This document shows positions 1 through 64,000 of a stretch of 64,000 nucleotides of DNA, piece after piece. The notes under the pieces were generated by a model, which made no database searches, had not been told where the DNA came from, and saw only the letters and a list, made by a program, of their open reading frames with translations. Numbering within the stretch: the stretch's first letter is position 1; each line of letters begins with the position of its first letter. The stretch comes from Desulfomicrobium escambiense DSM 10707 (GTDB lineage: Bacteria; Desulfobacterota; Desulfovibrionia; Desulfovibrionales; Desulfomicrobiaceae), in assembly GCF_000428825.1 (NCBI RefSeq), contig NZ_AUAR01000010.1, positions 62,001 to 126,000 of the forward strand, written 5' to 3'. Made by a program: the position numbers and the translations under genes.

Positions 1-1320
1 TCGAGCATCACCACGATCCTGTTCTTTTCCAACGACTCCCTGGCGTCCATTGCCCTGAAGCTCTTCGAGTCGGTATCCGAACACTACACCCTGCTGGCCA
101 TACCGTTCTTCATCCTGTCGTCCCAGTTCCTGTCGACGGGCGGCGTGGCCAAGCGGCTCATCAACTTCGCCCTGGACTGCATCGGGCACGTCAAGGGCGG
201 CCTGGCCATGGCCTCGGTCCTGGCCTGCATGCTCTTCGCGGCAGTTTCCGGCTCATCGCCGGCCACGGTGGCGGCCATCGGCAGTATCGTCATCGGCGGC
301 ATGGTCCGCTCGGGATACCCCGAGAGCTTCGCCGCCGGCGTCATCTGCAACGCCGGGACGCTCGGGATTCTCATCCCGCCGTCCATCGTCATGCTCGTGT
401 ACGCTGCGGCCACCCAGGAGTCGGCGGCCAGGCTATTCATGGCCGGGTTCATCCCCGGCATCTGCCTGGGGCTGCTCCTGATGCTCGCCATCTACATCGT
501 GGCCCGGATCAAGAACTATCCGGCCCTGGCCTGGCCCGGCTTCCGGCAGGTCTTCCGTTCCGGCGTCAAGGCCCTGGGCGGACTCATGCTTGTCATCATC
601 GTGCTGGGCTCCATCTACGGCGGCATCTGCAGCCCGACCGAAGCGGCCGCAGTTTCGGCGGTGTACGCCTACTGGATCGCCGTCTTCGTCTACCGCGACA
701 TGGGGCCCCTCAAGGACGTGCCCCTGCGCAAGTTCGAGGAAAGCCTGGGCTCGGCCCTTACGCGCGGCCTGTGGCAGACCCTGCTGGCCATCCCCAGGTC
801 CTGGGTGCACCCCGAGGTGCGCCACGTGGTCCTGGACGCCGCCAAGGTCAGCATCATGCTGCTCTTCATCATCGGCAACGCCATGCTCTTCGCCCACGTG
901 CTGACCACCGAGCGCATCCCGCACATGATCGCCGAGACCATCGTGGGCTGGGGCCTGCCGGCCTGGGGCTTCCTGATCGTCGTCAACCTGCTGCTCCTGG
1001 CGGCCGGCAACTTCATGGAGCCTTCGGCCATCACCATGATCATGATCCCGATCCTCTTCCCCATCGCCATGAAGCTCGGCATCGATCCCATCCATCTGGG
1101 CATCATCTGCGTGGTTAACATGGAGATCGGCCTGATCACGCCTCCCGTGGGCCTGAACCTCTTCGTCACGGCGGGCATCACCAAGCGCGACCTGACCTGG
1201 GTCGTACGCGCGGCCTTCCCTTGGCTGACGATCCTGCTAGGGTTCCTGGCCATCATCACCTACGTCCCGCAGATCTCCCTGTGGCTGCCGGAATTCATCG
1301 ACAAGCTCAAAGGGTACTGA
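1..1320 (+). CDS. dctM: TRAP transporter large permease DctM (5' partial)
   Basis: Large membrane subunit of a tripartite ATP-independent periplasmic transporter, which imports an organic acid with Na+ in partnership with a small permease and a periplasmic binding protein, both outside the window. The reading frame is open from base 1, so the GTG at 145 is internal. The upstream codons encode the typical DctM stretch LLAIPFFILSSQFLSTGGVA. Many hydrophobic helices follow, together with family-typical glycine/proline segments such as GTLGILIPPSIVMLVYA and EIGLITPPVGLNLFV. About 439 residues are visible against a family length near 430, so only a short N-terminal piece (or a fused small subunit) is missing. 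The substrate cannot be told. It ends at a hairpin terminator and is convergent with the zur-like gene. Confidence 0.92.
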   Translation, partial: SSITTILFFSNDSLASIALKLFESVSEHYTLLAIPFFILSSQFLSTGGVAKRLINFALDCIGHVKGGLAMASVLACMLFAAVSGSSPATVAAIGSIVIGGMVRSGYPESFAAGVICNAGTLGILIPPSIVMLVYAAATQESAARLFMAGFIPGICLGLLLMLAIYIVARIKNYPALAWPGFRQVFRSGVKALGGLMLVIIVLGSIYGGICSPTEAAAVSAVYAYWIAVFVYRDMGPLKDVPLRKFEESLGSALTRGLWQTLLAIPRSWVHPEVRHVVLDAAKVSIMLLFIIGNAMLFAHVLTTERIPHMIAETIVGWGLPAWGFLIVVNLLLLAAGNFMEPSAITMIMIPILFPIAMKLGIDPIHLGIICVVNMEIGLITPPVGLNLFVTAGITKRDLTWVVRAAFPWLTILLGFLAIITYVPQISLWLPEFIDKLKGY

Positions 1321-1344
1321 GGGTTTCCCGAACACGAAACAGAG

Positions 1345-1375
1345 AACCGGACTCCGCGAGGGGCCCGGTTTTTTT
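1345..1375 (+). terminator. Rho-independent terminator after dctM
   Basis: Arms AACCGG (1345-1350) and CCGGTT (1365-1370) enclose a further CTCC/GGGG pairing, and a run of seven T follows. It starts 24 bases after the dctM stop and lies in the convergent gap before the zur-like gene. Confidence 0.75.
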
Positions 1376-1415
1376 GGGGAAGGATTGCGCCCGGCGCAAC
1401 GGGCTGGCCGCGGGG

Positions 1416-1844
1416 CTAGTCGTCGTTTTTGCGGCAGGCCGGGCAGATCCCTTCCAGGCGGATGTCCACATGGCGGACATCGAGCGAAAGGGCCTCCAGG
1501 GCCTTCTGGTCCAGGGGCAGGGTGTCGCAGTGCAGGCAGAGGTAGCGGTCGCAGCGCGTGCAGTGGAAGTGCGGGTGCTCGTCGTCATGATCCTCGCGCA
1601 GGCAGAAGCGGCGCGATTTGTCGCCGAGGTCAAGACGGTTCAGGACCTCGTGTTCGACCAGGAGGTCGAGGATGCGGTAGACCGTGACCCGGTTGATGTC
1701 CGATTTGGCGCGCACCGCATCGAGGACCTCCTGTGCGCTGGACGGGTAGGGGGTGCCGCCCACGGCCATGAGCACGCGCACGCGGTGCTCCGTGGCTTCC
1801 AGGCCCGCGGCGGCGAGACGGTGTTCCGCCGCCTTGGCGGTCAT
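1416..1844 (-). CDS. zur: Fur-family metalloregulator, probably Zur
   Basis: A 142-residue Fur-family repressor. A winged-helix DNA-binding half (motif DINRVTVYRILDLL) is followed by a dimerisation half with a His-rich stretch (DDEHPHFHC) and two CxxC pairs (CTRC and CLHC, then CPAC at the C-terminus) that fit structural and regulatory zinc sites. It is the third gene of znuC-znuB-zur, starting 8 bases after the znuB stop, which argues for zinc rather than iron as its ligand. The ATG at 1844 is chosen because the preceding in-frame codons are antisense to znuB. It probably represses its own operon through the dyad at 3646-3671. Assignment as Zur rests on context; Fur or another metal sensor is possible. 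Confidence 0.85.
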   Translation of the reverse strand: MTAKAAEHRLAAAGLEATEHRVRVLMAVGGTPYPSSAQEVLDAVRAKSDINRVTVYRILDLLVEHEVLNRLDLGDKSRRFCLREDHDDEHPHFHCTRCDRYLCLHCDTLPLDQKALEALSLDVRHVDIRLEGICPACRKNDD

Positions 1845-1852
1845 GCGGGCCT

Positions 1853-2662
1853 TCACCCGAGCCTCCGCAGGCTGTGCACGCCCCAGGCCAGGACATACCC
1901 GCCCGTGGCCATGGCGATGATGGACGCGCCCGAGGTGATGTCGAAGTGGTAGGACACGGCCAGGCCGGCCAGGCAGAAGGCGAGGCTCGCCAGGGTGGCC
2001 AGGACCATCATCTTCCACAGGGAGTTGGTGAAGAGTTCGGCCAGCATGGGCGGGATGGTCAGCAGGGCGATGACCAGGATGAGGCCGGCCACCTGGATGA
2101 CCATGATCACGGTCACGGCCGTCAGGACCTGCATCAGCGCGTAGAGCAGGCGCACCGGCACGCCCATGGAACGCGCGAACTCCATGTCGAAGGACAGGGC
2201 CAGGAAGTCCTTGTACCAGAAGAAGACCACGGCCAGGATGAAGGCGTCGAGGACCGCCATGAAAAGGATGTCCCCGCGCGGGACGGCCAGGATGCTGCCG
2301 AAGAGGTAGCTCATCAGGTCGACGTTGTAGCCAGGGGTGATGTCCATGAGGATGATGCCGATGGCCATGCCTGCCGCCCACATGATGCCCACCACGGAGT
2401 CGCTGCGCTCGGCGCGGCCGAAGGAGGCCATGGCCATGGCCAGGGCGGCCAGGACCGTGAAGGCCACGGCGCAGGGCAGCACGGGCAGGCCCAGGAAAAA
2501 GGCCAGGCCGACGCCGCCGTAGGCCGTGTGGGCCACGCCCCCGGCCATGAAGACCTGGCGGTTGACGACCACGAGGGTGCCGATGACGCCGCAGGCCAGG
2601 CTGGCCAGCAGCCCGGCCAGCAGGGCGTTGCGCATGAATTCCATGGCGAGGAGGTCCATCAT
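1853..2662 (-). CDS. znuB: Zinc/manganese-type ABC transporter permease ZnuB
   Basis: A 269-residue integral membrane permease of the ABC-3 family, which forms the channel of high-affinity zinc (or Mn/Fe) importers. Hydrophobic segments run through the whole protein. The family-typical segments GVAHTAYGGVGLAFFLG, near residue 45, and LLTIPPMLAELFTNSLWKMM, towards the C-terminus, are visible. Its start overlaps the znuC stop by four bases (ATGA), giving translational coupling to the ATPase. No periplasmic ZnuA-type binding protein lies beside it, so the binding protein must be encoded elsewhere. Confidence 0.9.
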   Translation of the reverse strand: MMDLLAMEFMRNALLAGLLASLACGVIGTLVVVNRQVFMAGGVAHTAYGGVGLAFFLGLPVLPCAVAFTVLAALAMAMASFGRAERSDSVVGIMWAAGMAIGIILMDITPGYNVDLMSYLFGSILAVPRGDILFMAVLDAFILAVVFFWYKDFLALSFDMEFARSMGVPVRLLYALMQVLTAVTVIMVIQVAGLILVIALLTIPPMLAELFTNSLWKMMVLATLASLAFCLAGLAVSYHFDITSGASIIAMATGGYVLAWGVHSLRRLG

Positions 2663-3540
2663 TTCGTCACCCCCCGTCCGCCGGCGGTGAAGATCGAGGA
2701 CATGCCGCGGATGTATTCGTCCAGGGGGCAGGTCGCGTCGTGGGTGCCGTAGATGAGTTCAAGCATGGTCGGCGTCAGCTCGCGGCCGCGGTTTTGGATG
2801 AGGCGGTTGTTGACCACGGCCACGCTGGTGATGCGCGTGGAGGCCGAGATGAGGTCGTGGCTGACCATGACGATGGTGATGGAGGCGCTCAGGGCCGAGA
2901 GCAGGTCGAAGAGGCAGACCTTGCCCTGGGGGTCGATGTTGGAGGTAGGTTCGTCGAAGAGCAGCAGGGCCGGGTCAGAAATCAGGGCCCGGGCCACGAG
3001 CACGCGTTGCTTCTGGCCTCCGGACAGGGCGTCGAAGCGGCGTCCGGCCAGGTCGGCCATGTCGACCATGTCCAGGGTGTCCAGGGCCTTGCGCTTCTCG
3101 TCCGCCGAGTAGCCGGGCCAGCGCCGGGTGGAGAAGAGTCCGCTGCCGCGCCGCAGCCCCAGCAGGACAACGTCCCGGACAGTGACGGGAAAACTCGGCT
3201 GGACAAGGGCGTGCTGCGGCACGTAGCCCACGGCGGGCCGCACGACGGCCGGGTCGGCCCCGAGGACGCGCACCGTGCCGCGCGCGGGCCGCAGAAGCCC
3301 GAGGATGATCTTGACCAGGGTCGTCTTGCCGCCGCCGTTGGGCCCGATGACGGCCAGGAAATCCCTGGCGCCGACGCTCAAGGTCACGTCCGTGAGAACC
3401 TCGCGGTCCGCGTAGGCGAAGGTCACGCCCGAGAGTTCGATGACGGGGCCTTCGGTCAGCAGGCGGTGGAAGCGCGGCCCGGGTACGGCCGTGTGCTCGT
3501 GGCCTGTGCAGGTGGAGCAGATGTGGTCGGGTGAATGCAT
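2659..3540 (-). CDS. znuC: Zinc ABC transporter ATPase ZnuC with His/Cys-rich N-terminus
   Basis: ATP-binding subunit of the metal importer. The chosen ATG at 3540 is preceded by AAGG at good spacing and gives 293 residues. Walker A is GPNGGGKTT (about residues 66-74), the signature is LSGGQKQRVLVARAL, Walker B is LLLFDEPTS and the switch His is in VSHD. Unlike a minimal ZnuC, about 32 residues precede the ATPase core, and they are rich in metal ligands (HSPDHICSTCTGHEH). That may be a small zinc-sensing or zinc-holding tail. First gene of znuC-znuB-zur, 115 bases downstream of a perfect dyad. An earlier in-frame start would add about 40 unlikely Pro/Arg-rich residues. Confidence 0.88.
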   Translation of the reverse strand: MHSPDHICSTCTGHEHTAVPGPRFHRLLTEGPVIELSGVTFAYADREVLTDVTLSVGARDFLAVIGPNGGGKTTLVKIILGLLRPARGTVRVLGADPAVVRPAVGYVPQHALVQPSFPVTVRDVVLLGLRRGSGLFSTRRWPGYSADEKRKALDTLDMVDMADLAGRRFDALSGGQKQRVLVARALISDPALLLFDEPTSNIDPQGKVCLFDLLSALSASITIVMVSHDLISASTRITSVAVVNNRLIQNRGRELTPTMLELIYGTHDATCPLDEYIRGMSSIFTAGGRGVTK

Positions 3541-3645
3541 GTCTTTACCTTGCGGGCCGGTTTGTTTGCCAGGCCGGCGGGACCCGGGCGGGAGGTCCGC
3601 CGGCGCTGGGCGAGGTCCCGGATCGATTTTTCCCATGATTTGGAA

Positions 3646-3671
3646 TGCATGTTTATGCAACAGGATTGCAT
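3646..3671. promoter_or_regulatory. Putative Zur operator (overlapping dyads)
   Basis: ATGCAA (3655-3660), CAGGA, TTGCAT (3666-3671) is a perfect 6+6 inverted repeat with a 5-base spacer. It overlaps a second dyad TGCAT-GTTT-ATGCA (3646-3659). Dyads of this size are typical of Fur-family operators. It lies in the divergent region between znuC (minus) and the ferredoxin-nitroreductase (plus), in the only AT-rich stretch there, so it may control one or both. The link to Zur is inferred from position. Confidence 0.6.
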
Positions 3672-3778
3672 CTCGTCAAGGGCGGCCGGCGCGGGTGGCG
3701 GCCCTTGTGCATCGCCTCTTCAGGCCGTAGGAAAAGGGGGCGGCCGCGCCAATGGCGGCCCGGATTACAGGAGGAACC

Positions 3779-4618
3779 ATGCTCGATTTTGCCATAGACG
3801 AGTCACGCTGCATCCAGTGCGGCGAGTGCGCGGCCGACTGCCCCGTGCGCATCATAGACATGAGCCAGGGGCTGCCTCGCATAAGCCTGCAGCGGCAGGG
3901 CCTGTGCATCAGGTGCCAGCATTGCCTGGCCGTCTGCCCCACGGCGGCCCTGTCCATCCTCGGCGTGGACCCGGACGCGAGCGTCGAGATCCTGCCGCCT
4001 TCCCCGGACGGCCTGGAGAACCTGATCAAAAGCCGCAGGTCCGTGCGGCGTTACCGGCCCGAGGCCGTGGAGCGGGCCGTCCTGGACCGTCTCATGGGGG
4101 CCGTGGCCTACGCCCCCACGGGCAAGAACGAGCGCAAGGTCCGCTTCACCCTGGTGGACGACCCGGAAGTCATGGCGCGCATCCGCGTCCTGACCATGGA
4201 GGGCATCCGCCGGGCCGTGGACGAGGACGGCCTGCCCGACGGCATGGAGTTTTTCGCCAAGTTCCTGACCGCCTGGGACCAGGGCCGCGACATCATCTTC
4301 CGCGAAGCCCCGCACATGCTCATCGCCTCCTCGCCCCGCGAGGCCACCTCCGGCGAGGCCGACCCTTTCATCGCCCTGTCCTATTTCGAGCTCATGGCCG
4401 CGAGCCTCGGCCTGGGCACGGTCTGGTGCGGGTACGCCCGCTGGGCCCTGCAGAGCGTGGTGCCGGAGCTGGGCCGCAAGCTCGGCATCCCCTCGGACCA
4501 CCGCTCCATGTACGTCGTCATGTTCGGCTACCCGGCCGTGCGCTACGCCCGCGCCGTGCAGCGCGAGGTGCAGGGCCTGCACCGCGTCAGGTCCGGCGAC
4601 CTGGAGGGCGGGCTGTGA
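3779..4618 (+). CDS. Ferredoxin-nitroreductase fusion protein
   Basis: A 279-residue cytosolic flavoprotein. Residues 1-65 carry two 4Fe-4S ferredoxin motifs (CIQCGECAADCP and CIRCQHCLAVCP). The remainder is an FMN-binding nitroreductase domain beginning near SRRSVRRYRPEAV and ending with MFGYPAVRYAR. The ATG at 3779 follows GGAGG at ideal spacing. Such fusions pass electrons from a ferredoxin domain to a flavin; the substrate is unknown. The stop overlaps the GTG of the methyltransferase/MTHFR gene by four bases (GTGA), so the two proteins are made together and may share a redox job. Confidence 0.9.
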   Translation: MLDFAIDESRCIQCGECAADCPVRIIDMSQGLPRISLQRQGLCIRCQHCLAVCPTAALSILGVDPDASVEILPPSPDGLENLIKSRRSVRRYRPEAVERAVLDRLMGAVAYAPTGKNERKVRFTLVDDPEVMARIRVLTMEGIRRAVDEDGLPDGMEFFAKFLTAWDQGRDIIFREAPHMLIASSPREATSGEADPFIALSYFELMAASLGLGTVWCGYARWALQSVVPELGRKLGIPSDHRSMYVVMFGYPAVRYARAVQREVQGLHRVRSGDLEGGL

Positions 4619-6414
4619 GGCGCGGCATTCTCGATGTCCTGCGCGAGCGCGTGGTCGTGGCCGACGGGGCCATGGGGTCGCTCCTTTTCGAACGGGGCGT
4701 GGATAGCTCGTCCTGCTACGACGCCCTGAACCTGACGGACCCGGCCCTGGTGCGGTCCATCCATCAGGCCTATGCGGCGGCCGGGGCCGAGGTCCTGGAG
4801 ACCAACACCTTCGGCGCCAACAGGGCCAAGCTCGGCCGTTTCGACCTGGGGCACAGGGTTCGCGAGATCAACCTGCGCGGAGCCGAGCTGGCCCAGGCCG
4901 AAGCCGGAGAAGACCGCTGGGTGGCCGGGGCCATGGGCCCGCTGGGGCGCCTGGGCGAGGAGACGGCCGCGCCGGGAGAGACCGAGGAGATTTTCGCCGA
5001 GCAGGCCCGGGCTCTGGTCGAGGGCGGGGTGGACTTCATCATGCTCGAAACCTTCGCGAGCCTCACCCTGCTGCTGTCGGCCCTGCGCGGGGTCAAGGGG
5101 GCCGTTTCCGTGCCCGTGGCCGCGCAGATGGTCTTCACCCAGCGCGGGCGGACCCATTCGGGCCGCTCGGCCCGCGAGTGCTTCGAGGCCCTGGTGGCGG
5201 CCGGGGCCGACATCGTCGGCCTCAACTGCGGCATCGGCCCCAAGAATTCCCTGGAAGTGGTTCGCGCCCTGGGTCCGGTACCTGTGCCCTTGTCGGTGCT
5301 GCCCAACGCGGGTTTTCCTGAGGCCGCGGGCGACCGGCTCATGTACGCCTCGTCGCCGGAGTATTTCGCGCGGCAGACCGCGGCCTGCGCGGTCCACGGC
5401 GCACGCCTGTTGGGCGGGTGCTGCGGGACCGGGCCGGAGCACATCGCGGCCCTGGTCAAGGCGCTGGGATCAGCTTTGCCCGAAGTGCGGATCGAAGCCC
5501 CGTCGGCCGAGGAACGCACGGCCGGGACTGCGGTCCCGACGCGTCTGGCGCGCAGGCTGCAGGAGGGCAAGGTCGTCCTGGTGGAACTCGACCCGCCCAA
5601 GCACCTCGACACGGAGCCCGTGCTCCGGGCGGCCGAGGCCCTGGCCGCGGCGGGCGTGGACGCCATCACCATCGCCGAGAACCCCCTGGCCGTGCCGCGC
5701 CTGTCGAACATCACCCTGGCCGGCATGGTCCGGGCCAGGACCGGCGCGGACGTGGTCGTGCACCTCACGGGCCGCGACCGCAACCTGGTGGGCATGCAGT
5801 CGACCATCATGGGCCTGGCCGCTTCGAACCTGCACAACGTCCTGGCCGTGACCGGGGACCCGCCATCGGCCGGCAGCGCCGAGCGGGTCTCAGGCGTCTA
5901 CGACCTGCGCTCCATGGAGCTCATCTCCCTGCTGGCCGGCTTTAACCGGGGCCGCAACCACTACGGCGACGACATGCGCCTGCCCGTCAACTTCTGCATC
6001 GGCGCGGCCTTCAACCCCAACACGCGCAACATGGCCCTGCAGGTCGGCCGCATGGAGAAGAAGATTGCGGCCGGCGCGACCCACTTCCTGACCCAGCCGG
6101 TCTATTCCCGGTCCAGGGTGGACGAGATCCTGGCCGCGACGGCCCACGTCAAGGCCCCCATCGTGCTCGGCATCATGCCCCTGGCCAGCCACCGCAACGC
6201 CGAGTTCCTGCACAACGAGTTTCCGGGCATCGAGATTCCCCTCGAAGCGCGCGAGCGCATGGCCCGGGCCGGGGATGCGGGGCAGCGGGAGGGCATCGAG
6301 ATCGCCTGGGAGCTACTTGAGTACGCCTGGCCGCATTTCGCGGGGGTGTACATCATCCCGCCGTTCAATCGGTATCAGATGGCGCTTGAACTGATGCGAA
6401 GGTTGGGACTGTGA
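4615..6414 (+). CDS. Bifunctional homocysteine S-methyltransferase / 5,10-methylenetetrahydrofolate reductase
   Basis: A 599-residue fusion. Residues 1-295 form the homocysteine-binding barrel (start motif VVADGAMGSLL), with zinc-ligand Cys205 in GLNCGIG and Cys269-Cys270 in GGCCGTG. Residues from about 310 form a MetF-type MTHFR (VELDPPKHLDTEP; VTGDPPSAG; THFLTQPVY). The same layout is known in YitJ-type proteins. There is no cobalamin-binding or reactivation domain, so this is not a full MetH. The protein could make methyl-THF and handle homocysteine methylation, perhaps with separate B12 proteins. The GTG start at 4615 overlaps the upstream stop (GTGA) and has GGAG before it. Confidence 0.88.
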   Translation: MRRGILDVLRERVVVADGAMGSLLFERGVDSSSCYDALNLTDPALVRSIHQAYAAAGAEVLETNTFGANRAKLGRFDLGHRVREINLRGAELAQAEAGEDRWVAGAMGPLGRLGEETAAPGETEEIFAEQARALVEGGVDFIMLETFASLTLLLSALRGVKGAVSVPVAAQMVFTQRGRTHSGRSARECFEALVAAGADIVGLNCGIGPKNSLEVVRALGPVPVPLSVLPNAGFPEAAGDRLMYASSPEYFARQTAACAVHGARLLGGCCGTGPEHIAALVKALGSALPEVRIEAPSAEERTAGTAVPTRLARRLQEGKVVLVELDPPKHLDTEPVLRAAEALAAAGVDAITIAENPLAVPRLSNITLAGMVRARTGADVVVHLTGRDRNLVGMQSTIMGLAASNLHNVLAVTGDPPSAGSAERVSGVYDLRSMELISLLAGFNRGRNHYGDDMRLPVNFCIGAAFNPNTRNMALQVGRMEKKIAAGATHFLTQPVYSRSRVDEILAATAHVKAPIVLGIMPLASHRNAEFLHNEFPGIEIPLEARERMARAGDAGQREGIEIAWELLEYAWPHFAGVYIIPPFNRYQMALELMRRLGL

Positions 6415-6433
6415 GACGGCGTGGCAAGGATGT

Positions 6434-6751
6434 TCACGCGGCGCCGGCGTGCAACCGAACGCCAAGCGCTTTGGTGACCTTGAGAATGGTGGCGAAACTG
6501 GGGTTTCCGTTTTCGCTGAGTGCCTTGTAGAGGCTCTCTCTGCTCAGTCCTGCTTCCTTGGCGACCTGCGTCATGCCTTTGGCCCTGGCGATATCGCCCA
6601 GCGCACGGGCGATGCCTGCGACGTCATCGGGCGCTTCGGTCAGCCACGCGTCGAGATAGGCAGCCATTTCTTCCGGTGTGCGCAGTTGCTCCGCGACATC
6701 ATAGGCAACTGTCCTGGTTATCGCTGGCGTGCTTTTGGTTGACTTCGACAT
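6434..6751 (-). CDS. Addiction-module antitoxin (HigA/HI1420-like, XRE-type HTH)
   Basis: A 105-residue DNA-binding antitoxin. The N-terminal half (PEEMAAYLDAWLTEAPDD) matches the HI1420-type antidote family, and the C-terminal half is a helix-turn-helix (MTQVAKEAGLSRESLYKAL, then NPSFATILKVTKALGVRL). It is intact. The partner toxin gene directly upstream, with its stop 4 bases before this start, carries a frameshift. These antitoxins normally bind their toxin and repress the shared promoter, here probably through the palindromes at 7021-7074. Local base composition is AT-richer than the flanks, which suits acquisition by transfer. Confidence 0.85.
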   Translation of the reverse strand: MSKSTKSTPAITRTVAYDVAEQLRTPEEMAAYLDAWLTEAPDDVAGIARALGDIARAKGMTQVAKEAGLSRESLYKALSENGNPSFATILKVTKALGVRLHAGAA

Positions 6752-6755
6752 GTCT

Positions 6756-7048
6756 CTACTCCTGAAGATTGCGCGCTAATTTTTGCGCAAGTGCGATGTC
6801 GTCCTTCTGGCTTGATTTGTCGCCACCGACAAGGAGGATGATCAGTTCATCGCCCCGCTGCGTGTAGTATACCCGATAGCCTGGCCGGCATCGACTTTCA
6901 GTTCGGAGATGCCTCCGGAAAGAATCCGATATTGTCCGGGGTTGCCATGGACGAGACGATCAACTCGGACCTGAATGCGAGCCCTTGCGGTTCGGTCTTT
7001 GAGAGAGTTGATCCAATCCCGATACATCTCTGTCATTCGTACGCGCAT
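6756..7048 (-). pseudogene. RelE/ParE-superfamily (HI1419-like) toxin, frameshifted
   Basis: The 5' part encodes a toxin N-terminus (MYRDWINSLKDRTARARI ... [21 protein letters not shown]) and then runs into an early stop in the first frame near 6842. Shifting by one base near 6884 restores the conserved tail [20 protein letters not shown], then DKSSQKDD and LARNLQE, ending at 6756. The expected Pro codon in DAGPGYRVYY is one base short (GGCCA for GGCCCA), so a single-base deletion breaks the gene. The start may be the ATG at 7048 or at 7036. It is either a genuine pseudogene or a sequencing error in a short C/G run. Confidence 0.8.
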
Positions 7049-7074
7049 GACAGAGATGTATCCTCTGGGATACA
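7021..7074. promoter_or_regulatory. Nested palindromes over the toxin-antitoxin start (operator)
   Basis: A perfect 16-base inverted repeat has arms GATACATCTCTGTCAT (7021-7036) and ATGACAGAGATGTATC (7047-7062) with a 10-base spacer, and it covers both candidate toxin start codons. A second dyad TGTATCC-TCTG-GGATACA spans 7057-7074 and shares bases with the first. On the minus strand a TTGACA-like box (7082-7077) sits just upstream. The arrangement suits autoregulation by the antitoxin; an mRNA hairpin hiding the start codon is also possible. Confidence 0.6.
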
Positions 7075-7155
7075 TTTGTCAAGCGGTATCGACGCGGGGG
7101 ATGTCAGGATCGGAAGCGCTTCGAATTTCTCATGGCATCCCCCCTTTGACACACG

Positions 7156-7186
7156 AAACCCTCGCCGATGGCTCGACGAGGGTTTT
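7156..7186. terminator. Hairpin terminator between the TA locus and the DUF6515 gene
   Basis: AAACCCTCG (7156-7164) pairs with CGAGGGTTT (7177-7185), with a 12-base loop and T-rich sequence on both outer sides (better on the plus strand). It lies about 50 bases past the stop of the minus-strand DUF6515 gene, which it probably terminates. Confidence 0.6.
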
Positions 7187-7233
7187 CTAATTGTGCCGAC
7201 CGCAGTGGTCGGACGGTCCGCCATTTCAGGGGG

Positions 7234-8280
7234 TCAGCCGCGGGCTAAATCCGTCGTGACGTAACGCTCCATGACCCAGCCGCGCACGTCTTCGCCGTCG
7301 ATCTCCACGTACAGCCAGCCAGGGGCGCTGCCGATGACGTTGAGGATCGTGTAGCGCCCCGCCTGGGCGATGATCTCCTCGCTTTCCTCGGGTCCGTAGC
7401 GCAGGTTCAGGGTGTCCGTGACGACGGCCACCCGGGCGGGCCACTCGCGGCCCGGCGCGCGAATGGGTTCCACGACTTCGTATCCTGCAGGCACGCGCCG
7501 GTAGTAGACGTCGCCGAAGACGTGGTAGGTGATGCCGGCCGAGATGATCGTGTGGCTGCCCAGGGGCAGGCTCAGGACGATGAGCCCCAGCGGGGGGCGC
7601 ACCAGGATGAAGCCGGCGTTCCAGGGCCGGTAGAACCTGCCGCCGTGGTAGTGGTAGCGGTCGCGGCCGTGCAGGATGACCGCGTGCCTGGGCGGCAGGT
7701 AGTGCACGATGTGCCTGACCTCGTGCCGCGCATAGCGCCCGGAGTCATGCCGTGGGCCGTCGTCATTCCCCGGGCGCCTGTAATCCCCGCGAGGGGATTG
7801 CCGGATGTACGATGGGCTGACGTGCCTGCGGCCGTCGTCCCGGTAACGGTGGTCCCGGCGCCTGTCCCCATCCCGGTCCTGGTCGCGGACGCGTTTCCGC
7901 GCGTCCGGCCGGTCGTATCCACCCTGCGTGTCGACCCGCATGAAGTCGCTTCCGCCTCCGGGTCTGTCGTCGGTTCGGAAATGCTTCCCGTCCCTTCGTC
8001 CGTCGTCCTTGGGGCCGTCATGCCTTCGTCCATCCCGTCGATCTTCGCTGCGCTGCCCGCCGAGGCGGAAAGGATCGTTCTGCTTCGTGCGGCCGCCGTC
8101 GAGACGGAACAGGTCGTCGCCGCGTTGCCCGCCTGTCCCTTGTCCGCCGAGCGTGAAGAGTTCGTCGTGGCTGGCTCGGCGGATTTCCGAGCGATGGCCG
8201 TCGCCGCCATGCGCCTGCGCCGCCCATGCCTGCAGGCAGAGCAGGGCGATGATCGTCAGTCGTGATATGTAGGTCGTCAT
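7234..8280 (-). CDS. Secreted DUF6515 protein with bacterial SH3 domain
   Basis: A 348-residue exported protein. The N-terminus (RLTIIALLCLQAWAAQAHG) is a Sec signal peptide. Residues of about 30-190 are low-complexity and very rich in Arg, Asp, Gly and His (RRDGRRHDG-type runs), probably disordered. A DUF6515-like segment follows (DRYHYHGGRFYRP, then LPLGSHTIISAGITYHVFGD). The C-terminus is an SH3-like domain (DTLNLRYGPEE to VRGWVMERYV), a module common in cell-wall-associated proteins. The ATG at 8280 follows AGGAGG at good spacing. Function is unknown; an envelope role is inferred from the signal peptide and SH3 domain. Confidence 0.75.
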   Translation of the reverse strand: MTTYISRLTIIALLCLQAWAAQAHGGDGHRSEIRRASHDELFTLGGQGTGGQRGDDLFRLDGGRTKQNDPFRLGGQRSEDRRDGRRHDGPKDDGRRDGKHFRTDDRPGGGSDFMRVDTQGGYDRPDARKRVRDQDRDGDRRRDHRYRDDGRRHVSPSYIRQSPRGDYRRPGNDDGPRHDSGRYARHEVRHIVHYLPPRHAVILHGRDRYHYHGGRFYRPWNAGFILVRPPLGLIVLSLPLGSHTIISAGITYHVFGDVYYRRVPAGYEVVEPIRAPGREWPARVAVVTDTLNLRYGPEESEEIIAQAGRYTILNVIGSAPGWLYVEIDGEDVRGWVMERYVTTDLARG

Positions 8281-8453
8281 GGTTTTCCTCCTGGAGTTGT
8301 CCCATGCGGCAGGCAAGGGGCGTGCCATGCGCTCATGCGCAGTGGAGCCACGGCCGTGGCCGGTTATCCGCCCGTCAGGGGGGGCTTGCGCGTGAAGCGT
8401 GAAAATCGCCGTCCCGTGTCGGCTGAGAAGTCTTTGCACAACGGGGTGGGCGG

Positions 8454-9790
<1,337 letters not shown>

Positions 9791-9794
<4 letters not shown>

Positions 9795-11101
9795 GCGCGC
9801 TCCTGGGCGTTTCTGATTCCGGAAATGGTCATGGCGGTGCCTCCGGCCGGGACGGAGGACGCCTGGATCTTCCAGCCGTGGGACTCCACCAGGCGTTTGA
9901 CGATGGCCAGCCCCAGACCGTGGCCCGAGGCCGAACCCGACACGTAGGGCTTGAAGATGTTGGGGAGCAGCTCCGGCGGGATGCCTGTGCCCTGGTCCTC
10001 GACGACGAGCTGCCACCGGCGGCCCTGGCGCTGCATCCGGATGCGCACGACGGTGCCCGCGGGCGAGGCGTGCAGGCTGTTCAGCAGCAGGTTGACGAGG
10101 ATCTGCCGCAGCAGGGCCTCGTCGGCCAGGACGACGGCCCCGGGCACAATTGATTCCAGTCCCACCCCGGCGAGGTCGAAGTCGGGCCCCATGACTTCCG
10201 TCAGCTCCCGGCAGAGGCGGTCCACGGCCACGGGACCGGGGTTCACGGTGCGTTGCCGGGCGAAGTTCATGAAGTTGCCGAGCCTGGAGGTGGTCTTGTC
10301 CACCTCGTCCATGATGTGTTCGAGCATCGTCCGGCTCTCGGCCGGGATGTCGCGGCGGGCCGCGATCTGCTGGGCCATGCCCATGATGATGCCCAGCGGG
10401 TTCTTGGTCTCGTGGGCCAGGCCCGCCGCGGCCAGGCCGAGCTCTTCCAGGTGGGCGCTGCGCAGACGTTCGGCCGCGAGTTCACCGGCCAGAAGCCTGC
10501 GCCGGTTGCCCGCGATCCACGCCGCCGTGACGGCCAGGATGCAGGCCAGGGCCAGGGCGAAGATGGGCGCCTGGCGTTGCCAGTACCAGGAGGTCGAGAA
10601 GGTTTCGGTGCGGCTGCGGAAGCCCAGGTACATGACCGGGTTGCTGCGCATCCAGAGCCCCAGGCCGAAATGCGGGGATTCGAGGGCCTCGGCCCAGGTG
10701 GATGGCAGGTTGACCTGCTGCAGCGGGGCCCAGACGATGAGCATGGACTCCGTGGCCATTTCGCCGCGGTCGCCGCCGGTCACCAGCAATTCCGGGACCT
10801 CGCCGGTCTGGACCAGGCGCCCGTGCCGGGCTTCGACCACGACGAAGGCCGTGCGGGAGTCGCGGGTGATGCTGGCCAGGACACGCTCGATCTGCTGCCA
10901 GTCCGTCAGCACCCCGTTGCTCATGGTGGCGATGATGGCGTTCAACGTCTGAAATGTCTCCTGGGCGCGCTGTCGACGCCACTCCAGGGACCGGTCGCTG
11001 TAGCCCTGCCAGGACCACAGGCCCCAGAGGGAAAGGGCCAGGATCATGGCCGCCGCGGCCAGCAGGGGCGCGCGGTAGATGCTGCGGGTGGCGTGCTTCA
11101 T
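9791..11101 (-). CDS. Membrane sensor histidine kinase
   Basis: 436 residues. One helix near 11-30 and another near 180-205 bracket a periplasmic sensing region of about 150 residues with no domain I recognise. The cytosolic part holds the H-box AGLAHETKNPLG, N-box LVNLLLNSLHAS, G1 box DQGTGIP and G2 box GHGLGLAIVKRLVESHG, so it is catalytically complete. The ATG at 11101 follows AAGGAGG; an upstream in-frame start would add ten residues. It lies 46 bases downstream of the ABC ATPase on the same strand and overlaps the response-regulator start, which suggests that sensing and transport belong together. Confidence 0.92.
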
Positions 11102-11147
11102 GTGTCCTCCTTGCGGGCTTTTGCCAAGCAAAGAGCGTGCTGGATGT

Positions 11148-11939
11148 TCAACCCAGGAGCATGCGGTCCGAAATTTCGGCGTCTTCCTGGCCGTGGAATT
11201 TCTGCAGCAGGTCCTCGACCCTCAGGGCCGCCTTTTCCTGGCCGCGGACGTCGAAGATGATGCGGCCGCGGTGCATCATGATCAGCCGGTTCCCCAGGGC
11301 CAGGGCCTGCTGCATGTTGTGGGTGACCATGAGGGTGGTCAGGCCGCCGGCCGTGACGATGTTCTCGGTCAGTGCGAGGATCTGGGCCGCGGTCTTGGGG
11401 TCCAGGGCCGCCGTGTGCTCGTCCAGGAGCAGCAGTTCCGGGCGCACCAGGGTGGCCATGACCATGGTCAGGGCCTGGCGCTGGCCGCCCGAGAGCAGCC
11501 CCGCCCGGTCCTGGAGCCGGTCTTCGAGGCCCAGGCCCAGCACCTTCAGGTGTTCGCGGAAAAGCTCCCGGTCGGTGGGCTTGACGCCGCGCGACAGGCC
11601 GCGCCGCTGTCCGCGCCGCAGGGCCAGGGCCATGTTCTGGGCGATGGAGCCGCCGGCGCAGGTGCCCATGAGCGGGTCCTGGAAGACGCGGCCGATGAAG
11701 CGGGCGCGCCGGTGCTCGGGCCAGCGGGTCACGTCGGTGCCGCCCACGGCGATGGTGCCCGCGTCCAGGGCGTGGGTCCCGGCCAGGCAGGACAGGAAGG
11801 TCGACTTGCCGGCCCCGTTGGAGCCGATGATGGTGATGAAGTCGCCCTGCTCGATGTCGATAGACAGGTCCCGGATGCTGTGCACTTCGTTCACACTGCC
11901 CCGGTGGAAATACTTGTTCAGTCCGGTGGCGCGGATCAT
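11148..11939 (-). CDS. ABC transporter ATPase (TrpZ-like, amino-acid/aromatic-type uptake)
   Basis: A 263-residue ATPase with Walker A GSNGAGKST, signature LSGGQRQAL, Walker B LLLLDEHTAALDP and switch His in VTHN. The His after the Walker B Glu (DEH) is typical of the family paired with TrpY/BraD-like permeases predicted to import tryptophan, tyrosine or other small organics. It overlaps the permease stop by four bases (ATGA). No periplasmic substrate-binding protein, which such systems need, is found beside it. Substrate unassigned. Confidence 0.85.
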   Translation of the reverse strand: MIRATGLNKYFHRGSVNEVHSIRDLSIDIEQGDFITIIGSNGAGKSTFLSCLAGTHALDAGTIAVGGTDVTRWPEHRRARFIGRVFQDPLMGTCAGGSIAQNMALALRRGQRRGLSRGVKPTDRELFREHLKVLGLGLEDRLQDRAGLLSGGQRQALTMVMATLVRPELLLLDEHTAALDPKTAAQILALTENIVTAGGLTTLMVTHNMQQALALGNRLIMMHRGRIIFDVRGQEKAALRVEDLLQKFHGQEDAEISDRMLLG

Positions 11940-12820
11940 CGTGCGAACCTCCGTTTGAGCATGGGCGAGGTCAGGGCGATGATGACCAGGAAGGCGGTGA
12001 TGAGATTCAGGTCGCTGGGCGTGAAGGAGAAGCCGCCGAGGTCGAGGCCCAGGGCCAGGGCGATGGCCGTACGGTAGGCCACGGAGCCGACGATGACGGC
12101 GATGCAGGCCCGGGCGATGGTCGCCTTGCCGCAGATCGTCTCGCCGAGGATGACCGAGGCCAGGCCGGCGACGATGGTGCCCACGCCCATGTTCACGTCG
12201 GCCGCGCCCTGGTTCTGGGCGATGAGGGCGCCGCTGAAGGCCACCAGGGCGTTGGACAGGCCCACCCCGAAGATGATGACGTTGTCCGTGTTCACGCCTA
12301 GGGCCGTGATCATCTGCCGGTTGTCGCCCGTGGCCAGCATGGCCTGGCCGTACTCCGTGTGCAGGAACCAGATCAGGGCCGCCGTGACGGCCGCGGCCAC
12401 GAGGAAGAAGAAGACCGGCGTGATCTGGAAGAGGGGCAGGCTTAAGGCCTCCAGGTCCGTCAGCACCGAGGGCGTGCCCAGCAGGGCCACGTTGGGGCCG
12501 CCCATGATGCGGATGTTGATGGAGTAGAGCGAGATCATGGTCAGGATGGAGGCCAGCAGGTGCAGGATCTTGAGCTTGGTGTTCAGGAGCGCCGTCACGG
12601 CCCCGGCCGCGAACCCGGCCACCGTGGCCAGGGCCAGGGCCAGGTAGGGGCTGTGCCCGGCCGTGATGGTCACGGCGCTGACCGAGGCCCCCAGCGGCAG
12701 GCTGCCGTCCACGGTCAGGTCGGGGAAATCGAGGATGCGGAATGTCAGGTACACCCCGAGGGCCATGATGCCGTAAAGGAACCCCTGTTCCAGGGCGCCG
12801 AGCAGTGCGTAGAGGGTCAT
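11936..12820 (-). CDS. ABC transporter permease (TrpY/BPD-2 branched-type)
   Basis: A 294-residue membrane protein with about eight hydrophobic helices. Features typical of this permease group are LTVDGSLPLGASVSA near the N-terminus, TGDNRQMITALGVNTDN in a cytoplasmic loop that contacts the ATPase, and VGTIVAGLASVILGE. First gene of an apparent operon with the ATPase, histidine kinase and sigma-54 activator. No clear ribosome-binding site precedes the ATG at 12820, so the start is less sure. The usual upstream binding-protein gene is absent; the region in front is the divergent gap to recQ. Confidence 0.85.
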   Translation of the reverse strand: MTLYALLGALEQGFLYGIMALGVYLTFRILDFPDLTVDGSLPLGASVSAVTITAGHSPYLALALATVAGFAAGAVTALLNTKLKILHLLASILTMISLYSINIRIMGGPNVALLGTPSVLTDLEALSLPLFQITPVFFFLVAAAVTAALIWFLHTEYGQAMLATGDNRQMITALGVNTDNVIIFGVGLSNALVAFSGALIAQNQGAADVNMGVGTIVAGLASVILGETICGKATIARACIAVIVGSVAYRTAIALALGLDLGGFSFTPSDLNLITAFLVIIALTSPMLKRRFAR

Positions 12821-13143
12821 GTCGCGTCAGTGGTAAGAATGATACGGGAAGACGCCGCGCGTCCGATGTGCGGCACATACATGGGGCCGGCGGCGAGGAC
12901 AAGCCGCAGGGTGGGGTGGCGGCAGTCCGGTATCTTGCACGCCAGGGTTTCCCCCGGCGGGGTACGCTACGGCCTTTGTCGCCGCCACCCGCCCCGCGAA
13001 CTCCGGCCGACTCCCGAGCCGGAGGCGGCCGCACGTCAGGTTGCATCGGTATTTTTGGAGCGCGCCGTCTGCCCGCTTTGACAGAGGCTTCGCGCTTCCT
13101 GTAGGCCAAGGCCCGATCCCAACAGTCTTCCCGAGGTTTTTCC
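12821..13143. other. Divergent intergenic region, ABC permease / recQ
   Basis: A 323-base gap without a credible gene. It contains an 11-base palindrome TGTGC-G-GCACA (12867-12877), a possible small operator, and a TTGACA (13078-13083) 61 bases before recQ. The matching -10 (GTAGGC at 17-base spacing) is poor, so the recQ promoter is only tentative. Confidence 0.4.
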
Positions 13144-15405
13144 ATGCCCACGCCCCTTGAAGTCCTCCGTTCGGTTTTCGGCTACGACGCTTTTCAGGGC
13201 CCGCAGGAGGCGGTCATTGAGACCGTCCTGGCCGGCCGAGACGCCGTGGTCCTCATGCCCACGGGCGGGGGCAAGTCCCTGTGCTACCAGATTCCGGCCC
13301 TGGTCCGTCCCGGCACGGCCGTCGTCGTCTCTCCGCTCATCGCCCTCATGCGCGACCAGGTGCAGGGCCTGACCCAGAACGGCGTGCGCGCGGCCTGCCT
13401 CAATTCCTCCCTGGACCCGGTCCGGGGCCGCGAGGTGGATGCCGAACTCATGGCCGGTCGTCTCGACCTGCTTTACGTCGCCCCCGAGCGCGTCTTCGCG
13501 CCGGGCTTTCTGGACCGCCTCGCGCGCGTCCCCCTGGCCCTCTTCGCCATCGACGAGGCCCACTGCGTGTCCCAGTGGGGCCACGACTTCCGGCCCGAGT
13601 ACACCCGCCTGGGTGAACTGGCCGACCTCTTCCCCGGCGTGCCGCGCCTGGCTCTGACGGCCACGGCCGACGACATGACCCGCGCGGACATCATCCGCCA
13701 ACTGCGCCTGGACTCGGCCCGCGTCTTCGCCTCGGGCTTCGACCGGCCCAACATCCGCTATCTCGTGACCCTCAAGGACCGGCCCGAACAGCAGCTCCTG
13801 GCCTTCCTGCGCTCCCGCCCTGCGGGTGAGGCCGGCATCGTCTACCGCATGTCGCGCAAGAAGGTCGATGCCACGGCCCAGGCCCTGGCCGGGGAAGGGT
13901 TCACGGCCCTGCCGTACCACGCAGGCCTTTCCGCCTCCGCGCGCGAGGCCAACCAGGAGCGGTTCATGCGCGAGGAGGGCGTGGTCATGGTCGCCACCGT
14001 GGCCTTCGGCATGGGCGTGGACAAGCCCAATGTCCGTTTCGTGGCCCACGTGGACCCGCCCACGAGCCTGGAGGCCTACCACCAGGAAACGGGACGCGCT
14101 GGACGCGACGGTCTGCCCGCCGTAGCCTGGATGACCTACGGCCTGGGCGACATCGCCATGCTGCGCCGCCTGGTGGCCATGGACGACGCCTCCATGCCCG
14201 CGCTCCAGGGCGACGGCGAGGCCCGCAAGCGCCACGAGCGCCTCAAGCAGCAGAAGCTGACGGCGCTGCTGGGCTACTGCGAAACGGCCGGCTGCCGCCG
14301 TCAGGCGCTGCTGCGCTACTTCGGTCAGAATCTCCCGCAGCCCTGCGGCAACTGCGACACGTGTCTGGATCCCGTCGAGACCTGGGACGGCAGCGTGGCG
14401 GCCCAGAAGGCCCTGTCCAACATCTTCCGCGTGAAGGAGGGCTTCGGGGTCGGACATCTGGCCGACGTGCTGGCCGGCAAGGCGACGCGGGCAGTGGAGC
14501 GCTGGGGGCACGCGCAGCTCTCGACCTTCGGCGTGGGCACGGAGCTTTCGCGGGCCGAATGGCTGAGCGTCTACCGTCAGCTGGTGGCCGCGGGCCTGGC
14601 CGACGTGGACCTCGAAGGCTACGGCGCGCTGAAGCTTAACGCCCGCAGCTGGGAGGTCATGAAGGGCCGCCTGCCGGTTCACCTGCGCCGTGACCCCGTC
14701 CCGGCCGCACGGAGCCGTAGGGCGGGAGCCGCGCAGGCCGGCCCATCCGGCGAGTCGCCGGCCGGAGGGGCGCAGCCTGCCTCAGAGGAGGAACGGACCC
14801 TGTGGGAGAGCCTGCGCGCGTTGCGGCTGCAGATATCCAGGGAGCAGGACGTGCCGCCCTACGCCGTGTTCGCGGACAAGACGCTCCTGGAGATGGTCAG
14901 GTACAGGCCCGGCAGCATCGAGGATCTGCTGTGCATTGCCGGCGTCGGACGCATGAAGCTCTCGGCCTACGGGGAACGCTTCGTGGAGGCCCTGCTGCGG
15001 CACGAGGACGGGCACGGCCGCCCGGAAGGGCTCCCGCCCTTGCCTGCGCCGCGCGTGGAGAAGGTCCGGGTCCGGGAGGAAGGCCTCTCCTCAACGGAGC
15101 AGGCCAGCCTGGACTGCTTCCGGCAGACCGGGTCCGTGCAGGGCGCGGCGGACCTGCGGGGGCTCAAGCTCGGCACGGTCTACGCCCACCTGACCAAGGC
15201 CGTGTCCCTGGGGCTCGTTTCGGCCGCGGAGGTCACGGGGTTGACCAGGGGGCAGTTATCCCGCATCGAGGAAGAACTGGGGTCTCCGCGGCGCAAGGGT
15301 TACGGTGGGCTGTCCCAGGTGGCCGAGGCCCTGGGCGGGGAGTTCGATTTCGACGTCCTGCGCTGCGTGCGCGCGGGGATGCAGCGGGAGCTGTCGGAGG
15401 GCTGA
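13144..15405 (+). CDS. recQ: ATP-dependent DNA helicase RecQ
   Basis: A 753-residue 3'-5' helicase for recombination repair. Motif I is MPTGGGKSLCYQIP, the DEAH box is IDEAHCVSQWGHDFRPEY, and motif VI is QETGRAGRDG. The RecQ-C zinc-binding Cys set follows (CETAGCRR; CGNCDTC), then a winged-helix region, an HRDC domain around residues 545-620, and an extra C-terminal helix-turn-helix stretch (SVQGAADLRGLKLGTVYAHLTKAV) found in long RecQ forms. Longer than the approximately 610-residue E. coli protein because of that tail and a Pro/Ala linker. The last base of its stop is the first base of the cca start (TGATG). Confidence 0.95.
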   Translation: MPTPLEVLRSVFGYDAFQGPQEAVIETVLAGRDAVVLMPTGGGKSLCYQIPALVRPGTAVVVSPLIALMRDQVQGLTQNGVRAACLNSSLDPVRGREVDAELMAGRLDLLYVAPERVFAPGFLDRLARVPLALFAIDEAHCVSQWGHDFRPEYTRLGELADLFPGVPRLALTATADDMTRADIIRQLRLDSARVFASGFDRPNIRYLVTLKDRPEQQLLAFLRSRPAGEAGIVYRMSRKKVDATAQALAGEGFTALPYHAGLSASAREANQERFMREEGVVMVATVAFGMGVDKPNVRFVAHVDPPTSLEAYHQETGRAGRDGLPAVAWMTYGLGDIAMLRRLVAMDDASMPALQGDGEARKRHERLKQQKLTALLGYCETAGCRRQALLRYFGQNLPQPCGNCDTCLDPVETWDGSVAAQKALSNIFRVKEGFGVGHLADVLAGKATRAVERWGHAQLSTFGVGTELSRAEWLSVYRQLVAAGLADVDLEGYGALKLNARSWEVMKGRLPVHLRRDPVPAARSRRAGAAQAGPSGESPAGGAQPASEEERTLWESLRALRLQISREQDVPPYAVFADKTLLEMVRYRPGSIEDLLCIAGVGRMKLSAYGERFVEALLRHEDGHGRPEGLPPLPAPRVEKVRVREEGLSSTEQASLDCFRQTGSVQGAADLRGLKLGTVYAHLTKAVSLGLVSAAEVTGLTRGQLSRIEEELGSPRRKGYGGLSQVAEALGGEFDFDVLRCVRAGMQRELSEG

Positions 15406-16502
15406 TGCGGATCTATCTCGTGGGCGGCGCGGTGCGGGACAAGGTCCTGGGCCTGACCCCGGTCGACCTCGACTACGTGGCGGTGGGCGGGACCGAGGCC
15501 GAGCTCCGTCGGCGCGTCCCCGGCCTGACGAGGGTCGGGCAGGGCATCCCGGTTTTCGTGCGCGGGGGCAGCCAGTACACGCTCTCCGAATACCCGACCA
15601 TCGAGGAGGACCTGGCCTCCCGCGACCTGACGGTCAACGCCCTGGCCGAGGACGAGGAAGGCCGTCTCCTGGCCCATCCCCTGGCCCTGGCCGACCTGCG
15701 CGACGGCGTCCTGCGCCCCGTGGCCCAGGCCAATTTCCTGGCCGACCCCCTGCGCGCCATCCGTGCGGCCCGGTTTGCCGCCGCCTATCCCGGTTTTTCG
15801 GTCCACGCGGATCTTCTGGCCGCCATGCGGACCGTCTCGCCCGATCTGGGGCGGGTCGCGGCCGAGCGCGTCGGGCAGGAGGCCTTGAAGGCCTGCGCCG
15901 CGCCTGCGCCGGGCAATTTCCTGCGCGTCTTGCGCGATGGACGCTGTCTCGGGCCGTGGCTGGCCGAATTTCTGGGTGCCGACGCCATCCCCGCCGGGCC
16001 GCCGGCCTTCCACGAAACGGACGTGCTGGAGCACACGGCCCGCGTCATGGACCGCTGCGCCGGCGAAACCCTGGCCGCGTGGATGGGCCTCTGCCACGAC
16101 CTGGGCAAGACCCTCACCCCGCCGGACATGCTGCCGCATCATTTCGGGCATGAGGATACGGGCCAGGAACTGTCCGAAGCCCTGGCCCTGCGCCTGCGCC
16201 TGCCGAACCGTTTCCGCGCGGCCGGGCGCCTGGCCGCGCGCTGGCACATGGCCGCGGGGCGGTACGTTGAACTCCGGGCTTCCACCAGGGTGCGGCTGCT
16301 CCTGGAACTGGACAAGGCGGGGATCGTGGAACCGTTCTTCAGGCTGGTCGTCGCCGACGGTGGCGGGGACGTGCGGGCGCGGGCTGTGGCCGACCTGCAC
16401 CTGATCAAGTCCGTGCGACTGCCGGAAAAGCACCGCGACCAGGGCCCGAAAAGCGCCGAAGTGCTGCTGCAGTTGCGCTGCGAGGCCCTCGAAGGGCGCT
16501 GA
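15405..16502 (+). CDS. cca: tRNA nucleotidyltransferase (CCA-adding family) with HD-type domain
   Basis: A 365-residue class II nucleotidyltransferase. It begins with the family motif YLVGGAVRD, the catalytic acidic pair in VDLDYVAVGG, and RDLTVNALA. The flexible and head-domain motif DPLRAIRAARFAA follows. An HD-like phosphohydrolase domain begins near HETDVLEHTARVMD with LCHDLGKT. It probably adds or repairs tRNA 3' CCA ends and may remove 2',3'-cyclic phosphates. Some bacteria split A- and CC-addition, so the exact specificity is open. Translationally coupled to recQ and convergent with the solute-binding gene one base away. Confidence 0.88.
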   Translation: MRIYLVGGAVRDKVLGLTPVDLDYVAVGGTEAELRRRVPGLTRVGQGIPVFVRGGSQYTLSEYPTIEEDLASRDLTVNALAEDEEGRLLAHPLALADLRDGVLRPVAQANFLADPLRAIRAARFAAAYPGFSVHADLLAAMRTVSPDLGRVAAERVGQEALKACAAPAPGNFLRVLRDGRCLGPWLAEFLGADAIPAGPPAFHETDVLEHTARVMDRCAGETLAAWMGLCHDLGKTLTPPDMLPHHFGHEDTGQELSEALALRLRLPNRFRAAGRLAARWHMAAGRYVELRASTRVRLLLELDKAGIVEPFFRLVVADGGGDVRARAVADLHLIKSVRLPEKHRDQGPKSAEVLLQLRCEALEGR

Positions 16503-16503
16503 C

Positions 16504-17262
16504 TCAGTTCGCCGGGCCGGCGTAAACCCTGGGCATGGGCAGCTTCCATTTTTCGTAGATGGGCAGGAGCTTCCCCTGTTCCGCCAGGGCGCGCATCCCC
16601 TGTTCGAAGGCGTCCCGCAGTTCCCGACCGCGCGGGCTGGTGGAGAAGACGGGGGCGTATTGGCGGAAGCCGACGGACTCGATGCGGAAGTTTCCGGAGT
16701 CGAGGGGCGGCTGGTAGGCGTTCACGGTTTCCGTGATCAGATGGTAATCGTCGATGTAGCAATCCGAGGATTCGCGGACCACCCGCTTCAGGGCCTCGGT
16801 GCCGGTCGTGGTTTCGTCGAACTGCACCGGAACCGGAAAATCGTGCGGCGAATAGTAGCCCAGCCGCCACACCAGCCGTTTGTTCTCCAAGGACGCCACG
16901 CCGTTCCAGTGCGGAAAGGTCCTGCTCAAGAACAGGGCGTGGAACTCCCCCTCGTACATGGGCAGCCGTGCGAGTTCGAGACCGTCCTCGGCCTTGGCCT
17001 GGCAGGTGTAGATGTCGGCCTGCCCTTCGCGCACCATGATCAGCCCCCTCTTGGCCGGTGTCTCCAGGTGCCTGACCGTGTCTCCGCGCCGGGTGAAAAC
17101 GGCGTTCATCAAATCATGGTAGAGACCCCGGCCGTCGGGTCCCGTAAAGCCTTCCCAATACGGCGAGACGGTGATTACCTCCCCGGCGAAGGCGCTGAAC
17201 GAGGGAATCAGGGCGAACAGGACGGCGGACAGGAGCAGGGCGTGGAGGCGTGGTCTGGTCAT
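16504..17262 (-). CDS. Periplasmic solute-binding protein, family 3-like
   Basis: 252 residues with a clear signal peptide (residues 1-26, ending FSAFAG). The mature protein looks like a periplasmic amino-acid-type binding fold: VSPYWEGFTGPDGRGLYHDLMNAVF at the start, a central SSDCYIDDYHLI and a closing GMRALAEQGKLLPIYEKW. No transporter genes are adjacent, so it may be an orphan binding or sensing protein. The ATG at 17262 is the only one giving a proper signal peptide. Substrate unknown. Confidence 0.75.
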   Translation of the reverse strand: MTRPRLHALLLSAVLFALIPSFSAFAGEVITVSPYWEGFTGPDGRGLYHDLMNAVFTRRGDTVRHLETPAKRGLIMVREGQADIYTCQAKAEDGLELARLPMYEGEFHALFLSRTFPHWNGVASLENKRLVWRLGYYSPHDFPVPVQFDETTTGTEALKRVVRESSDCYIDDYHLITETVNAYQPPLDSGNFRIESVGFRQYAPVFSTSPRGRELRDAFEQGMRALAEQGKLLPIYEKWKLPMPRVYAGPAN

Positions 17263-17451
17263 GGGACGGCACCATACCCGACCGCAGCGCTCCGAACAAG
17301 TGAAAACAAGGCGTTCGGCAGGGAATGCGTACGGGCTTGCGCCCGAGGGCGCTCCGTGTTTTTGTCGCTGTCGGTGGTCAGGGCATAGGTGCATGCATGA
17401 AGCCTTGTTGGCCCGACCGGAATAATCAACCATACGCCCGGGAGGGCATCC

Positions 17452-18216
17452 ATGCGGGACAGATATGAGCGGGCCGTGCAGATTGTATCCCTGTTGGACC
17501 TGACCTCGCTCTCCGGAACCGAGAGCGAGGCGGACATCGATGCGCTCTGCGCCAAGGCCGTCGGGCCGTGCGGCCATGTGGCCGCCCTGTGCGTCTTCGC
17601 CAGGCACCTGCCGCGCGTCGCGGAGAATCTGACCCGGATGGGCCTGAGCGGCGTCGAGGCTGCCACGGTGGTCAATTTTCCTGCCGGCCGGCTTGATCCG
17701 ACGGTCACCGCGGATGAGATTCGAGCGGCATTGGGACTCGGCGCCACGGAAATCGATCTCGTTTTCCCCTACTCCGCCTTTCTCGAAGGACGCGAGTCCG
17801 ACGTGCGCGGCTTTATGGTCGAGTGCCGCGCGGCCTGCCCCGTGCGGCTCAAGGTCATCCTGGAGAGCGGGGCCCTGGTTCGGCCGGACGTGATCCGGGC
17901 GGCCAGCCGTCTGGCCCTGGACTGCGGCGCGGATTTCCTGAAGACATCCACGGGCAAGGCGGCGGTGCACGCCACGCCCGAGGCGGCCAGGGTCATGCTC
18001 GAAACCATCGCCGAGAGAGGCGGCACGGCCGGATTCAAGGCCTCGGGCGGGTTACGCACTATGGCCGACGCCCTGGCCTATCTTGAACTGGCCGAGGACA
18101 TCCTCGGCCCCGGCTGGGTCGGCCCGCGCACGTTTCGCTTCGGGGCCAGCGGCCTGCTGGACGACGTGCTGGCCGTGGCCGCTGCGGGAGGGGCTGCGTG
18201 CGCCGCGCCTGCCTGA
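17452..18216 (+). CDS. deoC: Deoxyribose-phosphate aldolase
   Basis: A 254-residue TIM-barrel aldolase that splits 2-deoxyribose 5-phosphate into acetaldehyde and glyceraldehyde 3-phosphate in nucleoside salvage. Hallmarks are LCVFARHLPRV, VVNFPAG, KVILESGAL and the Schiff-base Lys in ADFLKTSTGK, then FKASGGLRT. The ATG follows GGGAGGG. It overlaps deoB by 19 bases, so the two act in one pathway. Confidence 0.93.
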   Translation: MRDRYERAVQIVSLLDLTSLSGTESEADIDALCAKAVGPCGHVAALCVFARHLPRVAENLTRMGLSGVEAATVVNFPAGRLDPTVTADEIRAALGLGATEIDLVFPYSAFLEGRESDVRGFMVECRAACPVRLKVILESGALVRPDVIRAASRLALDCGADFLKTSTGKAAVHATPEAARVMLETIAERGGTAGFKASGGLRTMADALAYLELAEDILGPGWVGPRTFRFGASGLLDDVLAVAAAGGAACAAPA

Positions 18217-19439
18217 TCGTGCTCGATTCCCTGGGCGTGGGCGGGGCTCCCGACGCGGCCCGCTTCGGCGACCAGGGAGCCGACACGCTGGGGCACATCG
18301 CCCGGGCCTGCGCCCGCGGGTTGGCCGACGATGGCCGCTTAGGGCCCCTGCGCCTGCCGAACCTGTGCGCCATGGGGCTGGGCCTGGCCGCAGGGCTCGC
18401 CACGGGATGCGTCCCCGACGGCCTGGCCCCGGCCGGTTCCGTCACGGCCGCGTACGGCTGCGCCACCGAGATCAGCCGCGGCAAGGATACGCCCAGCGGG
18501 CATTTCGAGATGACGGGGGCCCCCGTGCTCTTTGACTGGGGCTATTTCGAGCCCGCCGAGGAATCCGTCCCGCTGGCGCTGCTGGACGAACTTTCGTCGC
18601 GCGCGGGCCTGCCCGGAGTTCTCGGCAACTGCAAGGCCTCGGGCACCGAGATTCTGGTCCGTCTGGGCGAGGAGCACCTGCGCACGGGCAAGCCCATCGT
18701 CTACACGTCCGCGGACTCGGTCCTGCAGATCGCGGCCCATGAAACCCGCTTCGGGCTGGAGCGGTTGCTGGCGGTCTGCGCCGTGGCCCGGACCCTGGTC
18801 GATGGCCTGCGTATCGCCCGCGTCATCGCCCGGCCCTTTGTCGGCGAGGATGCGGTGACGTTCAGGCGCACCGGCAACCGCCGGGACTTCTCCATCCCGG
18901 CCCCGACGCCGACCCTCCTCGACGGTCTGGCCGAGGCCGGCGGAACGGTCTTGTGCGTGGGCAAGGTTGCGGATATTTTCGCCCATCGCGGCGTGACGCG
19001 CAGCATCCGCGCCCACGGCCAGGACGGCCTCATGAACGCGACCCTCGCGGCCTGGGACGGGGCCGGGGACAGGACCCTCGTGGTGACGAATTTCGTTGAT
19101 TTTGATTCCGTTCACGGCCATCGTCGGGACGTGGCCGGGTATGCCCGCGCGCTGGAATCCTTCGACGCCCGCCTGTCCGAACTGATCGGGCGGCTTGCGC
19201 CCGGCGACCTGTGCATCCTGACGGCGGACCATGGCTGCGACCCGACCTGGGCCGGCACGGACCACACCCGCGAGCGGGTGCCCGTTCTGGCCACGGCCCC
19301 CGGAATCGCATCCGGGAGCATCGGGGTGCGTCCCACGCTGGCCGACATCGGCGCGACGCTGGCCAGCTTTTTCGGTCTGTCCGGCACCGGTTACGGCAGG
19401 CCGTTTCTCGACGGGGACGGCTTGCGCATACTCCCTTGA
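18198..19439 (+). CDS. deoB: Phosphopentomutase
   Basis: A 413-residue alkaline-phosphatase-superfamily mutase interconverting (deoxy)ribose 1- and 5-phosphate, supplying DeoC. Metal-ligand motifs are LIVLDSLGVGGAPDA, KDTPSGHFEMTG, the central VVTNFVDFDSVHGHRRD and the terminal LTADHGCDPTW plus GTDHTRERVPVL. Start is the GTG at 18198, preceded by GGGAGGGG within the end of deoC. A normal-length, complete enzyme. Confidence 0.95.
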   Translation: MRRACLIVLDSLGVGGAPDAARFGDQGADTLGHIARACARGLADDGRLGPLRLPNLCAMGLGLAAGLATGCVPDGLAPAGSVTAAYGCATEISRGKDTPSGHFEMTGAPVLFDWGYFEPAEESVPLALLDELSSRAGLPGVLGNCKASGTEILVRLGEEHLRTGKPIVYTSADSVLQIAAHETRFGLERLLAVCAVARTLVDGLRIARVIARPFVGEDAVTFRRTGNRRDFSIPAPTPTLLDGLAEAGGTVLCVGKVADIFAHRGVTRSIRAHGQDGLMNATLAAWDGAGDRTLVVTNFVDFDSVHGHRRDVAGYARALESFDARLSELIGRLAPGDLCILTADHGCDPTWAGTDHTRERVPVLATAPGIASGSIGVRPTLADIGATLASFFGLSGTGYGRPFLDGDGLRILP

Positions 19440-19448
19440 GGTATCTTC

Positions 19449-20621
19449 ATGAATTTGCAGTGCAGTCCCGACCCGTGCAGCCTCTCCGAGAGGGCCAAAC
19501 CCACGCTCATCAGGATCATGGTCTGGGGCGGCGTCTTCGGGGTGGTTTTCATCCTGCGGTCCTTTTTCCTGCTGCTCTTCCTGACCTTCGTCTTCGGCTA
19601 CGTGCAGAACCGCGGCGTGAACCGCCTGCAGAACCTGATTCCGCACCGCGCCACGCGCGTGGTGCTGGTCACGACGCTCTTTCTCGGCGTGCTGGTTGCC
19701 GTTGGCGTCTTTCTCGTGCCCCGAGCCAAGGACCAGACGGTCCTTTTCGTCACGCAGCTGCCGCAGTACGTCCAGCGCCTGGACCAGGAACTCGGGGCCC
19801 TCGGCGAACGCTACCCGCTCATCGCCAACGCCATCCCGGAACTGGGAGCCAGCGGGGAGCACGGCACGTCGGTCATGGGCAAGTCCAGGGTCGCGGCCCT
19901 GCTGCAGCAGGTCTTCAACCTGGCCGAGCACCCCGAGGGACAGAACAAGGTCAACCAGTTCCTCGACCTCGTGCGCGGCGTGGGCGGGCGCGTCGCGGCC
20001 ATCGCCTCGGCCTTTCTCCTGGCCCTGCTCTTTTCCTTCCTCATCGTCCTCGACCTGCCGCGTCTGAGTTCCAGCGTGCGTTCCCTGGAGAAATCCAGAC
20101 TCGATTTCGTCTACCGGGAGGTGGCCGGCAGCATCCGCGATTTCGCCACGGTCCTGGGCAAGTCCCTGGAGGCGCAGTTCGCCATCGCCGTGCTGAACGC
20201 CATCCTGACGGCCGTGGGCGTGTCCCTGCTGGGACTTGGTTCGAGCATGGCCTTTCTGACGGTCATCGTCTTTCTGTGCAGCTTCATTCCCGTTCTGGGC
20301 GTTTTCATCAGCTCCGTGCCCATCTGCCTCATCGCCCTGCAGGCGTCGGGCCTGACGACCATGCTCCTGGCCATCGTCATGATCACGGTCATCCACCTCA
20401 TCGAGGGGTACGTGCTGAACCCGAGGATCTACGGCTCCTACATGCGTATCAACCCGGTCATCGTGCTCTTCATCCTGACCATCGGGGCCAAGCTTTTCCA
20501 TATCTGGGGACTGGTTCTGGGCGTGCCCATCTGCACATACATCTTCGGGCACGTCATCCAACGTTCTCAATCAGACGAAAAGGTTGCCGAGTCGGCGCCT
20601 TCGGAGCCGGCGCAGGGCTGA
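19449..20621 (+). CDS. AI-2E family (PerM-like) membrane transporter
   Basis: 390 residues with hydrophobic segments near 20-50, 68-92, 195-215 and a C-terminal cluster from about 250 to 365. Typical of the AI-2E/PerM exporter family, including the late motif EGYVLNPRIYG and LGVPICTYIFGH. Members have been linked to autoinducer-2 export or Na+(Li+)/H+ antiport; the substrate here is not known. Starts nine bases after the deoB stop with GAGG before the ATG, so it is part of the deoCB transcription unit. Confidence 0.85.
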   Translation: MNLQCSPDPCSLSERAKPTLIRIMVWGGVFGVVFILRSFFLLLFLTFVFGYVQNRGVNRLQNLIPHRATRVVLVTTLFLGVLVAVGVFLVPRAKDQTVLFVTQLPQYVQRLDQELGALGERYPLIANAIPELGASGEHGTSVMGKSRVAALLQQVFNLAEHPEGQNKVNQFLDLVRGVGGRVAAIASAFLLALLFSFLIVLDLPRLSSSVRSLEKSRLDFVYREVAGSIRDFATVLGKSLEAQFAIAVLNAILTAVGVSLLGLGSSMAFLTVIVFLCSFIPVLGVFISSVPICLIALQASGLTTMLLAIVMITVIHLIEGYVLNPRIYGSYMRINPVIVLFILTIGAKLFHIWGLVLGVPICTYIFGHVIQRSQSDEKVAESAPSEPAQG

Positions 20622-20699
20622 GCCCTCGGCAATGAACCGGTCCTGTGCGGCGAGCGCCGCGGACCGCAAGGACATGAACACGATTTGCAGGAGGAGAGC

Positions 20700-21116
20700 G
20701 TGAACAAGGGGCCCATCATCGTGATCGTCGAGGAGGCGTGCCTGTCCCGGAATGTGCTGGTCAAGGCCTTGCGGGCCTGGGGGTACGACTGCGCGGTGGC
20801 GGAGTCCGAGGAAACGGCCTGGGCCGCGCTCAATGCCGCCGCGGAGCCGAGGATCGTCCTGACCGACTGGCACGCCGACTTTCTGGACTGCGAGGAGTTT
20901 TTCAGCCGACTGCGCTCCGACGAGTCCCTGCGTGGCGCCTTTGTCATGGGCGGTGTGCCGCGCGGGGCGGTGGGCGCCATCCGGCGCTGCATCGCCGCCG
21001 GAGCCGACGACTACGTTTCCAGACCCTACGATCTCGACGATGTGCGGCTGCGGCTGCACAACGCCGCGAAGATGATGGGACGTGCCCCCCGTGGGCCCGT
21101 CTTCCCGGAGGAATAG
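20700..21116 (+). CDS. Degenerate response-regulator receiver domain protein
   Basis: A 138-residue stand-alone receiver fold. The N-terminal acidic pair is Glu11-Glu12 (VIVEEACLSRN) and a potential phosphoacceptor Asp56 is present (VLTDWHADF). The conserved Thr/Ser position reads FVMGGV, and the invariant Lys is Arg108 (DYVSRPYDLDDV). The protein may therefore bind partners without normal phosphorylation. GTG at 20700 is chosen because GGAGG precedes it closely. It is 78 bases after the AI-2E gene and is followed by a strong terminator. Confidence 0.75.
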   Translation: MNKGPIIVIVEEACLSRNVLVKALRAWGYDCAVAESEETAWAALNAAAEPRIVLTDWHADFLDCEEFFSRLRSDESLRGAFVMGGVPRGAVGAIRRCIAAGADDYVSRPYDLDDVRLRLHNAAKMMGRAPRGPVFPEE

Positions 21117-21186
21117 CGTCGCTGCCCCCATGCGGCCTCTGCCCGTGAGCTCGGGCAGTCACGCCACGCTTTGGCTTGAAATGGAG

Positions 21187-21222
21187 AAAGCGTCCCGGAG
21201 TCGTTTCGGGGCGCTTTTTTTT
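21187..21222 (+). terminator. Rho-independent terminator after the receiver gene
   Basis: AAAGCG (21187-21192) pairs with CGCTTT (21212-21217), extended by an inner CCCG/CGGG pairing, and is followed by eight or more T. It overlaps the stop codon of the convergent zinc-ribbon gene. Confidence 0.85.
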
Positions 21223-22439
21223 CAGAGCGTCGCTGACCAGAAGAGGGCGTTTTTCTGGATGGCCATGTTCATCTCCGGCTGAATGAACTCGTGGCCCGCA
21301 TCGACAAAGGGCAGGTATTCGATGCTCGCCTCCAGGGGGTGCAGCGAGCCGCCCCGGATTTTGGGGAAGAGGTTCTTGCGGGCCGGGGCGAGGCGGCCGA
21401 GGACTACGGGGACGGCCTGGAAGGCCTCTTTCTGCGGCAGCGTGACGGGATGCAGCGGGGTCTTCGGCAGCGTCTCCAGCACCGGGGCGTCGGGCTGGTA
21501 GAGGCTGACCTGGGCGCTCAGGTTCAGGAAGAGTTCCGGCCTGATCTTGAAGGCCGGGACCCGGAAGGAGAAGGCCGTTGATTCCATCCAGGGCAGCAGG
21601 GCCCTGGGCAGGTTGGTCAGCCGGATCAGGTCGGCCCAAGTCTCCAGGCGGAAGCCCTTGGCGCGGAAGCGCAGGTTCCAGAAGGGCAGGTACAGGGCAG
21701 GCTGCTCCGGCGTCTGCAGGAAGTGCGGCGTGACGCGCGACCCGCCCTCGGGGCCGGGCTCCCAGGCCGTGTCGCAGTGGGGGCAGGTCTGGACCAGGCT
21801 GCTTCGCTCCCCGACCAGATCCCAACCGCACTGGGGGCACAGCGTCGAGGAGAAGCGCAGGTGGCTGCCCGCCTTTTCGAGCTGGGTCTCGTCGATGCAG
21901 GCCGGTCCGAGGACCTTGCCCGTCAGCCCATCCACGAGGTCCTGGCCTTGAAAGACCGGCAGATGGATCAGGGACATGACATCGCCGACGCAGGCCGTGA
22001 GGCTCGGGCCGGACGCCGTGGCCAGGCCGGGAACGGCCTTGAGCAGCCTGGCCTTGAAGTCTCCGTTGCCGAAGGCCGGCGCCAGGAAGAGGCCAGGCGT
22101 GGTCGGTTCGACAAAGGACAGCTTCATGGCCTGGGTGCGCAGGCCCAGGGACGGGGACAGGGCCGGCATGTCCACGGCCAGCAGGCTCGAATCGAGGATC
22201 TTGTGGCGCAGGGCCAGCGGGTCGAGGACGAAGGCGTTGCCCCGGAAGCGCCAGTACGGGACGTAGACGAGTGTGTCCGGGCTTTCGATGCGCGGCTTCA
22301 TGTAGTAGCTGAAAGGCCCGTCCGAGTGGATGAAGAGGCGGACCTGACAGAACGGACAGGCAAAGATCCTGTCCGTTTCGTCAAGCTCGACCGGCGCGCC
22401 GCACTGCGGGCATTGATGGGAGAGCAGGGCCTCGGTCAT
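21222..22439 (-). CDS. Zinc-ribbon protein of unknown function, partner of the SPFH protein
   Basis: 405 residues. An N-terminal zinc ribbon (HQCPQCGAPVELDETDRIFACPFCQ) and a second one near residue 205 (CPQCGWDLVGERSSLVQTCPHC) frame two similar-looking halves. Each half contains a YVPYWRFRGNAF / YLPFWNLRFRAKGF motif, so the protein may be an internal duplication. No catalytic motif recognised and no membrane helix. It follows the SPFH/zinc-ribbon gene by two bases, so the pair is co-translated and probably works as one unit. Confidence 0.65.
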   Translation of the reverse strand: MTEALLSHQCPQCGAPVELDETDRIFACPFCQVRLFIHSDGPFSYYMKPRIESPDTLVYVPYWRFRGNAFVLDPLALRHKILDSSLLAVDMPALSPSLGLRTQAMKLSFVEPTTPGLFLAPAFGNGDFKARLLKAVPGLATASGPSLTACVGDVMSLIHLPVFQGQDLVDGLTGKVLGPACIDETQLEKAGSHLRFSSTLCPQCGWDLVGERSSLVQTCPHCDTAWEPGPEGGSRVTPHFLQTPEQPALYLPFWNLRFRAKGFRLETWADLIRLTNLPRALLPWMESTAFSFRVPAFKIRPELFLNLSAQVSLYQPDAPVLETLPKTPLHPVTLPQKEAFQAVPVVLGRLAPARKNLFPKIRGGSLHPLEASIEYLPFVDAGHEFIQPEMNMAIQKNALFWSATL

Positions 22440-22441
22440 GC

Positions 22442-23572
22442 TCAGGCCATGCGCTCACCGCAGTGGTTGCAGAACGTGGATGAGGCCAGGTTCTCCTGGC
22501 CACAGGACGGGCATTTGACCGTTTCGCGGGCGTTCCCGGCCGGCTGGCCGCAGCGCGGGCAGAAGCGCGTGCCCGGCGCGAGGTTCTTGCCGCAGCCGCG
22601 GCACTGCTCGAAGACCACGAGCTGATGGCCGCAGGACGGGCAGAATCTGTCGTCCTGGCGGATGGGCTGGTGGCATTCGGGGCACTGCAGGCCCGGGGCC
22701 TGCGGCGCCTGCGCCGTCTGGCCGGCCATCTGCAAGGCCTGGGCCATGAGGGCCGGCATCATGAAGCCCACGCCCATGCCCATGGCATCCCCGGCCGCAC
22801 CGGGGTTGGCGGCGGCCTTCTCCATGGCGCTGGCGGCCTTGAGCTGCATGAGCTTGTTCATGTCCTCGAACATGCCGAGCTTGGTCTTGTCGTCCATGGC
22901 CTTCTGGACTTCGGGCGGCGGCGTGATGGAATTGATGTAGAGCTGGTTCAGGGACAGGCCGAAGCGCCGGAAATCATCCTGCAGGCGCTGGCGCAGGCCG
23001 TCGGACCACTCTTCGTAGCGGCTGGGCAGGTTCAGGATGGTGTCCATGTTCTCGCCGAGGAAGTCGTTGAAGCGCGAGACGATGACCTTGCCGAGGTACT
23101 CGCTCAGGTCGGCCACGGAGAAGGAGGCCATGGTGCCCACCAGGGAATTGATGAACAGCAGGGGCTGCACGACCTGGATGTTGAACATGCCGTACGCCCG
23201 CAGGCGGATGAGCCCCAGTTCCGAGTCCTTGAAGGCCACGGGCTCTCGCGTGCCCCACTTCAGGTTCGCGAAGACCTTGGTGTTGATCATGTAGGCTTCG
23301 GCCCGCAGGGGGCTTTCCAGGCCCCAGGGGATGCCCATGATCTTGTTCAGGATGGGGATGTTGGCGGTCTTGAGGGTGTGCCGGCCTGGGCCGAAGACGT
23401 GCACGGCCTTGCCGTTGTAGAAGAAGATGCCGGCCTGGGACTCGCGCACGACCATCTGCGCGCCGTATTTGATCTCGCCGGACCCTTCCTGGGGGAAGCG
23501 GCGGGCGATTTCCTGTCCGCTGTCGTCAAACCATTCGATGAGTTCAAGAAAGAAGACATTGTTGGCGCCCAT
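22442..23572 (-). CDS. SPFH-domain protein with three C-terminal zinc ribbons (YdjI-like)
   Basis: 376 residues. The first approximately 240 form an SPFH/band-7-type domain like that of the 'virion core protein' (YdjI) family: QMVVRESQAGIFFYNGKAV near the start and LYINSITPPPEVQKAMDD near its end. An Ala/Met-rich linker follows, then three CxxC...CxxC ribbons (CPECH...CPSCG, CRGCG...CPRCG, CPSCG...CNHCG). There is no transmembrane helix, so membrane association would be indirect. The ATG at 23572 has GGAGG before it. First gene of a two-gene unit with the other zinc-ribbon protein. The family is known from B. subtilis phage-shock-like operons; its role here is unproven. Confidence 0.8.
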   Translation of the reverse strand: MGANNVFFLELIEWFDDSGQEIARRFPQEGSGEIKYGAQMVVRESQAGIFFYNGKAVHVFGPGRHTLKTANIPILNKIMGIPWGLESPLRAEAYMINTKVFANLKWGTREPVAFKDSELGLIRLRAYGMFNIQVVQPLLFINSLVGTMASFSVADLSEYLGKVIVSRFNDFLGENMDTILNLPSRYEEWSDGLRQRLQDDFRRFGLSLNQLYINSITPPPEVQKAMDDKTKLGMFEDMNKLMQLKAASAMEKAAANPGAAGDAMGMGVGFMMPALMAQALQMAGQTAQAPQAPGLQCPECHQPIRQDDRFCPSCGHQLVVFEQCRGCGKNLAPGTRFCPRCGQPAGNARETVKCPSCGQENLASSTFCNHCGERMA

Positions 23573-23676
23573 GGGCCCTCCGTGGCTGCGGTGTCGATCG
23601 GGCTTCCTTAGGACGAATCCCTTGCAATTACAACTTGGGACCCTTAGTGAACAGGGCACAATCCATGGAGGTCTTC

Positions 23677-24207
23677 ATGCACACCGGCAAGGAAATCATG
23701 TCCGCGGCCGACATCGAGCGCTGCCTCGACCGCCTGGCCTGCCAGATCCTGGAACAGGTTCCCGAGCACGAATCCATCGCCCTGGTGGGCATCCAGCGCC
23801 GCGGCGCGGACCTCGCGGCCAGGCTGTGCAACCTGCTGTCGGAGCGCGCCGGCCAGAGCCTGCCCTGCGGCGAGCTGGACATCAACCTCTACCGCGACGA
23901 CTGGACCACGTCCAAGTCCACCCCGAACATCAACGCCACGCGCATCGATTTTCCCGTCGAGGACAAGACCATCATCCTCATCGACGACGTCCTCTTCACC
24001 GGCCGGACCATCCGCAGCGCCCTGGAGGCCATCCTCGACTTCGGCCGGCCGCGGTGCGTCAAGCTCCTGGTCCTCATCGACCGCGGGCACCGCGAGTTGC
24101 CGATCCAGGCCGATTTCACCGGCAAGACCGTGTCCACCGAGCGCGACCGCCAGATCAACGTCTTCCTCAAGGAGCGCGACGGCCTGGACCAGGTCCTGCT
24201 GAACTGA
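23677..24207 (+). CDS. pyrR: PyrR bifunctional pyrimidine regulator / uracil phosphoribosyltransferase
   Basis: A 176-residue type I phosphoribosyltransferase. Motifs are IALVGIQRRGADLA, DINLYRDDW, the PRPP loop TIILIDDVLFTGRTIRSAL and LVLIDRGHRELPI. PyrR binds pyr leader RNA in many bacteria and has UPRTase activity. No pyr genes and no obvious PyrR-binding leader are in this window. The ATG at 23677 is preferred over 23665 because GGAGG sits at 23667-23671. Followed by a strong terminator, so it is a single-gene unit. Confidence 0.92.
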   Translation: MHTGKEIMSAADIERCLDRLACQILEQVPEHESIALVGIQRRGADLAARLCNLLSERAGQSLPCGELDINLYRDDWTTSKSTPNINATRIDFPVEDKTIILIDDVLFTGRTIRSALEAILDFGRPRCVKLLVLIDRGHRELPIQADFTGKTVSTERDRQINVFLKERDGLDQVLLN

Positions 24208-24230
24208 TCTCCCTTCCGCCGCAAACAACG

Positions 24231-24267
24231 AAGGCCGCCCTCCCTTGCGGGAAAGGCGGCCTTTTTT
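24231..24267 (+). terminator. Rho-independent terminator after pyrR
   Basis: A nine-base-pair stem AAGGCCGCC (24231-24239) / GGCGGCCTT (24255-24263) is followed by TTTT. It lies between the convergent pyrR and dapA genes. Confidence 0.88.
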
Positions 24268-24284
24268 GCGTGGAAACGACCGGG

Positions 24285-25163
24285 CTAGATGAGTCCCTTG
24301 CCGGCCAAAAAGGCGCGCAGGCTATCGGCGTTGGCCGGGCTCATGGGCACCAGCGGCAGCCGCAGCTCCAGCTTGATGCGACCCATGAGGGCCAGGGAGG
24401 TCTTGGCCGGGATGGGGTTAGTCTCCAGGAACATCATGCGCGAGAAGGGTGCCAGCTCGAAATGCAGCTTCTGCGCCGTGGGCAGGTCGCCGGCGAACCA
24501 GGCCGCGCACATGCCGCTCATCTTGTCCGGCAGGATGTTGGAGACCACGGAGATGACGCCGCAGCCGCCTACGGACAGGAGCGGCAGGACCGTGAAGTCG
24601 TCGCCCGAGAGAACCTGGAAGTCCGGGCCGCAGTATTCGAGTACCTGGGAGACCTGGTTCAGGTCGCCCGTGGCTTCCTTGATGCCGATGACGTCCTTGA
24701 TGTCCTTGTTCAGGCGGGCCACGGTGGCCGGCAGGAGGTTCACGCTGGTGCGGCCGGGCACGTTGTAGACGATGAAGGGCATGGACACTTCGGAGGCGAT
24801 GCGCTTGAAGTGCTGGTACAGGCCCTCCTGGGTCGGCTTGTTGTAGTAGGGGGTGATGAGCAGCGCCCCGTCGGCCCCGGCCTCCTTGGCGTACCGCGTC
24901 AGCTCCACGGCCTCGGCCGTGTTGTTGGACCCGGCCCCGGCCAGGACAGGCACCCGTCCTTTGACCTGGTCCACGCAGATGCTGATGACGCGTTTGTGCT
25001 CCTCGTGGCTCATGGTCGCGGATTCGCCGGTGGTGCCGCAGGGCACAACGCCGTTGATGCCGCTCTGCACCTGCCATTCGATCAGCTGCCGGTAGGCTTC
25101 CTCGTCGATCTGGCCGCCTGAGAACGGAGTGACCAGGGCTGTGAAGGCTCCTTTGAATTGCAT
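24285..25163 (-). CDS. dapA: 4-hydroxy-tetrahydrodipicolinate synthase
   Basis: A 292-residue TIM-barrel lyase condensing pyruvate with aspartate semialdehyde in lysine and meso-diaminopimelate synthesis. Seen are ALVTPFSGGQIDEEAY, the GTTGESAT phosphate/substrate loop, the catalytic Tyr in PFIVYNVPGRTS and the Schiff-base Lys in VIGIKEATGD. Normal length. It follows dapF by 48 bases with GGGAGG before the ATG, so two DAP-pathway genes are adjacent. Confidence 0.96.
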   Translation of the reverse strand: MQFKGAFTALVTPFSGGQIDEEAYRQLIEWQVQSGINGVVPCGTTGESATMSHEEHKRVISICVDQVKGRVPVLAGAGSNNTAEAVELTRYAKEAGADGALLITPYYNKPTQEGLYQHFKRIASEVSMPFIVYNVPGRTSVNLLPATVARLNKDIKDVIGIKEATGDLNQVSQVLEYCGPDFQVLSGDDFTVLPLLSVGGCGVISVVSNILPDKMSGMCAAWFAGDLPTAQKLHFELAPFSRMMFLETNPIPAKTSLALMGRIKLELRLPLVPMSPANADSLRAFLAGKGLI

Positions 25164-25211
25164 CGTTTCCTCCCGGGTTTGGGCTGTGGTTGTTGCGTGT
25201 GCCTGGGGGCT

Positions 25212-26051
25212 TTAGAGGCCCATGGCGGCCGGGCTGAACTCGCCCTGGTAGACGACGGTGGCCTTGCCGCGCAGGAAAATGTCCGATCCGTTCACGGTGA
25301 TCCCGAGCACCTCTCCGCCGGAGGTGGTCACGCGGGCCGTGGCCCCGCACAGGCCCAGGGCGTGGGCCACGGCCACGGAGGCCGCGGCGCCCGTGCCGCA
25401 GGCGTAGGTCTCGTTCTCCACGCCGCGTTCGTAGGTGCGCAGCAGAAGTTCTCCGGGGCCGACCACCTGGATGAAGTTGGCGTTGGTCCCGGCCGGGGCG
25501 AAGCGTTCGTGGTAGCGCACCTTGGCGCCCAGGCCCCTGACGTCCAGGGCCTTCACGTCGTCCGTGACGATGACCGTGTGGGGCACGCCGGTGTTGGCGA
25601 AATGGGCGGTCCGGGTCTCGTCGCCGAGCTGCAGCGGGAAGTTCAGGGTCAGGTCTCGGGCCGGGGTCAGCTGCACCTCGACCTCGCCGGCTTCGGCGAA
25701 GACCTTGGCGTGGACGGGGCCGGCGTCGGTGAGCATGAAGTGCTCGGCCGGGGCCATGCCCAGGCGGTAGGCCAGCAGGGTCGCGCAGCGCGAGCCGTTG
25801 CCGCACATCTCGGCGCGCGAGCCGTCGGCGTTGAAGAAGTGCCAGCGCGTGGCGGCGCGGCCCGAGTCGTCCGCTTCGAGAAAGATGATGCCGTCGGCGC
25901 CGATGCTGAAGGCGTGGGGGCACAGGGCCCTGGCCCAGCCGGGCATGGCGTCGGGGGATATGGAGCGGGCGCGGTTGTCGATGACGATGAAGTCGTTGCC
26001 GCTGCCCTGCATCTTGTAGAAGGGCTGGGTGGGTCCGGAGAAAATGGACAT
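25212..26051 (-). CDS. dapF: Diaminopimelate epimerase
   Basis: A 279-residue cofactor-independent epimerase turning LL-DAP to meso-DAP for peptidoglycan. Both catalytic cysteines are visible: MCGNGSRCATLL and YACGTGAAASVAVAH. The N-terminal KMQGSGNDFIVID motif is typical. The ATG at 26051 is preceded by AAGGATACGAC and is preferred over upstream in-frame codons. It lies 75 bases after the selenoprotein gene on the same strand. Confidence 0.95.
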   Translation of the reverse strand: MSIFSGPTQPFYKMQGSGNDFIVIDNRARSISPDAMPGWARALCPHAFSIGADGIIFLEADDSGRAATRWHFFNADGSRAEMCGNGSRCATLLAYRLGMAPAEHFMLTDAGPVHAKVFAEAGEVEVQLTPARDLTLNFPLQLGDETRTAHFANTGVPHTVIVTDDVKALDVRGLGAKVRYHERFAPAGTNANFIQVVGPGELLLRTYERGVENETYACGTGAAASVAVAHALGLCGATARVTTSGGEVLGITVNGSDIFLRGKATVVYQGEFSPAAMGL

Positions 26052-26126
26052 GTCGTATCCTTGGGGGCAATCTATTATTGCTTTTCCGTTAGGGGGAATC
26101 GGCCGAAAATGCAAGAAATTGGCGTG

Positions 26127-26978
26127 TTACCGGGTGAAGATGGCCTGGATGTCCGGGGCCGAAGCGATGTTGTCGCCCAGGGGCTGGGACAGGGTCCGGA
26201 CGGACTGCTCCGGCGCCCACACGATCTTCTCCCCCGGAGCGGGCAGGGCGGGGATGGTCACGGTGTGCACGTTCTTGCCCTTGGTGAAGGCGCGCACCCA
26301 CAGCACCCGGTTGTCCCGCAGGTACAGCCCCGAGTAGCCGGGGCCTTCGCCCGAGCCCAAAATGATGTCGAACACGGGCTCGGCCTTGTCGATGAAGGCG
26401 TTTTCCCGCGCCGCGCCCCAGGTGCTCACGCCGATGACGAGGTTGAACTTTCCCTTGGCCCGCAGATTCCGGGCGTAGTCGACCAAGCGCTCCTCCATGG
26501 CCGGGTCGGTCCTGCCCGAGTCGGGGAAGAGGACGAAGGCCAGCCGCCCGCCGGGCACGTTCCGTTCGACCAGGGCCGGTTCGTCGAGGGGGGCCTGCCA
26601 CGTGCGCGCGGGGCGCACTTTCGTTCCGTTCAGCACAGCAGCGTCGGCCGGGCTCAGCAGGAAGATGTCGTAACCCAGCATGCCGTAGGCCTGCTTGAGC
26701 TGTTCCACGGCCGCCGGATGCCGGTCGCCCTCGGTGCCGGGGACGGCGAATTCGTATCCGCCGTCGATGAACACCGCGCCGCCGTTCTCACGGACGGTCT
26801 TGAAGAAGGTGGCCCGCCGGGCCAACCCGCCGTAGGACTTGCCCCCTCAGGAGGGGCAGGGCGAGTGCTCGCCGTAGGTGTTGGCGGTGAAGACCAGGGC
26901 GGTTTCGGTCCCGGCCGTGGCGGAAAGGGGGGCGGCCGCCATGACCATGAGCAGCGCAGCGAGGAGGAGGTGTTTCAT
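26127..26978 (-). CDS. UshA-like periplasmic selenoprotein (in-frame UGA = Sec44)
   Basis: Read from the ATG at 26978, the gene encodes a signal peptide (MKHLLLAALLMVMAAAPLSA), then VFTANTYGEHSPCPS, an in-frame TGA at 26849-26847, and GGKSYGGLARRATFFKTVR, continuing to a normal stop at 26127: 283 residues if UGA is decoded. The frame on both sides of the TGA is conserved in style and belongs to the 5'-nucleotidase/UshA-like metallophosphatase group, in which a selenoprotein branch is known. The TGA makes a CPSU (CxxU) motif, and a hairpin lies at the expected distance (26824-26810). Without readthrough the product would be only a 43-residue stub. Substrate unknown; a redox or metal-bound periplasmic role is inferred from CxxU. 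It follows the MinD-like gene by eight bases, with a weak ribosome site. Confidence 0.8.
26810..26824 (-). promoter_or_regulatory. Candidate bacterial SECIS hairpin
   Basis: On the minus strand TGGCCC-GGC-GGGCCA forms a perfect six-base-pair stem with a three-base loop beginning with G. The stem starts 22 bases, and the loop 28 bases, after the UGA. Known bacterial SECIS elements have a short apical loop with an early G located about 16-37 bases after the UGA, so geometry and loop base both fit. GC-rich sequence makes chance hairpins common. Confidence 0.5.
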
Positions 26979-26986
26979 GGGCGTGT

Positions 26987-27793
26987 TCACATGTTTGATT
27001 TGAGGATGGGGCTGCGGGAGATGAGGTCCCGCAACCGGTCGCGGCGCTCCAGAATCTTGCGGGCGATCTCGCGGATGTCCTGGGCGGCCTGGCAGTTGGG
27101 GGCGAATTTGAGCAGTGGCACCTGGTGCCGCACGGATTCCGTGACCATGGGGTCGCGGTGGACCGCGCCAAGAAAGTTGACGGGCAGGTTCAGGAAATGC
27201 TCGCAGGCCTGGGACAGCCGGGTGAAGGCGTTCTTGGCCTCCTTGTCGGACTCCGCCATGTTGACGACGATCTGGAAGTTGCGAATCTGATGCTGGGTGC
27301 AGAGCACCTTGATGAGGGCGTAGCTGTCCGTCAGTGACGTGGGCTCGGGCGTGATGACCACGATGCGCTCCTGCGGCATGGCCGCAAAGGACAGCACCGT
27401 GGGGCTGATGCCCGCCCCGAGGTCCAGGAGGAGGAAGTCGTACTGCCGGAAGAGCGCGTCGAGCTTGTCCAGGAGCAGACTCTGCACGTCCTCGTCCAGT
27501 TCGACCAGTTCGGCCACGCCCGAGGCCGACGGCAGGAAGACGAACCCGTCCTTGGCCAGGGGCACGACCACGCTCTCTGCGCTCGTGCCGGCCAGGAGGT
27601 CCTGGATGTTCTTCTCAGGTGAAAGGCCCAGCAGGACGTCGAGGTTGGCCAGGCCCAGGTCCGCGTCCAGCAGGACCAGGGTCTGCCCCAGTTCGTGCAG
27701 GGCGAAGCCCAGGTTCAGTGTCAGGTTGGTCTTGCCCACGCCGCCCTTGCCGCTGGCCACGGAAATGCTGAAAGTCTTGTTCGAGTCGGTCAT
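26987..27793 (-). CDS. MinD/ParA-family ATPase (FlhG/YlxH-like)
   Basis: A 268-residue deviant-Walker ATPase: SVASGKGGVGKTNLTLNLGFAL, then LLDADLGLANLDVLLGL and the second acidic motif FLLLDLGAGISP. The pattern (LGLANLDVLLG, VVNMAESDKEA) is closest to FlhG-type flagellar number regulators, but no flagellar genes are nearby, so the partner FlhF is elsewhere or the role differs. Starts one base past the GGDEF stop, making a coupled c-di-GMP/positioning pair. A C-terminal amphipathic tail (RRDRLRDLISRSPIL) may be a membrane-targeting helix. Confidence 0.85.
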   Translation of the reverse strand: MTDSNKTFSISVASGKGGVGKTNLTLNLGFALHELGQTLVLLDADLGLANLDVLLGLSPEKNIQDLLAGTSAESVVVPLAKDGFVFLPSASGVAELVELDEDVQSLLLDKLDALFRQYDFLLLDLGAGISPTVLSFAAMPQERIVVITPEPTSLTDSYALIKVLCTQHQIRNFQIVVNMAESDKEAKNAFTRLSQACEHFLNLPVNFLGAVHRDPMVTESVRHQVPLLKFAPNCQAAQDIREIARKILERRDRLRDLISRSPILKSNM

Positions 27794-27794
27794 G

Positions 27795-28649
27795 TCAGTC
27801 CCTGTCCTCCCCGGTTTGCGGGGACGGAGCGAAGAATGAGGAGAAAAGGAAGCGCTTCTCGTTCTGGTGGACCAGGGAGCGGTCCTCGCCCAGGGAGAGG
27901 TCCAGAATCGGGGCGGTCTCGATGCGGTTCTTGCCCGCCCGCTTTGCGCGGTACATGGCCTGGTCCGCCTCCTCCATCAAGAGGGTCGCGTCCGGGACCT
28001 GCCGGCCGCGATAGCTGGCCACGCCCATGGACATGGTCACGGACAGCGCCGCATCGCCGCAGTGGATTCGGGACGAGATGATCGCGGCCTGAATCCGCTC
28101 CATCAGTTTGCAGGCCCGGAGCAGACCTGTTCCGGGCAGGAGAATGGCGAACTCCTCGCCGCCGATGCGGGCCGTCGTGTCGATCAGGCGCGTCTCGGCC
28201 TGCAGGACCGAAGCGATGGCCTTCAGCACCGTGTCCCCGCAGATGTGGCCGTAGGTGTCGTTAACGGCCTTGAAGTCGTCGAGGTCCATGACGCACAGCG
28301 TCAGCGGCGTTCTGAATCGGCCGCTGCGCTCCACCTCCAGGGCCATGGCCTGGTCGAATCCCCGGCGGTTGACCAGTCCGGTCAAAGGGTCCTGGCCCTG
28401 CAAGGTCGCCAGTTCCTCCATGTGCCGCTTGAGTTCCGCTAGCGCGGGGTACGCGCCGTCGTTCAGGGGCAGTACGAACCACTGCTCCATCCGTTTGCGC
28501 CTGAGCACCTGGGGCCAGGCCGGGTCCGAGCGGATCAGCCGGACCAGGGCCGAGACGTCCCCGCTCGTGGCGTGCAGCCGCAGCTCCCGTTCCAGGGTCT
28601 CCAGTTCGCCCAGGAGCGCCTCGTCCGAGGGCAGGTCAGGCAGAAGCAT
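27795..28649 (-). CDS. GGDEF diguanylate cyclase
   Basis: 284 residues. The N-terminal approximately 115 have no recognised sensor domain. The GGDEF domain runs from about 118 (DPLTGLVNRRGFDQAM) with the active-site loop ARIGGEEFAILLPG, so it should be catalytically active. An RxxD-type inhibitory site is not evident. It overlaps the 3' end of prfB by 14 bases with no clear Shine-Dalgarno of its own, so it is probably made by translational coupling. It sits with a PilZ protein and a MinD-like ATPase, a local set of signalling genes. Confidence 0.88.
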   Translation of the reverse strand: MLLPDLPSDEALLGELETLERELRLHATSGDVSALVRLIRSDPAWPQVLRRKRMEQWFVLPLNDGAYPALAELKRHMEELATLQGQDPLTGLVNRRGFDQAMALEVERSGRFRTPLTLCVMDLDDFKAVNDTYGHICGDTVLKAIASVLQAETRLIDTTARIGGEEFAILLPGTGLLRACKLMERIQAAIISSRIHCGDAALSVTMSMGVASYRGRQVPDATLLMEEADQAMYRAKRAGKNRIETAPILDLSLGEDRSLVHQNEKRFLFSSFFAPSPQTGEDRD

Positions 28650-29746
28650 GGAGGTGGAGGAGGTAATTGTGGATGAATGCGTCGATGTTGCCGTCGAGCA
28701 CCGCGTCGACATTGCTCGTCTCCGTGCCCGTGCGGTGGTCCTTGACCAGCCGGTAGGGCTGCAGCGTGTAGGTCCTGATCTGGGAGCCGAAGGCGATGGC
28801 GCCCTTGGCCACGTACTCGGCCTGCCGTTCGCTCGCGATCTTCTGCAGTTCCAGTTCGTAGAGGCGGGCCTTGAGGACTTTCATGGCCGCCTCCTTGTTC
28901 TTGTGCTGGGACTTCTCGTTCTGGCACTGGGCCACCAGCCCCGTGGGGATGTGCGTGATGCGCACGGCCGAGTCCGTGGTGTTGACGGACTGACCGCCGG
29001 GTCCGCTGGAGCGGAATATGTCCACGCGGATGTCCTCGTCGCGGACCTCGATCTCGATGTCCTGCCCCGCGTCGGGGTAGACGTCCACCGAAGCGAAGGA
29101 GGTGTGCCGCCTGCCGCTGGAGTCGAAGGGCGAGATGCGGATCAGGCGGTGCGTCCCCTTCTCGCCCTTGAGCTGGCCGTAGGCGTAGGGGCCGTGGATG
29201 TGCAGGGTCACGCTCTTCACGCCGGCCTCGTCGCCGGGCAGCAGGTCGAGGAGTTCGACCTTGAAGCCCGTGCGCTCGGCGAAGCGGCGGTACATGCGCA
29301 GGAGCATCTCCGCCCAGTCCTGGGACTCGGTGCCGCCGGCGCCGGGATGTATCTCCAGGATGGCTTCGCTGACGTCCTCGGGGTCGCTCAGCAGGGTGCG
29401 CATCTGCGCCCCTTCGAGCTTGGACTCCATTTCCGTCAGGGCGTCCTCCAGGGCGTGGAGCATCTCCTCGGTCTGCTCGGCCGCGGCCATTTCCAACCAC
29501 TCCTGGGCGTTGTCGCGGGCGCGGGCCAGGTCTTCCCATTCACCCACGCGGCTTTCGAGCTGGGTCTTCTCCTGCAGGACCGGGGTCAGCAGGTCGGGCT
29601 TGTCCCAGACTCCGGGCGTGGAGAGCTGTTTTTCGATCTGCGCCAGGCGCTCCTTGTGGCCGCGAAGGTCAAAGACGCCTCCAGAAGTCGGTGAAGCGTT
29701 CGTCGAGCTGGGCTGCCTTGGCCTTGAGTTCCGAATATTGCAACAT
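28636..29746 (-). CDS. prfB: Peptide chain release factor 2, with programmed +1 frameshift
   Basis: Release factor for UGA and UAA. A 25-codon first frame (MLQYSELKAKAAQLDERF...) starts at the ATG at 29746 and ends at an in-frame TGA (29671-29669). The rest continues in the +1 frame (FDLRGHKERLAQIEKQLST). The GGQ motif is in SSGPGGQSVNTTDSAVR and the RF2 specificity tripeptide SPF is in ISPFDSSGRRHTS. The combined product is about 369 residues, normal for RF2. Frameshifting lets RF2 limit its own synthesis, since it needs UGA to be poorly terminated. It begins 13 bases after the lnt stop. Confidence 0.96.
29668..29682 (-). promoter_or_regulatory. prfB: prfB programmed frameshift site
   Basis: Minus strand reads GGAGG (29682-29678), CGT, CTT TGA C. 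The internal Shine-Dalgarno, slippery CTT and stop TGA are at the spacing of the conserved RF2 element, so the ribosome shifts +1 from CTT to reach the main frame. Stimulated when RF2 is low. Confidence 0.95.
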
Positions 29747-29759
29747 GGTGTGTGTCCGA

Positions 29760-31322
29760 TCAGTGTCGTTTTCTGCCCCACTTGAGCCAGGCCAGGGTCA
29801 GCAGGACCAGGCCCAGGATGGGGAAGGTGGTGTGGATCAAAAGCATATGCTCGTGGTAAAAGGTCGTCTCTGTCAAGAGCGGCACGGCCGGGTCGTGCAC
29901 AACCAGCGTGGCGAAAAGTTCCGAGGCTCCCTTGAGGCTCCCGTCGGGGCCGATGACGACGCTCACTCCCGTGTTCGTTGCGCGGATGATGGCGCGGTTC
30001 TGCTCCACGGCGCGCAGCACGGCCATGTGCAGGTGCTGCAGCGGGGCCGAGGAGCGCCCGAACCAGGCGTCGTTGCTGATGTTGACGAGCACGTTGGCCC
30101 CTGCCTCGACCCTGGCCTGGGCCAGTTCCGGGAAGATGGCCTCGTAGCAGATCAGAAGGCCCATGGCCATGGTGCCCGATGACAGGGGCGCGGAGTTGAT
30201 GCCCGGCCGGAACTCGAACTGTCCCGGCACCAGCTTGGTGATGAAGGGCAGCCACTCACCCAGGGGTACGTACTCGCCGAAGGGCACCAGGTGCTCCTTG
30301 TCGTACCAGGAGACGACCTCGCCCCCCCGGTTCAGCAGGTAGGCGCGGTTGTGCAGCACGAACTGGGGGGCGCCGGGCTCCGTGGGCACGGAGTAGGCCG
30401 GGGATCCGGCCAGAAGCGGCACGCCTGCCTGCTTCACGGCTGCACGCACGGCGGTGGAGAAGTCCGACGGATCCTGGAAATAGAACGGCATGGCTGTCTC
30501 GGGCCAGACGACGAGATCCGGAGCGCTGCGTTCCACAGCTTCCCGGGTGAGTTTCACGTAGGTCGACAGGATCGAGGCCTGCAGGCTTTCGTCCCATTTG
30601 AGGCTCTGGTCGATGTTGCCCTGGATCATGCCGACCGACGCCGTGCCCACGGGTTCGGCCGGCGTGCGCAGGTAGGCCGGCAGCAGGCACAGGGCCAGGA
30701 GCGGCAGGAAGGCCAGGCCGGTGCGTAGGCGACCAGACGCCAGGACGTGCCCCATGGCGGCGACGACTCCGGACAGGCCGAAGCCGCCGATCCAGGCGGA
30801 CAGTCCCAGCGTCGCCGGCCACGGGGCCAGGGCCGAGGCCAGGGTGATCCAGGGGAAGCCCGTCAGGAGATGGTTGCGCGCCAGTTCCAGCGACGCCCAG
30901 AGGAGCCCGCCCAGCAGCACGGCCAGGGGCGTGTGCAGCCGCGTGCGGACCACGTACATGGCCACGCAGAAGAGCCCGGCGTAGGCGGCCAGCACGGCGC
31001 CGACAAGGACCGGGCAGGGCAGGGCCAGGGCCCAGGGCAGGCCGCCGAAGTCGTGGACCGGAATGGCCAGCCAGTAGAGGCTGGCCGCGTACCCGGGCAG
31101 CGCGGTCAGCAGGCCCGTGCGGAAGGCGTGGCCGTAGCCCCGCGCCCTGGACGTCGCGAGGATCAGGGCCGCCGGCAGGAGCAGGACTGCCGGCGGGAAA
31201 TGCGCCAGGGGGTTGGCGAAGCCGAACCACGCGCCGATGAGCGCCAGGCCCGCCGGTCCGAAACGGTACAGGAAGGAATCAGGACGGCTTGGTGACGAGA
31301 ACCCACTGGATCTGTTTGACAT
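29760..31322 (-). CDS. lnt: Apolipoprotein N-acyltransferase
   Basis: A 520-residue inner-membrane enzyme acylating the N-terminal Cys of lipoproteins. The first 230 residues hold several membrane helices, then a nitrilase domain follows: catalytic Glu in DLVVWPETAMPF, Lys in WYDKEHLVPFGEYVP and Cys in MGLLICYEAIFPE. One C-terminal helix follows. Its ATG is inside corC (44-base overlap), preceded by AAGGA, so the pair is coupled, a common arrangement in proteobacteria. Confidence 0.95.
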   Translation of the reverse strand: MSNRSSGFSSPSRPDSFLYRFGPAGLALIGAWFGFANPLAHFPPAVLLLPAALILATSRARGYGHAFRTGLLTALPGYAASLYWLAIPVHDFGGLPWALALPCPVLVGAVLAAYAGLFCVAMYVVRTRLHTPLAVLLGGLLWASLELARNHLLTGFPWITLASALAPWPATLGLSAWIGGFGLSGVVAAMGHVLASGRLRTGLAFLPLLALCLLPAYLRTPAEPVGTASVGMIQGNIDQSLKWDESLQASILSTYVKLTREAVERSAPDLVVWPETAMPFYFQDPSDFSTAVRAAVKQAGVPLLAGSPAYSVPTEPGAPQFVLHNRAYLLNRGGEVVSWYDKEHLVPFGEYVPLGEWLPFITKLVPGQFEFRPGINSAPLSSGTMAMGLLICYEAIFPELAQARVEAGANVLVNISNDAWFGRSSAPLQHLHMAVLRAVEQNRAIIRATNTGVSVVIGPDGSLKGASELFATLVVHDPAVPLLTETTFYHEHMLLIHTTFPILGLVLLTLAWLKWGRKRH

Positions 31323-32094
31323 CGGCTTCCTTGATGAGAAACGTGTGACCCTGCAGCTCCAGGGATTCGCCGGCTTCGGGGACGCGGCCGAGCTGTTCGC
31401 TGATGTATCCGCCGACGGTCTCGACCTGTTCGGACTCGAGCCGGATGGAGCATTCCTCGAAGAGGTCCTCCAGGCTCGTTCGTCCGGAAACGAGATAGGA
31501 ACCGTCCTCTGCGGGCTGGATTTCCTCGGGGCGGACGGGGTCGTATTCGTCCTCGATGTCGCCGACGATTTCCTCCAGGACGTCCTCCAGGGTCAGCAGG
31601 CCGGCTGTTCCGCCGTACTCGTCCAGGACGATGGCCATGTGCTGCTTGTTGGTCTGGAAGTCCAGGAGGATGTTTTTGACGTTCTTGGTCTCCGGGATGA
31701 AATAGGGGGTACGCAGGACCTCGCTCATGCTTTCGGGGTGCTCGGCGCCCACGAAGAAGCGCAGGAGTTCCTTGCAGTGCAGGATGCCGACGATCTGGTC
31801 CTTGGTCTCCTTGTAGACGGGCATGCGCGAGTGCCCGCTCTCGAAGAATTTCGTGGCGACCTCGGTGATCGTCTCGTCGATTTCCGCGCAGACGATATCC
31901 GTGCGGGGGATCATGATTTCGTATGCCTGTTTGTCATCGAGCTGCAGCACGTTCAGAAGCATGGACATTTCGTCGTTCTGCAGTTCGCCGTCGTTCTTGG
32001 CCTCCTGGATCGCCTCTTCGAGATGGCATTCACCCCTGCGCGAGAAGAGGCGCCGTAGCGCGGTCCAAAGTCGACTGTCCGAGCCCTCATCCAT
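31279..32094 (-). CDS. corC: CorC/HlyC-type CBS-domain protein
   Basis: 271 residues: a short N-terminal arm, a CBS pair ([29 protein letters not shown]; the second beginning [12 protein letters not shown] with [20 protein letters not shown]) and a C-terminal CorC_HlyC transporter-associated domain ([20 protein letters not shown]). The protein is soluble, without the DUF21 membrane part. It is linked to Mg2+/Co2+ efflux or envelope integrity in relatives; the precise role is open. Overlaps lnt. Confidence 0.9.
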
Positions 32095-32145
32095 AAATAC
32101 GTCGTCCTCCCAAAATCAGGTTTCAGAGTGAAAAACGTCTGGCCT

Positions 32146-33192
32146 CTAAACGATTTCGCGTTCCCGGTAAAGCTCCAGATGCCGCTTGAAAACCCAGGTG
32201 ACCAGCTCGTCGATGCCGTTCTCGGGCTCGATCTTGACCCAGTCGATGGTCTCGCTGCCGTCCGAGGAGCAGCACTCCACGAACTCGTAGCCGAGCATGT
32301 ACTGGCCGTTGTCCAGGTCCTGCGTCTTGGTGCGCAGGCGCGCGGCCAGGAAGTAGGGGGGGACGGACAGGCCGCCGACGGGTTCGAGCTCCAGGCGCAT
32401 GAAGAGCACGGGGTGCTTGGACACGAAATCCTCCAGCCCCGCGTAACGCGTCGGGTCGAAGGACAGCTTGATGCCGCCGCCCGAGAGATCCAGCACGTGC
32501 ATCCCGGCGTGCTCGCCGCGGATGTACGTGGCCAGGGGCGCGGGCCATTTCTGCGGGTCTGGCTCGAAATGAAAGGAACCGTCCTCGGCGGCGGGCCAGA
32601 CCCGGAAATCCTTGATGTCGCGCGGCGGCAGTTCCAGGCGCAGGTGGCGGCGCTTCTGGCCGAGTTCCACCCTGGGCGGGATTTCGAGCACCAGATGATG
32701 GAACTCCCCCTTGCGGTGCACGGCCTTCACCTCGGACACGAAGGTGTAGAAATAGGGTTCCCTGTTTTCGCGCGGGATGCGGAAGTAGCAGGCCATGAGC
32801 CTGCCGATCCAGCTGGACGACGGCGTCACGCCCAGCGGCATCTCGAGGGTGACGCCGTCGGGGGCGAGATCGACGAGGGAACAGGAGATGGTCTGGCGGG
32901 AGGCGGCGATGGGGTGGAAGCTCGCGTCCACGCGGCTGCGCATGAGCAGGGCCTGTTCGAGGATGGCCGAGATTTCTCGCGGGGCCGTGGTGATCCCGGA
33001 CCGCTGCCTTCCGCCGTTCGCACCCCCGCGACGCCGCCACAGGGCGTAGCCCAGGAAGGCCGCCGCCACCAGCGCCGCCGTGGTCATGAGGAAGCTGCCC
33101 TCCGGCTGGTGCCCGCCGGGTTCCATCGCGTTGGCGGGAAACTGTCGCATCAGGCCGTCTGTCGAGGCCTGGAGAAAGTTGAGGTCGATCAT
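32146..33192 (-). CDS. Membrane-anchored PilZ domain protein
   Basis: 348 residues with a single transmembrane helix near 36-52 (TTAALVAAAFLGYALW). A flagellar-brake-type N-terminal region follows, then a PilZ domain with the c-di-GMP-binding motif GQKRRHLRLELP and VLDLSGGGIKLSF (RxxxR-like and DxSxxG). It should respond to c-di-GMP, fitting the GGDEF gene downstream. It begins the minus-strand series reaching down to dapA; the spacing to corC is 51 bases. Confidence 0.8.
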   Translation of the reverse strand: MIDLNFLQASTDGLMRQFPANAMEPGGHQPEGSFLMTTAALVAAAFLGYALWRRRGGANGGRQRSGITTAPREISAILEQALLMRSRVDASFHPIAASRQTISCSLVDLAPDGVTLEMPLGVTPSSSWIGRLMACYFRIPRENREPYFYTFVSEVKAVHRKGEFHHLVLEIPPRVELGQKRRHLRLELPPRDIKDFRVWPAAEDGSFHFEPDPQKWPAPLATYIRGEHAGMHVLDLSGGGIKLSFDPTRYAGLEDFVSKHPVLFMRLELEPVGGLSVPPYFLAARLRTKTQDLDNGQYMLGYEFVECCSSDGSETIDWVKIEPENGIDELVTWVFKRHLELYREREIV

Positions 33193-33332
33193 CGTTTCAA
33201 GCTCGGTGGAGGTTGTTCCGGACGGCGGTCCGGCTTTTCGCCCATGGACACGTCTTCATCGTCTACATGAAGGTCGGCCGAAGAGAAAGAGGCCATCCGG
33301 CCGTCCTCCGGATTCGTCCGCTGTCCGGCATA

Positions 33333-34214
33333 TCAGAGCAGGGAGGGCATGGGGCCGGGGCCTGAAGCGTCCAGCACGCCGCAGCCCAGCAGTTCGTCGA
33401 GTTCGGCCAGCAGGGCGTCCCGGTCGCGGGGCAGCCGTCCGGCCATGGGCAGGACGTTCGACCCGTGGTCCGCCCGGAAGACCGTGCGCCGCAGTTCGAG
33501 GCCGGCCAGGATGGCGCGCGTCTCGCGCACGGCCTCTTCCTCGGTCAGCTGCCGGAATCGGCCGCTTTCGATGCGCCGTTCAAGGGGTGTGCCCGGCACC
33601 GGGACCAGCCGCAGGAACGACAGCAGGTCGGGCTGCATGGCGTTGACGGCCGCGGCGGTCTCCCGCGCGTGGACTGCGGACAGGTCCCGCCCGCCGAGTC
33701 CCACGAGCACCATGGCCGACACGGCCAGGCCCGCCTGCCGGGCCCGCTTGCAGCCCCGAACCATGTCCTCGACGCTTCCGGCCTTGGCCATGTTCGCGAG
33801 CACCTGCGGGGAGCCGCTTTCCAGACCCAGGTAGAGGGTGTGCAGGCCCGCGCGCTGCAGACCGGCGAGTTCGGCGTCCGTTTTTGCCGCCAGGGCCTGG
33901 CCCGAGGCGTAGCAGTTGACGCGGGCCAGGCGCGGAAAGGCGGCACGCAGCCTGTCGAGAATGAAGGCGAGGGTCGGCGCGGACAGGGCCAGGACGTCGC
34001 CGTCGGCCAGGAAGACGCGCCGGGCGTCGGGCCGAAGCTTGGCCGCCTGCGCGACGGCCATCTCGATCTCGGCCGTGCCGTGCTCGCGGTAAGGCACGCC
34101 CCGGTACATGGCGCAGAAGGCGCAGGAGTTGTGAGGGCAGCCGTCGGCCACGCGGATGAGAACGCTGGCGGCTTCGGCCGGGGGGCGGAACATGGTGTGT
34201 CCGGAATTCGTCAT
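33333..34214 (-). CDS. Radical SAM protein (Elp3/HemN-type barrel)
   Basis: A 293-residue 4Fe-4S enzyme. The cluster motif near the N-terminus is CPHNSCAFC (Cx4CxxC), followed by MYRGVPYRE. Conserved barrel strands include LHTLYLGLESGSPQVL and ADGDVLAL. Substrate unknown; the family is broadly distributed in anaerobes without an assigned reaction. The start is uncertain (34214, or a GTG at 34244); there is no clear ribosome-binding site. Divergent from the DUF2868 gene. Confidence 0.8.
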   Translation of the reverse strand: MTNSGHTMFRPPAEAASVLIRVADGCPHNSCAFCAMYRGVPYREHGTAEIEMAVAQAAKLRPDARRVFLADGDVLALSAPTLAFILDRLRAAFPRLARVNCYASGQALAAKTDAELAGLQRAGLHTLYLGLESGSPQVLANMAKAGSVEDMVRGCKRARQAGLAVSAMVLVGLGGRDLSAVHARETAAAVNAMQPDLLSFLRLVPVPGTPLERRIESGRFRQLTEEEAVRETRAILAGLELRRTVFRADHGSNVLPMAGRLPRDRDALLAELDELLGCGVLDASGPGPMPSLL

Positions 34215-34410
34215 GGCGTCGTCCGGGCCGTGCGGCCGCGGCAACGGCGGCGCATGGCCATTTTCGGGGATTGATCCCGGTGGGACGCTGGAAGTCGCCG
34301 CCCTGCCGGCAGGCCAGTGCTAGCGGTTCGCACGTGTGTTGACAAGGTCCGGCCGGCGCGCCTTCTCCTGCTTTTGCCAACCCGCCCCGGTGCTGGTATG
34401 GCTGACCGTC

Positions 34411-35904
34411 ATGAAACACGGCATGCGCTTCGGCGACTTTCTCGATCTGGAATGGTTTCTGGAACAGGACCGGCTGGCCGACCCCGCCGCGACCTTGCGG
34501 CGCGACCGCAGGCTCGGGCTGGAGGCCCAAGAGGCCTCCGTGCCTGCGGAAGGCTTCGGCATGTTCTGGCTGCTCCGCCGCCGCGCCGACTCCGGGACGA
34601 CGCCGGCGTCGGTTCTGGCCTCGGGACTGAACGTCCTGCGCCTCATCCTGGCCGTGGCCGGACTGGCCGCGGGGGCGTCGCTGGTCAGGGGCCTGCTCGC
34701 GTACGCCGGCGCGGAGCCCGTCAACGTCTCGGTCTTCCTGCTTCTGGCCGTCTTCCCGCAGGCGGGGCTCTGTCTGCTGGCCGCGCTGCTTCTTGCGGCC
34801 AGGGCCATGGGGCTGGGGCAGTTCCGCATCCCGGCCCGTCCGTTGTTCAGCCTGCTGTGGCGTAGGCAGGGGCGGCTCGGGGCGCAGGCCGGTTTCCTGC
34901 GCACCCTTTTTCTGGGGCAGGGCTGGCCGGCGCGCATGCTGGCCTGGCAATGCCTGGGGCTCCTGCACCTGGGCGGGCTGAGCCTGGCCATCGGCTCCTT
35001 GGCGGCGCTGCTGGTCGGCGTGACGGTCACGGACCTGGCCTTCGGCTGGCAGTCGACCCTGCAGGTCGGGGCGCAGGGCATGCACGCGCTGGTGTCCCTG
35101 TTTGCGCTGCCGTGGTCCTGGCTGCCCGCGCAGTGGGGCCTGACGCCGACCATGGGACAGATCGAGGGCAGCCGCATCGTCCTCAAGGAGGGCATCTCGA
35201 CCCTGGCCAGCGCGGACCTCGTCGCCTGGTGGCCGTTTCTGGCCATGTGCCTGCTGACCTACGCCCTGCTGCCGCGGCTCGTCCTGCTGGGTTTCACCCG
35301 CCGCGCCCTGCGGCGGCTGGAAAGGGGCTTTGCCCACCCCGCCCTGGGGCGCATCGCGGACCGCATGCGTTCACCCCTGGTCGCAACATCGGATTCCTCG
35401 GAGGCCGTGTCCAAGGCGCTGCCTCTCCGGACCGCGACGCCCGGAGATGGTGTCGCGCCCGACGGCCAAGCCGGGGCCGACGGCGCCGGATGCGTGTTTC
35501 TGCTGCCGCCCGAACTGGAGGGGCGCGTCGCCGGGGAGGACCTGGCCGCCACGGCGCTGCGCGTCGGCGGCGAAGCTCCGGTGCGCATCGTCTCCGCCGC
35601 CCTGGAGAGCGGCGACGTGCGGCGGGTTCTGGCCGAGTGCGCCGGACTGGAATGGACCGGCGGCCGTGAACGCTACGTCGTGCTGGTGGAGGCGTGGCAG
35701 CCGCCCATCAGGGAGAATCTCCAGGCCCTCGAAATCTTGGGGCGCGACGAGGCGGGAGGGCGCAGCCTGACACTCGTGCTCTGCGGCCGCCCCGCCAAGG
35801 GCCGCTGGCTGACCGCGGCGTCCGCGGTGGACCGGGAGGTCTGGTCCGCGGCCGTCGAACGGCTCGCGCCGCTCAGAATCGACATCTTCGGAGCTGAAAG
35901 ATGA
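34411..35904 (+). CDS. DUF2868 membrane protein
   Basis: About 497 residues. The N-terminus (FGDFLDLEWFLEQDR) is typical of DUF2868. Four hydrophobic segments lie around residues 70-95, 107-125, 185-207 and 270-285. A soluble tail from about 310 ends with VEAWQPPIRENLQALEILGR and an Asp/Phe-rich end. Its TGA overlaps the ATG of the DUF3482 GTPase by four bases, and the two families commonly occur together. The pair may form a membrane-tethered GTPase unit; its role is unknown. The ATG at 34411 is chosen; other starts up to 34336 are possible. Confidence 0.75.
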   Translation: MKHGMRFGDFLDLEWFLEQDRLADPAATLRRDRRLGLEAQEASVPAEGFGMFWLLRRRADSGTTPASVLASGLNVLRLILAVAGLAAGASLVRGLLAYAGAEPVNVSVFLLLAVFPQAGLCLLAALLLAARAMGLGQFRIPARPLFSLLWRRQGRLGAQAGFLRTLFLGQGWPARMLAWQCLGLLHLGGLSLAIGSLAALLVGVTVTDLAFGWQSTLQVGAQGMHALVSLFALPWSWLPAQWGLTPTMGQIEGSRIVLKEGISTLASADLVAWWPFLAMCLLTYALLPRLVLLGFTRRALRRLERGFAHPALGRIADRMRSPLVATSDSSEAVSKALPLRTATPGDGVAPDGQAGADGAGCVFLLPPELEGRVAGEDLAATALRVGGEAPVRIVSAALESGDVRRVLAECAGLEWTGGRERYVVLVEAWQPPIRENLQALEILGRDEAGGRSLTLVLCGRPAKGRWLTAASAVDREVWSAAVERLAPLRIDIFGAER

Positions 35905-37304
35905 GCGACATGCCGGTATTCGCCGTCATTGGACACCCCAACGAAGGCAAGTCCTCGGTGGTGGCCACCCTCGTCGAGAACGACGCCATCCGCGTGAGCC
36001 CAAGGCCCGGGGAAACCGTGGAGGCCAAGGCCTACCCGGTGTCCATCGACGGCCGGGAGGTCATCGCCTTCGTCGACACGCCGGGCTTCCAGAACCCCGT
36101 GCAGACCCTGGGCTGGCTGCGCAAGTATTCTGGTTCCGAGTCCGAACTGCTGCCGGCCTTTTTGGCCGAGTTCGCCGACGACCCGGGCATGGCCCACGAA
36201 TGCGAGCTGCTGACGCCGGTCATCGCAGGCGCAGGCATCATCTACGTTCTCGACGCCTCGCGGCCCATGCGGCAGGTGGACAAGGCCGAGATGGAGATCA
36301 TGCGCCTGACGGGCCGACCGCGCATGGCCATCCTGAACTGCAAGACGGGCGAGGAGGAATTCCTGGAGGAGTGGAAGGCCGAGCTGCGCAGGCACTTCAA
36401 CATGGTCCGCGTCTTCAACGCCCTGCGGGCCACCTTCGCCGAACGCCTGCGTCTCCTGGAGAGCCTGCGCGCCCTGGAGCAGGACTGGGAGGGGGCCCTG
36501 GGCCGGGTCGTGGACGCCTTCGCCCGCGACTGGAAGCGGCGCAATGCCGAATGCGCGTCTCTGGCCGTGGATTTTCTGCGGCGCGTCCTGACCATGAGCG
36601 AGTCTGCCCCCCTGGCCGAGGACGAGGACCGGGCCGACAAGGAGGCCGTGCTGGCCAGGCGGCTGGAGGAGCGCATCCGGGCCGAGGAGGGGCGGCTGCA
36701 CGACCAGGTCTGCCTGCAGTTCCGCCACGACAGGCGCTCCTTCGCCCTGCCGGAGCAGTCCGTGCTGCGCGAGGACCTTTTTTCGACCACCACCTGGACC
36801 GTCTTCGGCCTGAGCAGGACCAGGCTCGTGGCCGCGGCCGTGGCCGCCGGCGGCGCGGCCGGGGCGGCCCTGGACCTGGCCACCCTCGGGCACAGCCTGG
36901 GGATTTTCGCCGGCGTGGGCGGCGCGGCCGCGGGGCTGGCCGCGCTGTTCAAGGGGGAAGGGCTGGTCAGGGGGCGGCTCATGGGCCTGGGCATCGGCCG
37001 GCGGCGCGTGCAGGTCGGGCCCCTGGGCGCGGTGCAGTGGGTCTACATCCTGCTGGACCGCCTGCTCATGCACTACTGGTACGTGATCCACTGGTCCCAC
37101 GCCGTGCGCGACAAGGATTTCCTGCCGGTCCCGGCAGACGGCGGCAAGCAGGGCCTGACCGGCACCTGGGATCGCGAGGCCCGGGCCCTGTGCGCGGAGT
37201 TCTTCAAGGCGGTCAGGGACGGCGGCACGGACAGGGCCATGGCCCTGGAGGCGGACCTGCGCAGGCTGCTGGAGGGGGAACTGGACCGGATGTCGCGGCT
37301 GTAG
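35901..37304 (+). CDS. DUF3482 GTPase (Era/MnmE-like G domain with membrane hairpin)
   Basis: 467 residues. The N-terminal G domain has P-loop GHPNEGKSS, switch/G3 VDTPGFQN and a G4-like NCKTG (Lys-Thr in place of the usual NKxD). Later helical regions include a hydrophobic glycine/alanine-rich hairpin near residues 307-350 (AAAVAAGGAAGAALDLATLG), a likely membrane insertion. Translationally coupled to the DUF2868 membrane protein. The P-loop Asn-Glu-Gly-Lys variant and the altered G4 motif are family features, but nucleotide specificity is not certain. Confidence 0.8.
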   Translation: MSDMPVFAVIGHPNEGKSSVVATLVENDAIRVSPRPGETVEAKAYPVSIDGREVIAFVDTPGFQNPVQTLGWLRKYSGSESELLPAFLAEFADDPGMAHECELLTPVIAGAGIIYVLDASRPMRQVDKAEMEIMRLTGRPRMAILNCKTGEEEFLEEWKAELRRHFNMVRVFNALRATFAERLRLLESLRALEQDWEGALGRVVDAFARDWKRRNAECASLAVDFLRRVLTMSESAPLAEDEDRADKEAVLARRLEERIRAEEGRLHDQVCLQFRHDRRSFALPEQSVLREDLFSTTTWTVFGLSRTRLVAAAVAAGGAAGAALDLATLGHSLGIFAGVGGAAAGLAALFKGEGLVRGRLMGLGIGRRRVQVGPLGAVQWVYILLDRLLMHYWYVIHWSHAVRDKDFLPVPADGGKQGLTGTWDREARALCAEFFKAVRDGGTDRAMALEADLRRLLEGELDRMSRL

Positions 37305-37321
37305 GCCACGGCGGGCGGGGG

Positions 37322-38044
37322 CTATCTTCTGTTGGCCGCCCAGAGATGCAATGACATGACGAAGGTCGCGGCGGTCTCGAAGCGCAGGATGCTCGGGCCC
37401 AGGCCGACCGGGGTGAAGCCGTGCTCCACGAAGGCGCGGGCCTCCGGGTCCTCCAGTCCGCCCTCGGGGCCCAGGACCGCCACGCAGCCTCGGGGATGGA
37501 CCAGCGCGTCCGGCTCCACGAGGCGGCTGTCCTCCTTTTCCCAGCACAGCACGTTCGAACCCATGCCTGCAGCGGCCAGGGCAACGTTCCCGGGCCCGGC
37601 GAAAGTCCGGATCTCGGGCAGCCAGGCCGTGCCGCACTGCTTGGCCGCGGCGATGAGCTGGCGTTCCCAACCTTCCTTCCCGTCCTCGGGGACCTCACCC
37701 TGGGACCTGGCGGCCTGCCAGAACCACACGGCCGCCGCACCGAGTTCCACGGCCTTTTCCAGCAGAAAGCCCCGCCGCAGCCCCTTGGACCAGCCTACGG
37801 CCAGGGTCAGGGGAAAGGCCGACGCGGGCGCGGCATGCTCCTCGACGAGGACCAGGCCCGCATCCCGCTTGCCGATCCGTTCGATGCGGAAGATCCCCCA
37901 TCGTCCGCATCCGTCGAAGAGGCGCACCGTGTCGCCGACCCTGGCGCGCAGCACTCGGGTCAGGTGGCGGGCCTCCTCGCCGTCCAGCACGAAAGGCTCC
38001 CGCCACAGGGCGGGAGCCAGATGGAAGGAATTGAGGCGCGGCAT
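37322..38044 (-). CDS. rsmE: 16S rRNA m3U1498 methyltransferase RsmE
   Basis: A 240-residue SPOUT methyltransferase modifying U1498 of 16S rRNA. An N-terminal PUA-like part (EEARHLTRVLRARVGD, LFDGCGRWG) precedes the trefoil-knot SAM-binding tail with LGPEGGLEDPEARAF and LRFETAATFV. It shares one base with the gcvT stop (TGATG), so it is translationally coupled. The gene order gcvT-rsmE without other glycine-cleavage genes is incidental, or at least not explained here. Confidence 0.93.
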   Translation of the reverse strand: MPRLNSFHLAPALWREPFVLDGEEARHLTRVLRARVGDTVRLFDGCGRWGIFRIERIGKRDAGLVLVEEHAAPASAFPLTLAVGWSKGLRRGFLLEKAVELGAAAVWFWQAARSQGEVPEDGKEGWERQLIAAAKQCGTAWLPEIRTFAGPGNVALAAAGMGSNVLCWEKEDSRLVEPDALVHPRGCVAVLGPEGGLEDPEARAFVEHGFTPVGLGPSILRFETAATFVMSLHLWAANRR

Positions 38045-39126
38045 CAGCCCAGTTTTCTGCGGGCCGTGCCGGCGGTGAAGAAGGGCATGTCGACGCGGGC
38101 GGCCTCAAGGCTGGTCCGCGCGCCCTTGATGGTGAAGGCCGTCTGCTCGGCCATGTCGGCGCGCACGTAGGCCATGGCCACGCAGCAGCCCAGGCTCGGC
38201 GCGATGGAGCCGCTGGTGACGATGCCGACCTTGGTCTCGCCGACAAAAACCTCGTCGTAATGGCGGGCGCTGCGGCGTCCCTCGATGCGCAGGCCGATGA
38301 GCCTTTCACGCACCGTATCGAGCCCCGCCTTGCCGATGAAGTCGGCCTCGCTCTTGAGCATGGCCCCGTAACCAGCCTCGACGGGCGTGTGCTCGGTGTC
38401 CAGGTCCTGTCCGTAGAGGGGCAGGCCCACTTCCAGACGCAGGGTGTCGCGAGCGCCCAGGCCCGCCGGGCGCACGTCTGGGTCTGCCATGAGGTGGTCC
38501 CACAGGACCTGCGCCTTGGCCCAGGGCAGGTAGAACTCGTAGCCCAGTTCGCCCGTGTAGCCCGTGCGGCTGACGATGAGCCTGAAGCCGTCGACCTCCG
38601 CCTCCCGGAAGCCGAAATAGCCCAGGGTCGCCCAGTCTCCGGGGATGACCCTGGACAGGACGTCGAAGGATGCCGGGCCCTGCAGGTCGATTTTGGCGAT
38701 GCCGAAGCTCTGGTTGACGAAGGTCAGGTCCTTGGGGAGGAGCGAACCGATCCAGGCGAAGTCAGAGTCGATGCAGGCGCCGTTGACCACGAGCATGTAC
38801 TTGTCCGTTTCCAGACGGTAGACGATGAGGTCGTCCAGCACGCCGCCCTTCTCGTTCAGAAGGAAGCCGTAGCGGCACTTGCCCGGGGCCAGGCTGGCCA
38901 GATTGTGGGTCACGATCCGGGCCAGGGCGTCGGTGGCGCCGTCGCCGGCCAGGAGAAACTCGCCCATGTGGGAGATGTCGAAGATGGAGGCGGCGGCTCG
39001 GGTGTGCTTGTGCTCCTCGAGGATGCCCACGTACTGGACCGGCATGTCCCAGCCCGCGAAGGGGACCATCCTGGCGCCGTTGTCCTTGTGCCAGGCGTGA
39101 AGGGGGGTGGTCAGCAATTCGGACAT
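38044..39126 (-). CDS. gcvT: Glycine cleavage T protein (aminomethyltransferase)
   Basis: 360 residues with the family signatures FAGWDMPVQY near the start, IFDISHMGEFLL, RTGYTGELGYEFYL, the folate-site DTLRLEVGLPLYGQDL and a C-terminal barrel (VTSGSIAPSLGCCVAMAYV). It transfers the methylene group from glycine to tetrahydrofolate. No gcvH, gcvP or lipoyl-synthesis gene follows, so the partners are elsewhere. The Asp/Arg pattern fits true GcvT rather than YgfZ. Thirty-two bases after the long unassigned gene. Confidence 0.93.
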   Translation of the reverse strand: MSELLTTPLHAWHKDNGARMVPFAGWDMPVQYVGILEEHKHTRAAASIFDISHMGEFLLAGDGATDALARIVTHNLASLAPGKCRYGFLLNEKGGVLDDLIVYRLETDKYMLVVNGACIDSDFAWIGSLLPKDLTFVNQSFGIAKIDLQGPASFDVLSRVIPGDWATLGYFGFREAEVDGFRLIVSRTGYTGELGYEFYLPWAKAQVLWDHLMADPDVRPAGLGARDTLRLEVGLPLYGQDLDTEHTPVEAGYGAMLKSEADFIGKAGLDTVRERLIGLRIEGRRSARHYDEVFVGETKVGIVTSGSIAPSLGCCVAMAYVRADMAEQTAFTIKGARTSLEAARVDMPFFTAGTARRKLG

Positions 39127-39158
39127 AGGTGTATCCCGCTGTTAAAGGATGAGGAAAA

Positions 39159-40871
39159 TCATGTTTCGGCCCTTGTTTTGCGTATGGCCCTCAGTTCGTC
39201 AACCAGGGAGACGAGCCTGCGGTAGAGCTTCTTGATGCGCAGGCCGTTTTCCGTGAGTTCCTCGTCCTTTTCCCGGACGTAGGTTCGGATCAGGTAGCGG
39301 TCGTTGAGCATGGCTTCGGCGAAGTGGATGGCCTGGTTGATGAGGGGCTCGAAAAAGGTTGCGAACTCGAACTTGAGCTCCGAGATCAGGGCCGTGGCCA
39401 GGGTCAGCGCCTCAAGATACGAGATTCTCCTGCCTTTGTGGAGCCGGTCCTTGAGGTCTTCGAGCTGCTTGATCTTGCGGGCCTGCTTGATGAAGCTGTA
39501 GGACCCCCAGACCTCCTGGTAGAGGTCACGCAGGTCCTCGAATTCGTCGGTCAGTTCCGGGTCGGCGAGGTAGCCGTCGAGGACGTGCACGATCTCGGCG
39601 TAGAATTCGTCGGAGTAGGCGATCATGCGCCGCTGGTGCTTGCAAAGCCACGAGTGCAGGAACTTCAGGCGGTTCGCGTGGCTCTCGGTGTTTTCCACGA
39701 GTTCGTTGCGCTTGTACACGGCCGTGCCGACGAACTCGCCGCGCACGATGTCGTTGAGCTTGAGGCTCATGGTGTAGGTGTCCTTGACCAGGTTGACCGA
39801 CGTGCAGACGCGGCCGGTCAGGGGGTGCACGATCTCCTGCCGCAGCACGGACAGGGCGCGGTCCTGGCGGACGTTGTTGGGGTCGAACTTGTGCTGGCTG
39901 TAGACCACGCGCAGGATGACCGCCCGTTTCCTGCGGTCCAGGAAAAAGCCCTCGCTTTCGAGGAAATCGAGGGTCTCCGCGGCCTTGGTCTCGACCGGCA
40001 CCAGGGCGACCTTTTCCACCTGCGGGTAGGGCTGCCCCGGTTCCGTACTGTAGATGGAGGTCAGGGTGCGGTCCGACTGGCCCAGGGCCTTGATCAGGAA
40101 GCGCTCGCCCATCTTGTGCAGGCGCCGGGCGAAGATGGCGGCCGAGGTCTTGCGCTCCGAGGAGATGGGGTAGCCGTACAGCTCCATCAGGAACTGGTAC
40201 ACGAACTCGCGGTTGCGTTCGTACAGGACGTTGTCGTCGGGACGGAACTTGCGCGCCTTGAGCCCGAATCGCTTGAGTTCCGTGTCCAGGTCCGAGGGCA
40301 GGGACGCGTAGATTCCGGAAAGGTAGAACTGCCCTTCCCGGTCCAGGGACATGACATGGGCGCGGTCCATGCGCGAGAGGTAGCCGACGAGCAGGCTGTA
40401 GCTGGCGATGTCCGAGATCTGGCGGTCCTGGGTGTCGGCTTGGAACTGTTCGCGCAGTTCACGCGGCAGATGGTCCAGGAAGGCGTCCAGGTTGCTGCCG
40501 TGCAGAGGGCTTTCCAGGACGCAGGTGTCACCTGTCGCCCGAAGGTCGGGGTCGCGGCAGGTGTGCAGGAGGTCGAACTGGAAGACCTCGTTGAAATAGT
40601 CCAGGGGGCGCTCGAAGGCGACCATGGAGAAACCCGGAAGCTCGGGGTATTCCGTCAGGTTCGGTTCGAAGGAGGGGAGCAGGTCGCGTGCGTAGACGAG
40701 GGGATAGTTGCGTTGTTCGGCATACGGTTTGAGCAGGCAGTGCCGGATGTGAACGTAATCAAGAAAAGTCCGCAGTTCACCCAGGCTGCGTAGGGGTGCT
40801 TTCGGCAGCAACTGTCCGTTCTTCAGGGCGGCCAGGGACGGAATTTTCGAGAAGGCTTTGAACCAGGACAT
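39159..40871 (-). CDS. Conserved protein of unknown function, 570 residues
   Basis: I do not recognise a family. A soluble, charged, helix-rich protein with no signal peptide or membrane helix. Visible features are SPLHGSNLDAFLDHLPREL, a KxxD-rich centre (KAAETLDFLESEGFFLDRRKRA), a Lys/Leu-rich segment KIKQLEDLKDRLHKGRRISY and a closing coiled-coil-like tail VREKDEELTENGLRIKKLYRRL. Length and composition recall cytoplasmic scaffold-like proteins but nothing specific. Starts may be the TTG at 40883 or the ATG at 40871; no clear ribosome-binding site. Upstream of gcvT on the same strand. Confidence 0.7.
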   Translation of the reverse strand: MSWFKAFSKIPSLAALKNGQLLPKAPLRSLGELRTFLDYVHIRHCLLKPYAEQRNYPLVYARDLLPSFEPNLTEYPELPGFSMVAFERPLDYFNEVFQFDLLHTCRDPDLRATGDTCVLESPLHGSNLDAFLDHLPRELREQFQADTQDRQISDIASYSLLVGYLSRMDRAHVMSLDREGQFYLSGIYASLPSDLDTELKRFGLKARKFRPDDNVLYERNREFVYQFLMELYGYPISSERKTSAAIFARRLHKMGERFLIKALGQSDRTLTSIYSTEPGQPYPQVEKVALVPVETKAAETLDFLESEGFFLDRRKRAVILRVVYSQHKFDPNNVRQDRALSVLRQEIVHPLTGRVCTSVNLVKDTYTMSLKLNDIVRGEFVGTAVYKRNELVENTESHANRLKFLHSWLCKHQRRMIAYSDEFYAEIVHVLDGYLADPELTDEFEDLRDLYQEVWGSYSFIKQARKIKQLEDLKDRLHKGRRISYLEALTLATALISELKFEFATFFEPLINQAIHFAEAMLNDRYLIRTYVREKDEELTENGLRIKKLYRRLVSLVDELRAIRKTRAET

Positions 40872-41072
40872 GCGGACGGCCAACTATCCCATTGTGTTTG
40901 TTACCGTTGTGTGTAGACTGTGTGGCATGTTTTGCCCTGTCCGTAAACTGGATTTTCCAGATGATCCGACCCGTGCCGGCATGGTTGCCGCCGGTCACGT
41001 TTCCCTCTATGTCCGTCTGACCGGACTCGCGTCCGGCTCCGTCCCGGAACGCAGCAAGAGCGCACGCATCAC

Positions 41073-42104
41073 ATGACCACGACAAAATATCCGTCCCTGA
41101 ACAGGCTGCTGGAAAGCATCGGAAGCGTCTTCGACGCCTATTCCGTGGTGCTGTTCTGCCGCAACCCCGAAGGCCGCTTCGACCTGAGCGCGTCCTTCAG
41201 CCTGGGGGATTCCATCCGCAAGGACTTGTGCATCGACCCGGGGTACGGCCTCGTCGGCTGGATCCTGAAGAACAACGCGCCCCTGTCCGTGGAGAAGTTC
41301 GACGAGAAGAACACGTTCCTGGGCTATTACGGCTCGGAGCAGGAAGAACAGATCAAGGTCTTCGTGGGCTGCCCCCTGCCCGGGGGCTTGGGCGCCCTGT
41401 GCATGGACAGCAAGAAGACCTACGCCTTCACCTCCAAGGACCAGCGCGTGCTGTCGCTGTTCGCCGGGGTGGTCGCGGCCATCGTCGACGACGTGGGCGC
41501 GGCCGGGGTGTCCAGCCGCGAGCAGGCCCTCTACGGCATCCTGCAGCAGGTCTACGCCCTGCGCGAGCAGCACCCTCGGTGGTCGGACTTTCTGAACCGC
41601 TACCTGGCCCTGCTGGCCGGGGCCTGCGGCTACGAGTACTCCTTTCTCGTGGTCAGCGACGAGTGGGGCGACAACTATCTGCTCGAAGGCAGCAATAAGC
41701 CCTTCATGCCCGACAACGTGGCCGCCCGGCAGACCTTCAGCACGGGCAGCGGTCTTCTGGGCTGGGTCTTCAAGAAGAACCGGTCGATCTTTTTCGGCGA
41801 CGGCAAGAGCGAGTTGGGGCGCACCCCGCTTTTCGGGCGCGACGTCCCGGGCCCGGCCCTGAACACGCTGCTGGCCCTGCCCCTGAAGGTGCACCGGCGC
41901 TGCCGCGGCGTGCTGGTCTTCGGCGACCGCGAGTGCCGCGTCATCGACGAGGAAATCCGCGCCTTCGCCAGGATGGCGGCCGACTACCTGGCGCTTTTCC
42001 TGGAGAACCTGTATTTGAAGAACAAGGTCAAGCAGCTCGCCCCGCCGATCCTGGCGGAATTCGACGAGCCCTCCGAATCCGACAACCCCGACTCACATCC
42101 GTAA
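41073..42104 (+). CDS. Tandem GAF-domain protein
   Basis: 343 residues with two GAF-like sensory domains (about 6-140 and 165-320), the first with PGYGLVGWILKNNAPLSVEKF, the second with TGSGLLGWVFKKNRSIFFGDG. No output domain such as GGDEF, HD-GYP or kinase is present, so it may act by binding a partner. It ends 15 bases before mreB and is likely co-transcribed with it. No ligand can be predicted. Confidence 0.75.
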   Translation: MTTTKYPSLNRLLESIGSVFDAYSVVLFCRNPEGRFDLSASFSLGDSIRKDLCIDPGYGLVGWILKNNAPLSVEKFDEKNTFLGYYGSEQEEQIKVFVGCPLPGGLGALCMDSKKTYAFTSKDQRVLSLFAGVVAAIVDDVGAAGVSSREQALYGILQQVYALREQHPRWSDFLNRYLALLAGACGYEYSFLVVSDEWGDNYLLEGSNKPFMPDNVAARQTFSTGSGLLGWVFKKNRSIFFGDGKSELGRTPLFGRDVPGPALNTLLALPLKVHRRCRGVLVFGDRECRVIDEEIRAFARMAADYLALFLENLYLKNKVKQLAPPILAEFDEPSESDNPDSHP

Positions 42105-42119
42105 GCAGGTAGGGCCTTC

Positions 42120-43145
42120 ATGTTTTTCAGCAAGCTTTTCGGCTTTCTCGGCAAGAATCTGGCCATGGACCTCGGCACTGCCAACACGCTTCTCTACTCC
42201 CCCAAGGACGGCATCGTGCTCAACGAGCCCTCGGTGGTGGCACTCGACGTGCGCAACGACTCCATCCTGGCCGTGGGCCGCGAGGCCAAGGAATACCTCG
42301 GCCGCACCCCGGACCGCATCAGGGCCGTGCGCCCCTTGAAGGACGGCGTCATCGCCGACTTCGAGGTGACCAAGGCCATGATCTCCTATTTCGTGCGCAA
42401 GGTCATCACGGGCATGCGCATCGTCAAGCCGCGCATGGTCATCTGCGTGCCCGCGGGCATCACCCAGGTCGAGAAGCGGGCCGTGGTCGAGTCGGCCCTG
42501 CAGGCTGGCGCGCGCGAGGTCAAGCTCATCGAGGAGCCCATGGCCGCGGCCATCGGCGCCGGGCTGCCCATCCACGAGCCGCGCGGCAACATGGTCGTGG
42601 ACATCGGCGGCGGCACCACGGAGGTGGCGGTCATCTCCCTTTCGGCCGTGGCCTATTCCGAGTCCGTGCGCATCGCCGGCGACGAGCTCAACGACGCCAT
42701 CCAGCGCTACGTGCAGGACGAGTTCCAGCTCCTGATCGGCGAGAACATGGCCGAGGCGGCCAAGATCCAGATCGCCTCCGCCGTGCCCCTGGCCGAGCCC
42801 CTGCAGTACCGCGTGGCCGGCAAGAATCTCGTGGACGGCAACCCCAAGTCCGTGGTCCTGACCGACTCCCATGTGCGCGAGGCCATCAAGGAGCCCGTGG
42901 CGGCCATCGTCGCCGCCGTGCGCCGGGCCTTGGAGAAGACGCCGCCCGAACTGGTGGCCGACATCGCCACCAACGGCCTCCTGCTGGCCGGCGGCGGGGC
43001 GCTCCTCAAGGGTCTGGACAAGCTCATCACGCAGCAGAGCGCCCTCATGGTGCACATCGACGACGACCCGCTGACCACGGTGGTGCGCGGCACGGGCCGT
43101 TCCCTGGAGGACGAGGCGACCTTCTCCAAGGTCTATATCAACTAG
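42120..43145 (+). CDS. mreB: Actin-like rod-shape protein MreB
   Basis: A 341-residue bacterial actin. The N-terminal amphipathic start (MFFSKLFGFLGK) is the membrane-binding helix, followed by MDLGTANTLLY (phosphate 1), PAGITQVEKRAV, VVDIGGGTTEVAVISL (phosphate 2) and LLAGGGALLKGLD (adenosine motif). It organises cell-wall elongation. No mreC, mreD or rodA follows; a convergent Nudix gene overlaps its 3' end by eight bases. This may therefore be a stand-alone mreB paralogue or have split partners. Confidence 0.94.
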   Translation: MFFSKLFGFLGKNLAMDLGTANTLLYSPKDGIVLNEPSVVALDVRNDSILAVGREAKEYLGRTPDRIRAVRPLKDGVIADFEVTKAMISYFVRKVITGMRIVKPRMVICVPAGITQVEKRAVVESALQAGAREVKLIEEPMAAAIGAGLPIHEPRGNMVVDIGGGTTEVAVISLSAVAYSESVRIAGDELNDAIQRYVQDEFQLLIGENMAEAAKIQIASAVPLAEPLQYRVAGKNLVDGNPKSVVLTDSHVREAIKEPVAAIVAAVRRALEKTPPELVADIATNGLLLAGGGALLKGLDKLITQQSALMVHIDDDPLTTVVRGTGRSLEDEATFSKVYIN

Positions 43146-43656
43146 GCGCGTTCGTGAGGCGGGTCCGCCAGACCGTCAGCAGGTCCGGCGAGAGCTGTTC
43201 GGGGAAGGAGGAGACCAGGGCGTCGAGTTCGTCCCGGTCCACGAAGAGGAAGGAGAGGTCCCCGGCGAGGGCCTGGACGGCCTTGTCCGGCAGTTCGGCC
43301 TCGAAGACCTCGACGATCTCGGCCCCCGTGCCGGCGCCCGCGTTCAGCGTGCGCACGTGCCGCAGGCTGTCCCCCAGATCGGCCGCAGCCGCGGGCAGAC
43401 GGTTCTGCGCCGCCTCCTCGGCCGCCTCCTCGGCGCCGATATGGCCGCTCCCGGCCACGTCCCAGCGCCCGGGATGCAGGGAGTGGTCGGCTGGCAGCCT
43501 GCGCAGGGCGAGGCGTCCGCGGCGGTCCGTGAGCAGCAGCAGGACGCCGCGGTGCGAGAGTCCCTGCGCATGGACCTCCTCGGGGGACATGACGGCCAGG
43601 GGGCGGTTCTCGGCATCCACCACATAAATCCTGTCCGGACTCGATTCCGTCGACAT
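43138..43656 (-). CDS. Nudix-fold protein with eroded catalytic motif
   Basis: 172 residues. The fold resembles the YfcD/IPP-isomerase-like group ([38 protein letters not shown]). The Nudix box should read GX5EX7REUXEE. Here Gly71 and Glu77 fit, but the following REUXEE is Asn85-Arg-Leu-Pro-Ala-Ala, so the arginine and all three core glutamates are gone. The protein is probably not a hydrolase and may be a regulatory or substrate-binding relative. ATG at 43656; a GTG further upstream is possible. Overlaps the 3' end of mreB. Confidence 0.7.
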
Positions 43657-43689
43657 GGGCACCCGCACTTTTTTTCAGGATTGAACACA

Positions 43690-44151
43690 ATGCACGAATC
43701 CGGCCTGCACACCCGCCTGCTCGGGCCCGAAGACGCCCGGGCCCTGGCCGGCCTGGAAGCCTCCGTCTTCGACGACCCCTGGGACGCCGGGCGGTTCGAA
43801 ACCCTCCTGGGGCAGGACCGCTTCTTCGCGGTCGGGGTGTTCGAAGGCCCGCGCATGGTCGCCTATCTGACCGCCTACATCGTGGCGGGCGAACTGGAAA
43901 TAGTCAACGTCGCCGTGGACGGCGCCCGCCGCGGGCAGGGCATCGGCGGGGCGCTGCTGCGGTACTGCCTGGAGCGGGCGCGTCTTCTGGGCGCGCAGCG
44001 CGCGGTGCTGGAGGTGCGCAGCGGCAACGCGGCGGCCCGGGCCCTTTACAAAAGCTGCGGTTTCACGCAGGCCGGGCTGCGCAAGGGCTACTACGCCGAC
44101 AGCGGCGAGGACGCCCTGGTGCTGGAGTGGCCGGCCCCGCACGATTCCTGA
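43690..44151 (+). CDS. rimI: Ribosomal-protein S18 alanine N-acetyltransferase RimI-like
   Basis: A 153-residue GNAT acetyltransferase. The acetyl-CoA-binding loop is [11 protein letters not shown], preceded by [12 protein letters not shown]; the C-terminal [17 protein letters not shown], then RKGYY, is typical of RimI. It probably acetylates the N-terminal Ala of S18 or a related protein. The ATG at 43690 has AGGA ten bases upstream, a weak site; a longer form would run into antisense sequence. Divergent from the Nudix-fold gene. Confidence 0.82.
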
Positions 44152-44201
44152 GGCGCTTGGTCGGCGTGCAACGAATGAAACACATCCAAGGAGAAACCAT
44201 C

Positions 44202-44687
44202 ATGATAGTCATGGAAACGTCCATGGGGACGATGAAGATCGAACTGTTCGAGGACAAGGCCCCCATCACCTGCGAAAACTTCCTGAACTACGTGCGCGAC
44301 GGGTTCTACGACGGGACCATCTTCCACCGCGTCATCCCGAACTTCGTCCTGCAGGGCGGCGGCATGACCGAGGGCATGCGCGAGAAGCAGACTGGAAAGC
44401 CCATCAAGAACGAAGCCGACAACGGCCTGAAGAACTTGCGCGGCAGCCTGTCCATGGCCCGCACCCAGGTCGTCGACAGCGCGACCTCCCAGTTCTTCAT
44501 CAACCTGCGCGACAACGCCTTCCTGGACCACGGCGCGCGCGACTTCGGGTATGCCGTGTTCGCCCGCGTGACCGAGGGGCTGGAGGTCATGGACGCCATC
44601 GCCGCCGTGGCGACGGGCAACCACGGTTTTCACCAGGACGTGCCCAAGGAACCGGTCCTCATCACCCGCGTGTATATAGAGGAATAG
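44202..44687 (+). CDS. Cyclophilin-type peptidyl-prolyl cis-trans isomerase
   Basis: A 161-residue PpiB-type enzyme. Catalytic features are [34 protein letters not shown] and [17 protein letters not shown]. No signal peptide, so it is cytosolic. The ATG at 44202 follows AAGGAG; an upstream in-frame start would add 25 odd residues. Precedes the YheT-type hydrolase gene by three bases. Confidence 0.93.
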
Positions 44688-44690
44688 GCC

Positions 44691-45677
44691 GTGGTGCGGC
44701 TGCGGACCGCCTTCCCCTTTTCCAGCGGCCACGTGCAGACGCTTTTCCCGCACGTTTTCCGGGTCCGGGCGCGGGTGCCGTACGAGCGCCAGCGCCTGGA
44801 GACGTCGGACGGGGATTTCGTCGATCTGGACTGGTCGCGGACGGGGTCGGACCGGCTGGCGCTCGTCCTGCACGGCCTGGAAGGGCATTCGCGCAGCAAG
44901 TACGTGCTCGGCATGGCCAGGGCCGCCAGGCATCACGGCCTGGATGTCCTGGCCATGAACCACCGCAGCTGCGGCGGCGAGCTCAACCGCAAGCCGACCA
45001 TGTACCATTCGGGATGGACCCGGGACCTGCATGAGGTCCTGCTTATGGTCGAGTCCCTGGGGCGCTACCGCAGCGTCGACCTGGTGGGCTTCAGCCTCGG
45101 CGCTAACGTCGTGCTCAAGTACCTGGGCGAGGACCCGGCGCAGGTCCCGGGTATCGTGCGCCGGGCGGTGGCCCTGTCCGTGCCGTGCGACCTGGAGGAC
45201 GCGGCCGGGGCCCTGGAGCGCCCGGAATGCGCCATCTACATGCGCTACCTGCTTGACCTGCTGCGAAAGAAGATTATCCGGAAGAGTCGGGTCTTTCCCG
45301 GCGTGTTCGACCTGACGGACATGCACAGGCTGCGGACCTTCCGCCAGTTCGACGACAGGTTCACGGCGCCCATGCACGGGTTTCGGGACGCCCTCGATTA
45401 CTGGCGGCGTTCCAGCTCCAGGCAGTTCCTGGGCAACATCGAGCACAGGACGTGCCTCATCAACGCCGCCAACGACCCCTTCCTGGGTCCGCGCTGCTTT
45501 CCCGTGGACGAGGTCCGCGACAGTCAGACCGTGTCCATGGTCATGCCGCAGACCGGCGGGCATGTCGGTTTCGTGGGCTCGGGAAATCCTGGGTGGATGT
45601 ACTGGTCGGAGTGGATTGCCATGCGCTTTGTGCAGTACCCGGATTGTCCTGATGTGCAAAATTGCGTCGTCCGTTGA
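44691..45677 (+). CDS. YheT-family alpha/beta hydrolase
   Basis: 328 residues. Fold markers are LVLHGLEGHSRSKYVLGMA (oxyanion region), the nucleophile elbow VGFSLGANVVLKYLGE and the final His in PQTGGHVGFVG. Typical of the COG0429 (YheT) group of predicted esterases of unknown substrate. Starts with GTG; a second GTG at 44694 is possible. It follows the isomerase closely and ends 86 bases before the sigma-54 promoter of degP. Confidence 0.85.
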   Translation: MVRLRTAFPFSSGHVQTLFPHVFRVRARVPYERQRLETSDGDFVDLDWSRTGSDRLALVLHGLEGHSRSKYVLGMARAARHHGLDVLAMNHRSCGGELNRKPTMYHSGWTRDLHEVLLMVESLGRYRSVDLVGFSLGANVVLKYLGEDPAQVPGIVRRAVALSVPCDLEDAAGALERPECAIYMRYLLDLLRKKIIRKSRVFPGVFDLTDMHRLRTFRQFDDRFTAPMHGFRDALDYWRRSSSRQFLGNIEHRTCLINAANDPFLGPRCFPVDEVRDSQTVSMVMPQTGGHVGFVGSGNPGWMYWSEWIAMRFVQYPDCPDVQNCVVR

Positions 45678-45690
45678 CGCGCTGAGACGA

Positions 45691-45720
45691 ATTTGTGCAC
45701 CATTGTGCGCATTCGTGCGC
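45691..45720 (+). repeat. Three 10-bp phased GTGC repeats upstream of the sigma-54 promoter
   Basis: ATTTGTGCAC, CATTGTGCGC and ATTCGTGCGC occur back to back, with GTGC starting at 45695, 45705 and 45715, one helical turn apart. They lie 44-73 bases upstream of the -24 element. They could be activator-binding sites; no cognate activator is known. Confidence 0.45.
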
Positions 45721-45763
45721 ATCGGCTGATGCGCTGCAGTGTGCGGCCGGGCAATGGAGAAGA

Positions 45764-45779
45764 TGGCACGCCCTATGCT
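45764..45779 (+). promoter_or_regulatory. Sigma-54 promoter of degP
   Basis: TGGCACG (45764-45770), four bases, ATGCT (45775-45779). GG and GC have the required spacing, and only one base of TTGCW differs. It is 33 bases before the degP ATG, so the start site is close to 45790. Requires an NtrC-type activator. Confidence 0.8.
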
Positions 45780-45812
45780 TTCGCCTTCACCTCGTAGCAA
45801 CGGAGGTATCTC

Positions 45813-47234
45813 ATGAAATACGCGATTCGTTCCCTGGCATTGCTTTGCCTGTTCCTGGCGTCGGCCGCCACGGCCGCCCAACTACCGGACTTCACGGATC
45901 TGGCCGAGACATCGGGCCGGGCCGTGGTCAACATCAGCACGGTCAAGGTGGTCAAGGGACAGCCGAACATGCAGCAGTTTTTCCGGCAGACCCCGCGCGG
46001 CCAGCACCCCTTCGGCGACTTTTTCGACCAGTTCGAGCGCTTTTTCGGCGAGCAGGGGCGGGTGCCCCGCGAGCAGCGCTCCCTGGGTTCGGGCTTCGTC
46101 ATGTCTGCCGACGGGTACATAGTGACCAACAACCACGTCGTTGAGGGCGCCGATTCCATTAAGGTCAACCTGCGCGCCGACGGCAACGGCGAGGTTTCCT
46201 ACGACGCCGAGGTCGTAGGCACGGACAAGGAGACGGACCTGGCCCTGCTCAAGATCGCGCCCAAGGGCTCCCTGCCGTACCTGACCTTCGGCGATTCCGA
46301 CGTCCTCAAGGTCGGCCAGTGGGTCATGGCCATAGGCAACCCCTTCGGCCTGGACCACACCGTCACGGCCGGCATCGTCAGCGCCAAGGGACGGACCATC
46401 GGCGCCGGACCCTACGACAATTTCATCCAGACCGACGCGTCCATCAACCCCGGCAACAGCGGCGGGCCGCTCATTAACCTCGACGGCCAAGTCATCGGCA
46501 TCAACACGGCCATCATCGCCTCGGGGCAGGGCATCGGTTTCGCCATCCCCAGCAGCCTGGCCCGGCAGGTCATCGACCAGCTCAAGGAATACAAGACCGT
46601 CAAGCGCGGCTGGCTCGGCGTGTCCATCCAGGACGTGGACGCCAACTCCGCCAAGGCCCTGGGCCTGAAGGACGCCAAGGGCGCTCTCGTTTCCTCCGTC
46701 ACCCCCGGCGACCCGGCCGACAAGGCGGGAATCAGGGCAGGCGACGTCATCACGGCCGTTGACGGGGTCGAGGTGGCCGATGCCGGCGACCTGACCCGCA
46801 AGATCGGCGACCTGCTGCCCGGCGCCAAGGTCGGCGTGACCGTGTGGCGCGACGGCAAGACCGTGAAACTGACCCTGGTCCTTGGCGAGCGCAACGCCGA
46901 GAAGGTGGCCCAGGCCAGCCCGGGCGGCTCCCCCGAAGCTCCCGGCGAGGCCGTGCTGGGTCTGAGCGTGCGGCCGGTGACCGAAGCCGAAGCGGGGGCC
47001 CTGGATCTCGATCGCGCCATGGGCCTGCTGGTGGTCGAGGTGGCGGAAGGTTCTCCCGCTGCCCAGAGCGGCCTCGCCCCCGGCGACGTCGTCCTCGAGG
47101 CCAACGGGAAGCCCGTGAACACCACCAAGGCCCTGCAGGATGTCATCGCCGGCGACGCCAAGGGCAAGGGCGTGGTCATGCTCCTTCTCAAGCGCCAGGG
47201 ACGCAACGTGTTCCGGACCATCCCGTTGTCATGA
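45813..47234 (+). CDS. degP: Periplasmic serine protease DegP/HtrA (Do-like)
   Basis: 473 residues. Signal peptide MKYAIRSLALLCLFLASAATAA. The trypsin-like domain has His in VTNNHVVEGAD, Asp in ETDLALLKIAPKG and Ser in NPGNSGGPLINLDG. Two PDZ domains follow (from about residues 260 and 370). Complete and active by motif. It is expected to degrade or refold misfolded envelope proteins. The ATG follows GGAGG. Placement behind a sigma-54 promoter rather than a heat-shock one is unusual. Confidence 0.95.
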   Translation: MKYAIRSLALLCLFLASAATAAQLPDFTDLAETSGRAVVNISTVKVVKGQPNMQQFFRQTPRGQHPFGDFFDQFERFFGEQGRVPREQRSLGSGFVMSADGYIVTNNHVVEGADSIKVNLRADGNGEVSYDAEVVGTDKETDLALLKIAPKGSLPYLTFGDSDVLKVGQWVMAIGNPFGLDHTVTAGIVSAKGRTIGAGPYDNFIQTDASINPGNSGGPLINLDGQVIGINTAIIASGQGIGFAIPSSLARQVIDQLKEYKTVKRGWLGVSIQDVDANSAKALGLKDAKGALVSSVTPGDPADKAGIRAGDVITAVDGVEVADAGDLTRKIGDLLPGAKVGVTVWRDGKTVKLTLVLGERNAEKVAQASPGGSPEAPGEAVLGLSVRPVTEAEAGALDLDRAMGLLVVEVAEGSPAAQSGLAPGDVVLEANGKPVNTTKALQDVIAGDAKGKGVVMLLLKRQGRNVFRTIPLS

Positions 47235-47238
47235 CGGC

Positions 47239-47264
47239 ACAAAGCGCCCGTAAGGGCGCTTTGT
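47239..47264 (+). terminator. Hairpin after degP
   Basis: ACAAAGCGCCC (47239-47249), GTAA loop, GGGCGCTTTGT (47254-47264): a perfect 11-base-pair stem four bases after the degP stop, with no long T-run. A weak or Rho-assisted terminator, or an mRNA-stabilising hairpin between degP and ispE. Confidence 0.6.
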
Positions 47265-47277
47265 CGCGAGGACGGAC

Positions 47278-48162
47278 ATGACGCAGGAACTCACGGCCGG
47301 GTGCAAGGTGAACCTCTACCTGGACATCGTCGGGGTGCGGGAGGATGGCTACCACGAGATCGAAAGCCTCTTCTACCCGTTGCCCGCGCCCTGCGACGTC
47401 CTGACGGTGAGCGAGGGCGGGGATGGCTTCCGCTTGACCTGTTCGGACCCGTCCCTGGCCGCGGGGGAGAACATCCTGACGCGGGCCTACGAGCGCTTTG
47501 CCGCGGCCACCGGGTTCGCACCGGGCCTGGCCGTGCACCTGAACAAGGGCATCCCCATGGGCGCGGGTCTCGGCGGGGGCAGCAGCGATGCCGCGACACT
47601 GCTTACGTGGCTCAACGGCAGGGCCGGCCGCAAGGCTCTGGGCTCGAATGCACTGGCGGAACTGGCTTTGACCCTGGGGGCCGACGTGCCCTTTTTCCTG
47701 GCCAACGCCCCGGCCTGGGTCACGGGCATCGGGGAAGGGCTCGAACCCGTGCCCATGAACCTGGACGACTACGTCGTGCTGGTCGTCTGCCCGCAGGTGC
47801 ACGTCAACACGGCATGGGCCTACAGACGTTACGACGAGATGCTGGCGCAGGGACTGGTGCGGTCAAGAAAAGAGTTGACACTGAATTTTAGCCCTATTAA
47901 GAATGTTTGCTTCACGAAACCGCCCGAGCTCTGGAATAGCTTTGAGAAAGTTGTTTTTCAAGGATTTCCGGTGCTTTACGGTATCAAAGAGCTGATTCTG
48001 GATGGTTTTGCCGAAGCATGTGTCATGAGCGGCAGCGGCTCCAGCTTTGTGGCTCTTTTTTCGTCTTCTGAGAATGCCGCGCGGTGCGCCGGCAGGCTGC
48101 GCTCCCTCGGGCACGCCTGCTACGGCATTCATTCCGGGAGGCCAGTGCGGCTGGATTCGTGA
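47278..48162 (+). CDS. ispE: 4-diphosphocytidyl-2-C-methyl-D-erythritol kinase
   Basis: A 294-residue GHMP kinase of the MEP isoprenoid pathway. The ATP-binding motif is IPMGAGLGGGSSDAATLL. Other family features are AGCKVNLYLDIVGVREDGYHEIESLF at the start and VMSGSGSSFVALF near the end. Residues of about 195-265 (bases 47861-48070) are strikingly AT-rich and use codons such as AGA and AAA not usual in the neighbourhood. The reading frame is intact. Starts 13 bases after the degP hairpin. Confidence 0.92.
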   Translation: MTQELTAGCKVNLYLDIVGVREDGYHEIESLFYPLPAPCDVLTVSEGGDGFRLTCSDPSLAAGENILTRAYERFAAATGFAPGLAVHLNKGIPMGAGLGGGSSDAATLLTWLNGRAGRKALGSNALAELALTLGADVPFFLANAPAWVTGIGEGLEPVPMNLDDYVVLVVCPQVHVNTAWAYRRYDEMLAQGLVRSRKELTLNFSPIKNVCFTKPPELWNSFEKVVFQGFPVLYGIKELILDGFAEACVMSGSGSSFVALFSSSENAARCAGRLRSLGHACYGIHSGRPVRLDS

Positions 48163-48256
48163 GGGTTTTCTGGTCGGGCTGCGGGTCCACAAACCTGGCG
48201 GTCTTTTTGTTTTACTCGGGGGAGCCGTAGGCCGGACAAGGCCGGGCGACCTGTGT

Positions 48257-48332
48257 TGGGGCGTCGCCAAGCTGGCAAGGCAACGGGTTTTGGTTCCGTC
48301 ATTCGGAGGTTCGAATCCTCCCGCCCCAGCCA
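48257..48332 (+). tRNA. tRNA-Gln (UUG anticodon)
   Basis: A 76-base cloverleaf. Acceptor stem TGGGGCG (48257-48263) pairs with CGCCCCA (48322-48328), then G and an encoded CCA (48330-48332). The anticodon loop TTTTGGT gives UUG, reading CAA/CAG. T-arm with GGTTCGAATCC. It lies between ispE and prs, probably co-transcribed with them. Confidence 0.97.
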
Positions 48333-48352
48333 TACACTCTGAAGGAAAGACT

Positions 48353-49297
48353 ATGCCACGCGTCGGTGAACTGAAAATCGTCACGGGGACCGCGAACCCC
48401 GCCCTGGCCGCCCGCATCTGCGATCATCTGGGCTGCAAGATCACTCCGTCCCTGGTCGACGTTTTCAGCGACGGCGAGATTCGGATCGAGATGGGTGACA
48501 ACGTGCGCGGCGACGATGTATACGTGGTCCAGTCCACGTGCTACCCGGTCAACCACAATCTGATGGAACTGTGCCTCATGCTGGACGCCTTGAAGCGCGC
48601 CAGCGCAGGTCGCGTGACCGCGGTGGTGCCCTATTTCGGGTACGCCCGGCAGGACCGCAAGGTCGTGCCCAGGGTGCCCATCAGCGCCAAGCTGGTCGCG
48701 GACTTCATTTCTGTGGCGGGCGTGGACCGCGTGCTGACCATCGATCTGCACTCGGGACAGATCCAGGGATTTTTCGACAAGCCCGTCGACAACCTGTACG
48801 CCGCCCAAGTGCTGCTCGAATACATCCGCAAGCTCGGCGACAACCTCATCGTCGTTTCGCCGGACGCCGGCGGCACGGAGCGGGCCAGGGCATACGCCAA
48901 GCGCCTCGGCGTCGGCTTGGCCATCGTCGACAAGCGTCGCGAAGGTCCCAACAAGGCCCACGCCATGCAGCTCATCGGCGACGTGAAGGGCAAGATCGCC
49001 GTGGTCCTGGACGATATGATCGACACGGCCGGCACCATGACCGAAGCCGGCAACCTGCTGGCCGAGAACGGCGCCGAGGATGTCGTGGCCTGTGCCACGC
49101 ACCCGGTCCTTTCGGGTCCGGCGGTGGAGCGCCTGATGAGTTCGGCCTTCTCGCAGGTCATCGTCACGGACACCATCCCGCTCAACCCCAAGGCCGCGGC
49201 GAGCGACAAATTCAAGGTTATTTCCGTTGGCAGTCTCATTGCCAAGGCGATTCACAATATCCATTCCGAATCTTCGGTGAGCGTGCTGTTCAGCTGA
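48353..49297 (+). CDS. prs: Ribose-phosphate pyrophosphokinase
   Basis: A 314-residue enzyme making PRPP from ribose 5-phosphate and ATP. Catalytic motifs are FSDGEIRIEMGDNVRGDDV, YFGYARQDRK (flexible-loop Arg), VDRVLTIDLHSGQIQGFF and the PRPP loop VVLDDMIDTAGTM. The ATG follows AAGGAAAG, 20 bases after the tRNA end. Supplies PRPP for nucleotides, NAD and amino acids; nadB, nadE and pyrR are in the same window. An ispE-tRNA-prs-rplY-pth order is common in this group. Confidence 0.96.
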   Translation: MPRVGELKIVTGTANPALAARICDHLGCKITPSLVDVFSDGEIRIEMGDNVRGDDVYVVQSTCYPVNHNLMELCLMLDALKRASAGRVTAVVPYFGYARQDRKVVPRVPISAKLVADFISVAGVDRVLTIDLHSGQIQGFFDKPVDNLYAAQVLLEYIRKLGDNLIVVSPDAGGTERARAYAKRLGVGLAIVDKRREGPNKAHAMQLIGDVKGKIAVVLDDMIDTAGTMTEAGNLLAENGAEDVVACATHPVLSGPAVERLMSSAFSQVIVTDTIPLNPKAAASDKFKVISVGSLIAKAIHNIHSESSVSVLFS

Positions 49298-49347
49298 ACC
49301 CGTTCGGAAAAGATCTATTTTTTAGTTGATGAATAAAGGAGAAAAGC

Positions 49348-49938
49348 ATGTCTGAAGTCACTAGTTTGCAGCTGAAGCAGCGCGAGGAAAGGGGAAAAGG
49401 CCCGTGCGCCCGCTTGCGTTCCAATGGGTTGGTTCCCGGTGTTTTCTACAACTCCAAGGGTGAAAACATCTCCTTTACCGTAGACAACATGGCTTTGGGC
49501 AAGGTTTTCGAGAAGGTTCGCTACTCGAAAATGCTCGAACTGCACATCGATGTCGACGGCCAGGTCGAGAAGCGCAACGCTCTGTTCAAGAAGCTGGTCT
49601 CCCATCCGGTCAAGCGCCGCTACGATCATGTGGACTTCATCGGCATCGAACTCGACAAGGAAGTGCAGGTCACCGTTCCGGTCGAGACCGTTGGACGCGC
49701 CAAGGGCGTGGTCCTGGGCGGCAAGCTCGAGATCCTCGAGGAGCGCGTCATGGTCCGCTGCCTGCCGACCATCATCCCCGACTCCATCGTCGTCGACGTG
49801 GCCGATCTGGACATCGCCGAGAAGGTCTTCGTCGAGCAGCTGGTGCTGCCCGAAGGGGTCAAGGCCGTTTACGACCGCAACTTCCCCGTCGTCACCATCC
49901 AGGCCGGTCGCGGCGCGAAGGCCGGCGAGGAAGAATAG
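49348..49938 (+). CDS. rplY: 50S ribosomal protein L25 (CTC-type)
   Basis: 196 residues: an N-terminal 5S-rRNA-binding L25 domain (LQLKQREERGKGPCARLRSNG, VPGVFYNSKGE) and a C-terminal TL5/CTC beta domain from about residue 100. Normal for the long form. Ribosome site AAAGGAG precedes the ATG. Followed by a GC-rich hairpin terminator. Confidence 0.95.
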   Translation: MSEVTSLQLKQREERGKGPCARLRSNGLVPGVFYNSKGENISFTVDNMALGKVFEKVRYSKMLELHIDVDGQVEKRNALFKKLVSHPVKRRYDHVDFIGIELDKEVQVTVPVETVGRAKGVVLGGKLEILEERVMVRCLPTIIPDSIVVDVADLDIAEKVFVEQLVLPEGVKAVYDRNFPVVTIQAGRGAKAGEEE

Positions 49939-49950
49939 TCCGTTCATTCC

Positions 49951-49980
49951 GGAGGCCCTGCCCGGCAGGGCCTCCGTTCT
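49951..49980 (+). terminator. Hairpin terminator after rplY
   Basis: GGAGGCCCTG (49951-49960) and CAGGGCCTCC (49966-49975) form a ten-base-pair stem with a CCCGG loop, followed by GTTCT. Moderate T-tail; probably partial termination before pth. Confidence 0.7.
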
Positions 49981-50017
49981 CTCCGTCCTGTCCATTTCTC
50001 TCCCCTGACGGTTCCCC

Positions 50018-50614
50018 ATGACGTACGACGGCCTGATTGTCGGGTTGGGCAACCCGGGTCCAAAGTATGCCCGGACCCGCCATAATTTCGGTTTTCTTCT
50101 TGCCGACCGCCTCGTGGCCCATTGGGCCTCCGAGCCCGGCGCGTCGTGCGAAGCCAGGGGCGTGCGCTCCAAGGCCGAAGTGTGGGACGTGAGCGAGAAT
50201 TATGGGGCCAGGCGATGGCTCGTGGTCAAGCCGCAGACGTTCATGAACCTGAGCGGCCAGTCCGTGGGCGAGCTCTGCCGCAAGAACGGCGTCACCCCGG
50301 AGCGCGTCCTGGTACTGCACGACGAGCTGGATCTGCCACTGGGCACGGCGCGCTTCAAGTTCTCGGGCGGGCTTGCCGGTCACAACGGCCTCAAGTCCGT
50401 GGCCGCCCATCTCGGGACCCGCGATTTTGCCCGGCTTCGGCTGGGCATCGGGCGGCCCGAAGGTCCGGAGGCCATGGCCGACTACGTGCTGAAGGGCTTT
50501 CTTCCCGCCGAGTGGGAGCAGGTCGGCCAGGTTCTCGACGCCGCCGTGACGGCGGTCCTGCAGTATTGCCGCGAAGGCCTGGACGCCGCGACGGCCCGTC
50601 TGCACGCGCGCTGA
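50018..50614 (+). CDS. pth: Peptidyl-tRNA hydrolase
   Basis: 198 residues recycling peptidyl-tRNA. Motifs are IVGLGNPGPKYARTRHNFGF (catalytic His in RHNFGF), KPQTFMNLSGQSV, VLHDELDLPLG with the catalytic Asp, and GHNGLKSV plus RLRLGIGRP. Complete and of normal length. Follows rplY. Confidence 0.95.
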   Translation: MTYDGLIVGLGNPGPKYARTRHNFGFLLADRLVAHWASEPGASCEARGVRSKAEVWDVSENYGARRWLVVKPQTFMNLSGQSVGELCRKNGVTPERVLVLHDELDLPLGTARFKFSGGLAGHNGLKSVAAHLGTRDFARLRLGIGRPEGPEAMADYVLKGFLPAEWEQVGQVLDAAVTAVLQYCREGLDAATARLHAR

Positions 50615-50710
50615 CCACTGGCTGACTTCAGAGCTTAGTGGACGCCGTTTTGTTTTTGCGCTATTCTTTTTTTTCCATGCAGTCCGATTTCGTTATTGTG
50701 GAGGTCGCTT

Positions 50711-51241
50711 GTGTTTTCAGTTGATGAACTTGTCGTCTATCCCGCGCAGGGGGTCGGTAAGGTCGAAAGGATTGAGACCCAGGAGATCGGCGGCGTAGCC
50801 ACGGAACTCATCATCGTGCGTATTCTGAGCAACAACGTCACGCTGATGGTCCCCGTGCGCAACGCCAAGAATGTCGGGCTGCGCGGCGTCTACACCTCTG
50901 CCCAGGCCGAGGAGATCCGCGAGTACCTGCAGGACCGCTCCGATTTCACGGGCTATTCCGGCCAGAACTGGAACCGCCGCTACCGGGAGTACTCCGAGAA
51001 GCTCAAGAGCAGTGACCTCAAGGACGTGGCCTACGTCCTCAAGGAACTCATTCTCATCGGCAAGGACAAGGAACTGTCCTTCGGCGAGCGCAGGCTTCTC
51101 GAACAGGCCATGGGGCTCATTTCCCTGGAGCTGTCCTTCGCCTTGCAGCAGGATCAGGCCGAGGTGAAGAAGTCCATCGAGGCGCTGTTTGCGGACATCC
51201 TCCAGGCCAAGGCCGAGGAAGATGAAGTCGAGGGCGATTAG
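50711..51241 (+). CDS. carD: CarD-family transcription regulator
   Basis: A 176-residue CarD/CdnL protein: an N-terminal RNA-polymerase-interacting domain (VDELVVYPAQGVGKVERIE, MVPVRNAKNVGLR) and a helical DNA-contact tail (SYSEKL-like to LLEQAMGLISLELSFAL). It stabilises open promoter complexes, especially at rRNA promoters. Start is GTG at 50711, preceded by GGAGG. Placed in front of rho, so two transcription factors lie side by side. Ends with the rho leader. Confidence 0.92.
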   Translation: MFSVDELVVYPAQGVGKVERIETQEIGGVATELIIVRILSNNVTLMVPVRNAKNVGLRGVYTSAQAEEIREYLQDRSDFTGYSGQNWNRRYREYSEKLKSSDLKDVAYVLKELILIGKDKELSFGERRLLEQAMGLISLELSFALQQDQAEVKKSIEALFADILQAKAEEDEVEGD

Positions 51242-51495
51242 CCGCCCTTGGCCCCTTGTTTTTTTCGATACGTTCAGATATTTCATTGTTCCATCCCTGC
51301 CAGACACTACAAGTCCTCAAGCAGAACACATATTGTCCGTGCGATCTCCTGAAAGGGTTTTTTACATTCATACCAGAGCACTTTTCTGACCCATCATTTT
51401 TCGAAATTCACAATACATAATTTTCGACCTTTAGGTCTGTTTCTTATCTCCTACGCTCACAGGCATAAGCCATTTCATTGTTACGAGGTTTCGTT
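51242..51495 (+). other. AT-rich rho leader
   Basis: A 254-base gap, AT- and pyrimidine-rich in a GC-rich genome, with a weak hairpin at its start (AGGGCG/CGCCCT at 51231-51248 then T7 at 51259-51265) that may end carD transcription. The later part has stretches such as TTTCTTATCTCCTACGC with few G, a rut-like composition. Rho autoregulates by termination in its leader in E. coli; that is an inference here. No gene seen. Confidence 0.5.
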
Positions 51496-52743
51496 ATGAA
51501 TCTTTCCGAGTTGAAAACCAAATCCATGGCCGAACTCATGGATATCGCCGCGGAGTATCAGATCGAGAACGTGAGCGGCCTGCGCAAGCAGGAGCTCATC
51601 TTCGCACTGCTCCAGGCCTGCGCTTCCCAGAACGGGTCCATATTCGGCGAGGGTGTCCTGGAGATCCTGCCCGATGGATTCGGTTTTCTGCGTTCGCCCA
51701 CGTCCAGCTACATGCCCGGTCCGGACGACATCTACGTCTCGCCCTCCCAGATCCGGCGTTTCGCGCTGCGCACGGGCGACGTCGTCTCCGGCCAGATCAG
51801 GCCGCCCAAGGAGGGGGAACGCTATTTTGCGCTGCTGCGGGTCAAGGAGATCTGCTTCCGCGAGCCCGAGGAGGCCAAACGCATCGTCCTCTTCGACAAC
51901 CTCACGCCCATCTATCCCGACGAGCAGTTCCGCCTCGAGATCGCCGACAAGAACTACTCGACGCGCATCGTCGACCTCATGACCCCGATCGGCAAAGGCC
52001 AGCGCGCCCTCATCGTGGCCCCGCCGCGCACCGGCAAGACCATGCTCATGCAGGCCATCGCCAATTCCATCAGCATCAACCACCCCGACGCGTACCTCAT
52101 CGTCCTCCTGATCGACGAACGCCCCGAGGAAGTCACGGACATGGAGCGCACGGTCAAGGCCGAGGTCATCAGCTCGACCTTCGACGAGCCGCCGACCCGT
52201 CACGTGCAGGTGGCCGAGATGGTCCTGGAGAAGGCCAAGCGCCTGGTCGAACGCAAGGTCGACGTGGTCATCCTGCTCGACTCCATCACCCGCCTCGGGC
52301 GCGCCTACAACGCCACGACTCCGTCCTCCGGACGCGTGCTGTCGGGCGGCCTGGACGCCAACGCCCTGCAGCGGCCCAAGCGCTTCTTCGGCGCGGCCCG
52401 CAACATCGAGGAGGGCGGTAGCCTGACCATCATCTCCACGGCCCTGGTCGACACGGGCTCGCGCATGGACGAAGTCATCTTCGAGGAGTTCAAGGGCACG
52501 GGCAACTGCGACATCTACCTCGACCGTCACCTCGCGGACAAGCGCGTCTTCCCGGCCATCGACCTGAACCGGTCCGGCACCCGCAAGGAAGAGCTGCTCC
52601 TCGAACCCGACGTCCTGAACAAGGTCTGGATTCTCCGCCGCATCATGGGCCCCATGAACTCCGTGGACACCATGGACTTCCTGCTGGACAAGATGCGCGG
52701 CACCAAGAGCAACAAGGATTTCCTGGACATGATGAACTCATAG
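51496..52743 (+). CDS. rho: Transcription termination factor Rho
   Basis: A 415-residue hexameric RNA helicase. It has an N-terminal Rho_N helix bundle ([19 protein letters not shown]), an RNA-binding cold-shock-like domain ([25 protein letters not shown]), Walker [13 protein letters not shown], Walker [12 protein letters not shown] and the secondary RNA-binding region [20 protein letters not shown]. Normal size without insertions. The ATG at 51496 is preferred to an upstream in-frame start. Long AT-rich leader. Confidence 0.97.
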
Positions 52744-52752
52744 GGAGGAGGC

Positions 52753-53655
52753 ATGGCCGCTTTGCCCCGCATGGAATGTCCCTGCGACGACGACTTCGAT
52801 CTGTGGCTGGAGCTTCTGGAGGTCAAGGCCTCCGCGGGGCTCCTGGACGCCCTTGGCGATTTTCTGCAGGACTACCTGCGGGCTTCGGGGCTCAGGCTTT
52901 ACGTCATGGGCCTCTCGGGCGGGATCGACTCGTCCTTCCTGGCGGCCCTGCTGCATTCCAGAGGCATCCCCTACCTGGGATTCTGCCTGCCCATCGCCTC
53001 CAACACCCCGGCCGAGATCGAGCGCGGGACGCGCGTGGCCGAAGTGTACGCCATGGCGCCCGAGGGCGTGGCCCTCACCCACAAGCATGACCTCACGGAC
53101 CTCTACCGGCAGATATCCGCAACCTTCACGGGGATCTATCCGAACACGAATCCCGTGGCCGAAGGCAACCTCAAGGCCCGCACCCGCATGCTCTTCCTGT
53201 ACCACGTGGCCCAGCTTCACGGTGGGTGCGTCCTGTCCACGGACCAACTCGACGAACTGCTGACGGGCTTTTGGACCCTGCACGGCGACGTGGGGGACGT
53301 GAGCCCCATCCAGCTCATCCCCAAATCCTCGGAGTATGATCTGGCGCGCATGCTCTGCGCCCGCCTGGCCGACCCGGCGCCCCTGCAGGCGGCCATCGAG
53401 GCCGTACCCACTGACGGGCTCGGGATCAGCCATTCGGACCTCGACCAGCTGGAGGCCGAATCCTACGCCCAGGTCGAGGACATGTTCCGCGAATATTTCC
53501 GGCTGCGCCGTGACGAGCGCGACAGCGGGCTGACCGCCGAGCAGGCGGCCCGCAAGGCCGTCCTCGAAGGGTCTGGTCCTGTCCGCCGCTTTCTGGCCAG
53601 CGGGTTCAAGCGCAACGGCGCGGTGCTGGTGGACCCGAGGGGTGCGCGGACGTGA
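52753..53655 (+). CDS. nadE: NAD+ synthetase (ammonia-dependent type)
   Basis: 300 residues. PP-loop GLSGGIDSSFLAALLHSRG; YPNTNPVAEGNLKARTRM; LSTDQLDELLTGFWTLHGDVGDVSPI-like block completes the deamido-NAD site; no glutaminase domain. Contains an N-terminal approximately 40-residue extension. Final step of NAD synthesis; nadB is at the right edge of the window. ATG overlaps nothing but its TGA shares its last base with the ATG of the M48 protease. Confidence 0.88.
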   Translation: MAALPRMECPCDDDFDLWLELLEVKASAGLLDALGDFLQDYLRASGLRLYVMGLSGGIDSSFLAALLHSRGIPYLGFCLPIASNTPAEIERGTRVAEVYAMAPEGVALTHKHDLTDLYRQISATFTGIYPNTNPVAEGNLKARTRMLFLYHVAQLHGGCVLSTDQLDELLTGFWTLHGDVGDVSPIQLIPKSSEYDLARMLCARLADPAPLQAAIEAVPTDGLGISHSDLDQLEAESYAQVEDMFREYFRLRRDERDSGLTAEQAARKAVLEGSGPVRRFLASGFKRNGAVLVDPRGART

Positions 53656-55070
53656 TGCGCACCCGCGGCACAAGGGCGACTGTGTGGCTGCTGGCCTTCC
53701 TCGTCGCCTGGACCTGCCCCCGCAGCGCCGCGTATGCGTTCGGCGAGTTCACCATCCGTGACGAACTCGAACTGGCCCGCAAATTCGACCTCATCATCGA
53801 GACGCGTTTTCCGGTCATCGAAGACACCCGCATCACGGGCTACGTGCAGACCCTCGTCGACCGCCTCGTGGCGGCCATGCCCCCCCAGCCCTTCCCCATC
53901 AAGGTCACCGTGGTCAGGAACGGGGCCTTGAACGCCTTCGCCTCCGCCGCGGGCCACATCACGATTTTCACCGGACTCATCACCAATCTGGCCGGCGAGG
54001 ACGAACTGGCCAGCGTCATCGCCCACGAACTGGCCCATGTCTCCGAGCGGCACATCGCCAAGTCCATCGAGCAGGGCCAGCTGGCCGGGGCAGGATCGCT
54101 GCTGGGCATCCTGGCCGCCGTGCTCGTCGGTTCCCAGGGGGGAGGCGAGGGCGCCAGCGCCCTGGCCCTGGGCTCCGTGGCCGGCGCCAAGGCCATGCAG
54201 CTCAAGTACACCCGCGAGAACGAGACCGACGCCGACCAGTACGGGCTGGGCTTCTTGGTCGACGCGGGCTTCGGTCCGAGCGGCATGACCTCGGCCTTCG
54301 AAAAGATCCGCAAGCTGCAGTGGATTTCCGGGGGCGGGGATGTGCCGTCGTACCTGTCCACCCACCCTGGCGTCGACGAGCGCGTGGGCTACATGCAGGA
54401 GCGCGTGGCCAGGCTGCCCAAGGCGGTGCGCGAGCGGCGCTCCGACAATGCGGAATACGAGCGCGTGAAGATGCTCGTTCAGGCCTGGTACACGGATGCG
54501 AATTCGGCCCTGGCCCTGTTTTCGGCGCCGGTCAAGCCGACGTGCCGAGACCGTCTGGGCCGGGCCATCGCCCTGAGCCGCCTGGGTCGCGCCGAGGAGG
54601 CCGGCAAGGCCTTTTCCGAGGCCATGGCGTGCAACCCCTCGGACGTCCTGTGGAAGCGGGAGTACGGCCGCTATGCCTTCGAGTTCGGCGACCTCGCCAC
54701 GTCGGTCAAGCTGTTGCAGGAAACGGTGCTGCGCGATCCGAACGATCTCTACGCCCTCTTTTTCTACGCCCGGGCCGTGGCCGAGCAGGGCAATTACGCG
54801 GCCAGCGTTTCGGCCATGGAGCGCGTAGCCAAGGATGTGCCGCGTGACTCCGAAGTGCTGGAGAACCTGGCCCGCTACCAGGCTGCCATGGGCCGCGGGT
54901 TCGACGCGCATCTCAACTACGCCAAGGCCTTTGCCTACAAGCGCCAGTTCACGAAGTACGCCTTCCACATGGAGACGGCCGAGGCCCTGGCCGCCGGCGG
55001 CAAGGACCGGGAAAAGATCGGCCAGGTGCGGAGCGAGATCGCCGAGTACAGGGAGATTCTGGGCATCTAG
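53655..55070 (+). CDS. Periplasmic M48 metalloprotease with TPR repeats (BepA-like)
   Basis: 471 residues. N-terminal signal sequence (TVWLLAFLVAWTCPRSAAYA). Zinc motif VIAHELAHVSERH with the third ligand in ENETDADQYGL. From about residue 270 TPR-like helices continue to the end. BepA-type proteases handle outer-membrane assembly and degradation. The ATG at 53655 shares its first base with the nadE stop; a GTG at 53652 is an alternative start. Sits just before yajC-secDF, in an envelope/secretion block. Confidence 0.9.
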   Translation: MRTRGTRATVWLLAFLVAWTCPRSAAYAFGEFTIRDELELARKFDLIIETRFPVIEDTRITGYVQTLVDRLVAAMPPQPFPIKVTVVRNGALNAFASAAGHITIFTGLITNLAGEDELASVIAHELAHVSERHIAKSIEQGQLAGAGSLLGILAAVLVGSQGGGEGASALALGSVAGAKAMQLKYTRENETDADQYGLGFLVDAGFGPSGMTSAFEKIRKLQWISGGGDVPSYLSTHPGVDERVGYMQERVARLPKAVRERRSDNAEYERVKMLVQAWYTDANSALALFSAPVKPTCRDRLGRAIALSRLGRAEEAGKAFSEAMACNPSDVLWKREYGRYAFEFGDLATSVKLLQETVLRDPNDLYALFFYARAVAEQGNYAASVSAMERVAKDVPRDSEVLENLARYQAAMGRGFDAHLNYAKAFAYKRQFTKYAFHMETAEALAAGGKDREKIGQVRSEIAEYREILGI

Positions 55071-55151
55071 ACGGTTTGGTCTTGAATTTCGTGCTGCCGC
55101 AGGGTAGCCAACGCGCGAACAACGCGACATCACGTCAACGGAGGAAACATC

Positions 55152-55502
55152 ATGTTTTTTGAAAGTATCGCCCACGCCATGGGACAGGCTCCCGCGGCCG
55201 GAGGCCAGCCCGGCGGGCCCCTCATGACCTTCATGCCCCTCATTCTCATGTTCGTCATCTTCTACTTCCTGCTCATCCGCCCGCAGCAGAAGAAGCAGAA
55301 GGAACACAAGCAGATGCTCGACAACCTGTCGCGCGGCGACCGCGTCATCACCGCCGGTGGCCTGTACGGCCGGGTGGTGGAGGCCAAGGACGAGATACTG
55401 ACCCTGGATTTGGGCAACGACTTGCAGGTGCAGGTCGGCCGCGCCTTCATTTCGGCCGTGATCACCGCCGACGCCGCCAAGGCCAAGGACAAGAAAAAGT
55501 AG
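55152..55502 (+). CDS. yajC: Preprotein translocase subunit YajC
   Basis: A 116-residue single-span membrane protein. A long helix (PLILMFVIFYFLLIRPQQKKQ) is followed by a cytosolic SH3-like tail (LDNLSRGDRVITAGGLYGRVVE). Associates with SecDF. Followed by a terminator, so secDF likely have additional transcription. Confidence 0.93.
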   Translation: MFFESIAHAMGQAPAAGGQPGGPLMTFMPLILMFVIFYFLLIRPQQKKQKEHKQMLDNLSRGDRVITAGGLYGRVVEAKDEILTLDLGNDLQVQVGRAFISAVITADAAKAKDKKK

Positions 55503-55528
55503 CCTTTTGGCACGTCATACGCTAAGGC

Positions 55529-55565
55529 AGGCCTGTTTCCGCAACCGGGAACAGGCCTTGTTTTG
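55529..55565 (+). terminator. Rho-independent terminator after yajC
   Basis: AGGCCTGTTTCC (55529-55540) pairs with GGGAACAGGCCT (55547-55558), twelve pairs including one G-T, followed by TGTTTTG. Separates yajC from secD. Confidence 0.75.
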
Positions 55566-55651
55566 TACGCGTCGCCGGAGGTTTCGCCCCCGGTGCGTGT
55601 TTTTTGTTGACGACACCCCTAACCTGTTTGCCTTGGATAAGGATGACGCTC

Positions 55652-57247
55652 ATGGGTAGTTTGCGCTGGAGGGCATTGCTTGCCGCGTTCGTGATTGTGG
55701 TGGCCTTGATTTACGTCCTGCCGTCCATTCCTTCGATTCGCACTTCTTCGCTGGGGGCCGTGCTGCCGTCCGAAGAAATCAACCTCGGTCTGGACCTCAA
55801 GGGCGGCATCCACCTGACCCTGGGCGTGGATCTCGACACCGCCCTGGCCAACGCCATTACCAGCGCCGGCCAGGATTTGAGGGTCGAGGCCCGCGAAAAA
55901 AAGGTGCTCGTCCTGCGGCCTCGTCTGCTGGGCACGCGCCAGCTGGAGTTCACCCTGGTCAAGAAGGAGCAGCAGCCTGAGATCGACGACCTGCTCAAGG
56001 CGCGCTTCGGCAGCTTCGATGTGACCACGCGCGAGGAATCAGGCAACGGTCAGATGCGCTACGTACTGACGGCCTCGGAGAAGTACATCAAATATCTCGA
56101 GGATCTGACCATGGATCAGGCCCTCAAGACCATCCGCAACCGCATCGACCAGTTCGGCGTGGCCGAGCCCGACATCCGCAAGCAGCAGGACAACCGCATC
56201 ATCGTACAGTTGCCTGGCCTCGACGACCCCAAGCGGGCCATCAACATCATCGGCCGCACAGCCCATCTCGAATTCAAGCTGGTCGACGAGGGTGCCGACG
56301 TCCAGGCCGCCGTGGCCGGCAAGGTGCCCGCCGAGAGCGAACTCGCCTATCTCGTCGACAAGCGCGGCGGTGCGGAGGTCAAGACCCCCATCGTCCTCAA
56401 GTCCGAGGTCGTGCTCACGGGCGAGTACATCACCGACGCCAACGTGCAGTTCGACTCGTACGGTCAGGCCTACGTCGGCATGAATTTCAACGCCCGCGGG
56501 GCCCGCATCTTCGAGGACGTGACCGCTGCCAACGTCAAGAAGCGCCTGGCCATCGTGCTCGACGGCACGGTCCACTCCGCCCCGGTCATCCAGGACCGCA
56601 TCGGCGGCGGTCGCGCCTCCATCACCGGCCACTTCACGACCGAAGAGGCCCACGACCTGGCGGTCGTCCTGCGGGCCGGCTCCCTCCCGGCGCCCGTGAC
56701 CATCCTCGAGGAACGGACGGTCGGTCCTTCCCTCGGGCAGGAATCCATCGACGCCGGCATGATCGCCGCGCTGATCGGAGGCGTGTTCGTGGTTGTCTTC
56801 ATGTCGGTATACTACCGCAAGGCCGGACTCATCGCGGCCTTCGAGGTCGTTCTCGACATCATGCTGATCCTGGCCGGGCTGGCCGCCTTCGGCGCGACGC
56901 TGACCCTGCCTGGCATCGCCGGCATCATCCTGACGCTGGGCATGGCCGTGGACGCCAACGTGCTCATCTACGAACGCATCCGCGAGGAACTGCGCCACGG
57001 CGAATCCGTGGCGTCGGCCATTGGCAACGGCTTTTCCCGTGCGACCGTGACCATCCTCGATTCCAACCTGACCACGGTCATCGCCGCCGTCATCCTGTAC
57101 CAGTTCGGCACCGGGCCCGTGCGCGGCTTCGCCGTGACCCTGACGCTTGGCATCCTGGCGTCCATGTTCACGGCGATCTTCGTGTCCCGCATCTTCTTCG
57201 ACGCCTGGCTGGCCAGAAGGCAGCCCGGAACCCAACCGAGCATTTAA
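55652..57247 (+). CDS. secD: Protein translocase subunit SecD
   Basis: 531 residues. N-terminal helix (ALLAAFVIVVALIYVL), then the periplasmic P1 domain with the motif GLDLKGGIHLTLGVD, and six C-terminal helices with GIAGIILTLGMAVDANVLIYERIREEL. Completes Sec-dependent export using the proton gradient. Start: ATG at 55652 with AAGGA at suitable spacing; ATG at 55643 is possible. secF follows after ten bases. Confidence 0.95.
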   Translation: MGSLRWRALLAAFVIVVALIYVLPSIPSIRTSSLGAVLPSEEINLGLDLKGGIHLTLGVDLDTALANAITSAGQDLRVEAREKKVLVLRPRLLGTRQLEFTLVKKEQQPEIDDLLKARFGSFDVTTREESGNGQMRYVLTASEKYIKYLEDLTMDQALKTIRNRIDQFGVAEPDIRKQQDNRIIVQLPGLDDPKRAINIIGRTAHLEFKLVDEGADVQAAVAGKVPAESELAYLVDKRGGAEVKTPIVLKSEVVLTGEYITDANVQFDSYGQAYVGMNFNARGARIFEDVTAANVKKRLAIVLDGTVHSAPVIQDRIGGGRASITGHFTTEEAHDLAVVLRAGSLPAPVTILEERTVGPSLGQESIDAGMIAALIGGVFVVVFMSVYYRKAGLIAAFEVVLDIMLILAGLAAFGATLTLPGIAGIILTLGMAVDANVLIYERIREELRHGESVASAIGNGFSRATVTILDSNLTTVIAAVILYQFGTGPVRGFAVTLTLGILASMFTAIFVSRIFFDAWLARRQPGTQPSI

Positions 57248-57257
57248 GGAGCCGACC

Positions 57258-58331
57258 ATGTCCTTTGAACTGATCAGACACGACACGAATGTAGATTTCG
57301 TCGGGCTGCGCAAATACGCCTACATCCTCTCCGCGGTGCTGCTCATCGCCGGTACGCTGTCCCTGCTTTTCAAGGGCGGGCCGCAGTACGGCATCGACTT
57401 CGCAGGTGGTTTCAACGTCCAGGTGCGATTCACCCAGGATGCCGAACTCGACAAGATCCGCACGGCGCTCAACAGCCCGGTTCTGCCCGGTCTCGTCGTG
57501 CAGGACTTCGGTGACGCCGCCGACCACGAGGTGCTGCTGCGCGTCTCCTTCGCCGACCAGTCGACTAACCAGGTCCGCGACGCGGTTTCCGCCGGGCTCG
57601 ACGCCCAGTTCGGAGCCGGAGCGCACGAGATCCAGCGTCTGGAAATGGTCGGGCCCAAGGTCGGTGCCGACCTGCGAGAGAAGGCGCTGCAGGCCATCTT
57701 CTACGCCGTACTGCTCATCGCAACCTACATTTCCGGACGCTTCGAGCAGAAGTGGATGGTCGCCGGCTTCATGGCCGCCGGGCTTTCCGCGGTGGTCTAT
57801 GTCCTCGACCTTCTGAACGCACCCACGAGCATGTCCGTCATCGCGGCCACCGTCGCCACGCTGGTGCTGTGCGTGGTGCTGCGGCTCAAGTACGCCCTGG
57901 GCGCCATGGTCGCCCTCATCCACGACGTCATGATTCCGCTGGGGTTCTTCTCCCTCATGAACAAGGACGTCGACCTGACCATCATCGCGGCGCTCCTGAC
58001 CATCGTCGGCTACTCCCTGAACGATACCATCATCGTCTACGACCGTATCCGCGAAAACCTGCGGGCCAAGGTCGCGCCCTCGCTGGATACGGTCATCAAC
58101 CGTTCCGTGAACCAGACCCTGTCCCGGACCATCATCACCTCGGGCACGACCTTCCTGGCCGTCCTGGCCCTCTACATCTTCGGTGGAGGCGTGATCCACG
58201 ACTTCGCCCTGTGCATGCTGCTGGGCGTCCTGGCCGGAACCTACTCCTCCATCTATGTCGCCGCCCCCGTGCTTGGCTTTTTCAAGCCGCGCATTGACGT
58301 GGAGGATGCTCCCAAGGCCGCTGCAGCCTGA
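57258..58331 (+). CDS. secF: Protein translocase subunit SecF
   Basis: 357 residues. N-terminal helix after FVGLRKYAYILSAV, the motif YGIDFAGGFNVQVRF and the RND-type helices with YSLNDTIIVYDRIRENL. Starts with AGGAG at good spacing. Forms SecDF with the gene before it. A strong terminator follows. Confidence 0.95.
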   Translation: MSFELIRHDTNVDFVGLRKYAYILSAVLLIAGTLSLLFKGGPQYGIDFAGGFNVQVRFTQDAELDKIRTALNSPVLPGLVVQDFGDAADHEVLLRVSFADQSTNQVRDAVSAGLDAQFGAGAHEIQRLEMVGPKVGADLREKALQAIFYAVLLIATYISGRFEQKWMVAGFMAAGLSAVVYVLDLLNAPTSMSVIAATVATLVLCVVLRLKYALGAMVALIHDVMIPLGFFSLMNKDVDLTIIAALLTIVGYSLNDTIIVYDRIRENLRAKVAPSLDTVINRSVNQTLSRTIITSGTTFLAVLALYIFGGGVIHDFALCMLLGVLAGTYSSIYVAAPVLGFFKPRIDVEDAPKAAAA

Positions 58332-58355
58332 GTCCGCTTCGGTTTCATCGTATTC

Positions 58356-58384
58356 AAAGCGCTCTTCGGAGCGCTTTTTTTTTT
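58356..58384 (+). terminator. Rho-independent terminator after secF
   Basis: AAAGCGCTC (58356-58364), TTCG tetraloop, GAGCGCTTT (58369-58377), then a run of T. Strong terminator closing the secDF unit. Confidence 0.92.
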
Positions 58385-58704
58385 GGGGAAAAAAACGGGC
58401 TGTTACAATTTCTTTGCACCGGCTTTGAACGAAACGGGCGGAGTGTGACGGCGCATATTGTGAAATTTATAACTAAATGACGGTCAAAATGACAGGAATC
58501 TGCTCCTGCATTTGGTGAAAAATGTGACAAAAGGTGCAAGTGCCGTTATCGGCACGCGAAAGTTGCCAATTTTTCCGGAGTGGTGGTAGAGGGGGCTAAC
58601 AATTTTTGCATGTTTTCGTCTCCAAAGGCGCTCTGTCGACGATGGCGAGGAAAATTTTCGGTCAGAACCACATCTTTGTACAACGGGAGAGAAAGGGAGG
58701 TTTT
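58385..58704 (+). other. AT-rich region before the TauE-type gene
   Basis: A 320-base gap with no credible gene, AT-richer than the flanks and presumably the promoter region. It holds a small perfect hairpin GTGCCG-TTAT-CGGCAC (58540-58555) and several GTGA/TGTGA words (for example near 58444 and 58524) that could be half-sites of a CRP/FNR-family regulator. No convincing -10/-35 or sigma-54 element was found. The ATG at 58705 follows AGGGAGG. Confidence 0.45.
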
Positions 58705-59949
58705 ATGAAACGTTTTTATGTCATGATCGTAACCGCACTTGTCGCTCTGGCGTGCGTATCCGCGCCCCTGTGGGCTCAGGACAACGCTTCCGCCCCGCAG
58801 GCTGCGCCCGCGGCTGTCGAACAGGCCGCCACACCTGCCGCCGCCCCTGCCGCCGAAGCGACCAAGGCCGCCGCTCCTGCCGGCAACAAGCTGCAGATGG
58901 CCATCGCCAAGGCCCCCGTGGGCACCGAAAAGGGTCAGATCGATCCGGCCAAGCCCGCCGGCTTCCTGGGCATCCCCGGCGCGCCGCAGGTCAACGTCAT
59001 TCTGGCTCTGATCTGGGCGATCTGGGTAGGCTGGATCTTCTCCACCGTCGGCGCTTTCGGCGGCGTCATGGCCGGTGTCGGCCACATGACGATCTTCGGT
59101 CTCGGCGCCTATGCAAAGACGTTCAAGGGCACCGCCCCTGAGCTGAACAAGACCGTCACGGACTCCATTCGTGCATCCAACCAGTTCCTGGTCGGTCTGT
59201 CCGCCCTGATCTCCTCCATCAACTACGGCAAGATGGGCCGCCTCGTGTTCCCTCTGGCCATCGCACTGGGCCTCGGCTCCCTGCTGGGCGCCTGGGGTTC
59301 CGCCACTCTGACCGCCGGCAAGGTGTCCTTCTCGCAGTATCAGGGCTGGTTTGGTCTGTTCGTCCTGGGTCTGGGCATGTTCCTGTTCTGGGATACTTCC
59401 GCCGCGGGTCAGGCCAAAAAGAGCAAGGCCAAGCAGGCTGCCAAGGCTTTTGAAGAGGCCGTCAAGGCTCAGAAGGCCGGCAGCGGCGCAGCCCCGACCG
59501 GCGTGAAGATTCTCGGCATGAGCATCTCCAAGGTCGACTTCACCTTCTGCGGCGTCAATTTCAGCTTCAACCCCATCCTGCCCATCGTCGGCGGTGTCGT
59601 CATCTCCGCCGTGGCCGCGTTCCTCGGCGTCGGCGGCGGCTTCCTGCTGGTGCCCTTCCTGACCGCCATCACCGAACTGCCCATGTACCTGGCCGCCGGC
59701 ACTTCCGCCCTGGCCGTTCTGGTCAGCATGATCACCAGCATCCTGACGCTCATGACCAAGGGTACTCCCATTGACTGGGCCCTGATCGGCACCGAGATGG
59801 TCGGTATCGCCATCGGTTCCATCGTCGGTCCCTATACGTCCAAGTACCTCTCCGACAAGCTGCTCAAGCGCATCTTCATCGTGCTGGCGCTGTACGTCGG
59901 TATCGATTACGTCCTGCGCGGCTTCTTCGACTACAAGATCTTCGGCTAG
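58705..59949 (+). CDS. TauE/SafE-family exporter with signal peptide and Ala/Pro-rich linker
   Basis: 414 residues. Signal peptide near 1-25 (VTALVALACVSAPLWAQ), a 35-residue Ala/Pro-rich tether, then many helices of the TauE/SafE (sulfite/sulfonate exporter) family: GVGHMTIFGLGAYAKTFKG, and late FLGVGGGFLLVPFLTAI and GTSALAVLVSMITSIL. The leading secreted part and tether are unusual for a multi-span exporter. In a sulfate reducer sulfite or sulfoacetate are plausible substrates but unproven. Strong terminator follows; the next gene begins after 159 bases. Confidence 0.8.
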   Translation: MKRFYVMIVTALVALACVSAPLWAQDNASAPQAAPAAVEQAATPAAAPAAEATKAAAPAGNKLQMAIAKAPVGTEKGQIDPAKPAGFLGIPGAPQVNVILALIWAIWVGWIFSTVGAFGGVMAGVGHMTIFGLGAYAKTFKGTAPELNKTVTDSIRASNQFLVGLSALISSINYGKMGRLVFPLAIALGLGSLLGAWGSATLTAGKVSFSQYQGWFGLFVLGLGMFLFWDTSAAGQAKKSKAKQAAKAFEEAVKAQKAGSGAAPTGVKILGMSISKVDFTFCGVNFSFNPILPIVGGVVISAVAAFLGVGGGFLLVPFLTAITELPMYLAAGTSALAVLVSMITSILTLMTKGTPIDWALIGTEMVGIAIGSIVGPYTSKYLSDKLLKRIFIVLALYVGIDYVLRGFFDYKIFG

Positions 59950-59975
59950 TCGTTCCGCTTCTGCAGGCTGTCGCG

Positions 59976-60007
59976 AAGGCCCCGGTTCATGCCGGGGCCT
60001 TTTTTTC
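59976..60007 (+). terminator. Rho-independent terminator after the TauE-type gene
   Basis: AAGGCCCCGG (59976-59985), TTCATG loop, CCGGGGCCTT (59992-60001), then T-run. Strong. Confidence 0.92.
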
Positions 60008-60108
60008 TCCCTTTTCACAATTGTCGAGGCCGTCGGACTCGGTTATGGCTTTAGGTCGAAGCACGGCGGGATCGTCCTCGCACTATTTCATCAAGGACTG
60101 ACGAACCT

Positions 60109-60762
60109 ATGGGTATGTTCCGGGATTTTCTTGTTGCCCTTGACCCCTTTGTGATCTGGGCATTCCGCGTGTCCGACGAACCCTGGGTGGGTTTTCTGGT
60201 CGGTTCCCTGATCCTGAACCTTGTTTGCGTGATGTTTGGCGATGTCACGTCCATTCTGGCCCGCAGGCTGAACAGGAAGGTCTACGGCGCCTATCACGAC
60301 GAAATGGTCAAACATCACAATCTGTCGGTGCAGGCACTGCGCAGTTCCGACAAGGACGCTTACAAGGCCGTCAACAAGCAGGCCCATGAAGCCTTCGGCA
60401 AATATTTTTTCAGTCAGGCAGGAGCGTTCGCCCTGTCCATCTGGCCGCTGCCTTTCGCCCTCGCCTGGATGGAGATGCGCTTCGGCGGCATCTCCATGGA
60501 TTTGCCCTTTTCGATCCCGGGTGTGGGGACCAGCGTTTTCTATCCGTTCTTTTTCATACCGATCTACATAGCGACGCGTCTCGCCTACGGAAAGATCATG
60601 CGCATGTTGCCTGCCTACCGTCGGGTCCTTGAATGGACCAGGCACGGCAAGGGCGAGGAAATGCTGTCTTTCGTGGAACTGCTCAAGCCTTCGCCGGAAC
60701 GGGATGCCGATGCGACGGTTGTGAACGAAAAGGATGGGCCGGAGGGGAAGGAAAAGCCATGA
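60109..60762 (+). CDS. Small multi-span membrane protein, possibly Oxa1/DUF106-like
   Basis: 217 residues. Helices near 26-45, 101-120 and 143-160. The stretch between the first two is a long charged amphipathic segment (RKVYGAYHDEMVKHHNLSV). This layout (helix, cytosolic coiled hairpin, two helices) recalls the Oxa1/EMC3-like DUF106 group, but I cannot confirm that. The C-terminus is highly charged and cytosolic. The GTG or ATG after 60762 opens the next gene; the two probably form one unit. Confidence 0.55.
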   Translation: MGMFRDFLVALDPFVIWAFRVSDEPWVGFLVGSLILNLVCVMFGDVTSILARRLNRKVYGAYHDEMVKHHNLSVQALRSSDKDAYKAVNKQAHEAFGKYFFSQAGAFALSIWPLPFALAWMEMRFGGISMDLPFSIPGVGTSVFYPFFFIPIYIATRLAYGKIMRMLPAYRRVLEWTRHGKGEEMLSFVELLKPSPERDADATVVNEKDGPEGKEKP

Positions 60763-60829
60763 GGCGGGGGATCGAGAACGTCCGGCGCGTTGCTGCCGGC
60801 CTCGTAACCGGACGGGGCGGGGAGAGGTG

Positions 60830-62536
60830 ATGGGCGAATTCGGCCTCTTCTCTCACTGGACTTTCGAGACGTTCGCGCCCGGCTCGATTCCGCGCGTCAA
60901 ATACAACGCATTCCGGGACATCCAGAGGCAGTCGGCCTTCTGCTTCTCATTGCTGGCCACCTATGACGAGCTCCTGACGGGCGACAGGGTCGTTGACTGG
61001 AGCATGATCTCGAAGCTGACCGACAGGCTGACCATAGGCATCCGGAAACTCGTGGACCTCCTGCAGGCCATGAATCCCGTTGAGTTCATGGATGCGCACG
61101 ACTGGTTCACCAAACTCGCCTTCTACGCCAGGATGTCCACGGCACATGCGGCCATCGCCGCGACCCCTCCCTATCTTGAAGCCATTGCCGGCGTCCGTCC
61201 GGGGCATCCGCTGGCCTGGGTCCGCATGCATCTGCCCGATGCGGTCGGCGAGTCCGGGCTCGTCATCACGCCTGCCCTGTACCAGTATCTCGTCGAGGCC
61301 AACGACCTGCGTCCGCGACTCGACGCGCTGCTGCGCCAGCTCGACCTTTCCGACGAGGCCCTGGTCGAGGCCGTGAGCGAAAAGCTCGTGTCCATGCTCC
61401 TGTCCGCAAGACTGCCCGAACGCCTGTGCGCGGAACTGGAGATCGAGGCCACGGAGCTGACCACGGGGGGTGAACTGCTGGACGTGCTGGTGCTGGTCGG
61501 CAGCGGCGAGGATGCGGTGCTTATCGGCAGGCAGAGCGGGGTGCGTGCGGCCGACTTTTTCACGGCCTGGATCGGTGCGGTGTGCTGCAAATTCTCGCCG
61601 TCGTCCCTGACCCTGCGCCTTGGGCTCGGCCTGGCTGACGAGGAGCACCCCCTGACGGTGCTGGTCTATCCGGGCGGAAAGGATGCGGCGAAAGCCTGCG
61701 ATCTGTGGCGGGGGAAGCCGGACGCCGGGGCCCTGTTGCGCCGTGTGGGGCAGATCGTCCCGCGAATCAGCCAGCTGCATGTCTTCCGCGCCCAGGGCGA
61801 GGCTCTGCGGCCCGAACAGTGCCGTTCCCTGCACGATCTGGTCTGCCTTTGCCTGGAACGCGGACTGTCCCAGATTTTCGCCTTCGCCGGCGAGCCTGCG
61901 CGCGGCCTGAGCGGCATCAAGCAGATGCGTCTGGAGATTCCGGTCGTCATCAACTCCTTCAACCTCGGCGGCGGCCTTTTTCCCACGGCTGCGGAACGGG
62001 CGGTCATCTCCATGGAGGACGTGCGTTCCATCCCGGCCTGGTCCTTCCTTATGGGCCTCGTCAACCCGGTCGTGACCTGGCCCGTGTCCGAGCACGGCGA
62101 AGCCCCGCACGGCGAGGCCTCGGCCATGCCGCACTACAGCAGCTACGCGGTCCTGGCCCAGTGCTTCATGCACTGCACCCTGCGGCTGGAGCAGAATCTG
62201 TATGTCGTGGAGTGCCGGTGTGAGGACGAAACCCCAGGCTATATCCAGTTCCGCTGCATGTTCGGCGGGCCGGGCGCCAGGGAGCGGGTGCGGCTGGTCG
62301 AGACTGTCCGCGCCATTCTGGAGGCGGAGGGGTTCGCGGTGGATTCGCGGGGCAACTATCTGACGGCTATGCGCAGCGGCGTGGAGGACGTGTTCATCCA
62401 GCGCAATCTGGTTGGACTGGGACTGCTGGTGGCCTGGCTGCAGGTCAGGGGCGCGGACGCGGCCGCCATGGACGCGGGGGAGGGGGCGGCCGCCTTTCGC
62501 CGGCTGGTCGTGGAAGCGCGTTCCAACCCCCTCTGA
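60830..62536 (+). CDS. Unassigned 568-residue protein, C-terminus resembling PEP-synthase-related proteins
   Basis: A soluble, helix-rich protein. The N-terminus (FGLFSHWTFETFAPGSIPRV) and the C-terminal 200 residues (ISMEDVRSIPAWSFLMGLVN; YIQFRCMFGGPGARERVRLV; ILEAEGFAVDSRGN) look like the ends of the PEP/pyruvate-binding-domain family, but I see no ATP-grasp, phospho-His or PEP-binding motif between them. It may be a catalytically inactive relative or something new. ATG at 60830 is preceded by GGAGAGG. Follows the small membrane gene and is convergent with nadB. Confidence 0.5.
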   Translation: MGEFGLFSHWTFETFAPGSIPRVKYNAFRDIQRQSAFCFSLLATYDELLTGDRVVDWSMISKLTDRLTIGIRKLVDLLQAMNPVEFMDAHDWFTKLAFYARMSTAHAAIAATPPYLEAIAGVRPGHPLAWVRMHLPDAVGESGLVITPALYQYLVEANDLRPRLDALLRQLDLSDEALVEAVSEKLVSMLLSARLPERLCAELEIEATELTTGGELLDVLVLVGSGEDAVLIGRQSGVRAADFFTAWIGAVCCKFSPSSLTLRLGLGLADEEHPLTVLVYPGGKDAAKACDLWRGKPDAGALLRRVGQIVPRISQLHVFRAQGEALRPEQCRSLHDLVCLCLERGLSQIFAFAGEPARGLSGIKQMRLEIPVVINSFNLGGGLFPTAAERAVISMEDVRSIPAWSFLMGLVNPVVTWPVSEHGEAPHGEASAMPHYSSYAVLAQCFMHCTLRLEQNLYVVECRCEDETPGYIQFRCMFGGPGARERVRLVETVRAILEAEGFAVDSRGNYLTAMRSGVEDVFIQRNLVGLGLLVAWLQVRGADAAAMDAGEGAAAFRRLVVEARSNPL

Positions 62537-62602
62537 TTCTCCCGGTCCCGTCCAGCCGACTGTTGAAAATTCAGGACGAGCAGGTCGTTGAAAAACGGCC
62601 CG

Positions 62603-64000
62603 CTAATCCTTGCGGTAGTGGCAGCCGCGCGTGGTCTTGTTGCGCAGCGCCGCCGTGGTCACGATGTAGGCCGTCTGGCAGCCGTGGAAGAGGTCCACGG
62701 ATTCCTTGCAGACGCGGATGGAGCGATAGAAGGTGTGCAGCCTCTTGTTCAGGTTGCGCAGGTCCTCGAAGGCGCGTTCCAGGCGCGGCGTGGTGCGCAC
62801 GATGCCCATGTAGTTCCACATGGTGCTGCGGATGGTGGCCCAGTCCTGGTTGATGAGGGCCGGGTCCTCCATCTCGGTCTTGCCGGAGGTGATCCAGTCC
62901 GCGATGGAGTCCTGCAGGCGCTGGCACAGGGCGCACGAATTTTCCGCATAGCGCTGGTTGATGTCGTCGGCCGCGCTCATCCCCCACAACACCCCTTCCA
63001 GCAGCGAGGTCGAGGCCAGGCGGTTGGCCCCGTGCACGCCCGTGCAGGCGATTTCGCCCGCCGCGTACAGCGCCTCCAGGGTGCTGCGCCCGCGCCTGTC
63101 CACCAGCACGCCGCCGCAGGAATAATGCGCCGCCGGGACCACCGGGATGGGGTCCTTGGACATGTCGATGCCGATTTCCTTGCACTTGGCGTAGATGGTC
63201 GGGAAGCGCTTGCGCAGGTTCTGATCCACGAAGTTGGCAGCGTCCAGGAAGACGCAGTCCTCTCCGCTTTTCAGCATCTCGTCGACGATGGCCCGGGCCA
63301 CGATGTCGCGCGGGGCCAGTTCCATGCGCTCGTCGTAGCGGGCCATGAAGCGCTCGCCCTTGACGTTGAAGAGCCTGGCGCCCTCGCCGCGCACGGCCTC
63401 GGAAATGAGGAACTTGCGGTCCGAGCGGTGGAAGAGGGCCGTGGGGTGGAACTGGATGTACTCCAGGTTCATGACCGTGGCCCCGGCGCGGTGGGCCATG
63501 GCCATGCCCGAGCCGATGGACGAGGACGTGTTGGTCGTGTGCAGGAAGATCTGCCCGAGGCCTCCGGTGCACAGGACCGTGAAGTCGGCCAGGATGGTGT
63601 TTGGCTCGCCCGTCTCGCCGTTGAAGACGTAGGCCCCGACGCACTGGTTGTTCAGCTGGTAGCGGTATTCGAGTTTTGTGGAGTGGTGGCGGGTGGCCAG
63701 CAGGTCGATGGCCGTGCGGCGGAACAGGACCCGGATGTTGGGGTGGGCCAGCACGGCCTTGACCAGACTGTCCTGGATGGCCCGGCCCGTGTAGTCGGCG
63801 CAGGTCAGGATGCGGTGCACGGAGTGGCCGCCTTCCCGGGTCAGGTAGAAGTCGCCGCTCTCGGTGCGGTCGAAGGGCACCTGCACGCGCTCCAGGAGAA
63901 TGCGCTCCACCGCCCGCGGCCCTTCTTCGCAGAGATGGCTGACGGCGTCGGCGTAGTTGAACTCCCACCCGGCCTTGGTGATGTCCCGCGCCAGCTGTTC
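62603..64000 (-). CDS. nadB: L-aspartate oxidase (5' partial at window edge)
   Basis: The frame is open to the edge at 64000, so the N-terminus with the FAD-binding Rossmann motif is missing. Visible FAD-oxidoreductase features are VLCTGGLGQIF, GSGMAMAHRAGA, QFHPTALFH, the capping and active-site stretch AVRGEGARL, SCGGVLVDRRGRSTLEALYAAGE and GANRLASTSLLEG. The C-terminal helical domain is complete (LRNLNKRLHTFYRSI). NadB oxidises aspartate in quinolinate synthesis; it can use fumarate in anaerobes. A fumarate reductase flavoprotein is less likely because of the L-aspartate-oxidase-type C-terminus. Confidence 0.88.
   Translation of the reverse strand, partial: EQLARDITKAGWEFNYADAVSHLCEEGPRAVERILLERVQVPFDRTESGDFYLTREGGHSVHRILTCADYTGRAIQDSLVKAVLAHPNIRVLFRRTAIDLLATRHHSTKLEYRYQLNNQCVGAYVFNGETGEPNTILADFTVLCTGGLGQIFLHTTNTSSSIGSGMAMAHRAGATVMNLEYIQFHPTALFHRSDRKFLISEAVRGEGARLFNVKGERFMARYDERMELAPRDIVARAIVDEMLKSGEDCVFLDAANFVDQNLRKRFPTIYAKCKEIGIDMSKDPIPVVPAAHYSCGGVLVDRRGRSTLEALYAAGEIACTGVHGANRLASTSLLEGVLWGMSAADDINQRYAENSCALCQRLQDSIADWITSGKTEMEDPALINQDWATIRSTMWNYMGIVRTTPRLERAFEDLRNLNKRLHTFYRSIRVCKESVDLFHGCQTAYIVTTAALRNKTTRGCHYRKD

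Follow-up and report, generated by a model that had tools for sequence, protein, structure and literature searches.

A TGA codon within a UshA-like gene

Does the in-frame TGA of a UshA-like gene in Desulfomicrobium escambiense stand for selenocysteine (Sec) and, if so, what kind of protein has been made of a nucleotidase relative? The gene lies in the 64,000-nucleotide stretch of DNA analysed here (the window), and the features of the locus are collected in Table 1. Re-reading of the minus strand confirmed the frame and coordinates of a preliminary description: 283 codons run from 26978 to the TAA stop at 26127, with a single in-frame TGA, codon 44 (26849-26847). As that description had stated, standard gene calling starts past the TGA, the only product under the standard code being a TTG-started ORF of 232 aa (26127-26825) devoid of the signal peptide and of the CPSU motif (residues 41-44). 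By direct reading, the N-terminus has a positive residue, a hydrophobic core and an AxA-like site, and the structural model places a helix at residues 2-15. The sequence following this apparent signal peptide is VFTANTYGEHSPCPSUGGKSYGGLARR; no CxxCH motif is present in the protein. Other in-frame TGA codons of the window that have a Cys nearby look like wrong-frame noise.

Table 1. Features of the selenoprotein locus (window coordinates).
Feature	Position	Strand	Remarks
Complete selenoprotein CDS	26127..26978	-	283 residues and TAA, read through TGA codon 44; NF049981, 265.5 bits (cutoff 140)
Sec44 codon, TGA	26847..26849	-	Column in 112 relatives: TGA in 96, Cys in 16
Cys41 codon, TGC	26856..26858	-	Opens the CPSU motif, putative resolving Cys; Cys in 109/112 family-2 members
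Probable Sec-type signal peptide	26913..26978	-	Residues 1-22, MKHLLLAALLMVMAAAPLSATA; direct reading and model helix
Bacterial SECIS-type hairpin	26810..26824	-	UGGCCC-GGC-GGGCCA; 28 nt past the UGA, loop begins with G
MinD/ParA-like ATPase gene	26987..27793	-	Ends 8 bp upstream of the selenoprotein gene; conserved neighbour
dapF, diaminopimelate epimerase	25212..26051	-	PF01678; downstream neighbour, conserved
dapA-like gene	24285..25163	-	Second downstream neighbour, conserved; named by sequence and synteny

Selenocysteine decoding

The preliminary description proposed a selenoprotein, and suggested looking for the Sec genes in the genome and for Cys or Sec at position 44 of homologues. Both searches came out in its favour. 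The D. escambiense genome (3.78 Mb, 100% complete) contains selA (621 bits), selB (361 bits), a tRNA-Sec (86 bits against RF01852, anticodon tca, i.e. UCA, by ARAGORN) and selD (L018, G000:C3:238834-239754). This selD has itself one in-frame TGA, and resembles in this respect known Sec-containing SelD. Among 112 family-2 homologues of the class, the Sec column holds TGA in 96 (one of which, L165, is off by one column in the alignment), Cys in 16, and nothing else. Sec was also found in 19 of 23 distant relatives from other classes, and because these too are mostly Sec, the Sec form looks ancestral and the Cys form derived, as judged from the alignments; on a tree built without the loop columns, parsimony gives four Sec/Cys changes, at least three of them forced by supported branches. 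Reading of UGA as Trp, or another reassignment, was considered as well, and is ruled out by the Cys present at this column in relatives and by the dedicated tRNA-Sec.

The nearest named relatives are Desulfomicrobium proteins, with 87% identity to that of Desulfomicrobium sp. RS262. Comparison of codons 45-283 with a Desulfomicrobium relative (L023) gave a dN of 0.054 and a dS of 0.286, values which imply that purifying selection on the protein persists past the TGA.

Twenty-eight nucleotides after the UGA, at 26824-26810, the RNA can form a hairpin with a 6-bp stem and a 3-nt loop, GGC (-9.5 kcal/mol). It lies within the limits given for bacterial SECIS elements in a 2026 review (PMC13188914), namely a loop of 3-9 nt with a G in the first two positions, a stem of 4-16 bp, a spacing of 16-37 nt and a minimum free energy of -7.5 kcal/mol or lower. 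The hairpin encodes part of LARRAT. The full stem is found in 91 of 95 Sec genes, when 12.6 are expected by resampling synonymous codons according to the codon usage of each gene; of the 15 Cys forms, 6 have it. CGG or AGG encodes Arg55 in 92 of 95 Sec genes, compared to 467 of 1360 other Arg codons of the same genes, and in 9 of 15 Cys forms. All these counts come from related genes and hence are not independent events. The hairpin is maintained through synonymous codon choice. When the 47 nt after the UGA are folded in isolation, an alternative fold is preferred by 2.8 kcal/mol (minimum -20.8, local hairpin -18.0), which would pair bases beside the UGA, a part that would lie under the ribosome. 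Dinucleotide shuffling of the same 47 nt gave a z of -0.49, the informative control being the resampling of synonymous codons. Rfam returned no match at the selenoprotein locus.

Could the TGA be a true stop after all, belonging to a pseudogene, to a sequencing error or to a short gene starting downstream? The TTG-started ORF is what such a stop would leave, but the TGA is common to about 95 genes and replaced by Cys in the remainder, selection is seen past it and on the hairpin, and the Sec machinery of the genome is complete, so that we give this explanation practically no weight. An assembly error, named in the preliminary description as a ground for refutation, is excluded because these genes were sequenced independently. 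The selenoprotein proposal is thus supported by the machinery, the Sec/Cys homologues, the conserved hairpin and the selection past the TGA, and from these comparisons Sec is almost certainly incorporated at codon 44.

Family membership and distribution

The window protein matches the NCBIfam model NF049981, "UshA-like (seleno)protein family 2", over positions 2-261 of 262, and by the family's own criterion its membership is certain. Length, motif and Sec position are all the same, and nothing essential differs. That a UshA-like selenoprotein family was already known is therefore correct: NF049981 is tabulated with the motif CxxU in the 2026 review (PMC13188914), and a UshA-like selenoprotein with the motif CxU, as in family 1 (NF041198), can be traced at least to a 2008 ocean metagenome survey (PMC2398784). 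The window protein is a further NF049981 member, from Desulfomicrobium, of a catalogued kind of selenoprotein. With family 1, whose motif is PCGU, it has in common the fold, the Sec/Cys loop and the trailing GGLAR(R/K), but it scores only 35.9 bits against NF041198 (cutoff 275), and family 1 differs by its CxU motif, its length of about 519 positions and its C-terminal tetraheme c554-type domain.

Of 297 genomes sampled from the class of D. escambiense, 159 had a match to NF049981 over its cutoff. In a sample of the phylum, six genomes had one, the host's own and five of its order, and TGA-bearing relatives occur across the phylum. All listed genomes of one genus (g6) are without the family, though other genera of the same taxonomic family (f2) have it. 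Nine Sec relatives without heme motifs, found in other classes of the phylum (L116, L117, L118, L119, L122, L125, L126, L127 and L135), fall short of the curated cutoff of NF049981 as well as that of NF041198, and for this reason are placed in an unnamed third group. Several heme-free members of this group adjoin proC, holA, an HD-domain gene and a GlcF-like gene.

One genus has tandem pairs of the same family, in which the Sec copy comes immediately after the Cys copy (L096, 6232-8016; L097, 6241-8029; further pairs in genomes G041, G057, G064, G067, G080, G089, G140, G153, G187, G285 and G292).

A 5'-nucleotidase fold without its metal site

No Pfam domain was found in the window protein, and a single-sequence search of the PDB returned nothing; its link to 5'-nucleotidases showed up solely in the alignment profile and in the fold. 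An AlphaFold model built with 51 aligned sequences (mean pLDDT 94.8, pTM 0.90) gave as best Foldseek matches in the PDB 5'-nucleotidases (CD73, E 2e-14) and SoxB (E 3e-12), placing the protein in the metallophosphoesterase fold. Independently of the fold search, the alignment profile retrieved the Thermus 5'-nucleotidase (E 1e-11). The label UshA-like is therefore correct by both sequence profile and predicted fold.

The dinuclear metal ligands of this fold (DxH, GD, GNHE, H, GHxH) are missing. Eight metal or catalytic positions have changed: where the nucleotidase motifs have D, H, D, N, H, H, H and H, the window protein has N33, Y35, Y75, P110, A111, T186, G210 and G212, respectively. Across 68 family-2 members, Asn stands at the first ligand position in 64, no member keeps the aspartate of GD, and Gly occupies the two histidine positions of GHxH in 68 and 66 members. 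The true UshA of the same genome (L080), which keeps TNDHHG, DAGD, GNHE, AHLG and DGHSH, served as an internal control. The same genome also encodes a lipoprotein-like protein (L081, G000:C38:18930-19574) whose UshA domain is degenerate (FTGDTQG...GGIAQR) and which has no CxxU. In the alignment, the CPxU loop of the window protein directly follows the former first metal ligand.

As far as alignment and model can tell, the 5'-nucleotidase fold is kept in the window protein and its dinuclear-metal site is lost. Compared to UshA and CD73, with which it shares the N-terminal domain fold and the sequence profile, it also lacks the C-terminal substrate-binding domain and has gained the CPxU loop. 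Homology to 5'-nucleotidases in fold and sequence, and the few ligands kept in some distant Sec relatives such as L123, would agree with a phosphoesterase or nucleotidase having an unusual active site. We regard this as highly improbable, given the eight replaced positions, the glycines at the histidine positions throughout family 2 and the missing nucleotide-binding domain of UshA. Nucleotidase or hydrolase activity is very unlikely because of the replacement of these eight positions.

SoxB, a thiosulfohydrolase, performs periplasmic sulfur chemistry on a scaffold of the same fold family. It retains its dinuclear metal site and has no Sec. As one of the closest solved structures, and one that profiles of the relatives match repeatedly, it brings up sulfur transfer on this scaffold, in which Sec44 would carry sulfane sulfur or a thiosulfonate without hydrolysis; that the hosts are sulfate reducers goes in the same direction. 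The ligands of the metal site are absent, however, and neither Sox partners at the window locus nor a SoxYZ-like carrier beside the gene were seen, which makes such a transfer quite unlikely.

A proposed exchangeable resolving cysteine

The loop cysteine Cys41 is lost in only a few family-2 members. Two of the exceptions, L020 (1426-2337) and L022 (1420-2328), come from one neighbouring genus and end in TSCGH and SSCGQ. In a far lineage, L127 (5911-6891) and L148 have the loops ADSGU and SASGU, and the tails KSCGQR and RFCGQKR. Counting complete proteins without heme motifs, all 4 members that lack the loop Cys have a C-terminal Cys tail of the CG(Q/H) type, and none of the 123 members with a loop Cys does, a coupling that rests on two lineages. 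Two more proteins were counted with neither Cys, one being a fragment (L146) and the other having a GCGC loop of its own (L131). A tail Cys that appears where the loop Cys is lost would be expected if the resolving Cys can be replaced, and this pattern points to a selenenylsulfide cycle. The CPSU motif had been described as redox- or metal-active; the first is now favoured, and the second is less likely, since the metal ligands of the ancestor have been lost and a C-terminal Cys takes over from the partner Cys in some members.

Cytochrome fusion in relatives and gene neighbourhood

In the family-1 relatives L123, L129, L133 and L134, four CxxCH motifs and a Cytochrome_C554 domain (PF13435) lie C-terminal to the Sec/Cys domain; L123 is also above the Metallophos cutoff. 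L130 is likewise listed among the family-1 proteins with a tetraheme c554-type fusion. Such an arrangement suggests heme-to-Sec electron transfer within one chain. The heme fusion belongs to family 1 and is absent from the window protein, which limits the argument; since family 2 lacks the tetraheme domain, its members would dock to separate cytochromes. The D. escambiense genome encodes a small exported tetraheme protein (L082, G000:C13:15340-15702) that resembles the family-1 C-terminal domain and adjoins a methyl-accepting chemotaxis-type gene; it is a possible separate electron partner.

Genomes across the class keep the order GGDEF, MinD-like, (HU), selenoprotein gene, dapF, dapA, which implies vertical inheritance, and the MinD/ParA-like ATPase gene is probably co-transcribed with the selenoprotein gene. 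When examined for function, the neighbourhood (MinD-like, HU, dapF, dapA) showed housekeeping genes only and gave no functional hint.

Proposed function

We somewhat favour the view that the window protein is a two-electron selenol oxidoreductase. SelB and tRNA-Sec would decode UGA44 with the help of the downstream hairpin, machinery and hairpin being recognised by sequence, and the protein would be secreted to the periplasm. As the alignment shows, the CPxU loop beside the former first ligand takes the place of the lost dinuclear-metal site. Sec44 may then attack an oxidised periplasmic substrate, such as a peroxide, a disulfide or a polysulfide-type sulfur compound, and form a selenenylsulfide with Cys41, or with the C-terminal Cys in members without Cys41; periplasmic c-type cytochromes would supply the electrons that regenerate the selenol.

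The CPxU loop might instead be a metal or metalloid site (for mercury, copper, arsenic or selenium species); the protein would then act in the periplasm as a metallochaperone or scavenger rather than as a redox enzyme. CxxU and CxxC motifs of other families bind soft metals, the protein is exported, and wherever Sec is replaced, it is by Cys, which for a soft ligand is a conservative exchange. A resolving Cys, rather than a metal ligand, is suggested by a partner Cys that is dispensable given a C-terminal one, the heme fusion of relatives points to electron transfer, and there are no efflux or metal regulator genes nearby. We consider a metal-binding role unlikely.

The computation brings as new elements the loss of the metal site, the swap to a C-terminal Cys, the heme fusion of family 1 and the tandem Sec/Cys copies. 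The family matters in that NF049981 is widespread; its natural Cys forms and its tandem Sec/Cys pairs are ready-made comparisons. Metal-site loss, exchangeable Cys and heme fusion together put a testable redox hypothesis in the place of a misleading name, UshA-like. More tentatively, the relatives may represent a large, phylum-wide periplasmic superfamily in which a metallophosphoesterase fold, having lost its metals, became a selenol redox enzyme with an exchangeable resolving Cys (in the loop or at the C-terminus), wired to multiheme cytochromes by fusion in family 1 and by docking in family 2. To our knowledge, no selenol redox chemistry is known for the metallophosphoesterase fold and, if this superfamily reading is true, such redox chemistry would be new to it.
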